Source: an uncultured Opitutia bacterium (GTDB lineage: Bacteria; Verrucomicrobiota; Verrucomicrobiia; Opitutales; UBA953). Taken from it: DNA of 35,285 bases. The stretch is from positions 1 to 35,285 of the forward strand of contig CAISXT010000067.1 of the NCBI GenBank assembly GCA_903889525.1, read 5' to 3'. The position numbers and the translations under genes were made by a program. Below are positions 1-35,285 of this stretch, one piece after another. Below the pieces are notes generated by a model. That model was given only the letters and a program-made list of their open reading frames with translations, searched no databases and had not been told where the DNA came from. Each line of letters opens with the position of its first letter. Position 1 is the stretch's first letter.

Positions 1-127
1 CCTGTTCGTCGCGCAGGGCGCTGACGACGGCGAGGAGGTCGGTGCCGGCGACGCGGTAGGTCGGCATGTCCTTGCCGGCGAGGTCCTGCGTGGCAGGGAC
101 ACGGGAGGTGAGCGCAGCGGCGTCCAT
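1..127 (-). CDS. nuoC: Probable NADH-quinone oxidoreductase subunit C (5' part)
   Basis: An open frame starts with ATG at 127 and runs off the left edge, giving 42 complete codons. The visible N-terminus ends in TDLLAVVSALRDEQ, which resembles the start of the NuoC domain, where a predicted helix leads into a conserved 'LRDE' segment. It lies 8 nt downstream of the nuoB stop on the same strand, the usual nuoB-nuoC order of complex I operons. NuoC is part of the peripheral arm that carries electrons from NADH to quinone. Only the first tenth or so of the protein is visible, so the assignment rests mainly on its position after nuoB. A NuoC/NuoD fusion cannot be excluded. Confidence 0.6.
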   Translation of the reverse strand, partial: MDAAALTSRVPATQDLAGKDMPTYRVAGTDLLAVVSALRDEQ

Positions 128-135
128 GTCCGTGC

Positions 136-669
136 TTAGCTGACGATTTTCGTTTCGACCGTGCGGCCGCGGAAGGTGCGACGCAACGAGCCGCCTTCCT
201 GGCGGATCTTTTCCTGGAGCAGCATCATGCCGTCGAGGAGGGCCTCGGGGCGGGGCGGGCAACCGGAAATATAAATATCCACCGGGACGATATTATCGAC
301 GCCCTGTAGGGTGGCGTAGGAGCGGTACATGCCACCCGTGGAAGCGCAGGCGCCCATGGCGACGACCCACTTCGGCTCGGCCATCTGGTCGTAGATGCGG
401 CGGACGACTTCAGCCATCTTGTAGGTGACCGTGCCGGCGACGATCATGCAGTCGGCCTGGCGGGGAGAGAAGCGCATCACCTCCATGCCGAAGCGGGAGA
501 TGTCGAAGCGGGAGCCGCCGGCGGCCATGAGCTCGATGGCGCAACAGGCGAGGCCCATCGGCATCGGCCAGACCGAGTTGCTGCGCACCCAGTTCACAAC
601 GGCATCGGCGCGGGTCACGATGACTTCGCCCTCCACCTTGCTGTTATAACCGAAATCGGATTTGACCAT
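136..669 (-). CDS. nuoB: NADH-quinone oxidoreductase subunit B
   Basis: NuoB is the complex I subunit that holds the terminal 4Fe-4S cluster N2, which passes electrons to quinone at the cytoplasmic face of the membrane. The protein shows the ligand pattern of the family: the adjacent pair in [10 protein letters not shown], the cysteine in MGACASTGG and the one in [10 protein letters not shown]. With the start used here (ATG at 669, protein MVKSDFGYN...) these are residues 42, 43, 108 and 137 of 177. An upstream ATG at 702 would add 11 residues ([11 protein letters not shown]) that look unlike the family, so the shorter form is preferred; neither has a clear ribosome-binding site. nuoC follows after 8 nt. 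nuoA, normally just upstream, is not there: the next gene upstream is a divergent sulfatase, so nuoB appears to lead this transcription unit. Confidence 0.93.
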
Positions 670-827
670 GGTCGTTGGCCGCAAGTTAGGCCAGCCCCCC
701 ATAGGGGCAAGCGGGAAGGGCTTAAAAGGGCGTTTTTATCGCTTCTAATCGGGGTCGGGTGCATTAGCAGGGGTCGGGAGGGAACCTTGCAACTAAAGCC
801 CGAAGGGTTTGTTCTATATGATACCCC

Positions 828-2699
828 ATGAAGACGTTTTTCCTCCTGCTGGCCATGCTCGGCTCGGCGGCCACCTCTTTAGCCCGCTCGCCCAACGTGG
901 TGGTGATCTTCATCGATGACATGGGCTACGGGGACATCGGACCTTATGGGGCGACCAAGCAGCGCACCCCCCACCTCGACCGGATGGCCAAGGAAGGGAT
1001 GAAGCTGACTAGCTTCTACGCCGCCCCGGTCTGCTCGGTTTCCCGCGCCCAGATGATGACCGGCTGCTACGGCGCCCGCGTCTCGGTCCCCGGGGTCTAT
1101 TTCCCGGGTCAATCCGTGGGGCTAAATCCATCTGAAATTACTGTAGCAGAGAGACTTAAGGAAAAAGGATATGCCACCCAGATCATCGGTAAATGGCACC
1201 TCGGCGACCAGCCCGAATTCCTGCCCACCCGCCAGGGTTTCGACCACTACCTGGGAATCCCTTACTCCAATGACATGCTCAAGAAAAGCGCTGGCACCAA
1301 GATCCCGGTCGTCCCCCTCCTCCGTGACGAAAAAATCGTCGAGCTGATGGACGGCGACGCCCAGACCCGTCTAGTCGAAATCTATACCAAGGAGGCCGTC
1401 GACTTCATCGGCCGCAACAAGGACCAGCCCTTCTATCTCTACTTCGCCCATAACGCCGTCCACACGCCGATCCACCCGGGCGTGGCCTTCGCCAGCAAAT
1501 CCCAGAACGGTCGCTTCGGCGATTGGGTTGAGGAAGTCGACTGGAGCGTCGGTCAGGTGTTCGAGGCGCTGCGTTCGCAAGGCCTCGATAAGGACACCCT
1601 CGTGATCTTCACCTCCGATAACGGCCCGTGGCTGACCAAAGGTACCGATGGTGGCAGTGCTGGTCCGCTCCGCGGCGGCAAGGGCTCCACTTGGGAAGGC
1701 GGCGTCCGTGAGCCGACGATCGCGTGGTGGCCCGGGCACGTGCCCGCCGGTTCCGTCAACGACGCCGTCGCCGGTACGATCGACCTCCTGCCGACGTTCG
1801 TCTCGCTCGCCGGTGGCACGATGCCCGCGACGCCGGTCATCGATGGCCGCGACATCACGTCGATCTTGCTCGGTCAGTCCAAGGAGTCGGCGCGCGAGGC
1901 CCATTATTATTTTTCCGGCTACGACCTGCAGGCCGTGCGTCAGGGCCGCTGGAAGCTCGCCCTCGCGCCGCAGTCTGAGGGCATGGGCAAGCAGGCGGCC
2001 AAAACCCCGCCGGGACTGCGTCTTTACGACCTCGATGCCGAGATCGGCGAGCAGACCGATGTTGCCGCGCAGCATCCCGATATCGTCGCGAAACTGAAAG
2101 CGCTCGCTGAAAAGATGTCGGCCGAAATCGGCGGAAAGACGCCGACCGCGCGTCGCCCTGCCGGCGAAGTGAAGGGCGCAAAGACGCTCTATCCTACGCT
2201 GGATTATGTTCCGAATGAGGCGAAGAAGTCTGCCGCGAAGCCCGTCGCACTCGCCCAGGCGAAGTCCGGCGACACGATCGCTGCCGCCGTTGCGCCGCAG
2301 GTCGGCCAGAAAGCCTTCACCGTCGCCGTCGCCGTCGAGACCGCGCAACGCGACGCGGTGATCGTCGCGCAGGGTGGACTCATCGGCCATGCGCTCTACC
2401 TCAAAGGCGGGCACGTTGCTTTCGCGGTCCGCCATGGCGCGGATGAAGTCGTCGAGATCCTTTCTCCGGCTGAGGTCAAAGGGTCCTTCGCTGTCACCGC
2501 CAGCCTCGCCGCCGATGGTACAATGAAACTTGTCGTCGCTGGTCAGGAGGCCGTGACGGGCAAAGCCAAGGGCCTGCTACCGCGTCAGCCTGCCGAGGAT
2601 TTCTGCGTCGGGTATGACAACGGTAAGCCCGTGGGCGTCTACGGAAAGCTCATCGTCTTGCAGGGCACCGTCTCCGGCCTCAACGTCACGACCCCATGA
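828..2699 (+). CDS. Secreted sulfatase with atypical CSVSR active-site motif
   Basis: A 623-residue member of the type I (formylglycine-dependent) sulfatase family, predicted to remove sulfate esters from carbohydrates outside the cytoplasm. Residues 1-20 form a signal peptide (MKTFFLLLAMLGSAATSLAR). Metal and active-site motifs are in family order: IFIDDMGYGD (D30, D31), the nucleophile motif C69-S-V-S-R73, GKWHLG (K122, H124), AHNAVHTP (H208, H212), TSDNGPW (D264, N265) and GGKGSTWEGG. The nucleophile motif is normally C-x-P/A-x-R; here the third position is valine. From about residue 460 there is an extra beta-rich domain, as seen on many planctomycete and verrucomicrobial sulfatases. The next gene, a polysaccharide lyase, overlaps by 4 nt, so the two are probably co-translated. 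The start is the only ATG fitting the signal peptide; no Shine-Dalgarno motif precedes it. Confidence 0.92.
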   Translation: MKTFFLLLAMLGSAATSLARSPNVVVIFIDDMGYGDIGPYGATKQRTPHLDRMAKEGMKLTSFYAAPVCSVSRAQMMTGCYGARVSVPGVYFPGQSVGLNPSEITVAERLKEKGYATQIIGKWHLGDQPEFLPTRQGFDHYLGIPYSNDMLKKSAGTKIPVVPLLRDEKIVELMDGDAQTRLVEIYTKEAVDFIGRNKDQPFYLYFAHNAVHTPIHPGVAFASKSQNGRFGDWVEEVDWSVGQVFEALRSQGLDKDTLVIFTSDNGPWLTKGTDGGSAGPLRGGKGSTWEGGVREPTIAWWPGHVPAGSVNDAVAGTIDLLPTFVSLAGGTMPATPVIDGRDITSILLGQSKESAREAHYYFSGYDLQAVRQGRWKLALAPQSEGMGKQAAKTPPGLRLYDLDAEIGEQTDVAAQHPDIVAKLKALAEKMSAEIGGKTPTARRPAGEVKGAKTLYPTLDYVPNEAKKSAAKPVALAQAKSGDTIAAAVAPQVGQKAFTVAVAVETAQRDAVIVAQGGLIGHALYLKGGHVAFAVRHGADEVVEILSPAEVKGSFAVTASLAADGTMKLVVAGQEAVTGKAKGLLPRQPAEDFCVGYDNGKPVGVYGKLIVLQGTVSGLNVTTP

Positions 2700-3889
2700 T
2701 TCGTCATCTCTTCCTCCTGCTCGCCACGACCGCGCTCTTCGCCGCCGAGCCGAGCCGACCTTTCTTCGGAGCCCGCCCAGGTGCCTTGGAAAAGGCGAAG
2801 GCGGCCGCACCCAGCGATGAGTCGGTCGCGAAGGCCCTGAAGAAGCTGGTCACTGATGCGGACAAGGCCCTGGCCGTGGTCCCGCCTTCGGTGATGCAGA
2901 AGGCGAAGCTCCCGCCGAGCGGCGACAAGCATGACTACATGAGCATCGCACCGTACTTCTGGCCGAATCCGGCGACGAAGGACGGGCTGCCGTATCAGCG
3001 CAAGGACGGCAAGGTGAACCCTGAGTCCCGCGAAGAAGCCGTCAACGACACCCTGCGCGCACGCCTGGTCGGTGCGACGGTCGAATCCTTGGCGCTCGGT
3101 TATTATTTCACCCGCGACGAGAAATACGCCGAGCATGCGGCCAAGGTGCTGCGTACCTGGTTCCTCGATCCGGCGACGAAGATGACGCCGCACTTCCGTT
3201 TCGCCCAAGCGATTCCTGGTGTGAACGATGGACGCGGCACCGGCCTCATCGAGGCGCGCGGCTTGGCCGATGCCGCCGACGCCGCGATCCTGCTCGTGGG
3301 TTCCAAGCATTGGTCCGCCGCGGACCAGCAGGCGCTTCAAGCGTGGGGTGAGGTCTATTTCGAGTGGCTCCTCGGCAGCAAGAACGGCCAGGATGAACGT
3401 GCCGCGAAGAATAATCATGGCACCTGGTACGACGTGCAGGCGGTCAAGTGGGCGTTGGTGCTCGGCCGCATGGACAAGGCCAAGGAACTCTGCATCGCCG
3501 CCGGCCCCGGCCGCGTCGGTGTTCAGATTGCGGCGGACGGCAAGCAACCGCTCGAACTCACCCGCACCGCTTCGTTTAGCTACTCGTGCTTCAACCTACT
3601 CGCGTTATCGACGCTCGCCGGACTGAGCGAACATGCCGGCGTCGACCTCTGGCATCACAAGACTGCGGACGGCCGCTCGATCCGCGCCGCGCTTGATTTC
3701 CTCGTGCCTTATCTCGGCAAAGAACCCAAGCCCTGGACCCTGCAGCAGATCCATGAGAGCAAGCCCGATGAAGTCCTGCCCGTCCTGCGCGCGGCCGGAA
3801 TCGCCTATCGCGACGAACATTACGAGAGCCTGCTGAAGGAGTATGCCGACAGTTCGACCAAGAGGTTGCAGCTCCTCGCCCCGCGCTGA
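2696..3889 (+). CDS. Alginate lyase family protein (PF05426-like), secreted
   Basis: A 397-residue protein with an N-terminal signal peptide (about residues 1-17, ending LFAAE) and the helical fold signatures of the alginate-lyase family: PYFWPNP (87-92), DGRGTGLIEARG (178-189), KNNHGTWYDVQ (238-248) and TRTASFSYSCFN (289-300). By comparison with PL5 alginate lyases, N240, H241, R290 and Y296 would be the catalytic set. These enzymes cleave uronate-containing chains by beta-elimination in the periplasm or outside the cell. The ATG overlaps the sulfatase stop codon (ATGA), which implies coupled translation and a shared substrate. A sulfated uronic-acid polymer would fit, but the exact substrate cannot be read from sequence. 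It is convergent with the phosphate transporter gene, with only 8 nt between them and no visible terminator. Confidence 0.88.
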   Translation: MIRHLFLLLATTALFAAEPSRPFFGARPGALEKAKAAAPSDESVAKALKKLVTDADKALAVVPPSVMQKAKLPPSGDKHDYMSIAPYFWPNPATKDGLPYQRKDGKVNPESREEAVNDTLRARLVGATVESLALGYYFTRDEKYAEHAAKVLRTWFLDPATKMTPHFRFAQAIPGVNDGRGTGLIEARGLADAADAAILLVGSKHWSAADQQALQAWGEVYFEWLLGSKNGQDERAAKNNHGTWYDVQAVKWALVLGRMDKAKELCIAAGPGRVGVQIAADGKQPLELTRTASFSYSCFNLLALSTLAGLSEHAGVDLWHHKTADGRSIRAALDFLVPYLGKEPKPWTLQQIHESKPDEVLPVLRAAGIAYRDEHYESLLKEYADSSTKRLQLLAPR

Positions 3890-3897
3890 AGAAGGAT

Positions 3898-5025
3898 TTA
3901 ACCTGCCCAGCCGACCAACGCGCAGCCGCGGAAGAACAGGTAGCCTAGCGTGATTGTTACCGGGATTGTCAGGACCCAGGCCCAGACGATGCGGCCGACC
4001 AGACCCCATTTCACCGCATCAAGCCGCTTAGTGGCGCCCACCCCAAGGATAGAGGTCGAGATCACGTGCGTCGTCGAAAGCGGAATGCCGAGTTCAGAGG
4101 CGCCCGTAATGGTGATGGCGGCGGCGGTCTCAGCGGCGAAGCCGTGGACGGGTTGTAGTTTCACCATCTTATGTCCCATTGTGCGGATGATGCGCCAGCC
4201 ACCGGCGGCGGTGCCGGCCGCCATAGTCACCGCGCAGAGGATGATGATCCAGACCGGCACGTGGTCGACCGTGCCCTTGGCATTCATGGTAGGCTTGAAC
4301 CATTGCGCCCAGGCAGGTGCGTGGGCTGGATCAAAGGCACCAGAACTGACGCCGACGATGAGCGCGAAAGTGATGATACCAACGGTCTTTTGAGCGTCGT
4401 TGGAACCATGGGAAAAGCCCATCAGGCCGGCCGAGACCAGTTGCAGTTTACCAAAGACTTTGCTGACGATGCTCGGTCGGGCCGACAAGCGCACAATCAG
4501 CATCGTCAGTAGGGCCATAAAGATGACGCCGAGCGTGAAGCCGATGAAGGGCGAAATCACCATCGGCTTGATGAGCTTCGGCCAGAGTCCCACGGCCTTG
4601 CCCGCTGCGTCGGTTCCCGACCAGATAAGACTATGCCAGTTGAGGTTAGTTAGCCCGAGGACGCCCCCGCAGAGGCCGCCGATGAGCGCATGGGACGAAC
4701 TGGAAGGAATCCCAAACCACCAGGTGATGAGGTTCCAGACGATGCCGCCCATCAGGCCGCAAGCGATGGCCAGCTGCATGCCTTCGATGGCGATGTGTCC
4801 GCCGGACATATCGATATACCCCGAGTAGATCGTCTTCGCCACCGCGGTGCCCCAGAAGGCCCCGATGAGGTTAGTGCAGGCCGCCAGCATGATCGCTTGC
4901 CGAGGCGTCAGGACACGGGTCGAGACGACGGTCGCGATGGCGTTCGCGGCGTCATGGAAGCCGTTGATGTATTCAAATACCACGGCCACCAAGATGACCA
5001 ACACCATCAACAGGAAGGGATCCAT
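3898..5025 (-). CDS. Inorganic phosphate transporter, PiT family
   Basis: A 375-residue polytopic membrane protein of the PiT family, which imports phosphate by coupling to a cation gradient. The two family repeats are visible: an N-terminal FEYINGFHDAANAIATVVS and a C-terminal copy around ASELGIPLSTTHVISTSI, with further GMMGGI/HALIGG-like glycine-rich membrane segments and SHGSNDAQKTVGI in the middle. It lies 21 nt downstream of a DUF47/PhoU-like gene on the same strand, the standard partner for bacterial PiT proteins. No Shine-Dalgarno motif is seen before the ATG at 5025. The operon promoter is expected in 5689-5965, which also carries a long palindrome and serves the divergent lipid genes. 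Confidence 0.93.
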   Translation of the reverse strand: MDPFLLMVLVILVAVVFEYINGFHDAANAIATVVSTRVLTPRQAIMLAACTNLIGAFWGTAVAKTIYSGYIDMSGGHIAIEGMQLAIACGLMGGIVWNLITWWFGIPSSSSHALIGGLCGGVLGLTNLNWHSLIWSGTDAAGKAVGLWPKLIKPMVISPFIGFTLGVIFMALLTMLIVRLSARPSIVSKVFGKLQLVSAGLMGFSHGSNDAQKTVGIITFALIVGVSSGAFDPAHAPAWAQWFKPTMNAKGTVDHVPVWIIILCAVTMAAGTAAGGWRIIRTMGHKMVKLQPVHGFAAETAAAITITGASELGIPLSTTHVISTSILGVGATKRLDAVKWGLVGRIVWAWVLTIPVTITLGYLFFRGCALVGWAG

Positions 5026-5046
5026 GACCAGAGTCGAGGCGCGGGC

Positions 5047-5688
5047 TTAGGCGTATTTGAGAGCGATTTGGAACACGACCTTGCCGGCATCGCGGCAGTG
5101 ATCGATCGCGCGCTCGAGGAGTTCGTAGATATCCTTGAGGACGACGACTTCCTTGGCGTCGACATTGCCCTGGTAGAGGTCGCGGAGGAGGCCCACCATC
5201 AGGCGGTCGGCGTCGCCTTCGATCGTCTGCAGGGTCTCGTAGTCGTCCTGGATTTCTTCGACGTTCGAGAGCTTGCGGAGTTTGCGCACTAGGCTCGCGG
5301 TGACTTCAGTGGCCTGCTCGAGCATCCGCACCTGCTTGTCGACGATGTCGGTCGAGAACTGCGAGGGGCAGATGGCGAGGCGTTCGCCGACCTTCTCGCA
5401 GGTCTTGGGAATCTTATAAAGGGCGTTGGCGAGGGCTTCGATGTCCTCGCGCTCGAGCGGGGTCACGAAGGTTTTGCAGAGTTCCTGGGTGATGGACATG
5501 CCGATGCGCTTATCGACGCGGCGGGCGACGACGAGTTCAGTGAAGCGCTGTTCGAAGTCCGGCTTGCCGACCTGGGCGTAGAGCTTCGAGAGCGACTTCG
5601 CGCTCTTCGCGGCCTCATCGGCGCTGGCTTCTAGCAGTTCGTAGAACTTTTCATCCTTACCGAGAACCTTCTTCAGGAAGTCTTTCAT
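5047..5688 (-). CDS. DUF47 / PhoU-like Pit accessory protein
   Basis: A 213-residue cytoplasmic, almost entirely helical protein of the DUF47 (PF01865) family, a relative of PhoU. Family hallmarks are TFVTPLEREDI near residues 74-84 and the C-terminal helix KDIYELLERAIDHCRDAGKVV (about 185-205), which in PhoU-like proteins carries metal-binding acidic residues. Such proteins are routinely encoded next to PiT transporters and are thought to modulate them. Here the gene comes first and the transporter follows 21 nt later, so the two should be one operon. The ATG at 5688 is followed by MKDFLKKVLG, a normal start for this family. Confidence 0.9.
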   Translation of the reverse strand: MKDFLKKVLGKDEKFYELLEASADEAAKSAKSLSKLYAQVGKPDFEQRFTELVVARRVDKRIGMSITQELCKTFVTPLEREDIEALANALYKIPKTCEKVGERLAICPSQFSTDIVDKQVRMLEQATEVTASLVRKLRKLSNVEEIQDDYETLQTIEGDADRLMVGLLRDLYQGNVDAKEVVVLKDIYELLERAIDHCRDAGKVVFQIALKYA

Positions 5689-5748
5689 GGGTGTGTTGGG
5701 TGATACGCTTCAAGATTCCCCAGGAGGGGGGTGCAAGCCCAGTTCGTC

Positions 5749-5802
5749 ACACATCTGTAACAACCGTAACATCAGGTTATTACGATTGTTACGATTATGT
5801 GT
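5749..5802. promoter_or_regulatory. Long imperfect palindrome with four GTAAC-type half-sites
   Basis: Seen directly: GTAAC occurs at 5757-5761 and 5766-5770. The inverted forms ATTAC (5779-5783) and GTTAC (5788-5792) follow on the other side of a short centre (about 5772-5776). Each arm therefore repeats its half-site with a 9-bp period. The outer ends ACACAT (5749-5754) and ATGTGT (5797-5802) are also complementary, so the whole 54-bp element is an imperfect dyad. It lies in the only intergenic region between the phosphate-import operon and the divergent lipid genes. A regulator operator controlling both is the natural inference. It does not match the 11-bp-period Pho box of proteobacteria. 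Confidence 0.5.
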
Positions 5803-5820
5803 CGGTGGGGTTCAGGCGTA

Positions 5821-5880
5821 AGCGGTTGGCGGTAAGCGGTTAGGCAGAAACCACGCTACTTTTCCAAACCGCCAACCGCT
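5821..5880. repeat. 13-bp perfect inverted repeat in divergent intergenic region
   Basis: AGCGGTTGGCGGT at 5821-5833 is perfectly complementary to ACCGCCAACCGCT at 5868-5880, with a 34-nt spacer. The left arm is followed by a second, partial AAGCGGTT copy (5834-5841), and the right arm by GACCGC, so the element looks built from iterated GCGGTT units. There is no T-run after it on either strand, which argues against an intrinsic terminator. It could be a dispersed intergenic repeat or part of a regulatory site; copies elsewhere in the genome would be needed to decide. The remaining sequence from 5881 to the ATG at 5966 shows no clear promoter hexamers. Confidence 0.45.
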
Positions 5881-5965
5881 GACCGCGAACACCCGATAGC
5901 GCTGTTTCCTTAATAAGACGCCGCCGACGCGGAAACGACACTTTCGTCATCTATGCTCCTGCTCC

Positions 5966-6832
5966 ATGGAAGAAACGACTAAGGTCCCAAGGCAGCATAA
6001 AATCCATTTTCGGACGTTGATTCTGTCCGACCTGCATCTGGGCACCAAGGACGCTCAAGCGCGCGAGCTGCTCGATGTGCTCCGCGGGATTCATTGCGAC
6101 AAGCTCATCCTTAATGGCGACATCATCGATCTGTGGTCGCTGCAGCGCAAAAACCACTGGAGCCCGGCGCATACGGCTGTAATCCGGCGCATCATGAAGA
6201 TGGCGGAGAAGGATGGCACCAAGGTGATTTACCTGCGCGGTAACCACGACGACTTCATCCGCCGCCTGATTCCGCTCGTGCTCGACCGTATCGAGCTCGC
6301 CGAAGAGCACATCCACGTGGCCCAGGACGGCCGCAAGTATCTCTGCATCCACGGCGATGCGTTCGACACCGTGTCGGTGAACCTGCGCTGGCTTGCCGTC
6401 ATCGGCGACATCAGCTACCAAATCCTTCTCGACCTGAACCGCGTCTACAACAAGTGGCGCGCCTGGCGCGGCAAGGAGTACTTCTCCCTCTCTCAGGCGA
6501 TCAAAGCCAAGGTCAAGACCGCGGTGAGTTATATCTCGAGTTTCGAAGAACACCTCCAGACGCTGGCCGCCCGACGTGGCTGCGAAGGCGTGATGTGCGG
6601 GCACATTCACAAAGCAGAGGACCGCATGATCGGCAATGTGCGCTACATCAATTCCGGTGACTGGGTCGAATCGTTGACGGCTGTGGTGGAGGAAGATGAT
6701 GGCCGCCTACGTGTCGTCGAACGGCAGGAGCTCTTGCAGCGTATCGCTGACCGCCGAGCCGCTTTTGAAGCGGCCAAGGTCACGTCGACTTCTTCCGGGG
6801 AAGCCAACGCCACGATTTCGTTCGTCGCCTAA
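5966..6832 (+). CDS. PlcP-like metallophosphoesterase (COG2908, LpxH-related)
   Basis: A 288-residue calcineurin-like phosphoesterase. Metal-binding motifs are complete: SDLHLG (D22, H24), NGDIID (D52), RGNHDD (N93, H94), HGDAFD (H129) and CGHIHKAE (H213, H215). The branch containing the lipid-remodelling phospholipase C PlcP of alpha-proteobacteria shares several segments with it: GNHD rather than the GNRD of true LpxH, the HGDAFD...RWLAVIGD stretch, YFSLSQAIKAKVK, SSFEEH and the terminal NSGDWVESLTAV. PlcP splits phospholipids to diacylglycerol when phosphate is scarce. The next gene is a diacylglycerol-type glycosyltransferase overlapping by 1 nt, and the divergent operon is phosphate import, which supports that role. 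The alternative is a UDP-2,3-diacylglucosamine hydrolase for lipid A. Family membership is firm; the PlcP function is inferred. Confidence 0.8.
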   Translation: MEETTKVPRQHKIHFRTLILSDLHLGTKDAQARELLDVLRGIHCDKLILNGDIIDLWSLQRKNHWSPAHTAVIRRIMKMAEKDGTKVIYLRGNHDDFIRRLIPLVLDRIELAEEHIHVAQDGRKYLCIHGDAFDTVSVNLRWLAVIGDISYQILLDLNRVYNKWRAWRGKEYFSLSQAIKAKVKTAVSYISSFEEHLQTLAARRGCEGVMCGHIHKAEDRMIGNVRYINSGDWVESLTAVVEEDDGRLRVVERQELLQRIADRRAAFEAAKVTSTSSGEANATISFVA

Positions 6833-7920
6833 TGAGCGTTATCCCCGTCCTCACGGCCGGCTTCGGTGAAGGGCACAACGCCGCCGCGCGTGCCATTATC
6901 GAGGCGCTGTCCGCGCGTGCAGGGGTCACCGGCGAACTACATGATCTTTTCCTGACGGCCTACGGCGCCGAGAAAGCGAAGAGTCAGCGTGACAGTTATA
7001 TCGGTATCGCCAATAAATACCCTCGGCTCTGGGGCTGCATGTATACGGCACTCGATCGCCTACCGCTCGTCCGCGCCTCGCTCCCGTTCGTGCGTCCGGT
7101 CGAGCAGACCCTCAACGCAATGCTTGCCGAAAAACGTCCCAAGGTGGTTGTGTCAGCTTACCCGCTCTACAACTATATGATGGCCCGTCGATGGCGCCGG
7201 GACGACCCTGCACGCCCGCGCCTGATTACCGTCGTTACCGATTCCATCTCCGTGAACCGCGCCTGGCATCGGGCTCACTCGGATTGGTTTGTGACGCCGA
7301 ACCAAGCCACGGCCGACGTCATGGTTCGCCAAGGCGTGCCGGCCGCCAAAATTCTGCCGTATGGCTTTCCGGTCTCCGCCAAACTAGCCCCGCGCTCTTC
7401 GGCCCAAGCCGGCGAGCCTCCGCGCGTGTTGCTGATGCTTAATCCCGGCAAGCGCGATGCCGTCGAACTTGCGAGTGCGCTGTCGACGCTCGGGCTGGAA
7501 CTCACGATCACCGTGGGCAAGGACGCCTCCTTCAAGGAAGCCGTCGAACGCGCGGTCGCGGGTCGGGCGGAAGTCCTCGGCTGGACGGATCGTATTCCGC
7601 AGCTGATGCTCTCGAGCCATCTTGTCGTCAGCAAGGCCGGCGGTGCCACCACGCATGAGTGCGTCGCGGCCGGTGTGCCGATGATTATTACCCAGGTTAT
7701 CCCTGGCCAGGAAGCCGGCAATGGCCGTCTCATCGCTGAACACGGCGCGGGTGCCTATGGCCTGACGGCCTCCGATGCGCGTGCAATCATCGCTGATGCT
7801 TTTTCCGGGGACTGGGCGGTGTGGAAACAATGGAAAGCCTCGGTCGACGGCCTCGGCGACGCCGGTGGCGCTGGACGCGTGGCCGAACTGGTGGAGCGTG
7901 AGTTGGCGGTCAGGAGGTAG
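6832..7920 (+). CDS. MGDG-synthase-like glycosyltransferase (GT28)
   Basis: A 362-residue GT-B glycosyltransferase. The N-terminal acceptor half has the MGDG-synthase signature GFGEGHNAAARAI (10-22) and a VVTDSISVNRAWH stretch (134-146) like the TDL..H.WF region of plant and Bacillus diglyceride transferases. The C-terminal donor half has SKAGGATTHECVAAGVPMI (267-285) followed by the characteristic PGQEAGN (291-297). Family members transfer a sugar from a nucleotide donor to diacylglycerol at the membrane, making glycolipids; MurG is a more distant relative. The start codon overlaps the stop of the PlcP-like gene by 1 nt (TAATG), so the two proteins are likely co-produced: one would release diacylglycerol and the other cap it with sugar. 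The sugar donor cannot be predicted from sequence alone. Confidence 0.82.
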   Translation: MSVIPVLTAGFGEGHNAAARAIIEALSARAGVTGELHDLFLTAYGAEKAKSQRDSYIGIANKYPRLWGCMYTALDRLPLVRASLPFVRPVEQTLNAMLAEKRPKVVVSAYPLYNYMMARRWRRDDPARPRLITVVTDSISVNRAWHRAHSDWFVTPNQATADVMVRQGVPAAKILPYGFPVSAKLAPRSSAQAGEPPRVLLMLNPGKRDAVELASALSTLGLELTITVGKDASFKEAVERAVAGRAEVLGWTDRIPQLMLSSHLVVSKAGGATTHECVAAGVPMIITQVIPGQEAGNGRLIAEHGAGAYGLTASDARAIIADAFSGDWAVWKQWKASVDGLGDAGGAGRVAELVERELAVRR

Positions 7921-7924
7921 AGGA

Positions 7925-8089
7925 CTGAATCGATGGCTGAGACGATGACTGCATCGATGACGGATGATGCAGTGGTTTAGATAACCAAGGAAGGGGAATG
8001 CCCGGAGCTACCCCGAAGCATCCGGGTTCTGTATCCGGTCTATTCTGTAATCGATTCAGCCACCGATGCTGAACTCGACGCAGTCATCG
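7925..8089. other. Structured intergenic region between convergent genes
   Basis: The 184-nt gap (7921-8104) between the glycosyltransferase and convergent uvrC is rich in complementary segments. There is a local 8-bp hairpin, ACTGCATC (7948-7955) with GATGCAGT (7966-7973), which could end the upstream operon although only GGTTTAG follows. A 6-bp stem CCCGGA/TCCGGG sits at 8001-8006 and 8021-8026. Two 10-bp long-range pairs are also present: CTGAATCGAT (7925-7934) with ATCGATTCAG (8050-8059), and CGATGACTGC (7943-7952) with GCAGTCATCG (8080-8089). The long-range pairs interleave rather than nest. No open frame of note is seen. A degenerate small mobile element or a structured RNA are both possible. 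Confidence 0.35.
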
Positions 8090-8104
8090 CTGTCGGTCTC
8101 TACC

Positions 8105-9574
8105 TCAACCCCTCGCGTCCAAATAAGCCTTCACTTCGCTGGCGAGTTTGTCGCTGAGGCCGGCGACCTCAGCGATTTCCTCGGCGGTGGCTTTGCGCAG
8201 TTTTTGAATCGTACCGAAGTGTGCGAGCAGGGCGTCTTTGCGTTTGGGTCCGAGACCGGGCATCTCATCGAGTAACGACTCGCGCAGTTTGCGGCTGCGC
8301 AGGTCGGCATTGAAGTCGTTGGCGAAGCGGTGCGCTTCGTCCCGGATCCGCATCAGTAGGGCGAGGCCGATATCATGGCGCGGGAGCTTCAGTTCGCGGC
8401 CATCGGGGAAAACGATCGTCTCTTCGCGCTTGGCGAGGCCGATGAGCGGCGGCGGGGCGAGTTCATGTTCCTTGAACGCCGCAAGGGCGGCGTGGACCTG
8501 ACCGAGGCCACCGTCAATGATGACGAGTTCCGGGAACGCGCGATGCTCCTCGTGCAGGCGCGTGTAGCGGCGGCCGACCACTTCCTGCATCGAGCGGAAG
8601 TCGTCATTGCCTTCGAAGGACTTGATCTTGAAGCGGCGGTAGCCCGACTTGTCCGCCTGCCCATCAACGAAGCGGACCATCGACGCGACGGCGAGCGTGC
8701 CGGAGATATGGGAAATATCAAAGCACTCTGCCGTGGCGGGAGGACGTTCCAGCCCGAGGGCGGCGGCGAGCGAGGTCAGGGCGCCCGCTTCGTCGCGGCG
8801 GGGCAGGGGGTTCTCGCGCAGGAAGCGTCGGGATTTTTCCGTCGTGCGCTTCAACGCGTCCAGCAGGTCGCGGAGGCTTGCAGCTTTTTCATAATCACGA
8901 GACTCCGCCGCTTTGCGCATATCGGCCTCGACCTGTTCGGCCCAGCTCTCGACCTTGCCTTCAAGGAAGGCGCAGGCCTCGGTCACGCGCGCGCCGTATT
9001 CCTCGGCCGTGACCACGTTGGCGTGCTTCTGGATCTCGGCTCGGGCGTCGTCGTAGAGTTTCCAGGTGCCATCGGGTTGGGCGAGCGGGGCGCTGTCGGC
9101 GAGCAGGATGCCGAACTTCTTGCGCATTTCATTCAGCGTACGGCGGACGGCCTGCTGGTGAGGGAAGGGGCCGAAGTATCGGCAGGCATCGGTGGTGCGG
9201 GCGCGGACGATGCGAAATTTCGGGAGGGGGTCGGCGAGGTCGACCCGGACTTGCGGGAACTGCTTATCGTCGCGGAAGAGGATATTCCAGCGGGGGCGCC
9301 AGCGCTTGATCAGTTTGCCCTCTAAGAGGAGGGCTTCCGTCTCGGAGCGGACCTCGTGCCATTCCATGTCGGCCACGGTATCCATCATGGCCGCGACTTT
9401 GGGGGTCAGGCGCTGCCGGGGAACGAAATAGGAGGCCAGGCGTTTTTTAAGGTCTTTAGCCTTTCCGACATAGACGACTAGCCCAGCGGCGTCCTTCATC
9501 AGGTAGACGCCTGGGGTGTGGGGGGCTCGCCGGGCCTTGGCCTTGGGCGAAAGTTCTTCCCGGTCGGTTTGCAT
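8105..9574 (-). CDS. uvrC: UvrABC excinuclease subunit C, short form
   Basis: UvrC makes the two incisions around DNA damage in nucleotide excision repair. The N-terminal GIY-YIG nuclease is at about 20-100 (PGVYLMKD, VYVGKAKDLKKRL). A UvrB-interacting UVR motif lies near 215-242 (EADMRKAAESRDYEKAASLR). The RNase H-like nuclease shows ECFDISH (D286), IIDGGLGQ (D354) and RDEAHRF (H415). Two C-terminal helix-hairpin-helix motifs follow (EMPGLGPKRKDALL and AEVAGLSDKLA). It has 489 residues against roughly 600 for E. coli UvrC. The cysteine-rich segment that normally sits between the GIY-YIG and UVR domains is replaced by about 30 residues without a cysteine (151-181). It is divergent from cinA, with 46 nt between start codons. 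Confidence 0.95.
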   Translation of the reverse strand: MQTDREELSPKAKARRAPHTPGVYLMKDAAGLVVYVGKAKDLKKRLASYFVPRQRLTPKVAAMMDTVADMEWHEVRSETEALLLEGKLIKRWRPRWNILFRDDKQFPQVRVDLADPLPKFRIVRARTTDACRYFGPFPHQQAVRRTLNEMRKKFGILLADSAPLAQPDGTWKLYDDARAEIQKHANVVTAEEYGARVTEACAFLEGKVESWAEQVEADMRKAAESRDYEKAASLRDLLDALKRTTEKSRRFLRENPLPRRDEAGALTSLAAALGLERPPATAECFDISHISGTLAVASMVRFVDGQADKSGYRRFKIKSFEGNDDFRSMQEVVGRRYTRLHEEHRAFPELVIIDGGLGQVHAALAAFKEHELAPPPLIGLAKREETIVFPDGRELKLPRHDIGLALLMRIRDEAHRFANDFNADLRSRKLRESLLDEMPGLGPKRKDALLAHFGTIQKLRKATAEEIAEVAGLSDKLASEVKAYLDARG

Positions 9575-9620
9575 TTTTGGCCTAGACCCTTAACCCTGCT
9601 CGAACCCCGCTCTCCCGCAA

Positions 9621-10901
9621 ATGATTTCCTGTACCCATCGCCCCCGTCAGGTCCTTGTTATCAACGTGGGCGACGAGCTGTTGGATGGAATCAGGGAGAA
9701 TGGCCATCTCTTGTGGTTGGGCGAAAACCTAGCCCGCCGCGGACTGCCGATCACGCGTTCCGTGATTGTGCGCGATGATGCCGCTGAAATCGCCCGTGAG
9801 ATTAGTGCGGCTTGGGGCGCTTATGACCTCATTGTTACCACGGGCGGAATCGGCCCGACTTCCGATGACCAAACGCGGGGGGCGGTCGCCACCGCACTTG
9901 GATTGAAGCTGGAACCTGTGCCGGCGGCGGAGGCGGCGTTGCGCGAACGCTTCCAACTGATCGGCCGCAAGGTCTCCGCGGCGGATCTCGGTCAGTGCTA
10001 TGTGCCCGCCGGAGCTGAATCGTTGCCCAACTCCCGCGGCACCGCGCCGGGCGTCTTTCTGCATCGCGATGGCAAGGCCTTGGTGATGCTCCCCGGCCCC
10101 GCCCTTGAGCTGCATCCGATGTTCGAAGAGCAGGTCGTGCCACGGCTTCGCGGCGTCGGTTGCGCCTGCGAGGGTGAAGCCTACGTCCAGGTGCGCACCT
10201 TCGGTATCGGGGCGGTGCCACTCGAGGAAATCGTGCGTCCGCTACTGGGCCCGGGTATGGCGCTTTCTTTTGGTACGCATACGGGCGTGGTCGATGCCCG
10301 TATCTCATCTACGGGCAGCGGCGCGACCGCTGAACAGTTGTGCGATGTCGCCCGCAAGGTGCGCGATGCGGTGGGGCATGATTTCGTCTGCACCGGCCAC
10401 GCCTGCCTCGCCTCGCTCGTCGTCGAACAACTTCGCAGCCTCGAAAAAACGGTCGCCCTCGCGGAATCTTGCACCGGCGGGTTACTCGCCAATGCTTTCA
10501 CCGATGTGCCCGGTGCTTCGAAGGTCTTCGCGGGGTCGGCGGTTTGTTATGCGAACGATGCGAAGATGAGCCTGCTCGGCATTCCGGAGAGCCTCATCGC
10601 GCAGCACGGGGCGGTCTCCGCCGAGTGCGCGGCGGCCATGGCCACGGGGGCAATCGAGAAATTTGGCTCAGACTATGCGCTCTCCGTCACGGGTTACGCC
10701 GGGCCGGGCGGCGGGACGGAGGCCGACCCAGTCGGCACGGTATATTTGGGATATGCCTGCCCCGCGGGAGTCTGGTCCCGCCGCGTGGTCATCCCCGGCG
10801 ACCGGTTCCAAGTGAAGCAGCGAGCCGTTAATACTTCCCTTGATTGGATGCGCCGCTTGCTGAACAAGTACCGCGTCGAGGATTTAATCCACGGGGCGTG
10901 A
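9621..10901 (+). CDS. cinA: CinA-family nicotinamide-nucleotide amidohydrolase
   Basis: A 426-residue two-domain CinA. The N-terminal molybdopterin-binding-like (COG1058) domain spans about 10-175, with GDELLDG (17-23) and TTGGIGPTSDD (73-83); in characterised CinA proteins it has ADP-ribose pyrophosphatase activity. The C-terminal deamidase domain (about 265-420) has AESCTGGLLA (281-290), VFAGSAVCYAN and SVTGYAGPGGG. It converts nicotinamide mononucleotide to nicotinic acid mononucleotide in NAD salvage. The older name 'competence/damage-inducible protein' came from its position beside recA in other bacteria. The ATG lies 46 nt from the divergent uvrC start. It is a single-gene unit, followed by a 160-nt region with REP-like hairpins. 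Confidence 0.93.
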   Translation: MISCTHRPRQVLVINVGDELLDGIRENGHLLWLGENLARRGLPITRSVIVRDDAAEIAREISAAWGAYDLIVTTGGIGPTSDDQTRGAVATALGLKLEPVPAAEAALRERFQLIGRKVSAADLGQCYVPAGAESLPNSRGTAPGVFLHRDGKALVMLPGPALELHPMFEEQVVPRLRGVGCACEGEAYVQVRTFGIGAVPLEEIVRPLLGPGMALSFGTHTGVVDARISSTGSGATAEQLCDVARKVRDAVGHDFVCTGHACLASLVVEQLRSLEKTVALAESCTGGLLANAFTDVPGASKVFAGSAVCYANDAKMSLLGIPESLIAQHGAVSAECAAAMATGAIEKFGSDYALSVTGYAGPGGGTEADPVGTVYLGYACPAGVWSRRVVIPGDRFQVKQRAVNTSLDWMRRLLNKYRVEDLIHGA

Positions 10902-10956
10902 GGGCAGGTACGAGGACCTGAGGGCAGGAGGACCGGAGGGCCCGATGCATCCATGG

Positions 10957-11043
10957 GTAGGGCGGGCTCTCCGAGCCCGCCTCCGAGTTGACTCAGCAGT
11001 GTTACTTGATGCTCATTCGGACGCCACGCAGTGGCGCCCCTAC
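10957..11043. repeat. Inverted pair of REP-like hairpins (BIME-like)
   Basis: The first unit reads GTAG (10957-10960) then a perfect 9-bp hairpin, GGCGGGCTC (10961-10969), loop TCC, GAGCCCGCC (10973-10981). The second is in opposite orientation: stem GGACGCCAC (11019-11027), loop GCA, GTGGCGCCC (11031-11039) with one mismatch, then CTAC (11040-11043), the complement of GTAG. A GTAG tetranucleotide next to a GC-rich hairpin is the hallmark of REP sequences mobilised by REP-associated tyrosine transposases. Two inverted units in one intergenic region form a BIME. The two stems differ, so they would represent two REP subtypes. No transposase gene is visible in this window. Confidence 0.6.
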
Positions 11044-11063
11044 CTCGGGCCTTGGGCCTGCGA

Positions 11064-12227
11064 ATGACAAAGGATTGCCAGAAGGGGGCGGGGAGTGAAA
11101 TTAGCGGCGTGCCAGGTTTTCTCGCCATCGTCGCCGGGAAGGACGAGTTTCTCGTTGATCGGGATGCTCGTGTCTATTTCGAGCAGGCCAAGAAGGCCTC
11201 CGGACCTGATGCGGAGGCCGAAATTATTTCCGGCGCAATGATTCGCGTCGAGGATGCCCGCCCAGTCGAATTACAGTTCGTGGATTCGGTGAAGACCCTA
11301 TCCATGTTCGGAGGCAAGCGCATCATCTGGCTCCGGAACCTCAATTGGGTGTCGGACTCCGTGCAGTCTAAATCCCTTGATGTGAAAGAAAGCCTCGCGC
11401 GGGTATTGGCGGCGGCGACCGAGGCTCCGGCGGAAATCTCCATCATCATCTCGGCGTCCCCCTATGATGGACGCCGGAAGGACCTTTCAGCCTTGAAGGA
11501 TGTCGCCGATGAATTCGTCCTGCATTCGCCCGCGGCGAAATCCGCTTTCAGCAAGGACGACGCTCAAGGCGAGATGCAACTCGCCCTCGCCGCCGAACAC
11601 CTGCGCTCGCTCGGAGCGAAATTTGACCGGGGCGTCCTGGAGATGCTTGTCGGCCGGGTCGGACAGTCCACTCGCCTCGTCCTCGTCGAGTGTGAGAAGC
11701 TCGCTGCTTACGCTGGCCCCGGTGGCACCATCCGGGAGGCCGACGTGCTGCTCTTGGTGCCGCCTTTTGGTGAAGGGGATTTCTTTGAGCCGATCGAGGC
11801 GCTGTCGGCACGCGACCTGAAGTGGGGCATGGAGTCGCTGGACCGTTATTTCTTCAACGAGGACTCTAGTCGCCCATTGCTAGCGGCGTTGCAGAATCGC
11901 CTCCGCCTGCTCATCCAAATCCGTTGTCTCGTCGACTCGGGTGATTTTCGCGTGAGTGAAGCCGGGCTGGCCAAAGGGCAGTTCGAAACCGCCAGTTCCC
12001 GCCACGGGCCGACCTTCGGCTCTGCCGCCAAGTCGTCAGCCAATCTTTTTTCCCAGAACCCTTGGTACATCAGCAACAAAGTCGCCCCCGCCGCCGCTCG
12101 TTTCAGCCTCGGGGAGCTGGTGGACTTGCAGCTGGCCTGTGCTGATTGTTTTGACGCCTCCAATCGCGGCCTAGATGAGCCCTCGGTGCGGGCGATGTTC
12201 CTTCGAGCGCTTGCCGTGAAGCGATAG
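11064..12227 (+). CDS. holA: DNA polymerase III delta subunit
   Basis: A 387-residue protein with the organisation of the clamp-loader delta subunit, which opens the beta sliding clamp during replication. It has the degenerate AAA+ N-terminus (PGFLAIVAGKDEFLVDR), the TLSMFGGKRIIWLRN segment typical of delta ('lFg.rrlv.l'), a helical middle with VGRVGQSTRLVLVECEKLAAYAG, and a C-terminal collar with LLAALQNRLRLLIQIRCL. Start choice: ATG at 11064 is used. A GTG at 11031 in the same frame would add 11 residues, but it lies inside a REP-type hairpin, and those extra codons are probably not coding. purB follows 26 nt later. Identification is by pattern, since delta subunits are poorly conserved. 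Confidence 0.85.
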   Translation: MTKDCQKGAGSEISGVPGFLAIVAGKDEFLVDRDARVYFEQAKKASGPDAEAEIISGAMIRVEDARPVELQFVDSVKTLSMFGGKRIIWLRNLNWVSDSVQSKSLDVKESLARVLAAATEAPAEISIIISASPYDGRRKDLSALKDVADEFVLHSPAAKSAFSKDDAQGEMQLALAAEHLRSLGAKFDRGVLEMLVGRVGQSTRLVLVECEKLAAYAGPGGTIREADVLLLVPPFGEGDFFEPIEALSARDLKWGMESLDRYFFNEDSSRPLLAALQNRLRLLIQIRCLVDSGDFRVSEAGLAKGQFETASSRHGPTFGSAAKSSANLFSQNPWYISNKVAPAAARFSLGELVDLQLACADCFDASNRGLDEPSVRAMFLRALAVKR

Positions 12228-12253
12228 GCGTGATACAAATAGAATACTTTCCG

Positions 12254-13684
12254 ATGGATTCCGATAACGTCCCTAATGTCCTCGCCGATCGCTACGCCTC
12301 CCCGGCGATGAAGGCAATCTGGTCCACGCGCGGCCGGGTGGTCCTCGAGCGCGAGTATTGGATCGCTGTTATGAAGGCCCAACGCGACCTCGGTCTGGAT
12401 ATCCCGGCGGAGGCCATCGCTGCCTACGCGAAGGTCAAAGAGCAGGTTGATTTCGAAGCTATCCGCAAGCGCGAGGAAGAGACCCGCCACGACGTCAAGG
12501 CGCGCATCGATGAATTCTGCGCCCTCGCCGGCCACCAGCATGTCCACAAGGGCCTGACCAGCCGTGACCTCACCGAATCCGTGGAGCAGCTCCAGGTCTT
12601 CCGTTCGCTCCAGTTGATTCGTGCCAAATCTATCGCCGCCCTGGCGGCGTTGGCGCGCCGCGCTCAGCTGGACCGCGACGTATTAATCGCCGCCCGCACC
12701 CACAATGTCGCGGCCCAGCCCACGACGGTAGGTAAGCGCTGGGCAATGTTTGGTGAGGATTGCTTGCGCGGTGTCGCGCAAGTGGATGCCGCCCTCGGGG
12801 CTTTCGCCGCCCGCGGCCTTAAGGGTGCCGTCGGTACGCAGCTCGACCAACTGACGCTTTTCTCCGGCGATGCCGCCAAGGCCTCCCAACTCGAAGGTCG
12901 CGTGCTGGTGCATCTCGGCATCCCACATTCGCTTAACGCCGTCGGCCAGGTTTACCCCCGCTCGATGGACCTCGAAGTGGTCTCCGCGTTGCTCTCCGCC
13001 GCCAGCGGTCCTTCGTCTTTTGCTAAAACGCTTCGCCTTATGGCCGGCCACGAGCTCGCTAGCGAAGGCTTCCTGCCTGGCCAAGTGGGCTCTTCGGCGA
13101 TGCCGCATAAGATGAACGCCCGGACTTGCGAGCGGATCAACGGATTCCATGTTATCCTGCGTGGTCACCTCGCCATGGCTGCTTCGCTTTCCGGTGATCA
13201 GTGGAATGAAGGCGATGTCTCTTGTTCCGTCGTCCGCCGCGTATTGTTGCCGGATGCCTTCATGGCGATCGACGGCCTCTTCGAGGCCTTCCTTACCGTG
13301 CTCGGGCAGATGGAGGTCAATTGCCCGGTCATTGAACGCGAGTCGCGTCATTATCTCCCGTTTCTACTCACGACCACTTTCCTCATGGAGGCTGTTAAGG
13401 CGGGCGCCGGCCGCGAAGAGGCCCACGAGGCTATCAAGGAGCACGCCGTTGCGGTGGCTCGAGACCTGCGCTCGGGCAAGATCGAGCGGAATGACCTCGT
13501 GGACCGCCTCGCGGGAGATAATCGCCTCCGCCTGCCCAAGTCCGTCCTGCTCAATGCTGTCGCCAAGGCGGGCGAGCTGACCGGCTCCGCTGGGGCCCAA
13601 GTGGATGCTTTTGCGGCTCAGGTCGCCGTCTGGTCCCAGCGGGTGCCGGAGTCGGCGAAAGTTAAGGTCGGGCGTATTTTGTAG
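12254..13684 (+). CDS. purB: Adenylosuccinate lyase
   Basis: A 476-residue member of the fumarase/aspartase superfamily. It catalyses two purine-synthesis steps: SAICAR to AICAR plus fumarate, and adenylosuccinate to AMP plus fumarate. The superfamily signature GSSAMPHKMN is at about 279-288. Other family features are TRHDVKARIDEF, HKGLTSRDLTES and RTHNVAAQPTTVGKRW, which contains an active-site TH. The ATG at 12254 is preferred (MDSDNVPNVLADRYASP, like other PurB starts); a GTG at 12230 would add 8 residues. It follows holA closely and may be co-transcribed. A G-rich stretch without a convincing terminator follows before the phosphofructokinase gene. Confidence 0.95.
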   Translation: MDSDNVPNVLADRYASPAMKAIWSTRGRVVLEREYWIAVMKAQRDLGLDIPAEAIAAYAKVKEQVDFEAIRKREEETRHDVKARIDEFCALAGHQHVHKGLTSRDLTESVEQLQVFRSLQLIRAKSIAALAALARRAQLDRDVLIAARTHNVAAQPTTVGKRWAMFGEDCLRGVAQVDAALGAFAARGLKGAVGTQLDQLTLFSGDAAKASQLEGRVLVHLGIPHSLNAVGQVYPRSMDLEVVSALLSAASGPSSFAKTLRLMAGHELASEGFLPGQVGSSAMPHKMNARTCERINGFHVILRGHLAMAASLSGDQWNEGDVSCSVVRRVLLPDAFMAIDGLFEAFLTVLGQMEVNCPVIERESRHYLPFLLTTTFLMEAVKAGAGREEAHEAIKEHAVAVARDLRSGKIERNDLVDRLAGDNRLRLPKSVLLNAVAKAGELTGSAGAQVDAFAAQVAVWSQRVPESAKVKVGRIL

Positions 13685-13777
13685 GCCTTCCGAGGGGGGG
13701 AGGGGCAGGGGAGGGTTTTCCGTGTTGCCAAGGGGGGTGGGGCTTCCCACAACCCACTTTTCAACCTGTTCACTCCC

Positions 13778-15079
13778 ATGTCATCTCCCCTCATTGGCAA
13801 TCTTCTCGTCGCGCAGAGCGGCGGTCCCACCCCTGTCATCAACGCCAGCCTCGCCGGGGTCATTGCTGAAGCCCTCAAGCATGAGGACGAAATCGTCGAA
13901 ATCTACGGCGGATTGAACGGCATCCAGGGCGTGCTCAATGAGCAGCTCGTCGACCTTGCCGCCGAAACCCAGCAGACGCTCCGGGCCCTCCGCCACACCC
14001 CAGGTGCGGCCCTTGGTACCTGCCGCTACAAGGTGAAGAAGGCTGAAGACTTCGATCGTATCCTTCAGGTCTTCGAGGCCCATAACATCCGCTACTTCCA
14101 CTACATCGGTGGCAATGACTCTCAGGACACCGCCGCCAAGATTTCCGACCTCGCCAAGGAGCGCGGTTACGAGCTCCGCGTCGTCGGCGTGCCGAAGACC
14201 ATTGATAATGATCTGCCGCTCACCGACCACTGCCCGGGCTTCGGCTCCGTCGCCAAGCACATCGGTGTCACGATCCGCGAAACCGCTCTCGACAACGCTG
14301 CCATGGGCCAGAACGACTTCGTCTCGATTCTCGAAGTCATGGGCCGCAACGCTGGCTGGCTCGCCGCTTCGTCCGTGCTCGCGCAGCGTCGCGACAAGAA
14401 TGACGACAAGTCGGTGAAGAACACCCACTACGGCTGCACCGCCCCGCACATCATTCTTCTCCCGGAAGTCGCTTTCAATCCCGACAACTTCATTCGCCGC
14501 GTCGAAGAAGTATTGAAGTCCAATGGTCACTGCTTCGTCGTCGTTTCCGAAGGCGTCCAGGATGCCACGGGTAATTACTTGGGAGCTGATACCTCGAGCA
14601 CGGATGCATTTGGTCACGCCGTTCTCGGTGGCGCCGGCGAATACCTCCGCAGCCTCGTCGAATCTCGTTTCGATGGCGTTAAGGCCCGCTCTTCCAAGTT
14701 GGGCATCACCCAGCGTGCCGCCTCGCACAATGCTTCCAAGACCGACGTCGATGAAGCTGAGCTTTGTGGGGGTGCCGCCGTCAAGGCTGCCCTCGCTGGC
14801 GAGACCGGCAAAATGGTCATCCTCATCCGCTCGGAAAAGGAGAACTACGCGGTCCAGACCATGCTCGCCCCGCTGAGCGAAATCGCCAACGGCGTGAAGG
14901 TTTTCCCGGAGAAATGGATTGGCGAAGACAAGATGTCCATTCACCCGGACTTCGTGCGCTACGCGCTCCCCCTGATCCAGGGCGAACTGCAACTGCCTTT
15001 CGACCAGGGACTTCCGAAGTACGCCCAGCTTTCAGCCGTGCCCGTCCAGCGTCGTCTGGAAAAGTACGTTACGGCCTAA
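13778..15079 (+). CDS. Pyrophosphate-dependent 6-phosphofructokinase
   Basis: A 433-residue phosphofructokinase of the PPi-dependent type, which phosphorylates fructose 6-phosphate reversibly using pyrophosphate instead of ATP. Key segments are AQSGGPTPVIN (12-22), IGGNDSQDTAAK (110-121), VPKTIDNDLP (138-147), MGRNAGWLAA (188-197) and SEGVQDATGNYLGADT. The lysine in PKTIDND and the aspartate at the fourth position of GGNDS are the residues that mark PPi rather than ATP use; ATP enzymes read PGTIDND and GGDGS. The asparagine at the third position is a variation seen in some PPi enzymes. A strong intrinsic terminator follows 20 nt after the stop, so this gene closes its transcript. Preference for PPi is predicted, not shown. 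Confidence 0.93.
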   Translation: MSSPLIGNLLVAQSGGPTPVINASLAGVIAEALKHEDEIVEIYGGLNGIQGVLNEQLVDLAAETQQTLRALRHTPGAALGTCRYKVKKAEDFDRILQVFEAHNIRYFHYIGGNDSQDTAAKISDLAKERGYELRVVGVPKTIDNDLPLTDHCPGFGSVAKHIGVTIRETALDNAAMGQNDFVSILEVMGRNAGWLAASSVLAQRRDKNDDKSVKNTHYGCTAPHIILLPEVAFNPDNFIRRVEEVLKSNGHCFVVVSEGVQDATGNYLGADTSSTDAFGHAVLGGAGEYLRSLVESRFDGVKARSSKLGITQRAASHNASKTDVDEAELCGGAAVKAALAGETGKMVILIRSEKENYAVQTMLAPLSEIANGVKVFPEKWIGEDKMSIHPDFVRYALPLIQGELQLPFDQGLPKYAQLSAVPVQRRLEKYVTA

Positions 15080-15098
15080 ATCAAGCCTGCTTTCTTAG

Positions 15099-15125
15099 AA
15101 AAAGCCCCCAGATGGGGGCTTTTTT
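15099..15125 (+). terminator. Intrinsic terminator after phosphofructokinase gene
   Basis: An A-run and stem AAAAAGCCCCC (15099-15109), a 4-nt loop AGAT, then GGGGGCTTTTTT (15114-15125). This is a textbook GC stem followed by a T-run, 20 nt past the stop codon at 15079. The A-run makes it roughly symmetric, but no gene approaches from the right on the minus strand. Confidence 0.93.
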
Positions 15126-15134
15126 GTTTACGGG

Positions 15135-15162
15135 TTGCCAGCCTCTATCCGTGGTCTAGATT
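15135..15162 (+). promoter_or_regulatory. Putative sigma70-type promoter of the FecR-domain gene
   Basis: TTGCCA (15135-15140) and TAGATT (15157-15162) are separated by 16 nt, between the terminator of the previous gene and the ATG at 15182. Each hexamer matches the consensus at four or five of six positions. A transcript would start near 15169, leaving a leader of about 13 nt. This is a sequence match only. Confidence 0.4.
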
Positions 15163-15181
15163 TGCATTCCCACAAGTCTCT

Positions 15182-16276
15182 ATGAGTTTCTTTTTAAAGC
15201 ACCTAGGAATGGTTGCCGTCGCCTTGCTTCCTGCCTTCTCCGCCGCCGCGTTGCAGAACGGGCTGATCGAAGTCGGTAAGATCCAAGGTACCGCCACCGT
15301 CACGGACGTCAACAAGACCAAGAAGCCGCTGGCCGTTGGCGCCGTCCTCAAGGAAGGCATCGTCATCGAGGCGGGGGCCGCCTCCACCATCGAACTTTCG
15401 TTCTCCAATGGTTCTACGGTCGTACTCAGTGCCGATACCGCCTTGGAAGTCCGGAATTTCAAGCAGGTCGCGTCCGCTGCGATCATTGCCGGTGGTTATG
15501 CTAAGCTCGAGAAAGAGCCCAGCCCCTCCGTCACCGAGCTCGAAGTTTTACACGGAAAAATCACGGGCGAAGTCCGCAAGCTCAACGCGATGTCTTCTTA
15601 CGTGGTGCGCACTCCGGTGGGCATGACTCGGATTCGCGGCACGATTTATAAGGTCGAATATCACCCAGCGGGTCCGCTGGGGCAGACCTTGGTAAGTTGC
15701 ATCCGTGGCCAGGTGGAAACCACCGTTGCCGATTCCAATTACGGGCCGCTCACGATTGAGCCGGGCACCCAGCTCGTGGCCACCGCCTACGACATGTCCG
15801 CCCCGCGCCCCGCAGGCGGCCAACCTGCGCCCGTGGCCGTGAATCCCGTCAAGCCCGCTCCAGGTGCCGAGCCGACCCTGCCGATCCGCGCCGTGGCGAT
15901 GGTGCCGGGCAAGATTCTGATCATCCCTCTGACGGGCGAAGAATATCAGTTGGTCGTCAGCACCCTCGAGTCCAGTAAGCTGCCGCCGGAGATTGCGAAG
16001 ACCGTCTCCGTCATGGTCGGCACGGCTCCGCGCGAAGTCGACCTGGTGTGGAACGGCTCGTTCATGCCGAAGGGCGTCGAACTTCTGGATGGCACTAAGT
16101 CTCGCGAAGAAGCTCGGGGTGAGAGCAAGGTGGGGGCTCCTTCCGGCCCTAGCTCGACCACTTCCGGTGGCGGCGGCCTGACCGAGGCCTCGAAGAAGAT
16201 TCTGGATAACGTTCAGCGTGCCGTCGAAGAGAAGAACCGACCCCCCGTCGTCAATCCGACCCCGGTTGGTGGCTGA
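15182..16276 (+). CDS. Secreted FecR-domain protein
   Basis: A 364-residue protein with a signal peptide (about 1-23, AALLPAFSAAA-like ending) followed by a FecR-type beta-rich domain (about 35-185). The domain shows repeating GTATV..., VLKEGIVIEAGAASTIELSFSNG, LEVLHGKITGEV and TPVGMTRIRGTIYKVEY; the last matches the 'TP.g...rGT.f.v' core of FecR domains. The region after about 200 is proline- and alanine-rich, then a second small domain and a low-complexity tail end in PTPVGG. FecR domains were named for a signal-transducing anti-sigma protein. This one lacks a cytoplasmic anti-sigma part and has no receptor gene beside it, so a structural or sensory envelope role is more likely. It is flanked by terminators and so is monocistronic. 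Specific function unknown. Confidence 0.75.
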   Translation: MSFFLKHLGMVAVALLPAFSAAALQNGLIEVGKIQGTATVTDVNKTKKPLAVGAVLKEGIVIEAGAASTIELSFSNGSTVVLSADTALEVRNFKQVASAAIIAGGYAKLEKEPSPSVTELEVLHGKITGEVRKLNAMSSYVVRTPVGMTRIRGTIYKVEYHPAGPLGQTLVSCIRGQVETTVADSNYGPLTIEPGTQLVATAYDMSAPRPAGGQPAPVAVNPVKPAPGAEPTLPIRAVAMVPGKILIIPLTGEEYQLVVSTLESSKLPPEIAKTVSVMVGTAPREVDLVWNGSFMPKGVELLDGTKSREEARGESKVGAPSGPSSTTSGGGGLTEASKKILDNVQRAVEEKNRPPVVNPTPVGG

Positions 16277-16297
16277 GAACTCGGCTCAACTTTCCTC

Positions 16298-16323
16298 AGG
16301 CCTGGCTTCCGCCAGGCCTTTTT
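16298..16323 (+). terminator. Intrinsic terminator after the FecR-domain gene
   Basis: A perfect 9-bp stem AGGCCTGGC (16298-16306) and GCCAGGCCT (16311-16319) with loop TTCC, running into TTTTT (16319-16323). It begins 22 nt after the stop codon at 16276. Confidence 0.92.
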
Positions 16324-16343
16324 GTTGCCCGGCCCTTTCTCCT

Positions 16344-16359
16344 CTCGCCATGAGGCGAG
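16344..16359. other. Small hairpin in the tmk leader
   Basis: CTCGCC (16344-16349), loop ATGA, GGCGAG (16354-16359): a 6-bp stem 20 nt before the tmk ATG. No T-run follows. It may shape the 5' leader of tmk, but no regulatory role can be assigned. Confidence 0.35.
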
Positions 16360-16379
16360 CGTGAGGCATTTTGTGGGAC

Positions 16380-17009
16380 ATGCCCATCGCCGGGAAATTC
16401 ATCACGTTTGAAGGAGGAGAAGGGGCTGGTAAATCAACCCAGCTGACTCGTCTGGCGGCGCGTTTGCAGGCGAAGGGCTCCGTCACGATTTCTTTGCGCG
16501 AGCCAGGCGGCACGGTGTTCGGCGAGAAGATGCGCGATGTGTTGAAACAGCCAAGCTCGGTAATTCAGCCTGCCGCTGAGGCGTTACTTTTCGCGGCATG
16601 TCGGGCCCAGCTGGTGGCTGAAGTCATCGCCCCGGCCTTGGTCGAAGGCAAGGTGGTACTCTGCGATCGCTTCATCGATTCCACGGTCGCCTACCAGTCC
16701 GGTGGCCGCGGTCTGGAGCGCGCCTTGGTCGAGTCGGCCAATCGCCTCGCTTGCGGGGTGATTCGCCCGGACCTGACGGTGCTCCTCGATCTTGACCCCT
16801 CACGTGGCCTGGACCGTGCCTCGGTTCGTGATCAAGGGCAGGCCGATCGCTTCGAGGTTCTCGGCTCTGCTTTTCATCTGAAGGTACGCGCGACCTATCA
16901 TACTTTAGTCAAAGAGGAGCCGGGAAGGTTCTTTGTGGTCGACGCCTCGCGTCCGGCCGAAGTCATCGAGGAGGAGATCTGGAATGAAATCTGCCGTCGC
17001 TTCCACTGA
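16380..17009 (+). CDS. tmk: Thymidylate kinase
   Basis: A 209-residue dTMP kinase, which makes dTDP for DNA synthesis. The Walker A loop is EGGEGAGKST (11-20), followed by SLREPGGTVFGEKMR, the substrate-contacting CDRFIDSTVAYQSGGRGL and the lid region around DRASVRDQGQADRFE. Length and motif order are normal. The ATG at 16380 gives the usual start MPIAGKFITFEGG; a TTG at 16371 would add only three residues. The last 26 nt overlap the start of holB in another frame. The tmk-holB pairing is a common bacterial arrangement. Confidence 0.95.
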   Translation: MPIAGKFITFEGGEGAGKSTQLTRLAARLQAKGSVTISLREPGGTVFGEKMRDVLKQPSSVIQPAAEALLFAACRAQLVAEVIAPALVEGKVVLCDRFIDSTVAYQSGGRGLERALVESANRLACGVIRPDLTVLLDLDPSRGLDRASVRDQGQADRFEVLGSAFHLKVRATYHTLVKEEPGRFFVVDASRPAEVIEEEIWNEICRRFH

Positions 17010-17934
17010 TCTCGCCGCCTTACCGGCGTTGAAAGTGCTAGCCCGCGCCCGGGCGGAAGGCCGCATGCCGCATGCGATTCTGCTGACTGGGGCGGACGCT
17101 GGTTTGCTGGAACGGGCGGCCGAACATCTCGCCGCCGTTCATCTGGAAGATTCCGCGCCGATCGCACATCCTGATTATCGCAACCTTCGGCCCGGCGGGT
17201 TATCGCGTCGCATTAAGATTGAAACAGCCCAAGAGATCGTCCACGCCTTCACCCTCAGTTCCGCCACGGGTCGGCGAGTCGTGGTGATTCATGAGCCCGA
17301 CCGCCTCACCCCAGATGCTGCGAATTGTCTCCTAAAATCGCTGGAGGAACCACCACCGGGAACGCTCATCGTTTTGCAGACGACCAGTTACTACAGTGTC
17401 ATGACGACGATTCTGAGTCGTTGTTTACGTTTTCATCTGGGGGGTGAGGCGCCGGTCATCGCCGACCCGGCTTGGAATGATTGGTTGCGCGAATTCGAAC
17501 GTCTTCTCACGCGCATGGTCAAAGGCCCGGCTTCACCCACTGCCCGCGTCTCGGAGGTCTTTATCCCGCTTTACGCACTGTGCGCGCGGTTCGAGGTCTT
17601 GCTGGATCTCTTCATCGAAGAAGCGCTGAAGGTCGCCCCGCCCCCTCCGCCCACCGATGATGATGAGGGTGAGATTGAGAAGGCTCATGAAGCGACCATT
17701 CGCCGCGGCATACGCGCCCGCATGCTGATTTCGCTCGAAGAGAAGCTGCGTTTAGTCGGTCGAGCCCACCCTGGCTGCGGCACGCAAGTCGCCGAGGCGG
17801 TCAGCTTGCTCGAATCTGCCCGACACCGGATGGACCTGAACTACCAAGCATTGGCGGCGCTGGAGCAATTCATGCTCCGCACCCTCTACCTTTTTGCCGT
17901 GCGCGTGCGGCCTGATCCTTCCCCTGGGGCCTGA
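16984..17934 (+). CDS. holB: DNA polymerase III delta' subunit
   Basis: A 316-residue clamp-loader delta' subunit, the stator that works with delta (holA, 11064-12227) and tau/gamma to load the beta clamp. The N-terminus has the expected degenerate nucleotide site (AILLTGADAGLLERAAEHLA). The centre shows VVVIHEPDRLTPDAANCLLKSLEEP and then SVMTTILSRCLRF, which contains the SRC arginine-finger motif of the family. The C-terminus is helical. ATG at 16984 is chosen because it follows a GAGGAG ribosome-binding site and gives a normal N-terminus. It overlaps tmk by 26 nt; a longer frame from 16933 would overlap more and add 17 arginine-rich residues that look non-coding. Confidence 0.9.
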   Translation: MKSAVASTDLAALPALKVLARARAEGRMPHAILLTGADAGLLERAAEHLAAVHLEDSAPIAHPDYRNLRPGGLSRRIKIETAQEIVHAFTLSSATGRRVVVIHEPDRLTPDAANCLLKSLEEPPPGTLIVLQTTSYYSVMTTILSRCLRFHLGGEAPVIADPAWNDWLREFERLLTRMVKGPASPTARVSEVFIPLYALCARFEVLLDLFIEEALKVAPPPPPTDDDEGEIEKAHEATIRRGIRARMLISLEEKLRLVGRAHPGCGTQVAEAVSLLESARHRMDLNYQALAALEQFMLRTLYLFAVRVRPDPSPGA

Positions 17935-17949
17935 GCCAGGCTACGGCGA

Positions 17950-17978
17950 TGCAACTTCACCCGCTTACCGGAGTTTAA
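17950..17978 (+). promoter_or_regulatory. Putative ECF-type promoter of the sigma factor gene
   Basis: TGCAACTT (17950-17957), 15 nt, then GTTTAA (17973-17978), with the sigma gene ATG at 17985. The same two blocks at the same 15-nt spacing precede the next gene (18562-18590). AACTT-like -35 elements are typical of ECF sigma promoters. If GTTTAA is the -10, the start point would be at or within a few bases of the ATG, giving a leaderless message. Autoregulation is inferred from the duplication. Confidence 0.55.
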
Positions 17979-17984
17979 TCCTAG

Positions 17985-18557
17985 ATGTCGCAGCCAGACC
18001 CGATCCTCTCGGACGACGAGGACGATAAGCGACTGATGGCGCTCGTGGCCGAAGGCGATGATGATGCGTTGCGCATGATCGTGCACCGCCACCATGCACG
18101 TTTGGTCGGTTACTTGCGTGGCGAAGTCGGCTCGCAGGCGACGGCGGAAGAGTTGGCGATGGAGGTCTTCATCCGCCTGCACCGCGCCGCCAGTCGCTGG
18201 CGCCCAGACGCCAAGCTAAGCACCTATCTCATTCATATTGCTCATAATCTGGTGCTCAACGAGTGGCGCCGCCGCGGACGGAAGCCGACCACGGCGCTCG
18301 AATTTACCGCGGAGCCTGGCGATCAGACGCACGACTCCGCCCGCCGAGTGACCGAACTCGATGAGGCATTTCAGCGGGCCATTGCCCAGCTGCCGACCGA
18401 GCAACGGACGGCCATTCTCCTGGTGGTACAACAGGAGCTCCCCTACGAGGATATCGCCGCTATTATGGGGGTGCCTATTTCCACGGTCAAAACCTGGATA
18501 CATCGCGCCCGGAGCCGCCTCCGCGAGCTGCTTAAAGACTTTTATGGACCTGCCTAA
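17985..18557 (+). CDS. ECF-type RNA polymerase sigma factor
   Basis: A 190-residue sigma70-family factor with only regions 2 and 4, i.e. the extracytoplasmic-function layout. Region 2 (about 25-95) contains GYLRGEVGSQATAEELAMEVFIRLHRAASRW-type sequence and the DNA-melting helix near STYLIHIAHNLVLNEWRRR. Region 4 (about 130-185) has LPTEQRTAILLVVQQELPYEDIAAIMGV and the recognition helix STVKTWIHRARSRL. It begins 50 nt after holB and is preceded by a motif repeated before the following gene. The two downstream genes (a one-TM protein and a helical periplasmic protein) probably belong to the same response. The stimulus is unknown; an envelope signal is suggested by the partners. Confidence 0.93.
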   Translation: MSQPDPILSDDEDDKRLMALVAEGDDDALRMIVHRHHARLVGYLRGEVGSQATAEELAMEVFIRLHRAASRWRPDAKLSTYLIHIAHNLVLNEWRRRGRKPTTALEFTAEPGDQTHDSARRVTELDEAFQRAIAQLPTEQRTAILLVVQQELPYEDIAAIMGVPISTVKTWIHRARSRLRELLKDFYGPA

Positions 18558-18561
18558 ACCC

Positions 18562-18590
18562 TGCAACTTACACCCCCTTACGGTGTTTAA
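18562..18590 (+). promoter_or_regulatory. Second copy of the ECF-type promoter motif
   Basis: TGCAACTT (18562-18569), 15 nt, GTTTAA (18585-18590), starting just after the sigma factor stop codon and 16 nt before the next gene's ATG at 18607. The blocks and spacing are identical to those at 17950-17978, while the spacer is only about half conserved. That is what a promoter under selection would show and a simple sequence duplication would not. Confidence 0.55.
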
Positions 18591-18606
18591 CCAAATGAAC
18601 TGAGCC

Positions 18607-18972
18607 ATGGATAACCTTAACCCCCAGCCCTTCGATAAGGATTTCGCCGCTGCGCTCAGCTCCGGCCGGGAAATCTCGGTACCTGGTTTCGCCGACCGCG
18701 TCATCGTCGCCGTCCGCCTCGAGCGCCGTCGTCAGACCGTCATCCGCTGGAGTTCCTTGGTCACGGCCGCCGCCGCCTGTGTGGTCACCATTTTAACCCT
18801 GCAGTCTCCTTCCGAGGAGAGTCTTAATCGCCAGACCGTCGCCCTCGTTGCTCGCGAGGAATCCAGCCATCTCGCCGACTTGTTGGGTATGGCTGATGAT
18901 CTCTCTCTGCTTACCCCTGCCGTCGATAAGAAATCCAGCATCGTCGACGTGCTCGCCACGCCCGGTTCCTGA
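18607..18972 (+). CDS. Single-TM protein, candidate anti-sigma factor
   Basis: A 121-residue protein I do not recognise by family. Residues 1-45 are charged and predicted cytoplasmic (ending VRLERRRQTVIRW), 47-66 form one transmembrane segment (SSLVTAAAACVVTILTL), and the remaining 55 residues would be periplasmic. That topology, and its place directly after an ECF sigma gene with a matching promoter motif, fit an anti-sigma factor. However, it lacks the HxxxCxxC zinc-binding anti-sigma motif and its cytoplasmic part is short. The downstream gene starts 2 nt after its stop. The gene is real on codon use, length and tight packing; the function is inferred only from context. Confidence 0.72.
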   Translation: MDNLNPQPFDKDFAAALSSGREISVPGFADRVIVAVRLERRRQTVIRWSSLVTAAAACVVTILTLQSPSEESLNRQTVALVAREESSHLADLLGMADDLSLLTPAVDKKSSIVDVLATPGS

Positions 18973-18973
18973 G

Positions 18974-19519
18974 ATGAAGACGCTGTTTCTATCTGCCTTT
19001 TTCGCCTGGACTGCCGTCGCGATTGCGGCCGAGACGAAGGACGTGGCGCTCCGTCCGGCCGACCGCGAGCCTTCCGTCGAGGAGATTCAGATGATTCGGA
19101 AAATTCTCGAACTTCCGCCGGAGCGCCTTTCGCGTATCCGCGGTGCCATCGAGAAATTGGAACATATGTCGCCGGAAGCTCGTAAAGACTTCGCCGCCAA
19201 CCTAGCCAAGTTTGAAACCGCGTCACCGGAAGAACGCCGCAAGCTCGTCAAGGAGTTGCGTGAACGCGGCGGCAACGGTGCCCGCGCCATCGAGCATCAC
19301 CTGAAATCACTCACGCCGGAAGCGGCCAAAGAAGAGCGCGCCCGCATTACCTCGCTGACTCCTGAGCAGCGTCAGGAATTTGTCCGCGGGCTGATTGAGA
19401 AATATGGTCCCGAACTCGCTAAAGAGAAGGGCAAGAAGATGGAAGACGGTCAGCCGGGCAAGAAAGGGCGTAAGCCTGAGGGCGATGGCCCGCCACCTCC
19501 GCCCGCCGCTAAGCAGTAA
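18974..19519 (+). CDS. Helical periplasmic protein, DUF3106-like
   Basis: A 181-residue exported protein: signal peptide about 1-19 (MKTLFLSAFFAWTAVAIAA), then a charged helical region with recurring 'SPEARKDF', 'SPEERRKLVKEL', 'TPEAAKEERARI' and 'TPEQRQEFVRGL' units about 15-30 residues apart. A lysine/proline-rich tail ends in PPPPPAAKQ. The repeated (S/T)PE.R pattern is like DUF3106 and, more loosely, the CpxP/Spy or heavy-metal-sensor helical proteins of the periplasm. ATG at 18974 is used, 2 nt after the preceding stop, since it alone gives a signal peptide. Together with the sigma factor and TM protein it suggests an envelope-sensing module. It is convergent with the acyltransferase gene 12 nt away. 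Confidence 0.7.
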   Translation: MKTLFLSAFFAWTAVAIAAETKDVALRPADREPSVEEIQMIRKILELPPERLSRIRGAIEKLEHMSPEARKDFAANLAKFETASPEERRKLVKELRERGGNGARAIEHHLKSLTPEAAKEERARITSLTPEQRQEFVRGLIEKYGPELAKEKGKKMEDGQPGKKGRKPEGDGPPPPPAAKQ

Positions 19520-19531
19520 GCAGGCTGAGCT

Positions 19532-20407
19532 TCAGGGCTGCAGGTCCTTAATGTAATCTTGTTCGCCGTGTTTCCAGCGGTCATGCGCCCAGAGCCAGCT
19601 GGCGCAAATATTTTCATCACTGCGTAACTGAGCCTCGAGCCAAGCGTTGGATTCGAGCGTCAGGCCGACTGAATCTGTCGCGGTCAGGGCTTTGCTGCGG
19701 AGTCGGCAGCGCCAGAAGCCCGTGCGCTCCGCCCAGAAGATTCGCCCAGTGGCTTTGAAGCGTTGGGCGATAATGCCCGGCAGGTCCGTCACGGCACAAG
19801 GGCGACCAAGGAAATTAATACGCGAGCCGCTCTGGGTACTCTGGTCGAAGAGGATGACGGCGATATTGCCTTCCTTGACTGCTTTCATCGAGCGACCGAA
19901 GCCGTCGCGTCGCGAGACCAGCTTCATGCCGAAGCGTTCCCGTGCTTCGCGTACCCAGCGGTCCGCGGCGGGCTGGTCAAGGGGGCGATACATGACGGCC
20001 CATTCGCGGCGGGTGAGTTCAGGTCGGAGCAGGCCGGTGGCGGTCATCATCTCCATCAGGGCGAAATGCGGAACAAAGAGGACGGTGCCGATGCCTTCCG
20101 GCGACAGGCTGTCCGGGCCTTCGCTGACCTCTGGGTCGAGGCGGATCCGATCCTTGATCTCGACTTCGGATAGCAGCGGGGAGGCGATGGAATAGAGGGC
20201 CATCTCGGCCGTCCGTCGGCAGGAGGTCTGGCCGATGCGCTTCACCCAGGCGGCATCGCGGTCGGGAAAGGCGGTGGCGAGATTGCGGGTGATGAGTTTA
20301 CCGCGTAGGCGCCATAGAACCCAGCCGAGGAAGGCGGTGTTCAATTTCGCGAACCATTCCGGCAGGCGAGCTAGCAGCCAGGCGTAGAGCGCGATGAACG
20401 GCCTCAT
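19532..20407 (-). CDS. LpxL/HtrB-like lipid A acyltransferase family protein
   Basis: A 291-residue membrane-associated acyltransferase of the LpxL/HtrB/MsbB family, which add secondary acyl chains to lipid A precursors at the inner membrane. The N-terminus has a hydrophobic anchor (FIALYAWLLARLPEW). The catalytic HX4E motif is H114-FALM-E119. Family-typical blocks follow: YRPLDQP (140-146), DQSTQSGSRINFLGRP (188-203) and a final WLWAHDRWK (271-279), which matches the 'W.H.R.k' end motif. ATG at 20407 is used because the longer reading frame upstream overlaps another gene. It is the last gene of an aroC - P-loop protein - acyltransferase operon. Its presence suggests the organism makes lipid A or a related acylated envelope lipid. 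Confidence 0.86.
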   Translation of the reverse strand: MRPFIALYAWLLARLPEWFAKLNTAFLGWVLWRLRGKLITRNLATAFPDRDAAWVKRIGQTSCRRTAEMALYSIASPLLSEVEIKDRIRLDPEVSEGPDSLSPEGIGTVLFVPHFALMEMMTATGLLRPELTRREWAVMYRPLDQPAADRWVREARERFGMKLVSRRDGFGRSMKAVKEGNIAVILFDQSTQSGSRINFLGRPCAVTDLPGIIAQRFKATGRIFWAERTGFWRCRLRSKALTATDSVGLTLESNAWLEAQLRSDENICASWLWAHDRWKHGEQDYIKDLQP

Positions 20408-20414
20408 GGCGTGC

Positions 20415-21146
20415 TTAGCAACGACCTTCCTGACGGAGCAGGTCGCCGATCTCGGGCACGAGGATATTGCGGCGGCCCAGTTCGTCGCGGGCGAAGTACT
20501 TGTCGACCTGACGCACCAAGTCGAAGGGCTCGTCCGGCAGATTATCCTCGTCGAACTCCATCTCATCGACGGCGTCGATATCATCGAAGATATGCGAAAG
20601 ACGCAGCGGCTCGCCATCAATCACTGCGGGCGGATTCGCGATGGTCCCGATCTTGGTGAGGTTAAAGAAGAGGCAGGGGTAGAAAGCTTTCTCGTACGGC
20701 TCGAGGAATTTAGTCACCCATTGCCCAGGTACTTCCCAGCGACGATTGATGATCACGGCGTCCGAGAAATGGATACACGGGCCATACCATTCCTCGACCG
20801 CCTTGTGTTTCGCGGTGAGCGGGCAGTCGACGACGGTGATAATGCGGGAGACGCGCCAGACCGCGTCCGGCATGAGCGGGCGGACCGTCCGGTGGATGGC
20901 TTCCATCTGCTCGATGACACTGAGCGAACCGTTGGTGATGAGGATGGCCGCATCTTCATCACCAGGGGCAGGAATCTCGGCCTGACCTTTTTCCAATGCC
21001 CATCGTCCGAGGCCTTCGCCGCCTTCGCGGGCTTCGCGCAGGATGCGGATTTTCTTCCCCTCGGGCCAGGCATTCTCCACCAATTCTTTGACCGTATCGG
21101 CCCGGCCGGAGCCCGTGGGACCGAGGATGATGATGAGGGGCGTCAT
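20415..21146 (-). CDS. CobW/G3E-like P-loop protein with degenerate Walker A
   Basis: A 243-residue protein I cannot place in a named family. The N-terminus looks like a P-loop NTPase, but the Walker A is altered: [13 protein letters not shown] (7-19) has R15 and A16 where G-K-S/T is expected. Further on, [20 protein letters not shown] and [14 protein letters not shown] resemble the switch/DxxG and 'aD.i.lNK' segments of CobW/G3E GTPases, again with the NKxD lysine missing. The C-terminal part is acidic ([15 protein letters not shown]). Nucleotide binding may be lost or changed. It overlaps aroC by 4 nt and precedes the LpxL-like gene by 7 nt, so it is co-transcribed with them. Function unknown. 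Confidence 0.7.
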
Positions 21147-22252
21147 GCCTTACGTCCGCAGCGGCCGAAGGGAGCGTTCTGTCCGCGATCACGGATCCAA
21201 TGGTCGACGGCCACGAGGGCCGCCATGGCTTCGACGATGGGTACGGCGCGCGGAAGGACGCACGGGTCGTGGCGACCCTTGGCGGTCAGCTCGGTGGCTT
21301 TGCCGTCAGGTCGCACGGTCTTCTGAGGTTTCAGGACCGTAGCGGTCGGCTTGAAGGCGATCCGGAACACGACGTCTTCACCGTTCGTGATGCCGCCTTG
21401 CGTGCCACCAGAGCGGTTGGTCTTCGTGCGGATGCGGCCACCCTTGCGGATGAATTCATCATTGTGCGCACTCCCGCGCAGCAGTGTGCCCGCGAAACCG
21501 CTGCCGATTTCAAAACCCTTGGTCGCTGGCAGCGAGAGCATCGCTTTAGCGAGATCAGCTTCAAAACGATCGAACACCGGCGAGCCGAGGCCGGCCGGGA
21601 GATTTTCGATGACGCAGCAGATGACGCCCCCGACCGAGTCGCCATCGGCGCGGGCTTGGCGGATGAGGGCATCGATTTTGGCGGCGGTGGCCGGGTGCGG
21701 GCAACGCGTGGGCGTGGCTTCGACCTGTTTCAGGAGTGGGGTCTTCGACGGTGCTGGCATGCGGATGTCGGCGACGCTTTCCACCCAGGCGGTGATACGT
21801 GCTCCGCAGGCGTGGTGGAGGACGGTCTTGGCGACGGCGCCAGCGGCGACACGTGCAGCGGTTTCGCGCGCGGAGGAACGACCGCCCCCTTCGATGGCGC
21901 GGATACCGTACTTGGCATCGTAAGTGAAATCCGCGTGCGAAGGGCGATAGGCGGCTTTCATCTCCGCGTAAGCTTGCGGGCGTTGGTCGCCGTTACGGAT
22001 GACGATGGCGATGGGGGAGCCGAGCGTGAGGCCGTCCGGGGAGATGCCGGAAAGCACCTCGGGCGCATCCTCTTCTTTGCGTTGGGTGGTGAGGGCGCTC
22101 TGGCCAGGCCGACGTCGGGCGAGTTCGCTCCGCAGAAAGGCGGCGTCGAAGGGGACGCGCGGGGGGCAGCCATCAATGATGACGCCCAAGGCGGGGCCAT
22201 GGCTTTCCCCGAAGGTCGTGATGCGGAAGCTTTGTCCGTGGATATTGCCCAT
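21143..22252 (-). CDS. aroC: Chorismate synthase
   Basis: A 369-residue chorismate synthase, the last step of the shikimate pathway: EPSP to chorismate, with reduced FMN as cofactor. Family signatures are visible: [18 protein letters not shown] near the start, [60 protein letters not shown] in the FMN region, and [32 protein letters not shown] and [17 protein letters not shown] near the end. The length is normal. The ATG at 22252 gives the universal start [19 protein letters not shown]; no Shine-Dalgarno motif precedes it. A strong terminator for the upstream lipoprotein gene ends only 13 nt before this start, leaving very little room for a promoter. Confidence 0.97.
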
Positions 22253-22264
22253 TTGAGAAGGTGT

Positions 22265-22305
22265 TAAAAAAGCGACGCCGCCGAGCCGAGAGGCTGGGCG
22301 GCGTC
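22265..22305 (-). terminator. Intrinsic terminator downstream of the DUF3568-like lipoprotein gene
   Basis: Read on the minus strand, a 9-bp stem pairs GACGCCGCC (22297-22305 complement) with GGCGGCGTC (22274-22282 complement). An inner 4-bp AGCC/GGCT stem caps it, and GCTTTTTTAA follows (22265-22273 complement). It ends the lipoprotein transcript 26 nt past its stop and sits directly in front of aroC. Confidence 0.88.
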
Positions 22306-22330
22306 CGTTTGGCGGTTCCGCCCCAGTCGC

Positions 22331-22759
22331 TTAGCGGCGGAGGTTAGAGGAGATTTTGGAGACGATCTGCTGGCTCTCAGGAAGATTGCCGAAGAAGCCG
22401 TATTTGACGGTGACCTTGGTGAAGGCGGCCTTGGTGATTTCGTCTTCAGCCTTGGCTACGTCGATTTTGATTTCGAGGTCACCCACGGTGCGGGCGTAGA
22501 CGGTGACGCTGATCAGCTCCTTGTTGGCGCCGCGTTCATCGGTTTCGCCGGTGCGCAGGGTGCCGCGCATGGAGTCCAGCGTGCGCTTGACGGAATTGAA
22601 GACGGCTTCGGGATCGGCACTGTAGCGGGTGACCAACACTCCGGTCACGTTGGAGAACTGGCCTTCGCGGGTATCGGCGTTATCCACTCCGACCGAGGTG
22701 TTACATCCGGAAAGGACGAAGGCGGAGGCGAGGAGGGCGAGGGCGAGGGCGTTTTTCAT
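22331..22759 (-). CDS. Small lipoprotein, DUF3568-like
   Basis: A 142-residue lipoprotein. The signal peptide MKNALALALLASAFVLSGC ends in a lipobox (LSGC) with the cysteine at residue 19. The mature part has 'VGVLVTRYSADPEAVFNSVKRTLDSM'-type alternation, then VTVYARTVGDLEIKIDVAK and KVTVKYGFFGNLPESQQIVSKI, the pattern of DUF3568 proteins common in Verrucomicrobiota and some beta-proteobacteria. ATG at 22759 is used because only it yields a lipoprotein signal. The gene stands alone, with a terminator behind it and divergent mraZ upstream. The function of the family is unknown; envelope location is firm. Confidence 0.82.
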   Translation of the reverse strand: MKNALALALLASAFVLSGCNTSVGVDNADTREGQFSNVTGVLVTRYSADPEAVFNSVKRTLDSMRGTLRTGETDERGANKELISVTVYARTVGDLEIKIDVAKAEDEITKAAFTKVTVKYGFFGNLPESQQIVSKISSNLRR

Positions 22760-22977
22760 ATTCAAGAGTCGTGGTTGAGTGCTCCCAGACAAAGCACAGC
22801 CGGGGCTTGTTGGCAAACAGTTTCGGCCCCTGGCCCGCCCGCCATGGCGGGGTAAAATGTAGTTAAAAAGCAATTACAAGTTACCCCGCGGGGCTGCGCG
22901 GGGTAACCCTGGTCGGCCGGCCGGCCGGCCAGCTCGGGCCCGGGCGGCCTCCCGTCCGCGTTTTATTAACTTAAACT

Positions 22978-23007
22978 ACTGTTAAACAGTAACTTATATA
23001 TTATAAT
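22978..23007 (+). promoter_or_regulatory. Putative dcw promoter with overlapping dyad
   Basis: TATAAT (23002-23007) is a perfect -10 element, with TGTTAA (22980-22985) 16 nt upstream as a weak -35. The -35 overlaps a perfect dyad ACTGTT-A-AACAGT (22978-22990), which could be an operator. It lies in the only AT-rich stretch of an otherwise GC-rich region. A start point near 23014 would leave a leader of about 125 nt carrying the MraZ repeats. Confidence 0.4.
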
Positions 23008-23089
23008 GACCGAACTCAATCATTAATCATGAATCCCGGCGCCGTGTGAACAAGAAAATGGAGCGATCTGGGGGTAAAATCTTGACCAG

Positions 23090-23124
23090 TGGGGAGGAGT
23101 GGGGAAAAGTGGGCGAACTGGGGG
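23090..23124 (+). promoter_or_regulatory. MraZ operator: TGGG direct repeats
   Basis: TGGGG at 23090, TGGGG at 23100 and TGGGC at 23110 are spaced exactly 10 bp apart (5-bp site, 5-bp spacer). A fourth TGGGG starts at 23119 and an outlying TGGGG at 23069. MraZ is known to bind TGGGN repeats separated by 5 nt in front of its own operon and to repress the dcw cluster, so this array, 18-52 nt before the mraZ ATG, is very probably its operator. Confidence 0.8.
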
Positions 23125-23141
23125 CTTATCCCCACTAAGAT

Positions 23142-23594
23142 ATGTCTATTGGCGCCAACAACGGTCTCTTCACCGGCATCCATCACGGAAAGCTGGACGA
23201 GAAGAACCGTGTCACCATCCCGGCGGCTTGGCGTTTCGATGACGACGCGACGTTCCTCGCGATGTTCCACCCGGCGCTCGGGGCGATTGTGGTCTTCCCT
23301 CCGTCGATGGCTGAACGCATCCGCGATGCGGCCTCGCAGGTCACGGTGAGCGATCCGGTAAAGATGGATGCCCTGAGTTTGCTCGGAGCGAATAGCATCC
23401 AGGTCACCTGCGATAAGGCGGGTCGCATCACCCTCAACGAGCACGTGGTGAAAGAAGCGTGTCTCGAGCGTGATGTCGTGTTCCGCGGAAGCTTCACGAC
23501 CTTCCATATCTCTGCGCCCGTGCCGCCCAAGGCCGATCGCGACTCCGAATCCGCCCTCGCCACCTTGCGGGCGCTCCGCGAACTCGGCCTGTGA
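23142..23594 (+). CDS. mraZ: Transcriptional regulator MraZ
   Basis: A 150-residue MraZ, the DNA-binding regulator at the head of division and cell-wall clusters. It has two SpoVT-AbrB-like half-domains: GIHHGKLDEKNRVTIPAAWR at about 12-31, and CDKAGRITLNEHVVKEACLERDVVFRGSF in the second half, each with the D.k.R..iP/L core. MraZ proteins assemble into rings and bind TGGGN repeats; such repeats lie directly upstream. It is the first gene of the dcw cluster and is followed by rsmH after 55 nt, the usual order. The ATG at 23142 gives a slightly extended N-terminus (MSIGANNGLFTG) before the first domain. Confidence 0.95.
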   Translation: MSIGANNGLFTGIHHGKLDEKNRVTIPAAWRFDDDATFLAMFHPALGAIVVFPPSMAERIRDAASQVTVSDPVKMDALSLLGANSIQVTCDKAGRITLNEHVVKEACLERDVVFRGSFTTFHISAPVPPKADRDSESALATLRALRELGL

Positions 23595-23628
23595 GTCGTA
23601 TCCAGAAGTTACTTACACTACTCACACC

Positions 23629-23637
23629 TTATTCACA
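23629..23637. promoter_or_regulatory. DnaA-box-like sequence before rsmH
   Basis: TTATTCACA at 23629-23637 fits the TTATNCACA DnaA-box consensus, 12 nt before the rsmH ATG in the 55-nt mraZ-rsmH gap. An 8/9 match, TTATCCCCA, is at 23126-23134 just before mraZ. One perfect match per window is within chance, so this is a candidate only. Confidence 0.25.
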
Positions 23638-23649
23638 GCCCCCTTCCTG

Positions 23650-24567
23650 ATGACCAGCCACGTTCCAGTTCTGCTAGAGGAGTGCATGACACTTCTCGCT
23701 CCGCAGGATGGTCGTGCCTATCTGGATTGCACGTTTGGGGGCGGCGGCCATGCCGCCGCACTACTCGCCCGCGCGCCGCGCTGCACGCTGGATGCGATGG
23801 ATCGCGATCCGGCCGCCGCTGAGCGTTTCGCCGCCCTCGCGGGGACGCATCCCGGCCGCCACCGTTTCCATTCGGAAAATTTCCGCCACCTTGACCGCGT
23901 TCCGGGGCGATTCGACGGTGTGCTGATGGACATTGGGGTGTCCTCGTACCAGTTGGATGTCCCGGAACGCGGTTTCTCTTTCCGCTTCGATGCGCCGAAC
24001 GATATGCGCATGGACACGCGCACCGGTCGCAGCGCCGCCGAATTCCTCGAGCGCGGGGACCGCGCCGAGATCGAGCGTGCCGTGCGCGATTACGGGGAGG
24101 AGCCGCGCTGGTATCGGGTCGTCAACGCGATCATCGCCGCCCGCGGCACCGGTCGCCTCGCCCGCACGACCGCCTTCGCTGAACTCGTCGCCGAAGCCGC
24201 ACCGCCCGCACCGGGCCCCCGCGGTCCGCATCCCGCCACCCGGACTTTCCAGGGCGTGCGTATCGCGGTAAACGACGAGCTGGGAGCGCTCGCTGATGCC
24301 CTCCCGCTCGCCTTTGGCAAGCTCACCGCGGGCGGCGTGCTCGCGGTTATTTCTTTTCACTCCCTCGAGGACCGCATGGTGAAGCGCTACATGAACGAAG
24401 TTTCCGGACGACCGGTGGATCGCGATGATGCGCGCAATCAGGACGACCGGGTAAAGCGTGCCGACCTGCTCACCCGCAAAGCCGTCCAGCCTTCCGAGGC
24501 CGAACAAGTTCGCAACCCGCGCAGCCGGTCGGCCCGTCTGCGGGCCATCCAGAGAATCGACGTATGA
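23650..24567 (+). CDS. rsmH: 16S rRNA m4C1402 methyltransferase
   Basis: A 305-residue RsmH (MraW), which N4-methylates cytidine 1402 in the decoding centre of 16S rRNA using S-adenosylmethionine. Signatures: HVPVLLEECMTLL (4-16), the SAM loop LDCTFGGGGHAAALL, FDGVLMDIGVSSYQLD, ERGFSFRFDAPNDMRMD, FQGVRIAVNDEL and AVISFHSLEDRMVKRY. The end carries the usual NPRSRSARLRAI. ATG at 23650 is chosen; it gives the family start MTSHVPVLLEE. The 55-nt gap to mraZ is CA-rich and has a DnaA-box-like sequence. The stop overlaps the next gene by 4 nt. Confidence 0.96.
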   Translation: MTSHVPVLLEECMTLLAPQDGRAYLDCTFGGGGHAAALLARAPRCTLDAMDRDPAAAERFAALAGTHPGRHRFHSENFRHLDRVPGRFDGVLMDIGVSSYQLDVPERGFSFRFDAPNDMRMDTRTGRSAAEFLERGDRAEIERAVRDYGEEPRWYRVVNAIIAARGTGRLARTTAFAELVAEAAPPAPGPRGPHPATRTFQGVRIAVNDELGALADALPLAFGKLTAGGVLAVISFHSLEDRMVKRYMNEVSGRPVDRDDARNQDDRVKRADLLTRKAVQPSEAEQVRNPRSRSARLRAIQRIDV

Positions 24568-24944
24568 ATCTGCGTTCCTACACTTACACGTTCGTGGTGT
24601 TCGCCGTTGCCGCGTTCGCCCTCGGTACGATCCAAGTCATGAAACTGCGCGTGGAGGCCGACGTCATTGGCGGCCGCATTCAGCGTTTGGAGCGTTCGAT
24701 GGCAGAGTCTAAGAAAGAACTCGACGCCACCCGGCGGCAGTACGATCAGTCCGTCGACACGCTGCAACTGCAACTGCGTATCGGCGATACGTTGAAACCT
24801 CCGGTCCCGGAGCAGATTGTCTGGGTGCGTTATTTCCACTCGGTTTCATCCCATCTCCCTCTCATCAGTGTCAGCCCTCGGATGACGGCCCGCGAAATCG
24901 CCTTCCTCCAGACGGGGGGGCAGGGAGGCGGAAGTTCGCGATGA
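24564..24944 (+). CDS. ftsL: FtsL-like division protein
   Basis: A 126-residue bitopic membrane protein: a short N-terminus, one transmembrane segment (about 8-27, TFVVFAVAAFALGTIQVM), then a charged coiled-coil-like stretch (about 30-72, with RIQRLERSMAESKKELDATRRQ). FtsL proteins are barely conserved in sequence but share this plan, and this gene lies in the ftsL position between rsmH and ftsI. It overlaps both by 4 nt. FtsL joins FtsB and FtsQ to activate FtsW-FtsI at the septum. The coil is followed by a 50-residue tail, longer than in many FtsL proteins, ending in a glycine-rich stretch. The name rests on topology and context. Confidence 0.72.
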   Translation: MNLRSYTYTFVVFAVAAFALGTIQVMKLRVEADVIGGRIQRLERSMAESKKELDATRRQYDQSVDTLQLQLRIGDTLKPPVPEQIVWVRYFHSVSSHLPLISVSPRMTAREIAFLQTGGQGGGSSR

Positions 24945-26737
24945 CACTCCCCCAAGCCAGGCGAATGCGCTACCGTTCGCTGGCCTGGGTCGTGTCCTGT
25001 TGCTTCCTTGCCGTATTTTCACGGCTGGTGTGGTTGCATTGGGTAGACGCTCCTCGTTTGCGTGCCGAAGCCATTCAGGCCCGCCGCGTTCTTCAGACCA
25101 AGCCATGCCGACGCGGTGAAATCCGCGACAGCCAGGAGAACCTACTCGCGGTCTCCGAAGATGTCTGGGACATCGGCGTCGACCCAGATTCCTTACTCAA
25201 GGCGGACCGTAACCGGGCCCTCGAGGTGGCCGCGGCCATGGGCTTGCCCGTCGCCAACGTTAACCTCGCCTTCGCCACTACGACCCGCGTCGATAGCGAC
25301 GGCGAGGAACACGACATCCGCTGGACGGTCCTCGCTAAGGAGGTCGACGAAACTACGGTCAAACGCGTTAAGGCACTTGGGATTAAAGCTCTCCGGGCGG
25401 AACTGAAGTATCGGCGGAATTACCCGAAGGGTCAGCTCGCGGCGCACGTGATCGGTTACGTCAACAAGGAGGGTGACCCCGCCGCCGGTATTGAGAAGGT
25501 CATGAACTCTCTGCTCACTGGGCAGAATGGCTGGATCGAATCCGAGCGCGACGGTCGCCACCGTGAACTGACCAGTAATCGTCTCCGCGAGGTCACCCCG
25601 GTCGACGGCAGTACGGTCGTGCTGACCATTAATAGTTTGGTGCAGAAGACTTGTGAGGATGCGCTTACCGCCGCCGCCGCCCGTTATAACCCCAAGGGAG
25701 GTATCATTATTGTGAGCGAGCCGCGGACGGGTCGCATCCTCGGCCTCGCAAACTGGCCCACCTACGACCTCAACCGCTTCTTCGACGCCAAGGCGGCTCC
25801 GATGGATAGTCAGCGCAATCGCGCGGTGTCCGACGTCTACGAGCCGGGCTCAGTCTTCAAAATCGTCTCGATTTCTGGGGCGCTTGAAGAGCACCTCATC
25901 ACCCCTAACTCAGTCTACGACTGTGGCGCGGCGAGCGTGCCGTACCGCGGTCGCATGGTTTCGCTGCCGGCCGATTCGCATTCGCTCGGAGTCGTCGATA
26001 TCCGGCATATCGTCCGGGAGTCATCCAATCGTGGGACGGTGCAGGTCGGGATGCTTTACGCCGAGCGGCTGGGGGAGGATAAGTTCTACTCACTTATCAA
26101 GTCGTTTGGTTTTGGTTCGAGTAGTGGCCTCATCACCGGCGCGGAAGTGGGGGGAATCTTACATTCACCCAAGAGCTGGGATGGGATGACGATTTCGCGC
26201 ATGCCGATGGGTCACTCCGTGAGCGTGACGGCGATGCAGATGCATTTCGCCATGTCCGTCGTCGCCGCCGACGGCCTCCTGATGCAGCCGCAGTTAGTGC
26301 TCCGCGTTGAAGATCCTAAGACCAAGGCGCCGATTCTCAGTTACGCGCCGCGCTCCCGTGGCCGAGCCATCAGTGCAGCCACCGCCTCGCAGATGGCGAC
26401 GCTCCTCCGGGCGGTCTGCGGCAAGGGCGGGACGGCTCCCGCAGCGGACATTCCCGGCTTCGAGGTCGCTGGTAAGACGGGCACGACGCAGAAAATTATC
26501 AATGGTAAGTATTCCTCCACGCACCACGTCGCCTCTTTCGCCGGCTTCTTCCCAGTCGGCGACCCGAAGCTCGCCATTACGGTGATCATCGATGAGCCGC
26601 AAGGGGAGGGTGTCGGCTACGGGGGCAAGGTCGCCGCCCCAATTTTCCGGGATGTAGCGGAAAAGTGCATTCGCTGGCTCGATATCCCTCCCGCCCCCAC
26701 CGTCTCTCGCGGCCCCATCGCCGGCGTCGGCCCATGA
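24941..26737 (+). CDS. ftsI: Septal peptidoglycan transpeptidase (PBP3)
   Basis: A 598-residue class B penicillin-binding protein that cross-links septal peptidoglycan. It has an N-terminal membrane anchor (about 12-33, LAWVVSCCFLAVFSRLVWLHW), a pedestal domain with RRGEIRDSQENLLA (57-70), and the transpeptidase domain. All three active-site motifs are intact: S304-VF-K307 (the acylated serine), S361-S-N363 and K512-T-G514. No PASTA domains are present. It overlaps the FtsL-like gene and murE by 4 nt each, consistent with coupled translation. It works with FtsW (32664-33878), which polymerises the strands. FtsI rather than elongation PBP2 is favoured by the dcw position. Confidence 0.94.
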   Translation: MTLPQARRMRYRSLAWVVSCCFLAVFSRLVWLHWVDAPRLRAEAIQARRVLQTKPCRRGEIRDSQENLLAVSEDVWDIGVDPDSLLKADRNRALEVAAAMGLPVANVNLAFATTTRVDSDGEEHDIRWTVLAKEVDETTVKRVKALGIKALRAELKYRRNYPKGQLAAHVIGYVNKEGDPAAGIEKVMNSLLTGQNGWIESERDGRHRELTSNRLREVTPVDGSTVVLTINSLVQKTCEDALTAAAARYNPKGGIIIVSEPRTGRILGLANWPTYDLNRFFDAKAAPMDSQRNRAVSDVYEPGSVFKIVSISGALEEHLITPNSVYDCGAASVPYRGRMVSLPADSHSLGVVDIRHIVRESSNRGTVQVGMLYAERLGEDKFYSLIKSFGFGSSSGLITGAEVGGILHSPKSWDGMTISRMPMGHSVSVTAMQMHFAMSVVAADGLLMQPQLVLRVEDPKTKAPILSYAPRSRGRAISAATASQMATLLRAVCGKGGTAPAADIPGFEVAGKTGTTQKIINGKYSSTHHVASFAGFFPVGDPKLAITVIIDEPQGEGVGYGGKVAAPIFRDVAEKCIRWLDIPPAPTVSRGPIAGVGP

Positions 26738-28254
26738 TGCCCTCCTCTCCGCTGATGCCCGCCGCCATGGAACGCCCCACGTTCAATTCCCTGCTTCAGG
26801 GTATCGCCGTACTCGATCGTTCCGGCGAGTGGAGTACGCGTATCTCCTGTCTCGTAACGGACAGCCGCCGGATCATCCCGGGCGCTTTATTCTTCGCACT
26901 CCCCGGGTTGCGTTCGAATGGCCACGCCTTCCTGGATGACGCCATCGCCCGAGGTGCCGCGGCCGTGATTTCCGGCGAACCTGTGGGCGGGCTCCCCGCT
27001 GTTGCGGCCGCGCAGGTCGCCGACCCGCGTCAGGTGCTCGCGGAGGTGGCCCGCCGTTTCTTCGATCACCCTGAGGCCGCGTTACAACTCACTGGGGTCA
27101 CGGGAACGAATGGCAAGACGACGGTTTCGACCTTGCTGCGCCATCTTTTGCAGGACGATGGCACGCCATGGGGTCTTGTGGGGACGGTACGTTACCATCT
27201 TGGCCGACGTTCTATTCCGTCTTTTAAGACGACTCCAGAATCCGCCGATCTGGCCGGCTTCTTCCGCCAGATGATGGACGCCGGCTGCGTTGGGGCCTGT
27301 TTGGAAGTTAGTTCCCACGCCCTCCACCAGGATCGGGTCCATGGTTTCCATTTTCAGGTCGCGGCGTTCACTAATCTTACGCGCGATCACGTCGACTACC
27401 ACGGTGACCTCGCCTCGTACCTCGATGCGAAGACGGCGTTGTTCGATGGTCGGAGCGGGAGCGTACCAGATGTCTCGGTGATTAATATTGATGACCCCAG
27501 CGGCCGGATTCTCGCCGAAGCCTGTCGGCGGCGCGGTCGGGTACTCACCTTCGGCCTCGCCCCGGAGGCCGATCTCCGTGCGACGGACCTCGCCCTTGAT
27601 ACCGGCGGCGCGGTGTTCACGGTTCGGTATGAAGCTCGCACGGCACGATTCACGACGAGTCTGCCAGGAGACTATAACGTTTCGAATATTCTCTGCGCGC
27701 TGGCGATGGCCGCCGCCTGCGGGCGTGATCCGCTCGCCCTCGCTCCGGCGCTCGCTTCCTTCCCGGGAGTTTCCGGTCGGATGGAACGCGTCGAGGCCGG
27801 GCAAGCCTTCCCGGTGTTTGTCGACTACGCCCACACCGACGATGCGCTGCGCAATGCGTTGCGGATGCTACGAGGTATCACGCCAGGCCGGGTACTCTGC
27901 GTTTACGGATGCGGGGGTAACCGCGATCGCGGCAAGCGTCCGGCGATGACGAAGGCGGTGGCGGAGCTCGCCCATCTCGCTTGGGCGACCGCGGACAATC
28001 CTCGCAAGGAAAGCATCGAGCAAATCTTCGCGGACATGCGGGAAGGTCTCGGCCCGCTTCCTGGGGTATCTTTTGTCGCTGATCGCCGCGAGGCCATCGG
28101 CGGTGCGTTGGCGGCCGCACGGGCGGGTGATTGTGTGGTGATCGCTGGGAAGGGTCACGAAACCACGCAGGAGTTTTCCGATACGGTCGTACCTTTTGAT
28201 GATCGTCAGGTCGTCCGTGAAATCCTTGAGCTCCGGAGGGGCGTCCAGTCGTGA
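26734..28254 (+). CDS. murE: UDP-MurNAc-L-Ala-D-Glu:meso-DAP ligase
   Basis: A 506-residue Mur ligase adding the third amino acid of the peptidoglycan stem peptide. The ATP loop is GVTGTNGKTT (121-130). Further features are EVSSHALHQDR, TNLTRDHVDYHG, the lysine of DAKTALFDG (K233, normally carbamylated) and YGCGGNRDRGKRP (391-403). The specificity motif DNPR (421-424) predicts meso-diaminopimelate rather than lysine, i.e. Gram-negative-type peptidoglycan. The ATG at 26734 overlaps the ftsI stop (ATGATG); the next codon, at 26737, is also ATG. A further in-frame ATG lies at 26758, so the exact start is uncertain within a few codons. Confidence 0.96.
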   Translation: MMPSSPLMPAAMERPTFNSLLQGIAVLDRSGEWSTRISCLVTDSRRIIPGALFFALPGLRSNGHAFLDDAIARGAAAVISGEPVGGLPAVAAAQVADPRQVLAEVARRFFDHPEAALQLTGVTGTNGKTTVSTLLRHLLQDDGTPWGLVGTVRYHLGRRSIPSFKTTPESADLAGFFRQMMDAGCVGACLEVSSHALHQDRVHGFHFQVAAFTNLTRDHVDYHGDLASYLDAKTALFDGRSGSVPDVSVINIDDPSGRILAEACRRRGRVLTFGLAPEADLRATDLALDTGGAVFTVRYEARTARFTTSLPGDYNVSNILCALAMAAACGRDPLALAPALASFPGVSGRMERVEAGQAFPVFVDYAHTDDALRNALRMLRGITPGRVLCVYGCGGNRDRGKRPAMTKAVAELAHLAWATADNPRKESIEQIFADMREGLGPLPGVSFVADRREAIGGALAAARAGDCVVIAGKGHETTQEFSDTVVPFDDRQVVREILELRRGVQS

Positions 28255-29627
28255 TGCCCCTCTTCTCCTCCGCTGATTTAGCCACCTGGTGTACCGGGCG
28301 CTGGACCGTTGCCCCAGGCCCCGCCGTCACCGGATTCGGGACAGATACGCGTGCGCTTCGCCAAGGTGATATCTTCGTCGCCGTCCGCACAGAACGCCGG
28401 GATGGACATGATTTCCTCGGTGCCGCCCGGGCGCAAGGGGCCGCCGCCGCTCTCGTGGCTCACCCGGTGGCTGATGACCTGCCGCAACTCGTGGTCGATG
28501 ATCCGCTGGTCGCTTTACGTCGCCTGGCTGCACAGTGGCGGAATCGTTTCAGCGGCCGCGTTATCGGTGTCACCGGAAGTGTGGGCAAGACCTCGACGAA
28601 AGAGCTGCTGGCGGCCTTGCTCGGCCCGGAAGCTTTTGTCACTGAGGCGAACTTGAATAATCTCATCGGCGTGCCGCTCATGCTTCTGCGGATGGAGCCA
28701 GAACGCCATCGGTTCGCCGTGATTGAGGCGGGGATGAGTGTGCCCGGGGAGCTAGCAGTTTCCGCGGGCGTGATTCGTCCGGACCTCGCGATTATCACCG
28801 CCGTCTCCTCGGTGCATCTCGAAGGATTGGGTTCGCTCGCCGCGGTCGCCCGCGAGAAAGCCGAATTAGTCGGAGCCTTGGCCGACGGCGGTCGGGCTAT
28901 TTTGCCGGCCGCGTTACTTACTTGGCCGGAGTTTGCCGCCCAAGCGGCGCGTTGTATCGCTATTCAGTTCGAAGGTGAGGCGGCGCCCGCGGTGCAGCCT
29001 GGCAAAACCGTGCACGCACGCTTCCTTCAGGCTGCGAATGGTCACCGCTCGCTGGTGCTGGATGGCGAGGCCTTTCCTTTGGCTCCGATTTCCGATGGTC
29101 TCGCCCGTAACGCCGCCCTCGCACTGGTCGCGGCCCGCGAACTCGGAATCTCCGCCCCGCAGCTTGCTGCCTCGATGGGGCGCTGGGTGCCTCCGGTCGG
29201 CCGTGGTAGCGTACACGTGCTGGGCGAGCAGACTTTTTACGTCGATTGTTACAACTCTAGTCCGGCCTCGCTGGCGGATTCGGCCGCTTGTTTCGATCGC
29301 TTGAGTCGCCGCGAGGCGACCCCTCGTCTTTTCGTGCTCGGCGGTATGGCCGAGCTCGGTGCCACCTCGGCGCAACTCCACCGCGACTGCGGAACTCAGC
29401 TCCCTCTCCGGGCGGGCGACCAAGTGGTTGCCTTCGGCGGAGAGGCGCCGGCGTTCTTGCAGGGAGTTGCGCTCCCCGGGGTGGAGCTTTTCTCCGCGGC
29501 CTCGATCGACGAGGTCGTTACGCGGATTCGGGCCCATCGCGGCTTCATCTTCCTTAAGGGTAGTCGCACCTTCGCGCTCGAGCGCGGCCTACCTGAATCC
29601 CTCCGCGCTACTCTCTCTTTCCACTAG
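28254..29627 (+). CDS. murF: UDP-MurNAc-tripeptide:D-Ala-D-Ala ligase
   Basis: A 457-residue Mur ligase that adds D-Ala-D-Ala to complete the UDP-MurNAc-pentapeptide. The ATP loop is GVTGSVGKTSTKELLA (105-120). Other MurF features: the N-terminal uridine-binding part with GTDTRALRQGDIFVAV; NLNNLIGVPLMLL; EAGMSVPGELA; and VDCYNSSPASLADS, matching the MurF 'DDsYNANP.S...a' motif with C in place of the second acidic residue. The domain-3 segment VLGGMAELG corresponds to 'vlGdM.ELG'. ATG at 28254 overlaps the murE stop by 1 nt; a GTG at 28251 is an alternative that adds one residue. mraY starts 2 nt after the stop. Confidence 0.94.
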   Translation: MPLFSSADLATWCTGRWTVAPGPAVTGFGTDTRALRQGDIFVAVRTERRDGHDFLGAARAQGAAAALVAHPVADDLPQLVVDDPLVALRRLAAQWRNRFSGRVIGVTGSVGKTSTKELLAALLGPEAFVTEANLNNLIGVPLMLLRMEPERHRFAVIEAGMSVPGELAVSAGVIRPDLAIITAVSSVHLEGLGSLAAVAREKAELVGALADGGRAILPAALLTWPEFAAQAARCIAIQFEGEAAPAVQPGKTVHARFLQAANGHRSLVLDGEAFPLAPISDGLARNAALALVAARELGISAPQLAASMGRWVPPVGRGSVHVLGEQTFYVDCYNSSPASLADSAACFDRLSRREATPRLFVLGGMAELGATSAQLHRDCGTQLPLRAGDQVVAFGGEAPAFLQGVALPGVELFSAASIDEVVTRIRAHRGFIFLKGSRTFALERGLPESLRATLSFH

Positions 29628-29628
29628 G

Positions 29629-30741
29629 ATGCTTTATCGTCTCAGCGAACTCGTGCATACTTGGGGGCCTTTCCGTCTCTTTGAGTATATTTCCGTGCGG
29701 GCAATCATGGCCGGGCTCACGTCATTGGCCCTGGGCATGTTCTTTTCCGGACGGCTCATCGCCTTGCTCTCGCGTCTCCGCCAGCCGGAGCGCTCCGCCA
29801 GTTTAATGGGCGAGTTAGCGAAGGAGGGCGGCAAGGTCCCCACCATGGGTGGTCTGATCATCGCCATCGCCATGATTCCTTCGGTGCTCCTGTGGGCCCG
29901 ACTCAACGTTCTGGTGCTCGCTGCACTCTGGTGCCTCATCGGCATGGGTGCCGTCGGGCTCTATGATGATTGGCTGAAGGTTCGGCACGGCAGTGCCGAT
30001 GGCATCTCCGCCCGCATGAAACTGGTGGGGCAGTTTGGCGTCGCCCTCATCGCGCTAGGCATCGTGTTGCTGGATTCGTCTTATCGGGAAAGCCTCTGCG
30101 AAATCTGGCTGCCCGTCCTGAATGGACCGCTCTGGTCCGCTAAATCCCTGGGGCTACCGTTCCTGGCGTGCCTTGCGGTCGCTGGAGTGTTCTTCATGGT
30201 CGTGTGCGTGGGCTGTTCTAATGCCGTGAACCTCACCGACGGTCTCGACGGTCTGGCCATCGGTTGCGTGCTGATTACCACGACTATTCTCGGGAGTGTG
30301 GCCTATCTGGCGGGTCGCTACGATTTCTCCGACTACCTGCGAATCAGTTACGTACCGGGTGCGGGCGAATTAGCGGTCTACTGCGCCGCGTTGGTTGGCG
30401 GTAGTCTCGTCTTTCTCTGGCATAATGCGGCACCGGCCGAAATCTACATGGGCGATGTGGGCGCCCTCGGTATTGGCGGCGGCCTCGGGGCGGTGGCGTG
30501 CCTGATGCACCAGCCGTTCCTGCTGGCGATTGTCGGGGGGGTATTCGTCGTCGAGGCGGTCTCCGTCATGCTACAGGTCGCCTATTTTAAGCGCACGGGT
30601 GGTAAGCGTCTGTTCCTGATGACGCCCATCCACCACCACTTTCAGAAAAAGGGTTGGCCCGCGACTAAGGTCGTGGCGCGTTTCTGGATTCTCTCTTTCC
30701 TCTGCGGGCTGCTGGGCCTGCTCTCTCTGAAGTTACGATGA
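29629..30741 (+). CDS. mraY: Phospho-MurNAc-pentapeptide transferase
   Basis: A 370-residue polytopic enzyme making lipid I by moving phospho-MurNAc-pentapeptide to undecaprenyl phosphate at the inner membrane. Conserved cytoplasmic motifs: GKVPTMGGLII, GLYDDWLKVRHGSADGISARMKL with the DD pair, NAVNLTDGLDGLAIG, AEIYMGDVGALGIGGGLG and TPIHHHFQKKGW (the triple histidine). About ten transmembrane segments are apparent. ATG at 29629 comes 2 nt after the murF stop with a short AGG before it; the open frame upstream of it is antisense-like filler within murF. It overlaps murD by 4 nt. Confidence 0.97.
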   Translation: MLYRLSELVHTWGPFRLFEYISVRAIMAGLTSLALGMFFSGRLIALLSRLRQPERSASLMGELAKEGGKVPTMGGLIIAIAMIPSVLLWARLNVLVLAALWCLIGMGAVGLYDDWLKVRHGSADGISARMKLVGQFGVALIALGIVLLDSSYRESLCEIWLPVLNGPLWSAKSLGLPFLACLAVAGVFFMVVCVGCSNAVNLTDGLDGLAIGCVLITTTILGSVAYLAGRYDFSDYLRISYVPGAGELAVYCAALVGGSLVFLWHNAAPAEIYMGDVGALGIGGGLGAVACLMHQPFLLAIVGGVFVVEAVSVMLQVAYFKRTGGKRLFLMTPIHHHFQKKGWPATKVVARFWILSFLCGLLGLLSLKLR

Positions 30742-32012
30742 GCGAATTTCCCGAATCCCTCCGCCGGCGCCTGACGCGCCCTGCCGCCATTTTTGGCGAA
30801 GGGGTCAGCGGCCGTTCGGTGGCGGAGTCGCTCGCGGGCGCCGGTTTCGCGTCGGTTATTTATGATGAGCGGGGCGAGAATCGACAGTTCGGTGCCGAGG
30901 AAGCCGCCCGGCATGACCTGCTAGTTTACAGCCCAGGGTTTCCGCAGTCGCATCCTTGGATTATCGCCGCCCGCCGCGCCGGGATACACTGCCTCGCGGA
31001 ACTTGATTTCGGTGCACTCCTTTGGACGGGCCCCGCTATCGCCATCACGGGTACGAACGGTAAAACGACCATTACGGAATTCCTTTCGTTCGCCTTCAAG
31101 CGCGCCGGCCTCGATGCCATCGCCTGTGGTAATGTCGGCCTGCCGCTGACATCGTTGGAGCGCACGGTCTCTAATGGTTCCTTCGTCGCCGTGGTCGAGG
31201 TCAGCTCTTTCCAGTCCGAAGATCTGCGTCACTTCACGCCGGAGGCGGTGTTATGGACTAATTTCGATGAAGATCACCTCGACCGACACGGCGATCTCGA
31301 GAGCTACTTCCGGGCCAAATTCAAACTAATCGAGCGCATGATGCCCGGTGGTATTCTGGTGGTCGGCGAATCCGTCGTCGTGGCGGCCCGTCAGTTCGGC
31401 ATCGAGCTTCCCGCCGAGGCGCAGGTCGCAGCGCGCGCCGATGTGGCCGAAACCGTCCCCGCCGGATCGATGTTTGATTCTTGGCCGCAGCGCGAGAACT
31501 GGGCGATTCTGGTTAAGTATTGGCAGGCCCGCGGTATCGCGATGCGCCATCTCGAGGAAGCCGCCCGATTGTTCCGCCTCCCGCCGCACCGCCTCCGGAA
31601 GGTCACGGAAAGTAAAGGGGTAGAATTTTGGAACGATTCCAAGGGGACCAACTTCCACGCAGTGCAGGCGGCACTTTCCCAATTCAGCATCCCGGTCCGT
31701 TGGATCGGGGGCGGCAAGTGGAAGGGTGGCGACCTTGGGCGTTTCGCCCGTCGCATCGCCCCGCTCATCGACACCGCTTATCTGATTGGTGAGACCGCGC
31801 CTGAGTTACACCGTCACTTTGAAGAACTCGGTAAACCTAGCCGATGTTTCCCAACGCTGCAGGACGCCGTCGTCGCGGCCGCCAAGGACGCCCATGGCCC
31901 GATGGCCATCCTGCTCAGTCCAGGATTTTCAAGTTTCGATCAATTCCGCGGCTATGCCGAGCGCGGCATGGTCTTTGAGCGTGCCGCCACTTCGCTGGCG
32001 AGTCGCCCCTGA
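30738..32012 (+). CDS. murD: UDP-MurNAc-L-Ala:D-Glu ligase
   Basis: A 424-residue Mur ligase that adds D-glutamate to UDP-MurNAc-L-Ala. It has an N-terminal Rossmann loop (IFGEGVSGRS, 18-27), the ATP loop ITGTNGKTT (103-111), GNVGLPL, VVEVSSFQSE (the MurD 'ElSSFQLe' motif), NFDEDHLDRHGDLESY with the FRAKFKLI lysine, and FWNDSKGTN. The usual 'LLSPa.aSFD.f.nfe.RG' end motif reads LLSPGFSSFDQFRGYAERG. Length and order are normal. It overlaps mraY by 4 nt. After the stop there is a 46-nt gap before a LysM gene, the widest break in the cluster after mraZ. Confidence 0.95.
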   Translation: MSEFPESLRRRLTRPAAIFGEGVSGRSVAESLAGAGFASVIYDERGENRQFGAEEAARHDLLVYSPGFPQSHPWIIAARRAGIHCLAELDFGALLWTGPAIAITGTNGKTTITEFLSFAFKRAGLDAIACGNVGLPLTSLERTVSNGSFVAVVEVSSFQSEDLRHFTPEAVLWTNFDEDHLDRHGDLESYFRAKFKLIERMMPGGILVVGESVVVAARQFGIELPAEAQVAARADVAETVPAGSMFDSWPQRENWAILVKYWQARGIAMRHLEEAARLFRLPPHRLRKVTESKGVEFWNDSKGTNFHAVQAALSQFSIPVRWIGGGKWKGGDLGRFARRIAPLIDTAYLIGETAPELHRHFEELGKPSRCFPTLQDAVVAAAKDAHGPMAILLSPGFSSFDQFRGYAERGMVFERAATSLASRP

Positions 32013-32058
32013 TTTTCACCAAACCACCCACCCAGACCAAACCATCCTACCTACTAAC

Positions 32059-32643
32059 ATGCGACCTATCATTACAGTCACCGCCGTCGTGCTCGTGCAC
32101 CTCTGCGTCATCGCCGTCCTTGTCGGCGTCAACGGCTGCCGCAGTACCAGCGGCTTCGAGGAGCCCATTCCTCCCGCCGTCTTCTCTGGTGGCGCCCGCT
32201 CGGCGACTGACCCAGCCAGTACCACGCTGGCTCCGGTCAACGGCGTGGCCCGCATTCCGACGCCTGAGCCGACGAAGCTCGTGCCGGTGACCCTCGCCGG
32301 ACCTGGCGGCAAGTACACCGCCGTCAAAGGTGACTCGCTCGCTGGTATCGCGGCTCGCGAGAAGGTCACTCGTCAGGCCCTCGCCACTGCTAATCGCCTA
32401 CCGTTGAATGCCGAGATTAAGCCCGGCCAAGTGCTCACCATTCCTTATGGCGGAGCGCCCAAGGCTCCAGTCAAGACCGGTGCTAAAACGGGTGCCAAGT
32501 CGGGTGCAGCCCCGGCAATGAAGGCCGCTCCAGTTTCCGCCGAGCCCGCCCCGAACTTCACCCCGCTCAAGATTATTTCGCTGACTAACCCAGCGGGTGC
32601 CGCGGACACGAAGCCTGCCGCCGCGGTCCCGGCCACTAAGTAA
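32059..32643 (+). CDS. LysM-domain envelope protein in the dcw cluster
   Basis: A 194-residue protein with a hydrophobic N-terminus (about 5-26, TVTAVVLVHLCVIAVLVGVNGC). It may be a membrane anchor or a poorly matching lipobox around the cysteine at 27. A proline/alanine-rich linker leads to one LysM domain (about 94-136: KYTAVKGDSLAGIAAREKVTRQALATAN...IKPGQVLTIP), which binds peptidoglycan glycans. A low-complexity tail with KTGAKTGAKSGA repeats follows. The leader 32013-32058 is rich in C and A, with almost no G and no Shine-Dalgarno motif. It sits between murD and ftsW, not a standard dcw position, so a peptidoglycan-binding helper of division is a reasonable guess. Not a known named gene. 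Confidence 0.8.
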   Translation: MRPIITVTAVVLVHLCVIAVLVGVNGCRSTSGFEEPIPPAVFSGGARSATDPASTTLAPVNGVARIPTPEPTKLVPVTLAGPGGKYTAVKGDSLAGIAAREKVTRQALATANRLPLNAEIKPGQVLTIPYGGAPKAPVKTGAKTGAKSGAAPAMKAAPVSAEPAPNFTPLKIISLTNPAGAADTKPAAAVPATK

Positions 32644-32663
32644 GCCTCCTTTCGCCTTACGTC

Positions 32664-33878
32664 ATGGTCATCAAGGTCAAGCATGAGAGTCCGGGGACCC
32701 TGGGTGGGTACTCGTTGGGCATCGTCATGCTGGCCTTGGGCTTGGCCTTGTTTGGCTTGGTGGTGCAGTATAGCGCGGGGATCTCGCTGTCCTCGAGTAA
32801 CCGTACAGGGGCTTTCGACCGCCAATTGCTCTATGTCCCCATCGCCATCGTGGCGGGATATTTCTTCTATCGGCTTAATCTCGACCGGGTGCGGGAGCGA
32901 CGCTGGTGGATTCTCGGTACGGCCTGTGTGGTGATGGGTCTAGCTCGTGTCCCAGGTATTGGTGTTTCGGTTAATGGCTCATGGCGCTGGATTGATTTCG
33001 GCTTCTTCCGCTTGCAGGCCTCCGATTTGGGGAAGCTGGCCATCGTCCTCGTGCTATCGGATGTGCTGGCGCGGATGCAGCGCCACACGTTGAAAACGAA
33101 CTTCCGCATCTGGCGGCTCAGCGATCGGCATCCGTACGTGATGACGTCGACGGGTTGGCAGGATTGCCGCGAGGGTTTCCTAAAGCCTTTGGCTATCATC
33201 TTATTGATCGCAGGTTTCATTGGACTGGGTCCCGATCTCGGTACGATTCTCCTCTGCGTCGCGGTCGGCGGCGTGATGATGCTCATTTCTGGAGTCCGCT
33301 GGTCGTACGTCATCCCGAGTTTTCTGCTCGGCTTTTCGGCGCTGACGGTGCTGATCCTGAATTGGCCGAACCGGATGCGTCGGTTCACTTCTTTTCTCGA
33401 TCCGTGGGAAAAGCGCGGGGATGAAGCTTACCAGCTTTTCGAGGGGATGGTGGCCTTCGGCGTCGGGGGTTTGACGGGGAAGGGTGCCGCGAACGGTATC
33501 CAAGGTCGTGCCTACCTACCAGAAGCTCACACGGATTTCGTCTTCTCGGTCATCGGCGAGGAATACGGACTCGTCGCGACGGGTTTGGTCGCTTTCACCT
33601 ATTTCACGATTTTCATCCTAGCATATCGGGCGATGCGGCATTCCTCCGATCTTTACCGCTTCAATGTCTGTCTGGGCGCGACGCTCTTCTTGGTGCTGCA
33701 GGCCTTAATCAACATGGGGGTCGTCACCGGATGTCTGCCGACGAAGGGCATCTCTCTCCCGTTCATCAGTTACGGCGGGACCAACCTCGTCATCATGTCC
33801 TGTATGGTTGGCTTGGTGCTCAATTGCATCCGTGATTCCGCGGAGCCGGCGTTCACGCCCAAGGAGGCTCGCGTATGA
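32664..33878 (+). CDS. ftsW: Septal peptidoglycan glycosyltransferase FtsW
   Basis: A 404-residue SEDS-family polymerase with about ten membrane segments. It polymerises lipid II at the division septum together with FtsI. Family features: GVSVNGSWRWIDFGFFRLQASDLGKLAIV (RodA/FtsW 'nGa.RWi..g....QPSE' motif, with ASD in place of PSE), GPDLGTILL (the conserved 'pDlGt'), EAHTDFVFSVIGEEYGL (matching 'eahTDFifavi.EE.G') and LPFISYGGTNLVI near the end (the 'P.iSyGGss' motif). It starts 20 nt after the LysM gene and overlaps murG by 4 nt. FtsW rather than RodA follows from the dcw position. Confidence 0.94.
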   Translation: MVIKVKHESPGTLGGYSLGIVMLALGLALFGLVVQYSAGISLSSSNRTGAFDRQLLYVPIAIVAGYFFYRLNLDRVRERRWWILGTACVVMGLARVPGIGVSVNGSWRWIDFGFFRLQASDLGKLAIVLVLSDVLARMQRHTLKTNFRIWRLSDRHPYVMTSTGWQDCREGFLKPLAIILLIAGFIGLGPDLGTILLCVAVGGVMMLISGVRWSYVIPSFLLGFSALTVLILNWPNRMRRFTSFLDPWEKRGDEAYQLFEGMVAFGVGGLTGKGAANGIQGRAYLPEAHTDFVFSVIGEEYGLVATGLVAFTYFTIFILAYRAMRHSSDLYRFNVCLGATLFLVLQALINMGVVTGCLPTKGISLPFISYGGTNLVIMSCMVGLVLNCIRDSAEPAFTPKEARV

Positions 33879-34966
33879 GTCGCGTGCTGCTTGCGTGCGG
33901 CGGGACGGGTGGCCATCTGGCCCCAGGTATCGCCCTCGCCCAGCGGCTCACGGACGAAGGCCACGAATGCCAGTTGGTGGTCAGCAGTAAGGCCGTGGAT
34001 GCGCGGATGACGGCCAATTATCCCCGTCTGACTTTTGTTGCGGGGAAAGGTCGTGGGTTTGGCCCTGGGCTCGTCGCCCAAGCGCTTTTTTTCCCCGCGT
34101 TAGTGGGCGCGATCTGGTCTGCTTGGCGTCAGCTGCGTCGATTCCGGCCCGATGCGCTCGTTTGTTTCGGTGGCTTCATGAGCCTAGGTCCGGCGCTCGC
34201 CTGTTTGTTCACAGGGGTGCCCGTCTTGGTGCATGAGGCGAATCGTCATCCCGGTAAGGCGGTACGGCTAATTGCGCGGTTCGCGACGTCGGTGCATCTT
34301 CCTGCGGGGGTGCGTATCGCGGGAGTCGCCGCCGACCGTCAGCATGATTCCGGATACCCGGTTCGGGCGGAGATCCGGCCGCAAGCGCGCGACGCCGCCC
34401 GGCGCGCACTTGGCTTGCCCCCCGCCGGGCGCCTTTTACTGGTGACGGGTGGCAGTCAGGGAGCCGCTTCCCTGAACCGCTGGGTCGCGACCCATATCGC
34501 AGAGTTCTCCACTCGTTCTGTACACGTGCTTTGTCTGACCGGCCCCGGCGGACGCGAAGAAGAACTGCGCACGCCGCAGTCGGTTGTGAAGTTCGTCCCA
34601 TTTTGTCACCAGATGGCCGCGGCCTATTCCGCTGCCGATCTCGCCGTCACGCGTGCGGGCGCTGGCACGCTCGCTGAGCTGGCGACCTGCCGGACTCCTG
34701 CGGTGCTTGTGCCGTATCCGCGTTCCGCCGATGACCACCAGACGGCCAATGCCGTCCAGAGTGCGGAGATGGGTGGGGCGGTACTTTTAGCCGAGACTGA
34801 TCTCGGGAAACTGGCCGAGATCGTCTTCACCCGCATCAGTGATAACGGCGTGCTCTCGGCGATGCGCGATGCGTTAGCGCTCGTCGACGCGGCGAACCGC
34901 TGGGAGGAACTTGCCATCGAAACCGTCTCCTTGGCTAGCCGGAAATCCCGGCCCTTGCCCGCATGA
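33875..34966 (+). CDS. murG: Lipid II synthase, MurG N-acetylglucosaminyltransferase
   Basis: A 363-residue GT28 enzyme transferring GlcNAc to lipid I to make lipid II on the cytoplasmic face of the inner membrane. The acceptor loops are ACGGTGGHLAPGIALA (7-22) and VCFGGFMSLGPALAC, then VLVHEANRHPGKAVRLIARFA. The donor side has LVTGGSQGAASLN and RAGAGTLAELA with DDHQTANA, the MurG UDP-GlcNAc signature. It overlaps ftsW and murC by 4 nt each. It is distantly related to the glycosyltransferase at 6832-7920, but the HEANRHPGKA and GGSQGA motifs identify this one as MurG. Confidence 0.96.
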   Translation: MSRVLLACGGTGGHLAPGIALAQRLTDEGHECQLVVSSKAVDARMTANYPRLTFVAGKGRGFGPGLVAQALFFPALVGAIWSAWRQLRRFRPDALVCFGGFMSLGPALACLFTGVPVLVHEANRHPGKAVRLIARFATSVHLPAGVRIAGVAADRQHDSGYPVRAEIRPQARDAARRALGLPPAGRLLLVTGGSQGAASLNRWVATHIAEFSTRSVHVLCLTGPGGREEELRTPQSVVKFVPFCHQMAAAYSAADLAVTRAGAGTLAELATCRTPAVLVPYPRSADDHQTANAVQSAEMGGAVLLAETDLGKLAEIVFTRISDNGVLSAMRDALALVDAANRWEELAIETVSLASRKSRPLPA

Positions 34967-35285
34967 GTTCACGCGATTCAGCCTGGCTGCTTGGTGCTTG
35001 TGGCATGGGCGTGGGACCGTTGGCGATTTATCTCAAGGGAGAGGGCTGGGATGTTTCCGGTTGGGATGATGCGACGGGTAGCCCGATGGAATTACAGTTG
35101 GCGAACGCGGAAGTTCCGTTGTTGCGCGATCCTTGGGCCGCCGGTCGTCAACCCCTCGTGATTGGTCGCTCCAGCGCGGTGAAACCTGGGCATGCCTCTC
35201 TTGATTTGGCTGCCGCTCATGATGTCCGCGTCCTTCGTCGTGGCGAATTACTCGCCGAACGGGTCGCGCACCGCCGGTTCGTCGC
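34963..35285 (+). CDS. murC: UDP-N-acetylmuramate:L-alanine ligase (5' part)
   Basis: An open frame starts with ATG at 34963, overlapping the murG stop by 4 nt (ATGA), and runs off the right edge with 107 codons visible. The N-terminus has the nucleotide-sugar loop LLGACGMGVGPLAIYL, matching the MurC/Mpl-type 'GigG.GM..lA..l', then GWDVSGWDD, VIGRSSAVKPGH (the 'SSAI...np' segment) and VRVLRRGELLAERV ('v..RaE.La'). MurC adds L-alanine, the first residue of the stem peptide, and usually follows murG. The ATP loop lies beyond the window. The related ligase Mpl is less likely at this position. Confidence 0.88.
   Translation, partial: MSSRDSAWLLGACGMGVGPLAIYLKGEGWDVSGWDDATGSPMELQLANAEVPLLRDPWAAGRQPLVIGRSSAVKPGHASLDLAAAHDVRVLRRGELLAERVAHRRFV

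Follow-up and report, generated by a model that had tools for sequence, protein, structure and literature searches.

A plcP-GT28 gene pair in Verrucomicrobiota as a probable phosphate-regulated unit for replacing phospholipids by glycolipids

The window, that is the whole 35,285-nucleotide stretch of DNA analysed here, carries a four-gene block in which the PiT and DUF47 genes are divergent from those of a phosphoesterase and a GT28 glycosyltransferase (Table 1). Base 6832 is common to the phosphoesterase (plcP) and GT28 open reading frames, which thus overlap by 1 nt, and plcP is separated from the DUF47 gene by 277 bp. The PiT protein scores 314.3 bits against PF01384 (gathering score 33.7), and the DUF47 protein is 92-95% identical to its counterparts in two genomes of the same genus. 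The divergent layout described by the initial annotation is real, as judged from the open reading frame coordinates, the Pfam matches and its recurrence in relatives; the span proposed for it (5047..7920) does hold the DUF47, phosphoesterase and GT28 genes, but PiT, although part of the arrangement, lies outside.

Table 1. Genes and control features of the locus, in window coordinates.
Feature	Coordinates	Strand	Basis
PiT-type phosphate transporter, 375 aa	3898..5025	-	PHO4 (PF01384) 1.2e-93; adjoins DUF47 in G019, G068, G093
DUF47/PhoU-like protein, 213 aa, presumed PiT accessory or regulator	5047..5688	-	PhoU_div/DUF47 (PF01865) 9.2e-10
Conserved mirrored control element: GCAAGCCC block, + box, CGTAACATCAG core, - box	5733..5805	.	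14-row comparison
Pho-box-like 7-4-7 direct repeat towards plcP	5744..5761	+	second-best position of the 35-kb window, pst-trained matrix
Pho-box-like 7-4-7 direct repeat towards DUF47-PiT	5788..5805	-	best position of the window, pst-trained matrix
PlcP-type metallophosphoesterase, predicted phospholipase C, 288 aa	5966..6832	+	Metallophos 7.5e-13, tree, blocks
MGDG-synthase/YpfP-type GT28, predicted diacylglycerol glycosyltransferase, 362 aa	6832..7920	+	MGDG_synth (PF06925) 2.7e-15

The phosphoesterase is of the PlcP type, within a sister group of the proteobacterial PlcP proteins, and is predicted to act as a phospholipase C. It has the PlcP blocks SDxHLG, GNHD, HGDxFD, GHIH and GDWVES, presumably involved in metal binding. 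The motifs from which its PlcP-like character had been proposed (GNHD, HGDAFD, SLSQ..KAKVK and GDWVES) are all there, but GNHD fails as a discriminator from LpxH, being also found in a Bacteroidota protein annotated as LpxH. The phylogeny places the protein with PlcP: in a tree of 37 chosen rows (19 of the 47 loci of the order, three other verrucomicrobial loci, nine named references, the window and five LpxH), the five LpxH rows separate from all 32 PlcP-type rows with support 100/98, and the verrucomicrobial proteins, together with one Bacteroidota row, form the sister group (98/88) of proteobacterial PlcP, outside and not nested among these proteins, characterised ones included. Two of the rows, those of S. 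meliloti and P. aeruginosa, which we take to be SMc00171 and PA3219, belong to loci with LuxI/LuxR-type genes alongside and cyaB nearby.

Could the enzyme nevertheless be an LpxH of lipid A synthesis, next to a GT28 that glycosylates some cell envelope component? Public records do label PlcP-type proteins 'UDP-2,3-diacylglucosamine diphosphatase', and the only solved structures matched by the family profile at E 0.01 are LpxH (best 2.7e-7). Set against this, the tree splits the two groups, and the window protein reaches 38.9 bits with the curated LpxH model NF003743, below its cut-off of 134; the S. meliloti and P. aeruginosa PlcP proteins score 38.1 and 55.1, and E. coli LpxH 364. The genome also has its own LpxI (G000:C105), being one of the 95 genomes with LpxI among the 103 of the order; LpxH above the cut-off was found in none of the 103. 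We therefore regard the LpxH reading as very improbable and suggest that PlcP-type proteins called LpxH-type diphosphatases in public records are misnamed.

For the GT28 enzyme, sugar transfer to diacylglycerol is what we infer from its family and its neighbour. It scores 57.3 bits with PF06925 (gathering score 25), and a 21-row profile of its family matches MGD1 (3.8e-45) and the YpfP-type processive diacylglycerol glucosyltransferase (6e-43) over most of their length; the window protein on its own is distant from MGD1 (9.8e-14), and with the YpfP equivalog model for diglucosyl diacylglycerol synthase, NF010135, it stays at 84.2 bits, below the cut-off of 500. The PGQEAGN block and the 1-nt overlap, both noted initially, are confirmed in the sequence.

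The pairing itself is well conserved. Of the 24 closest named loci, 23 have plcP next to GT28, and one begins inside GT28. plcP is found no more than about 2 kb from each of the seven best MGDG_synth matches in the order; G038, G053 and G082, three relatives within the same family, have neither gene. PiT-DUF47 is less constant: it is found in 12 of the 24 loci (L141, where the contig breaks off within PiT, included) and is gone from eight. Since the full block recurs in G019 and G068, in G093 split over two contigs, and in these 12 loci, it is more than a chance arrangement. Elsewhere among relatives, plcP often stands beside GT4 genes or within pst clusters. In G001 and G074, it has a GT4 gene on one side and response-regulator, kinase and Pst-type genes on the other. 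G013 has a series of GT4, GT28, diacylglycerol kinase and plcP genes, and the 15 kb after it include a porin, PstB, a response regulator, a kinase and two PiT-DUF47 pairs. Counts of GT4 neighbours are rough in G+C-rich genomes, where picking open reading frames by length yields shadow genes.

Such variation bears on whether GT28 is the functional partner of PlcP or rather makes another lipid or a constitutive glycolipid, its adjacency reflecting shared regulation or history. Many Verrucomicrobiota carry this GT28 with no plcP close by: across the GT28 subfamily, 54 of 80 named loci have no plcP within the fetched flank (two of these start inside GT28), and among 31 genomes with such plcP-less loci that were checked, 15 have a strong PlcP match elsewhere, one a weak match only and 15 none; moreover, a GT4 gene also lies within the plcP operon of f14. 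The 1-nt overlap and the near-constant pairing in the closest loci speak the other way, as does the window's own genome (90% complete), in which the only GT4 matches are 27-32% identical and sit on one other contig. The plcP link is also carried by two separate GT28 clades in a tree of 40 rows (14 plcP-linked, 26 not), drawn from the 80 named loci and seven rows of alignment A1, two sets that may share some genomes. On balance, an unpartnered GT28 is unlikely, if the most serious of the alternatives. Quite improbable, in our view, is that PlcP only scavenges phosphate from phospholipids, with diacylglycerol recycled by a kinase and the glycolipid a side issue: a YegS-type diacylglycerol kinase adjoins or lies near plcP in some relatives, but none adjoins it in the window, and the constant neighbour of plcP in the closest relatives is the glycosyltransferase.

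The 277-bp gap contains a candidate control element that speaks for a phosphate response of plcP-GT28. When scored with a matrix built from four pst promoters of the family, the 35-kb window has its top two matches inside the gap, one per strand, each made of two 7-mers 4 nt apart as in the pst promoters; because the training words were picked with a degenerate consensus set after GTAAC words had been noticed in the gap, some circularity is left in the matrix. By the strict E. coli consensus (CTGTCAT-N4-CTGTCAT), the gap does not stand out. A reading of the gap as a 9-bp-spaced TGTTAC repeat was rejected, as no such repeat was found in the pst promoters. In an ungapped comparison of 14 loci arranged by box position (L149 left out by the filter), 13 have the + and - boxes 44 bp apart, and in 13 the distance from the + box to the DUF47 start is 51-61 bp; the box pair in the 14 loci was reached by none of 200 Markov resamples, a rarity to be read knowing that related genomes are not independent of each other. 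G093 has two low-scoring boxes (11.2 and 10.0) in a different order and spacing, and L153 no clear pair.

When PiT-DUF47 is lost, boxes tend to stay with plcP: six of the eight such loci retain them near plcP, every one on the plcP-directed strand (weak only in L138, L150, L152 and L154), and L139 and L142 have none there among their five best matches. In G038 and G053, both devoid of plcP, the matrix scan finds no box before DUF47. In f14, neither the DUF47 genes nor those placed as pstS are preceded by a strong match, and the match before the GT4-GT28-plcP operon of G013 reaches rank 4 only. Across 44 plcP loci of the order, 12 of 24 degenerate-box matches fall in the 2.6 kb before plcP (4.4 expected), a count that is suggestive only because intergenic composition was uncontrolled. 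Among PhoB-like regulators in the genome, the top score is 227 bits, below the cut-off of 296.

Taken together, we hypothesize that plcP-GT28 is, with good probability, a phosphate-regulated unit that replaces phospholipids by glycolipids. At low phosphate, a PhoB-like regulator would bind the mirrored boxes in the plcP/DUF47 gap and switch on plcP-GT28; PlcP would take the phosphate head group off phospholipids (PE, PG), leaving diacylglycerol, which GT28 would glycosylate with at least one sugar, a nucleotide sugar being the donor, to form a phosphorus-free glycolipid, and the freed phosphate could be reused. The control region would also serve PiT-DUF47, the phosphate-import branch, whose expression perhaps falls as that of plcP rises. 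The initial proposal, phosphate uptake together with a swap of phospholipids for glycolipids, thus holds in its main part, since the tree, LpxI and the conservation of plcP-GT28 in close relatives contradict the outcomes named as refuting it; PiT-DUF47 does not hold as a steady partner and may even respond in the opposite sense to plcP. With its two boxes facing inward at a distance of 44 bp (four turns at 11 bp), the element tentatively evokes a reciprocal switch, in which PhoB-type binding would turn plcP-GT28 on and DUF47-PiT off, and therefore shift the cell in one step from phosphate import to phosphate removal from the membrane. That the element works in this way, and that plcP acquired an MGDG-synthase-type partner on two occasions in Verrucomicrobiota, is a speculative extension that we hold to be rather doubtful.

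Some Verrucomicrobiota are therefore predicted to save phosphate by swapping membrane lipids, with a type of sugar-adding enzyme other than the usual Agt, and plcP-GT28 could serve as marker genes to spot this swap in environmental data.

The import branch resembles the S. meliloti orfA-pit operon, in which we take orfA to encode a DUF47 protein. There too, a Pho box precedes a pit-type phosphate transporter operon, and low phosphate is reported to repress that operon (Bardin 1998, cited through PMC3131613). Lipid remodelling by plcP-agt, with a GT4 enzyme, is described in SAR11, roseobacters, Pseudomonas and methanotrophs (PMC4796936, PMC8528852, PMC8231724 and PMC9239053); the window locus shares with these systems a PlcP-type phosphoesterase adjoining a glycolipid glycosyltransferase and a Pho-box-type control, but differs by its GT28/MGDG-synthase-type enzyme, the divergent PiT-DUF47, the mirrored box pair and its Verrucomicrobiota host. 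In type Ia methanotrophs, plcP lies beside a B. subtilis-type diacylglycerol glycosyltransferase, for which ypfP work is cited, apparently the same enzyme pairing, likened here by its description; these are Gammaproteobacteria, and the parts of that paper covered here make no mention of PiT-DUF47 (PMC9239053). The pairing of the window may therefore be undescribed in this phylum, as first suggested, but not more widely: for Verrucomicrobiota, the glycosyltransferase type and the mirrored control site appear to be new, in a scheme that is itself known from other bacteria.

The locus gives good grounds to predict PlcP-based lipid remodelling in Verrucomicrobiota, here with a partner of the MGDG-synthase type and a mirrored Pho-like element. 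Its two gene pairs are divergent across a 277-bp gap between DUF47 and the phosphoesterase gene, and the phosphoesterase and glycosyltransferase genes have one base in common. The window is one of the 192 contigs of a 2.24-Mb genome that is 90% complete; isolate names such as LacPavin among the closest named relatives suggest lakes.

Features of the plcP/DUF47 region (window positions)
Feature	Positions	Strand	Domain, score or remark
Sulfatase + alginate-lyase-type gene	828-3889		between nuoB and PiT; 4-nt overlap
PiT	3898-5025	-	Pfam PHO4
DUF47	5047-5688	-	Pfam PhoU_div
Second-best box-matrix match of all window positions	5744-5761	+	16.6
Best box-matrix match of all window positions	5788-5805	-	19.0
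Metallophosphoesterase, 288 aa	5966-6832	+	Pfam Metallophos
Glycosyltransferase, 362 aa	6832-7920	+	Pfam MGDG_synth + Glyco_tran_28_C

The initial annotation had read the phosphoesterase as PlcP-like rather than LpxH, and the tree agrees: among 37 chosen rows, the five LpxH rows stand apart from all 32 PlcP-type rows, the window protein with the latter (support 100/98). Among the PlcP-type rows, those from Verrucomicrobiota cluster with one from Bacteroidota (98/88), and the proteobacterial rows lie beside this group; the window protein is therefore sister to the characterised PlcP proteins rather than nested among them. It shares 38% identity with the S. meliloti protein (which we take to be SMc00171; its gene adjoins those of an acyl-homoserine-lactone synthase and a LuxR protein) and 48% with the P. 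aeruginosa protein (presumably PA3219; next to a family-1 glycosyltransferase gene, then cyaB). Against the curated LpxH model NF003743 it scores 38.9 bits (cut-off 134), with S. meliloti PlcP at 38.1, P. aeruginosa PlcP at 55.1 and E. coli LpxH at 364; this score and the tree split speak strongly against an LpxH identity. Lipid A is thus served by another hydrolase, since LpxH is above cut-off in none of the 103 genomes of the order, LpxI is found in 95, the search for a separate hydrolase in the own genome having located it at G000:C105, and LpxB in 98. Proteins grouping with PlcP carry the public annotation UDP-2,3-diacylglucosamine diphosphatase, probably a misnomer.

The glycosyltransferase was likewise rightly called MGDG-synthase-like, given its Pfam domains and a profile match to MGD1. 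The protein by itself finds plant MGD1 (9.8e-14) and a processive diacylglycerol glucosyltransferase (1.8e-12); a 21-row family profile reaches 3.8e-45 and 6e-43, respectively, over most of their length. YpfP equivalog status is rejected (84.2 bits, cut-off 500). When the GT4 enzyme of the related genome G013 was used as query, the own genome gave four matches (27-32% identity), all on contig C128. In the GT28 tree, the plcP link needs two changes: one plcP-linked clade is the window's family and the other holds f14, a group of relatives including G013, together with loci L185, L200 and L206. Judged from this tree, the link would fit two recruitments, or one recruitment and one loss.

PlcP homologues occur in 48 of the 103 genomes, 46 of them with E < 1e-60 (G100, among these, has an internal stop); the other two are a fragment (G048) and a gene broken by stops (G064). 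At the latter's locus (L078, G064:C25) plcP is apparently stop-broken, yet the gene neighbours match those of related genomes. The four-gene block recurs in the same-genus genomes G019 and G068 and, divided between two contigs, in G093; plcP and MGDG_synth are both absent from all three sister-genus genomes (G038, G053, G082), two of which (G038, G053) retain DUF47-PiT. MGDG_synth matches occur in 35 of the 103 genomes; the seven best, all E < 1e-9, are no more than about 2 kb from plcP, and the next, in G057 (3.9e-9), is on a different contig from its plcP. Named GT28 loci were studied as the best 80 of at least 538 relatives, and 26 of these 80 have plcP within the fetched flank, including 23 of the 24 closest (L136-L159; L155, like L165 lower in the list, begins inside GT28). 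Twelve of these 24 have both PiT and DUF47, with PiT cut by the contig end in L141, and in one more, L144, the contig end cuts DUF47; both are lost from the locus in eight (L137 has a DUF47 remnant), and three contigs start too late to judge. Among these closest loci the plcP-GT28 pair is thus the conserved part of the four-gene arrangement, and PiT-DUF47 is a less constant partner. Some relatives without PiT-DUF47 have other ORFs that stop 86 bp 5' of plcP and resemble, by first residues alone, the window's sulfatase and alginate-lyase-type genes. The flanks of the other 54 of the best 80 loci, some of them short, hold no plcP; among 31 genomes searched that have GT28 and no flanking plcP, 15 have a strong PlcP elsewhere, one a weak match and 15 none. 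Of 17 places fetched from these 31 genomes, four have a homologue of pst, phoU or phoB in the vicinity of plcP.

Elsewhere in the order, 23 of 47 plcP-match neighbourhoods (window excluded) share one protein cluster within five ORFs; four of its members were scanned, and all are glycosyltransferases of GT4 type. G001 and G074 have the order PstS-type, GT4, plcP, OmpR-type response regulator, histidine kinase, two permeases and ATPase (each domain scanned in one of the pair and transferred by cluster membership), the G001 ATPase being PstB above cut-off. In G013, four successive genes (GT4, GT28, YegS-type diacylglycerol kinase, plcP) each overlap the start of the next, and after them come a Porin_5 gene and a region with PstB, regulator, kinase and two PiT-DUF47 pairs; the OmpR/PhoB-type regulator scores 249 bits (PhoB cut-off 296), and pstS, pstC, pstA and phoU are assigned by position and length only. 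G066 and G080 carry PstB and PiT on the plcP-GT28 contig, 12-18 kb off. A YegS-type kinase also adjoins or nears plcP at L047:7057-8001 (= L131:3410-4354), L044:6967-7920 and L061:5692-6591, where it perhaps returns diacylglycerol to phospholipid. In Parabacteroides (L230:3986-5907), a PlcP-type gene overlaps by 4 nt that of a Glyco_trans_1_3 (MJ1255/VC2487-type) glycosyltransferase, which is a further PlcP partner type.

The plcP/DUF47 gap holds Pho-box-like 7-4-7 direct repeats, one per strand. A matrix trained solely on such boxes in four pst promoters of the family, one per promoter (the own genome G000 plus G019, G068 and G093), places both at the top of the 35-kb window, the third match scoring 10.3. 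The two top matches also fall in this gap in G019 and G093, and ranks 1 and 3 in G068; the G093 boxes score just 11.2 and 10.0 and are arranged differently. Spacing is exactly 44 bp in 13 of 14 loci (the exception is L153; the L157 and L159 elements are identical) and in G068, outside that set, and none of 200 first-order Markov resamples of the gap reached the box pair in any of the 14. In the 13 loci, 51-61 bp separate the beginning of the + box from the DUF47 start, against gap lengths of 194 to 508 bp; with the 14 rows set out by box position, the GCAAGCCC block and the CGTAACATCAG core are conserved parts of the element. The DUF47 genes of G038 and G053, which have no plcP, show no such box in 300 bp upstream (best 5.0 and 3.4). 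Across the eight loci without PiT-DUF47, all five-best matches up to 250 bp 5' of plcP sit on the + strand: the plcP-side box is strong in L137 and L151 and weak in L138, L150, L152 and L154, and L139 and L142 have no five-best match in that interval. Results in f14 are mixed: in G013 the best match (16.2) precedes the gene placed as pstC, the second (13.9) precedes the porin gene and the GT4-GT28-plcP operon appears only at rank 4 (10.0), with nothing strong in f14 before DUF47 genes or genes placed as pstS. The own genome has PstB above cut-off and a PhoB-like regulator (G000:C169) at 227 bits, below the cut-off of 296. By its company, the gap box is Pho-like and a candidate site for regulator binding. 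In S. meliloti, orfA-pit reportedly has a Pho box just upstream and is repressed when phosphate is scarce (as told in PMC3131613). On this ground, the mirrored element might work as a reciprocal switch, PhoB-type binding turning plcP-GT28 on and DUF47-PiT off, a proposal that we consider doubtful.

According to published accounts, PlcP converts PE and PG to diacylglycerol for a glycosyltransferase in SAR11, roseobacters and Pseudomonas (PMC8231724, PMC8528852, PMC4796936); here, the diacylglycerol would become the substrate of the window GT28. Sebastian 2015 (PMC4796936) reports one single-cell genome from Verrucomicrobiota that has plcP, and distinguishes six plcP neighbourhood types, GT4 Agt among others. 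PMC9239053 describes verrucomicrobial methanotrophs as without PlcP, and several type Ia methanotrophs in which plcP is adjoined, in place of agt, by another putative diacylglycerol glycosyltransferase, an enzyme whose products in B. subtilis are glycosyl-diacylglycerols with one to four sugars. Among the open-licence papers searched, none came up on plcP and MGDG synthase as a joint topic; the matches gave no account of plcP paired with an MGDG-synthase-type/GT28 enzyme in Verrucomicrobiota, and those naming both plcP and GT28 do not describe the pairing. PlcP lipid remodelling is already known, and the predicted verrucomicrobial version, with its MGDG-synthase-type partner, is a variant of it.
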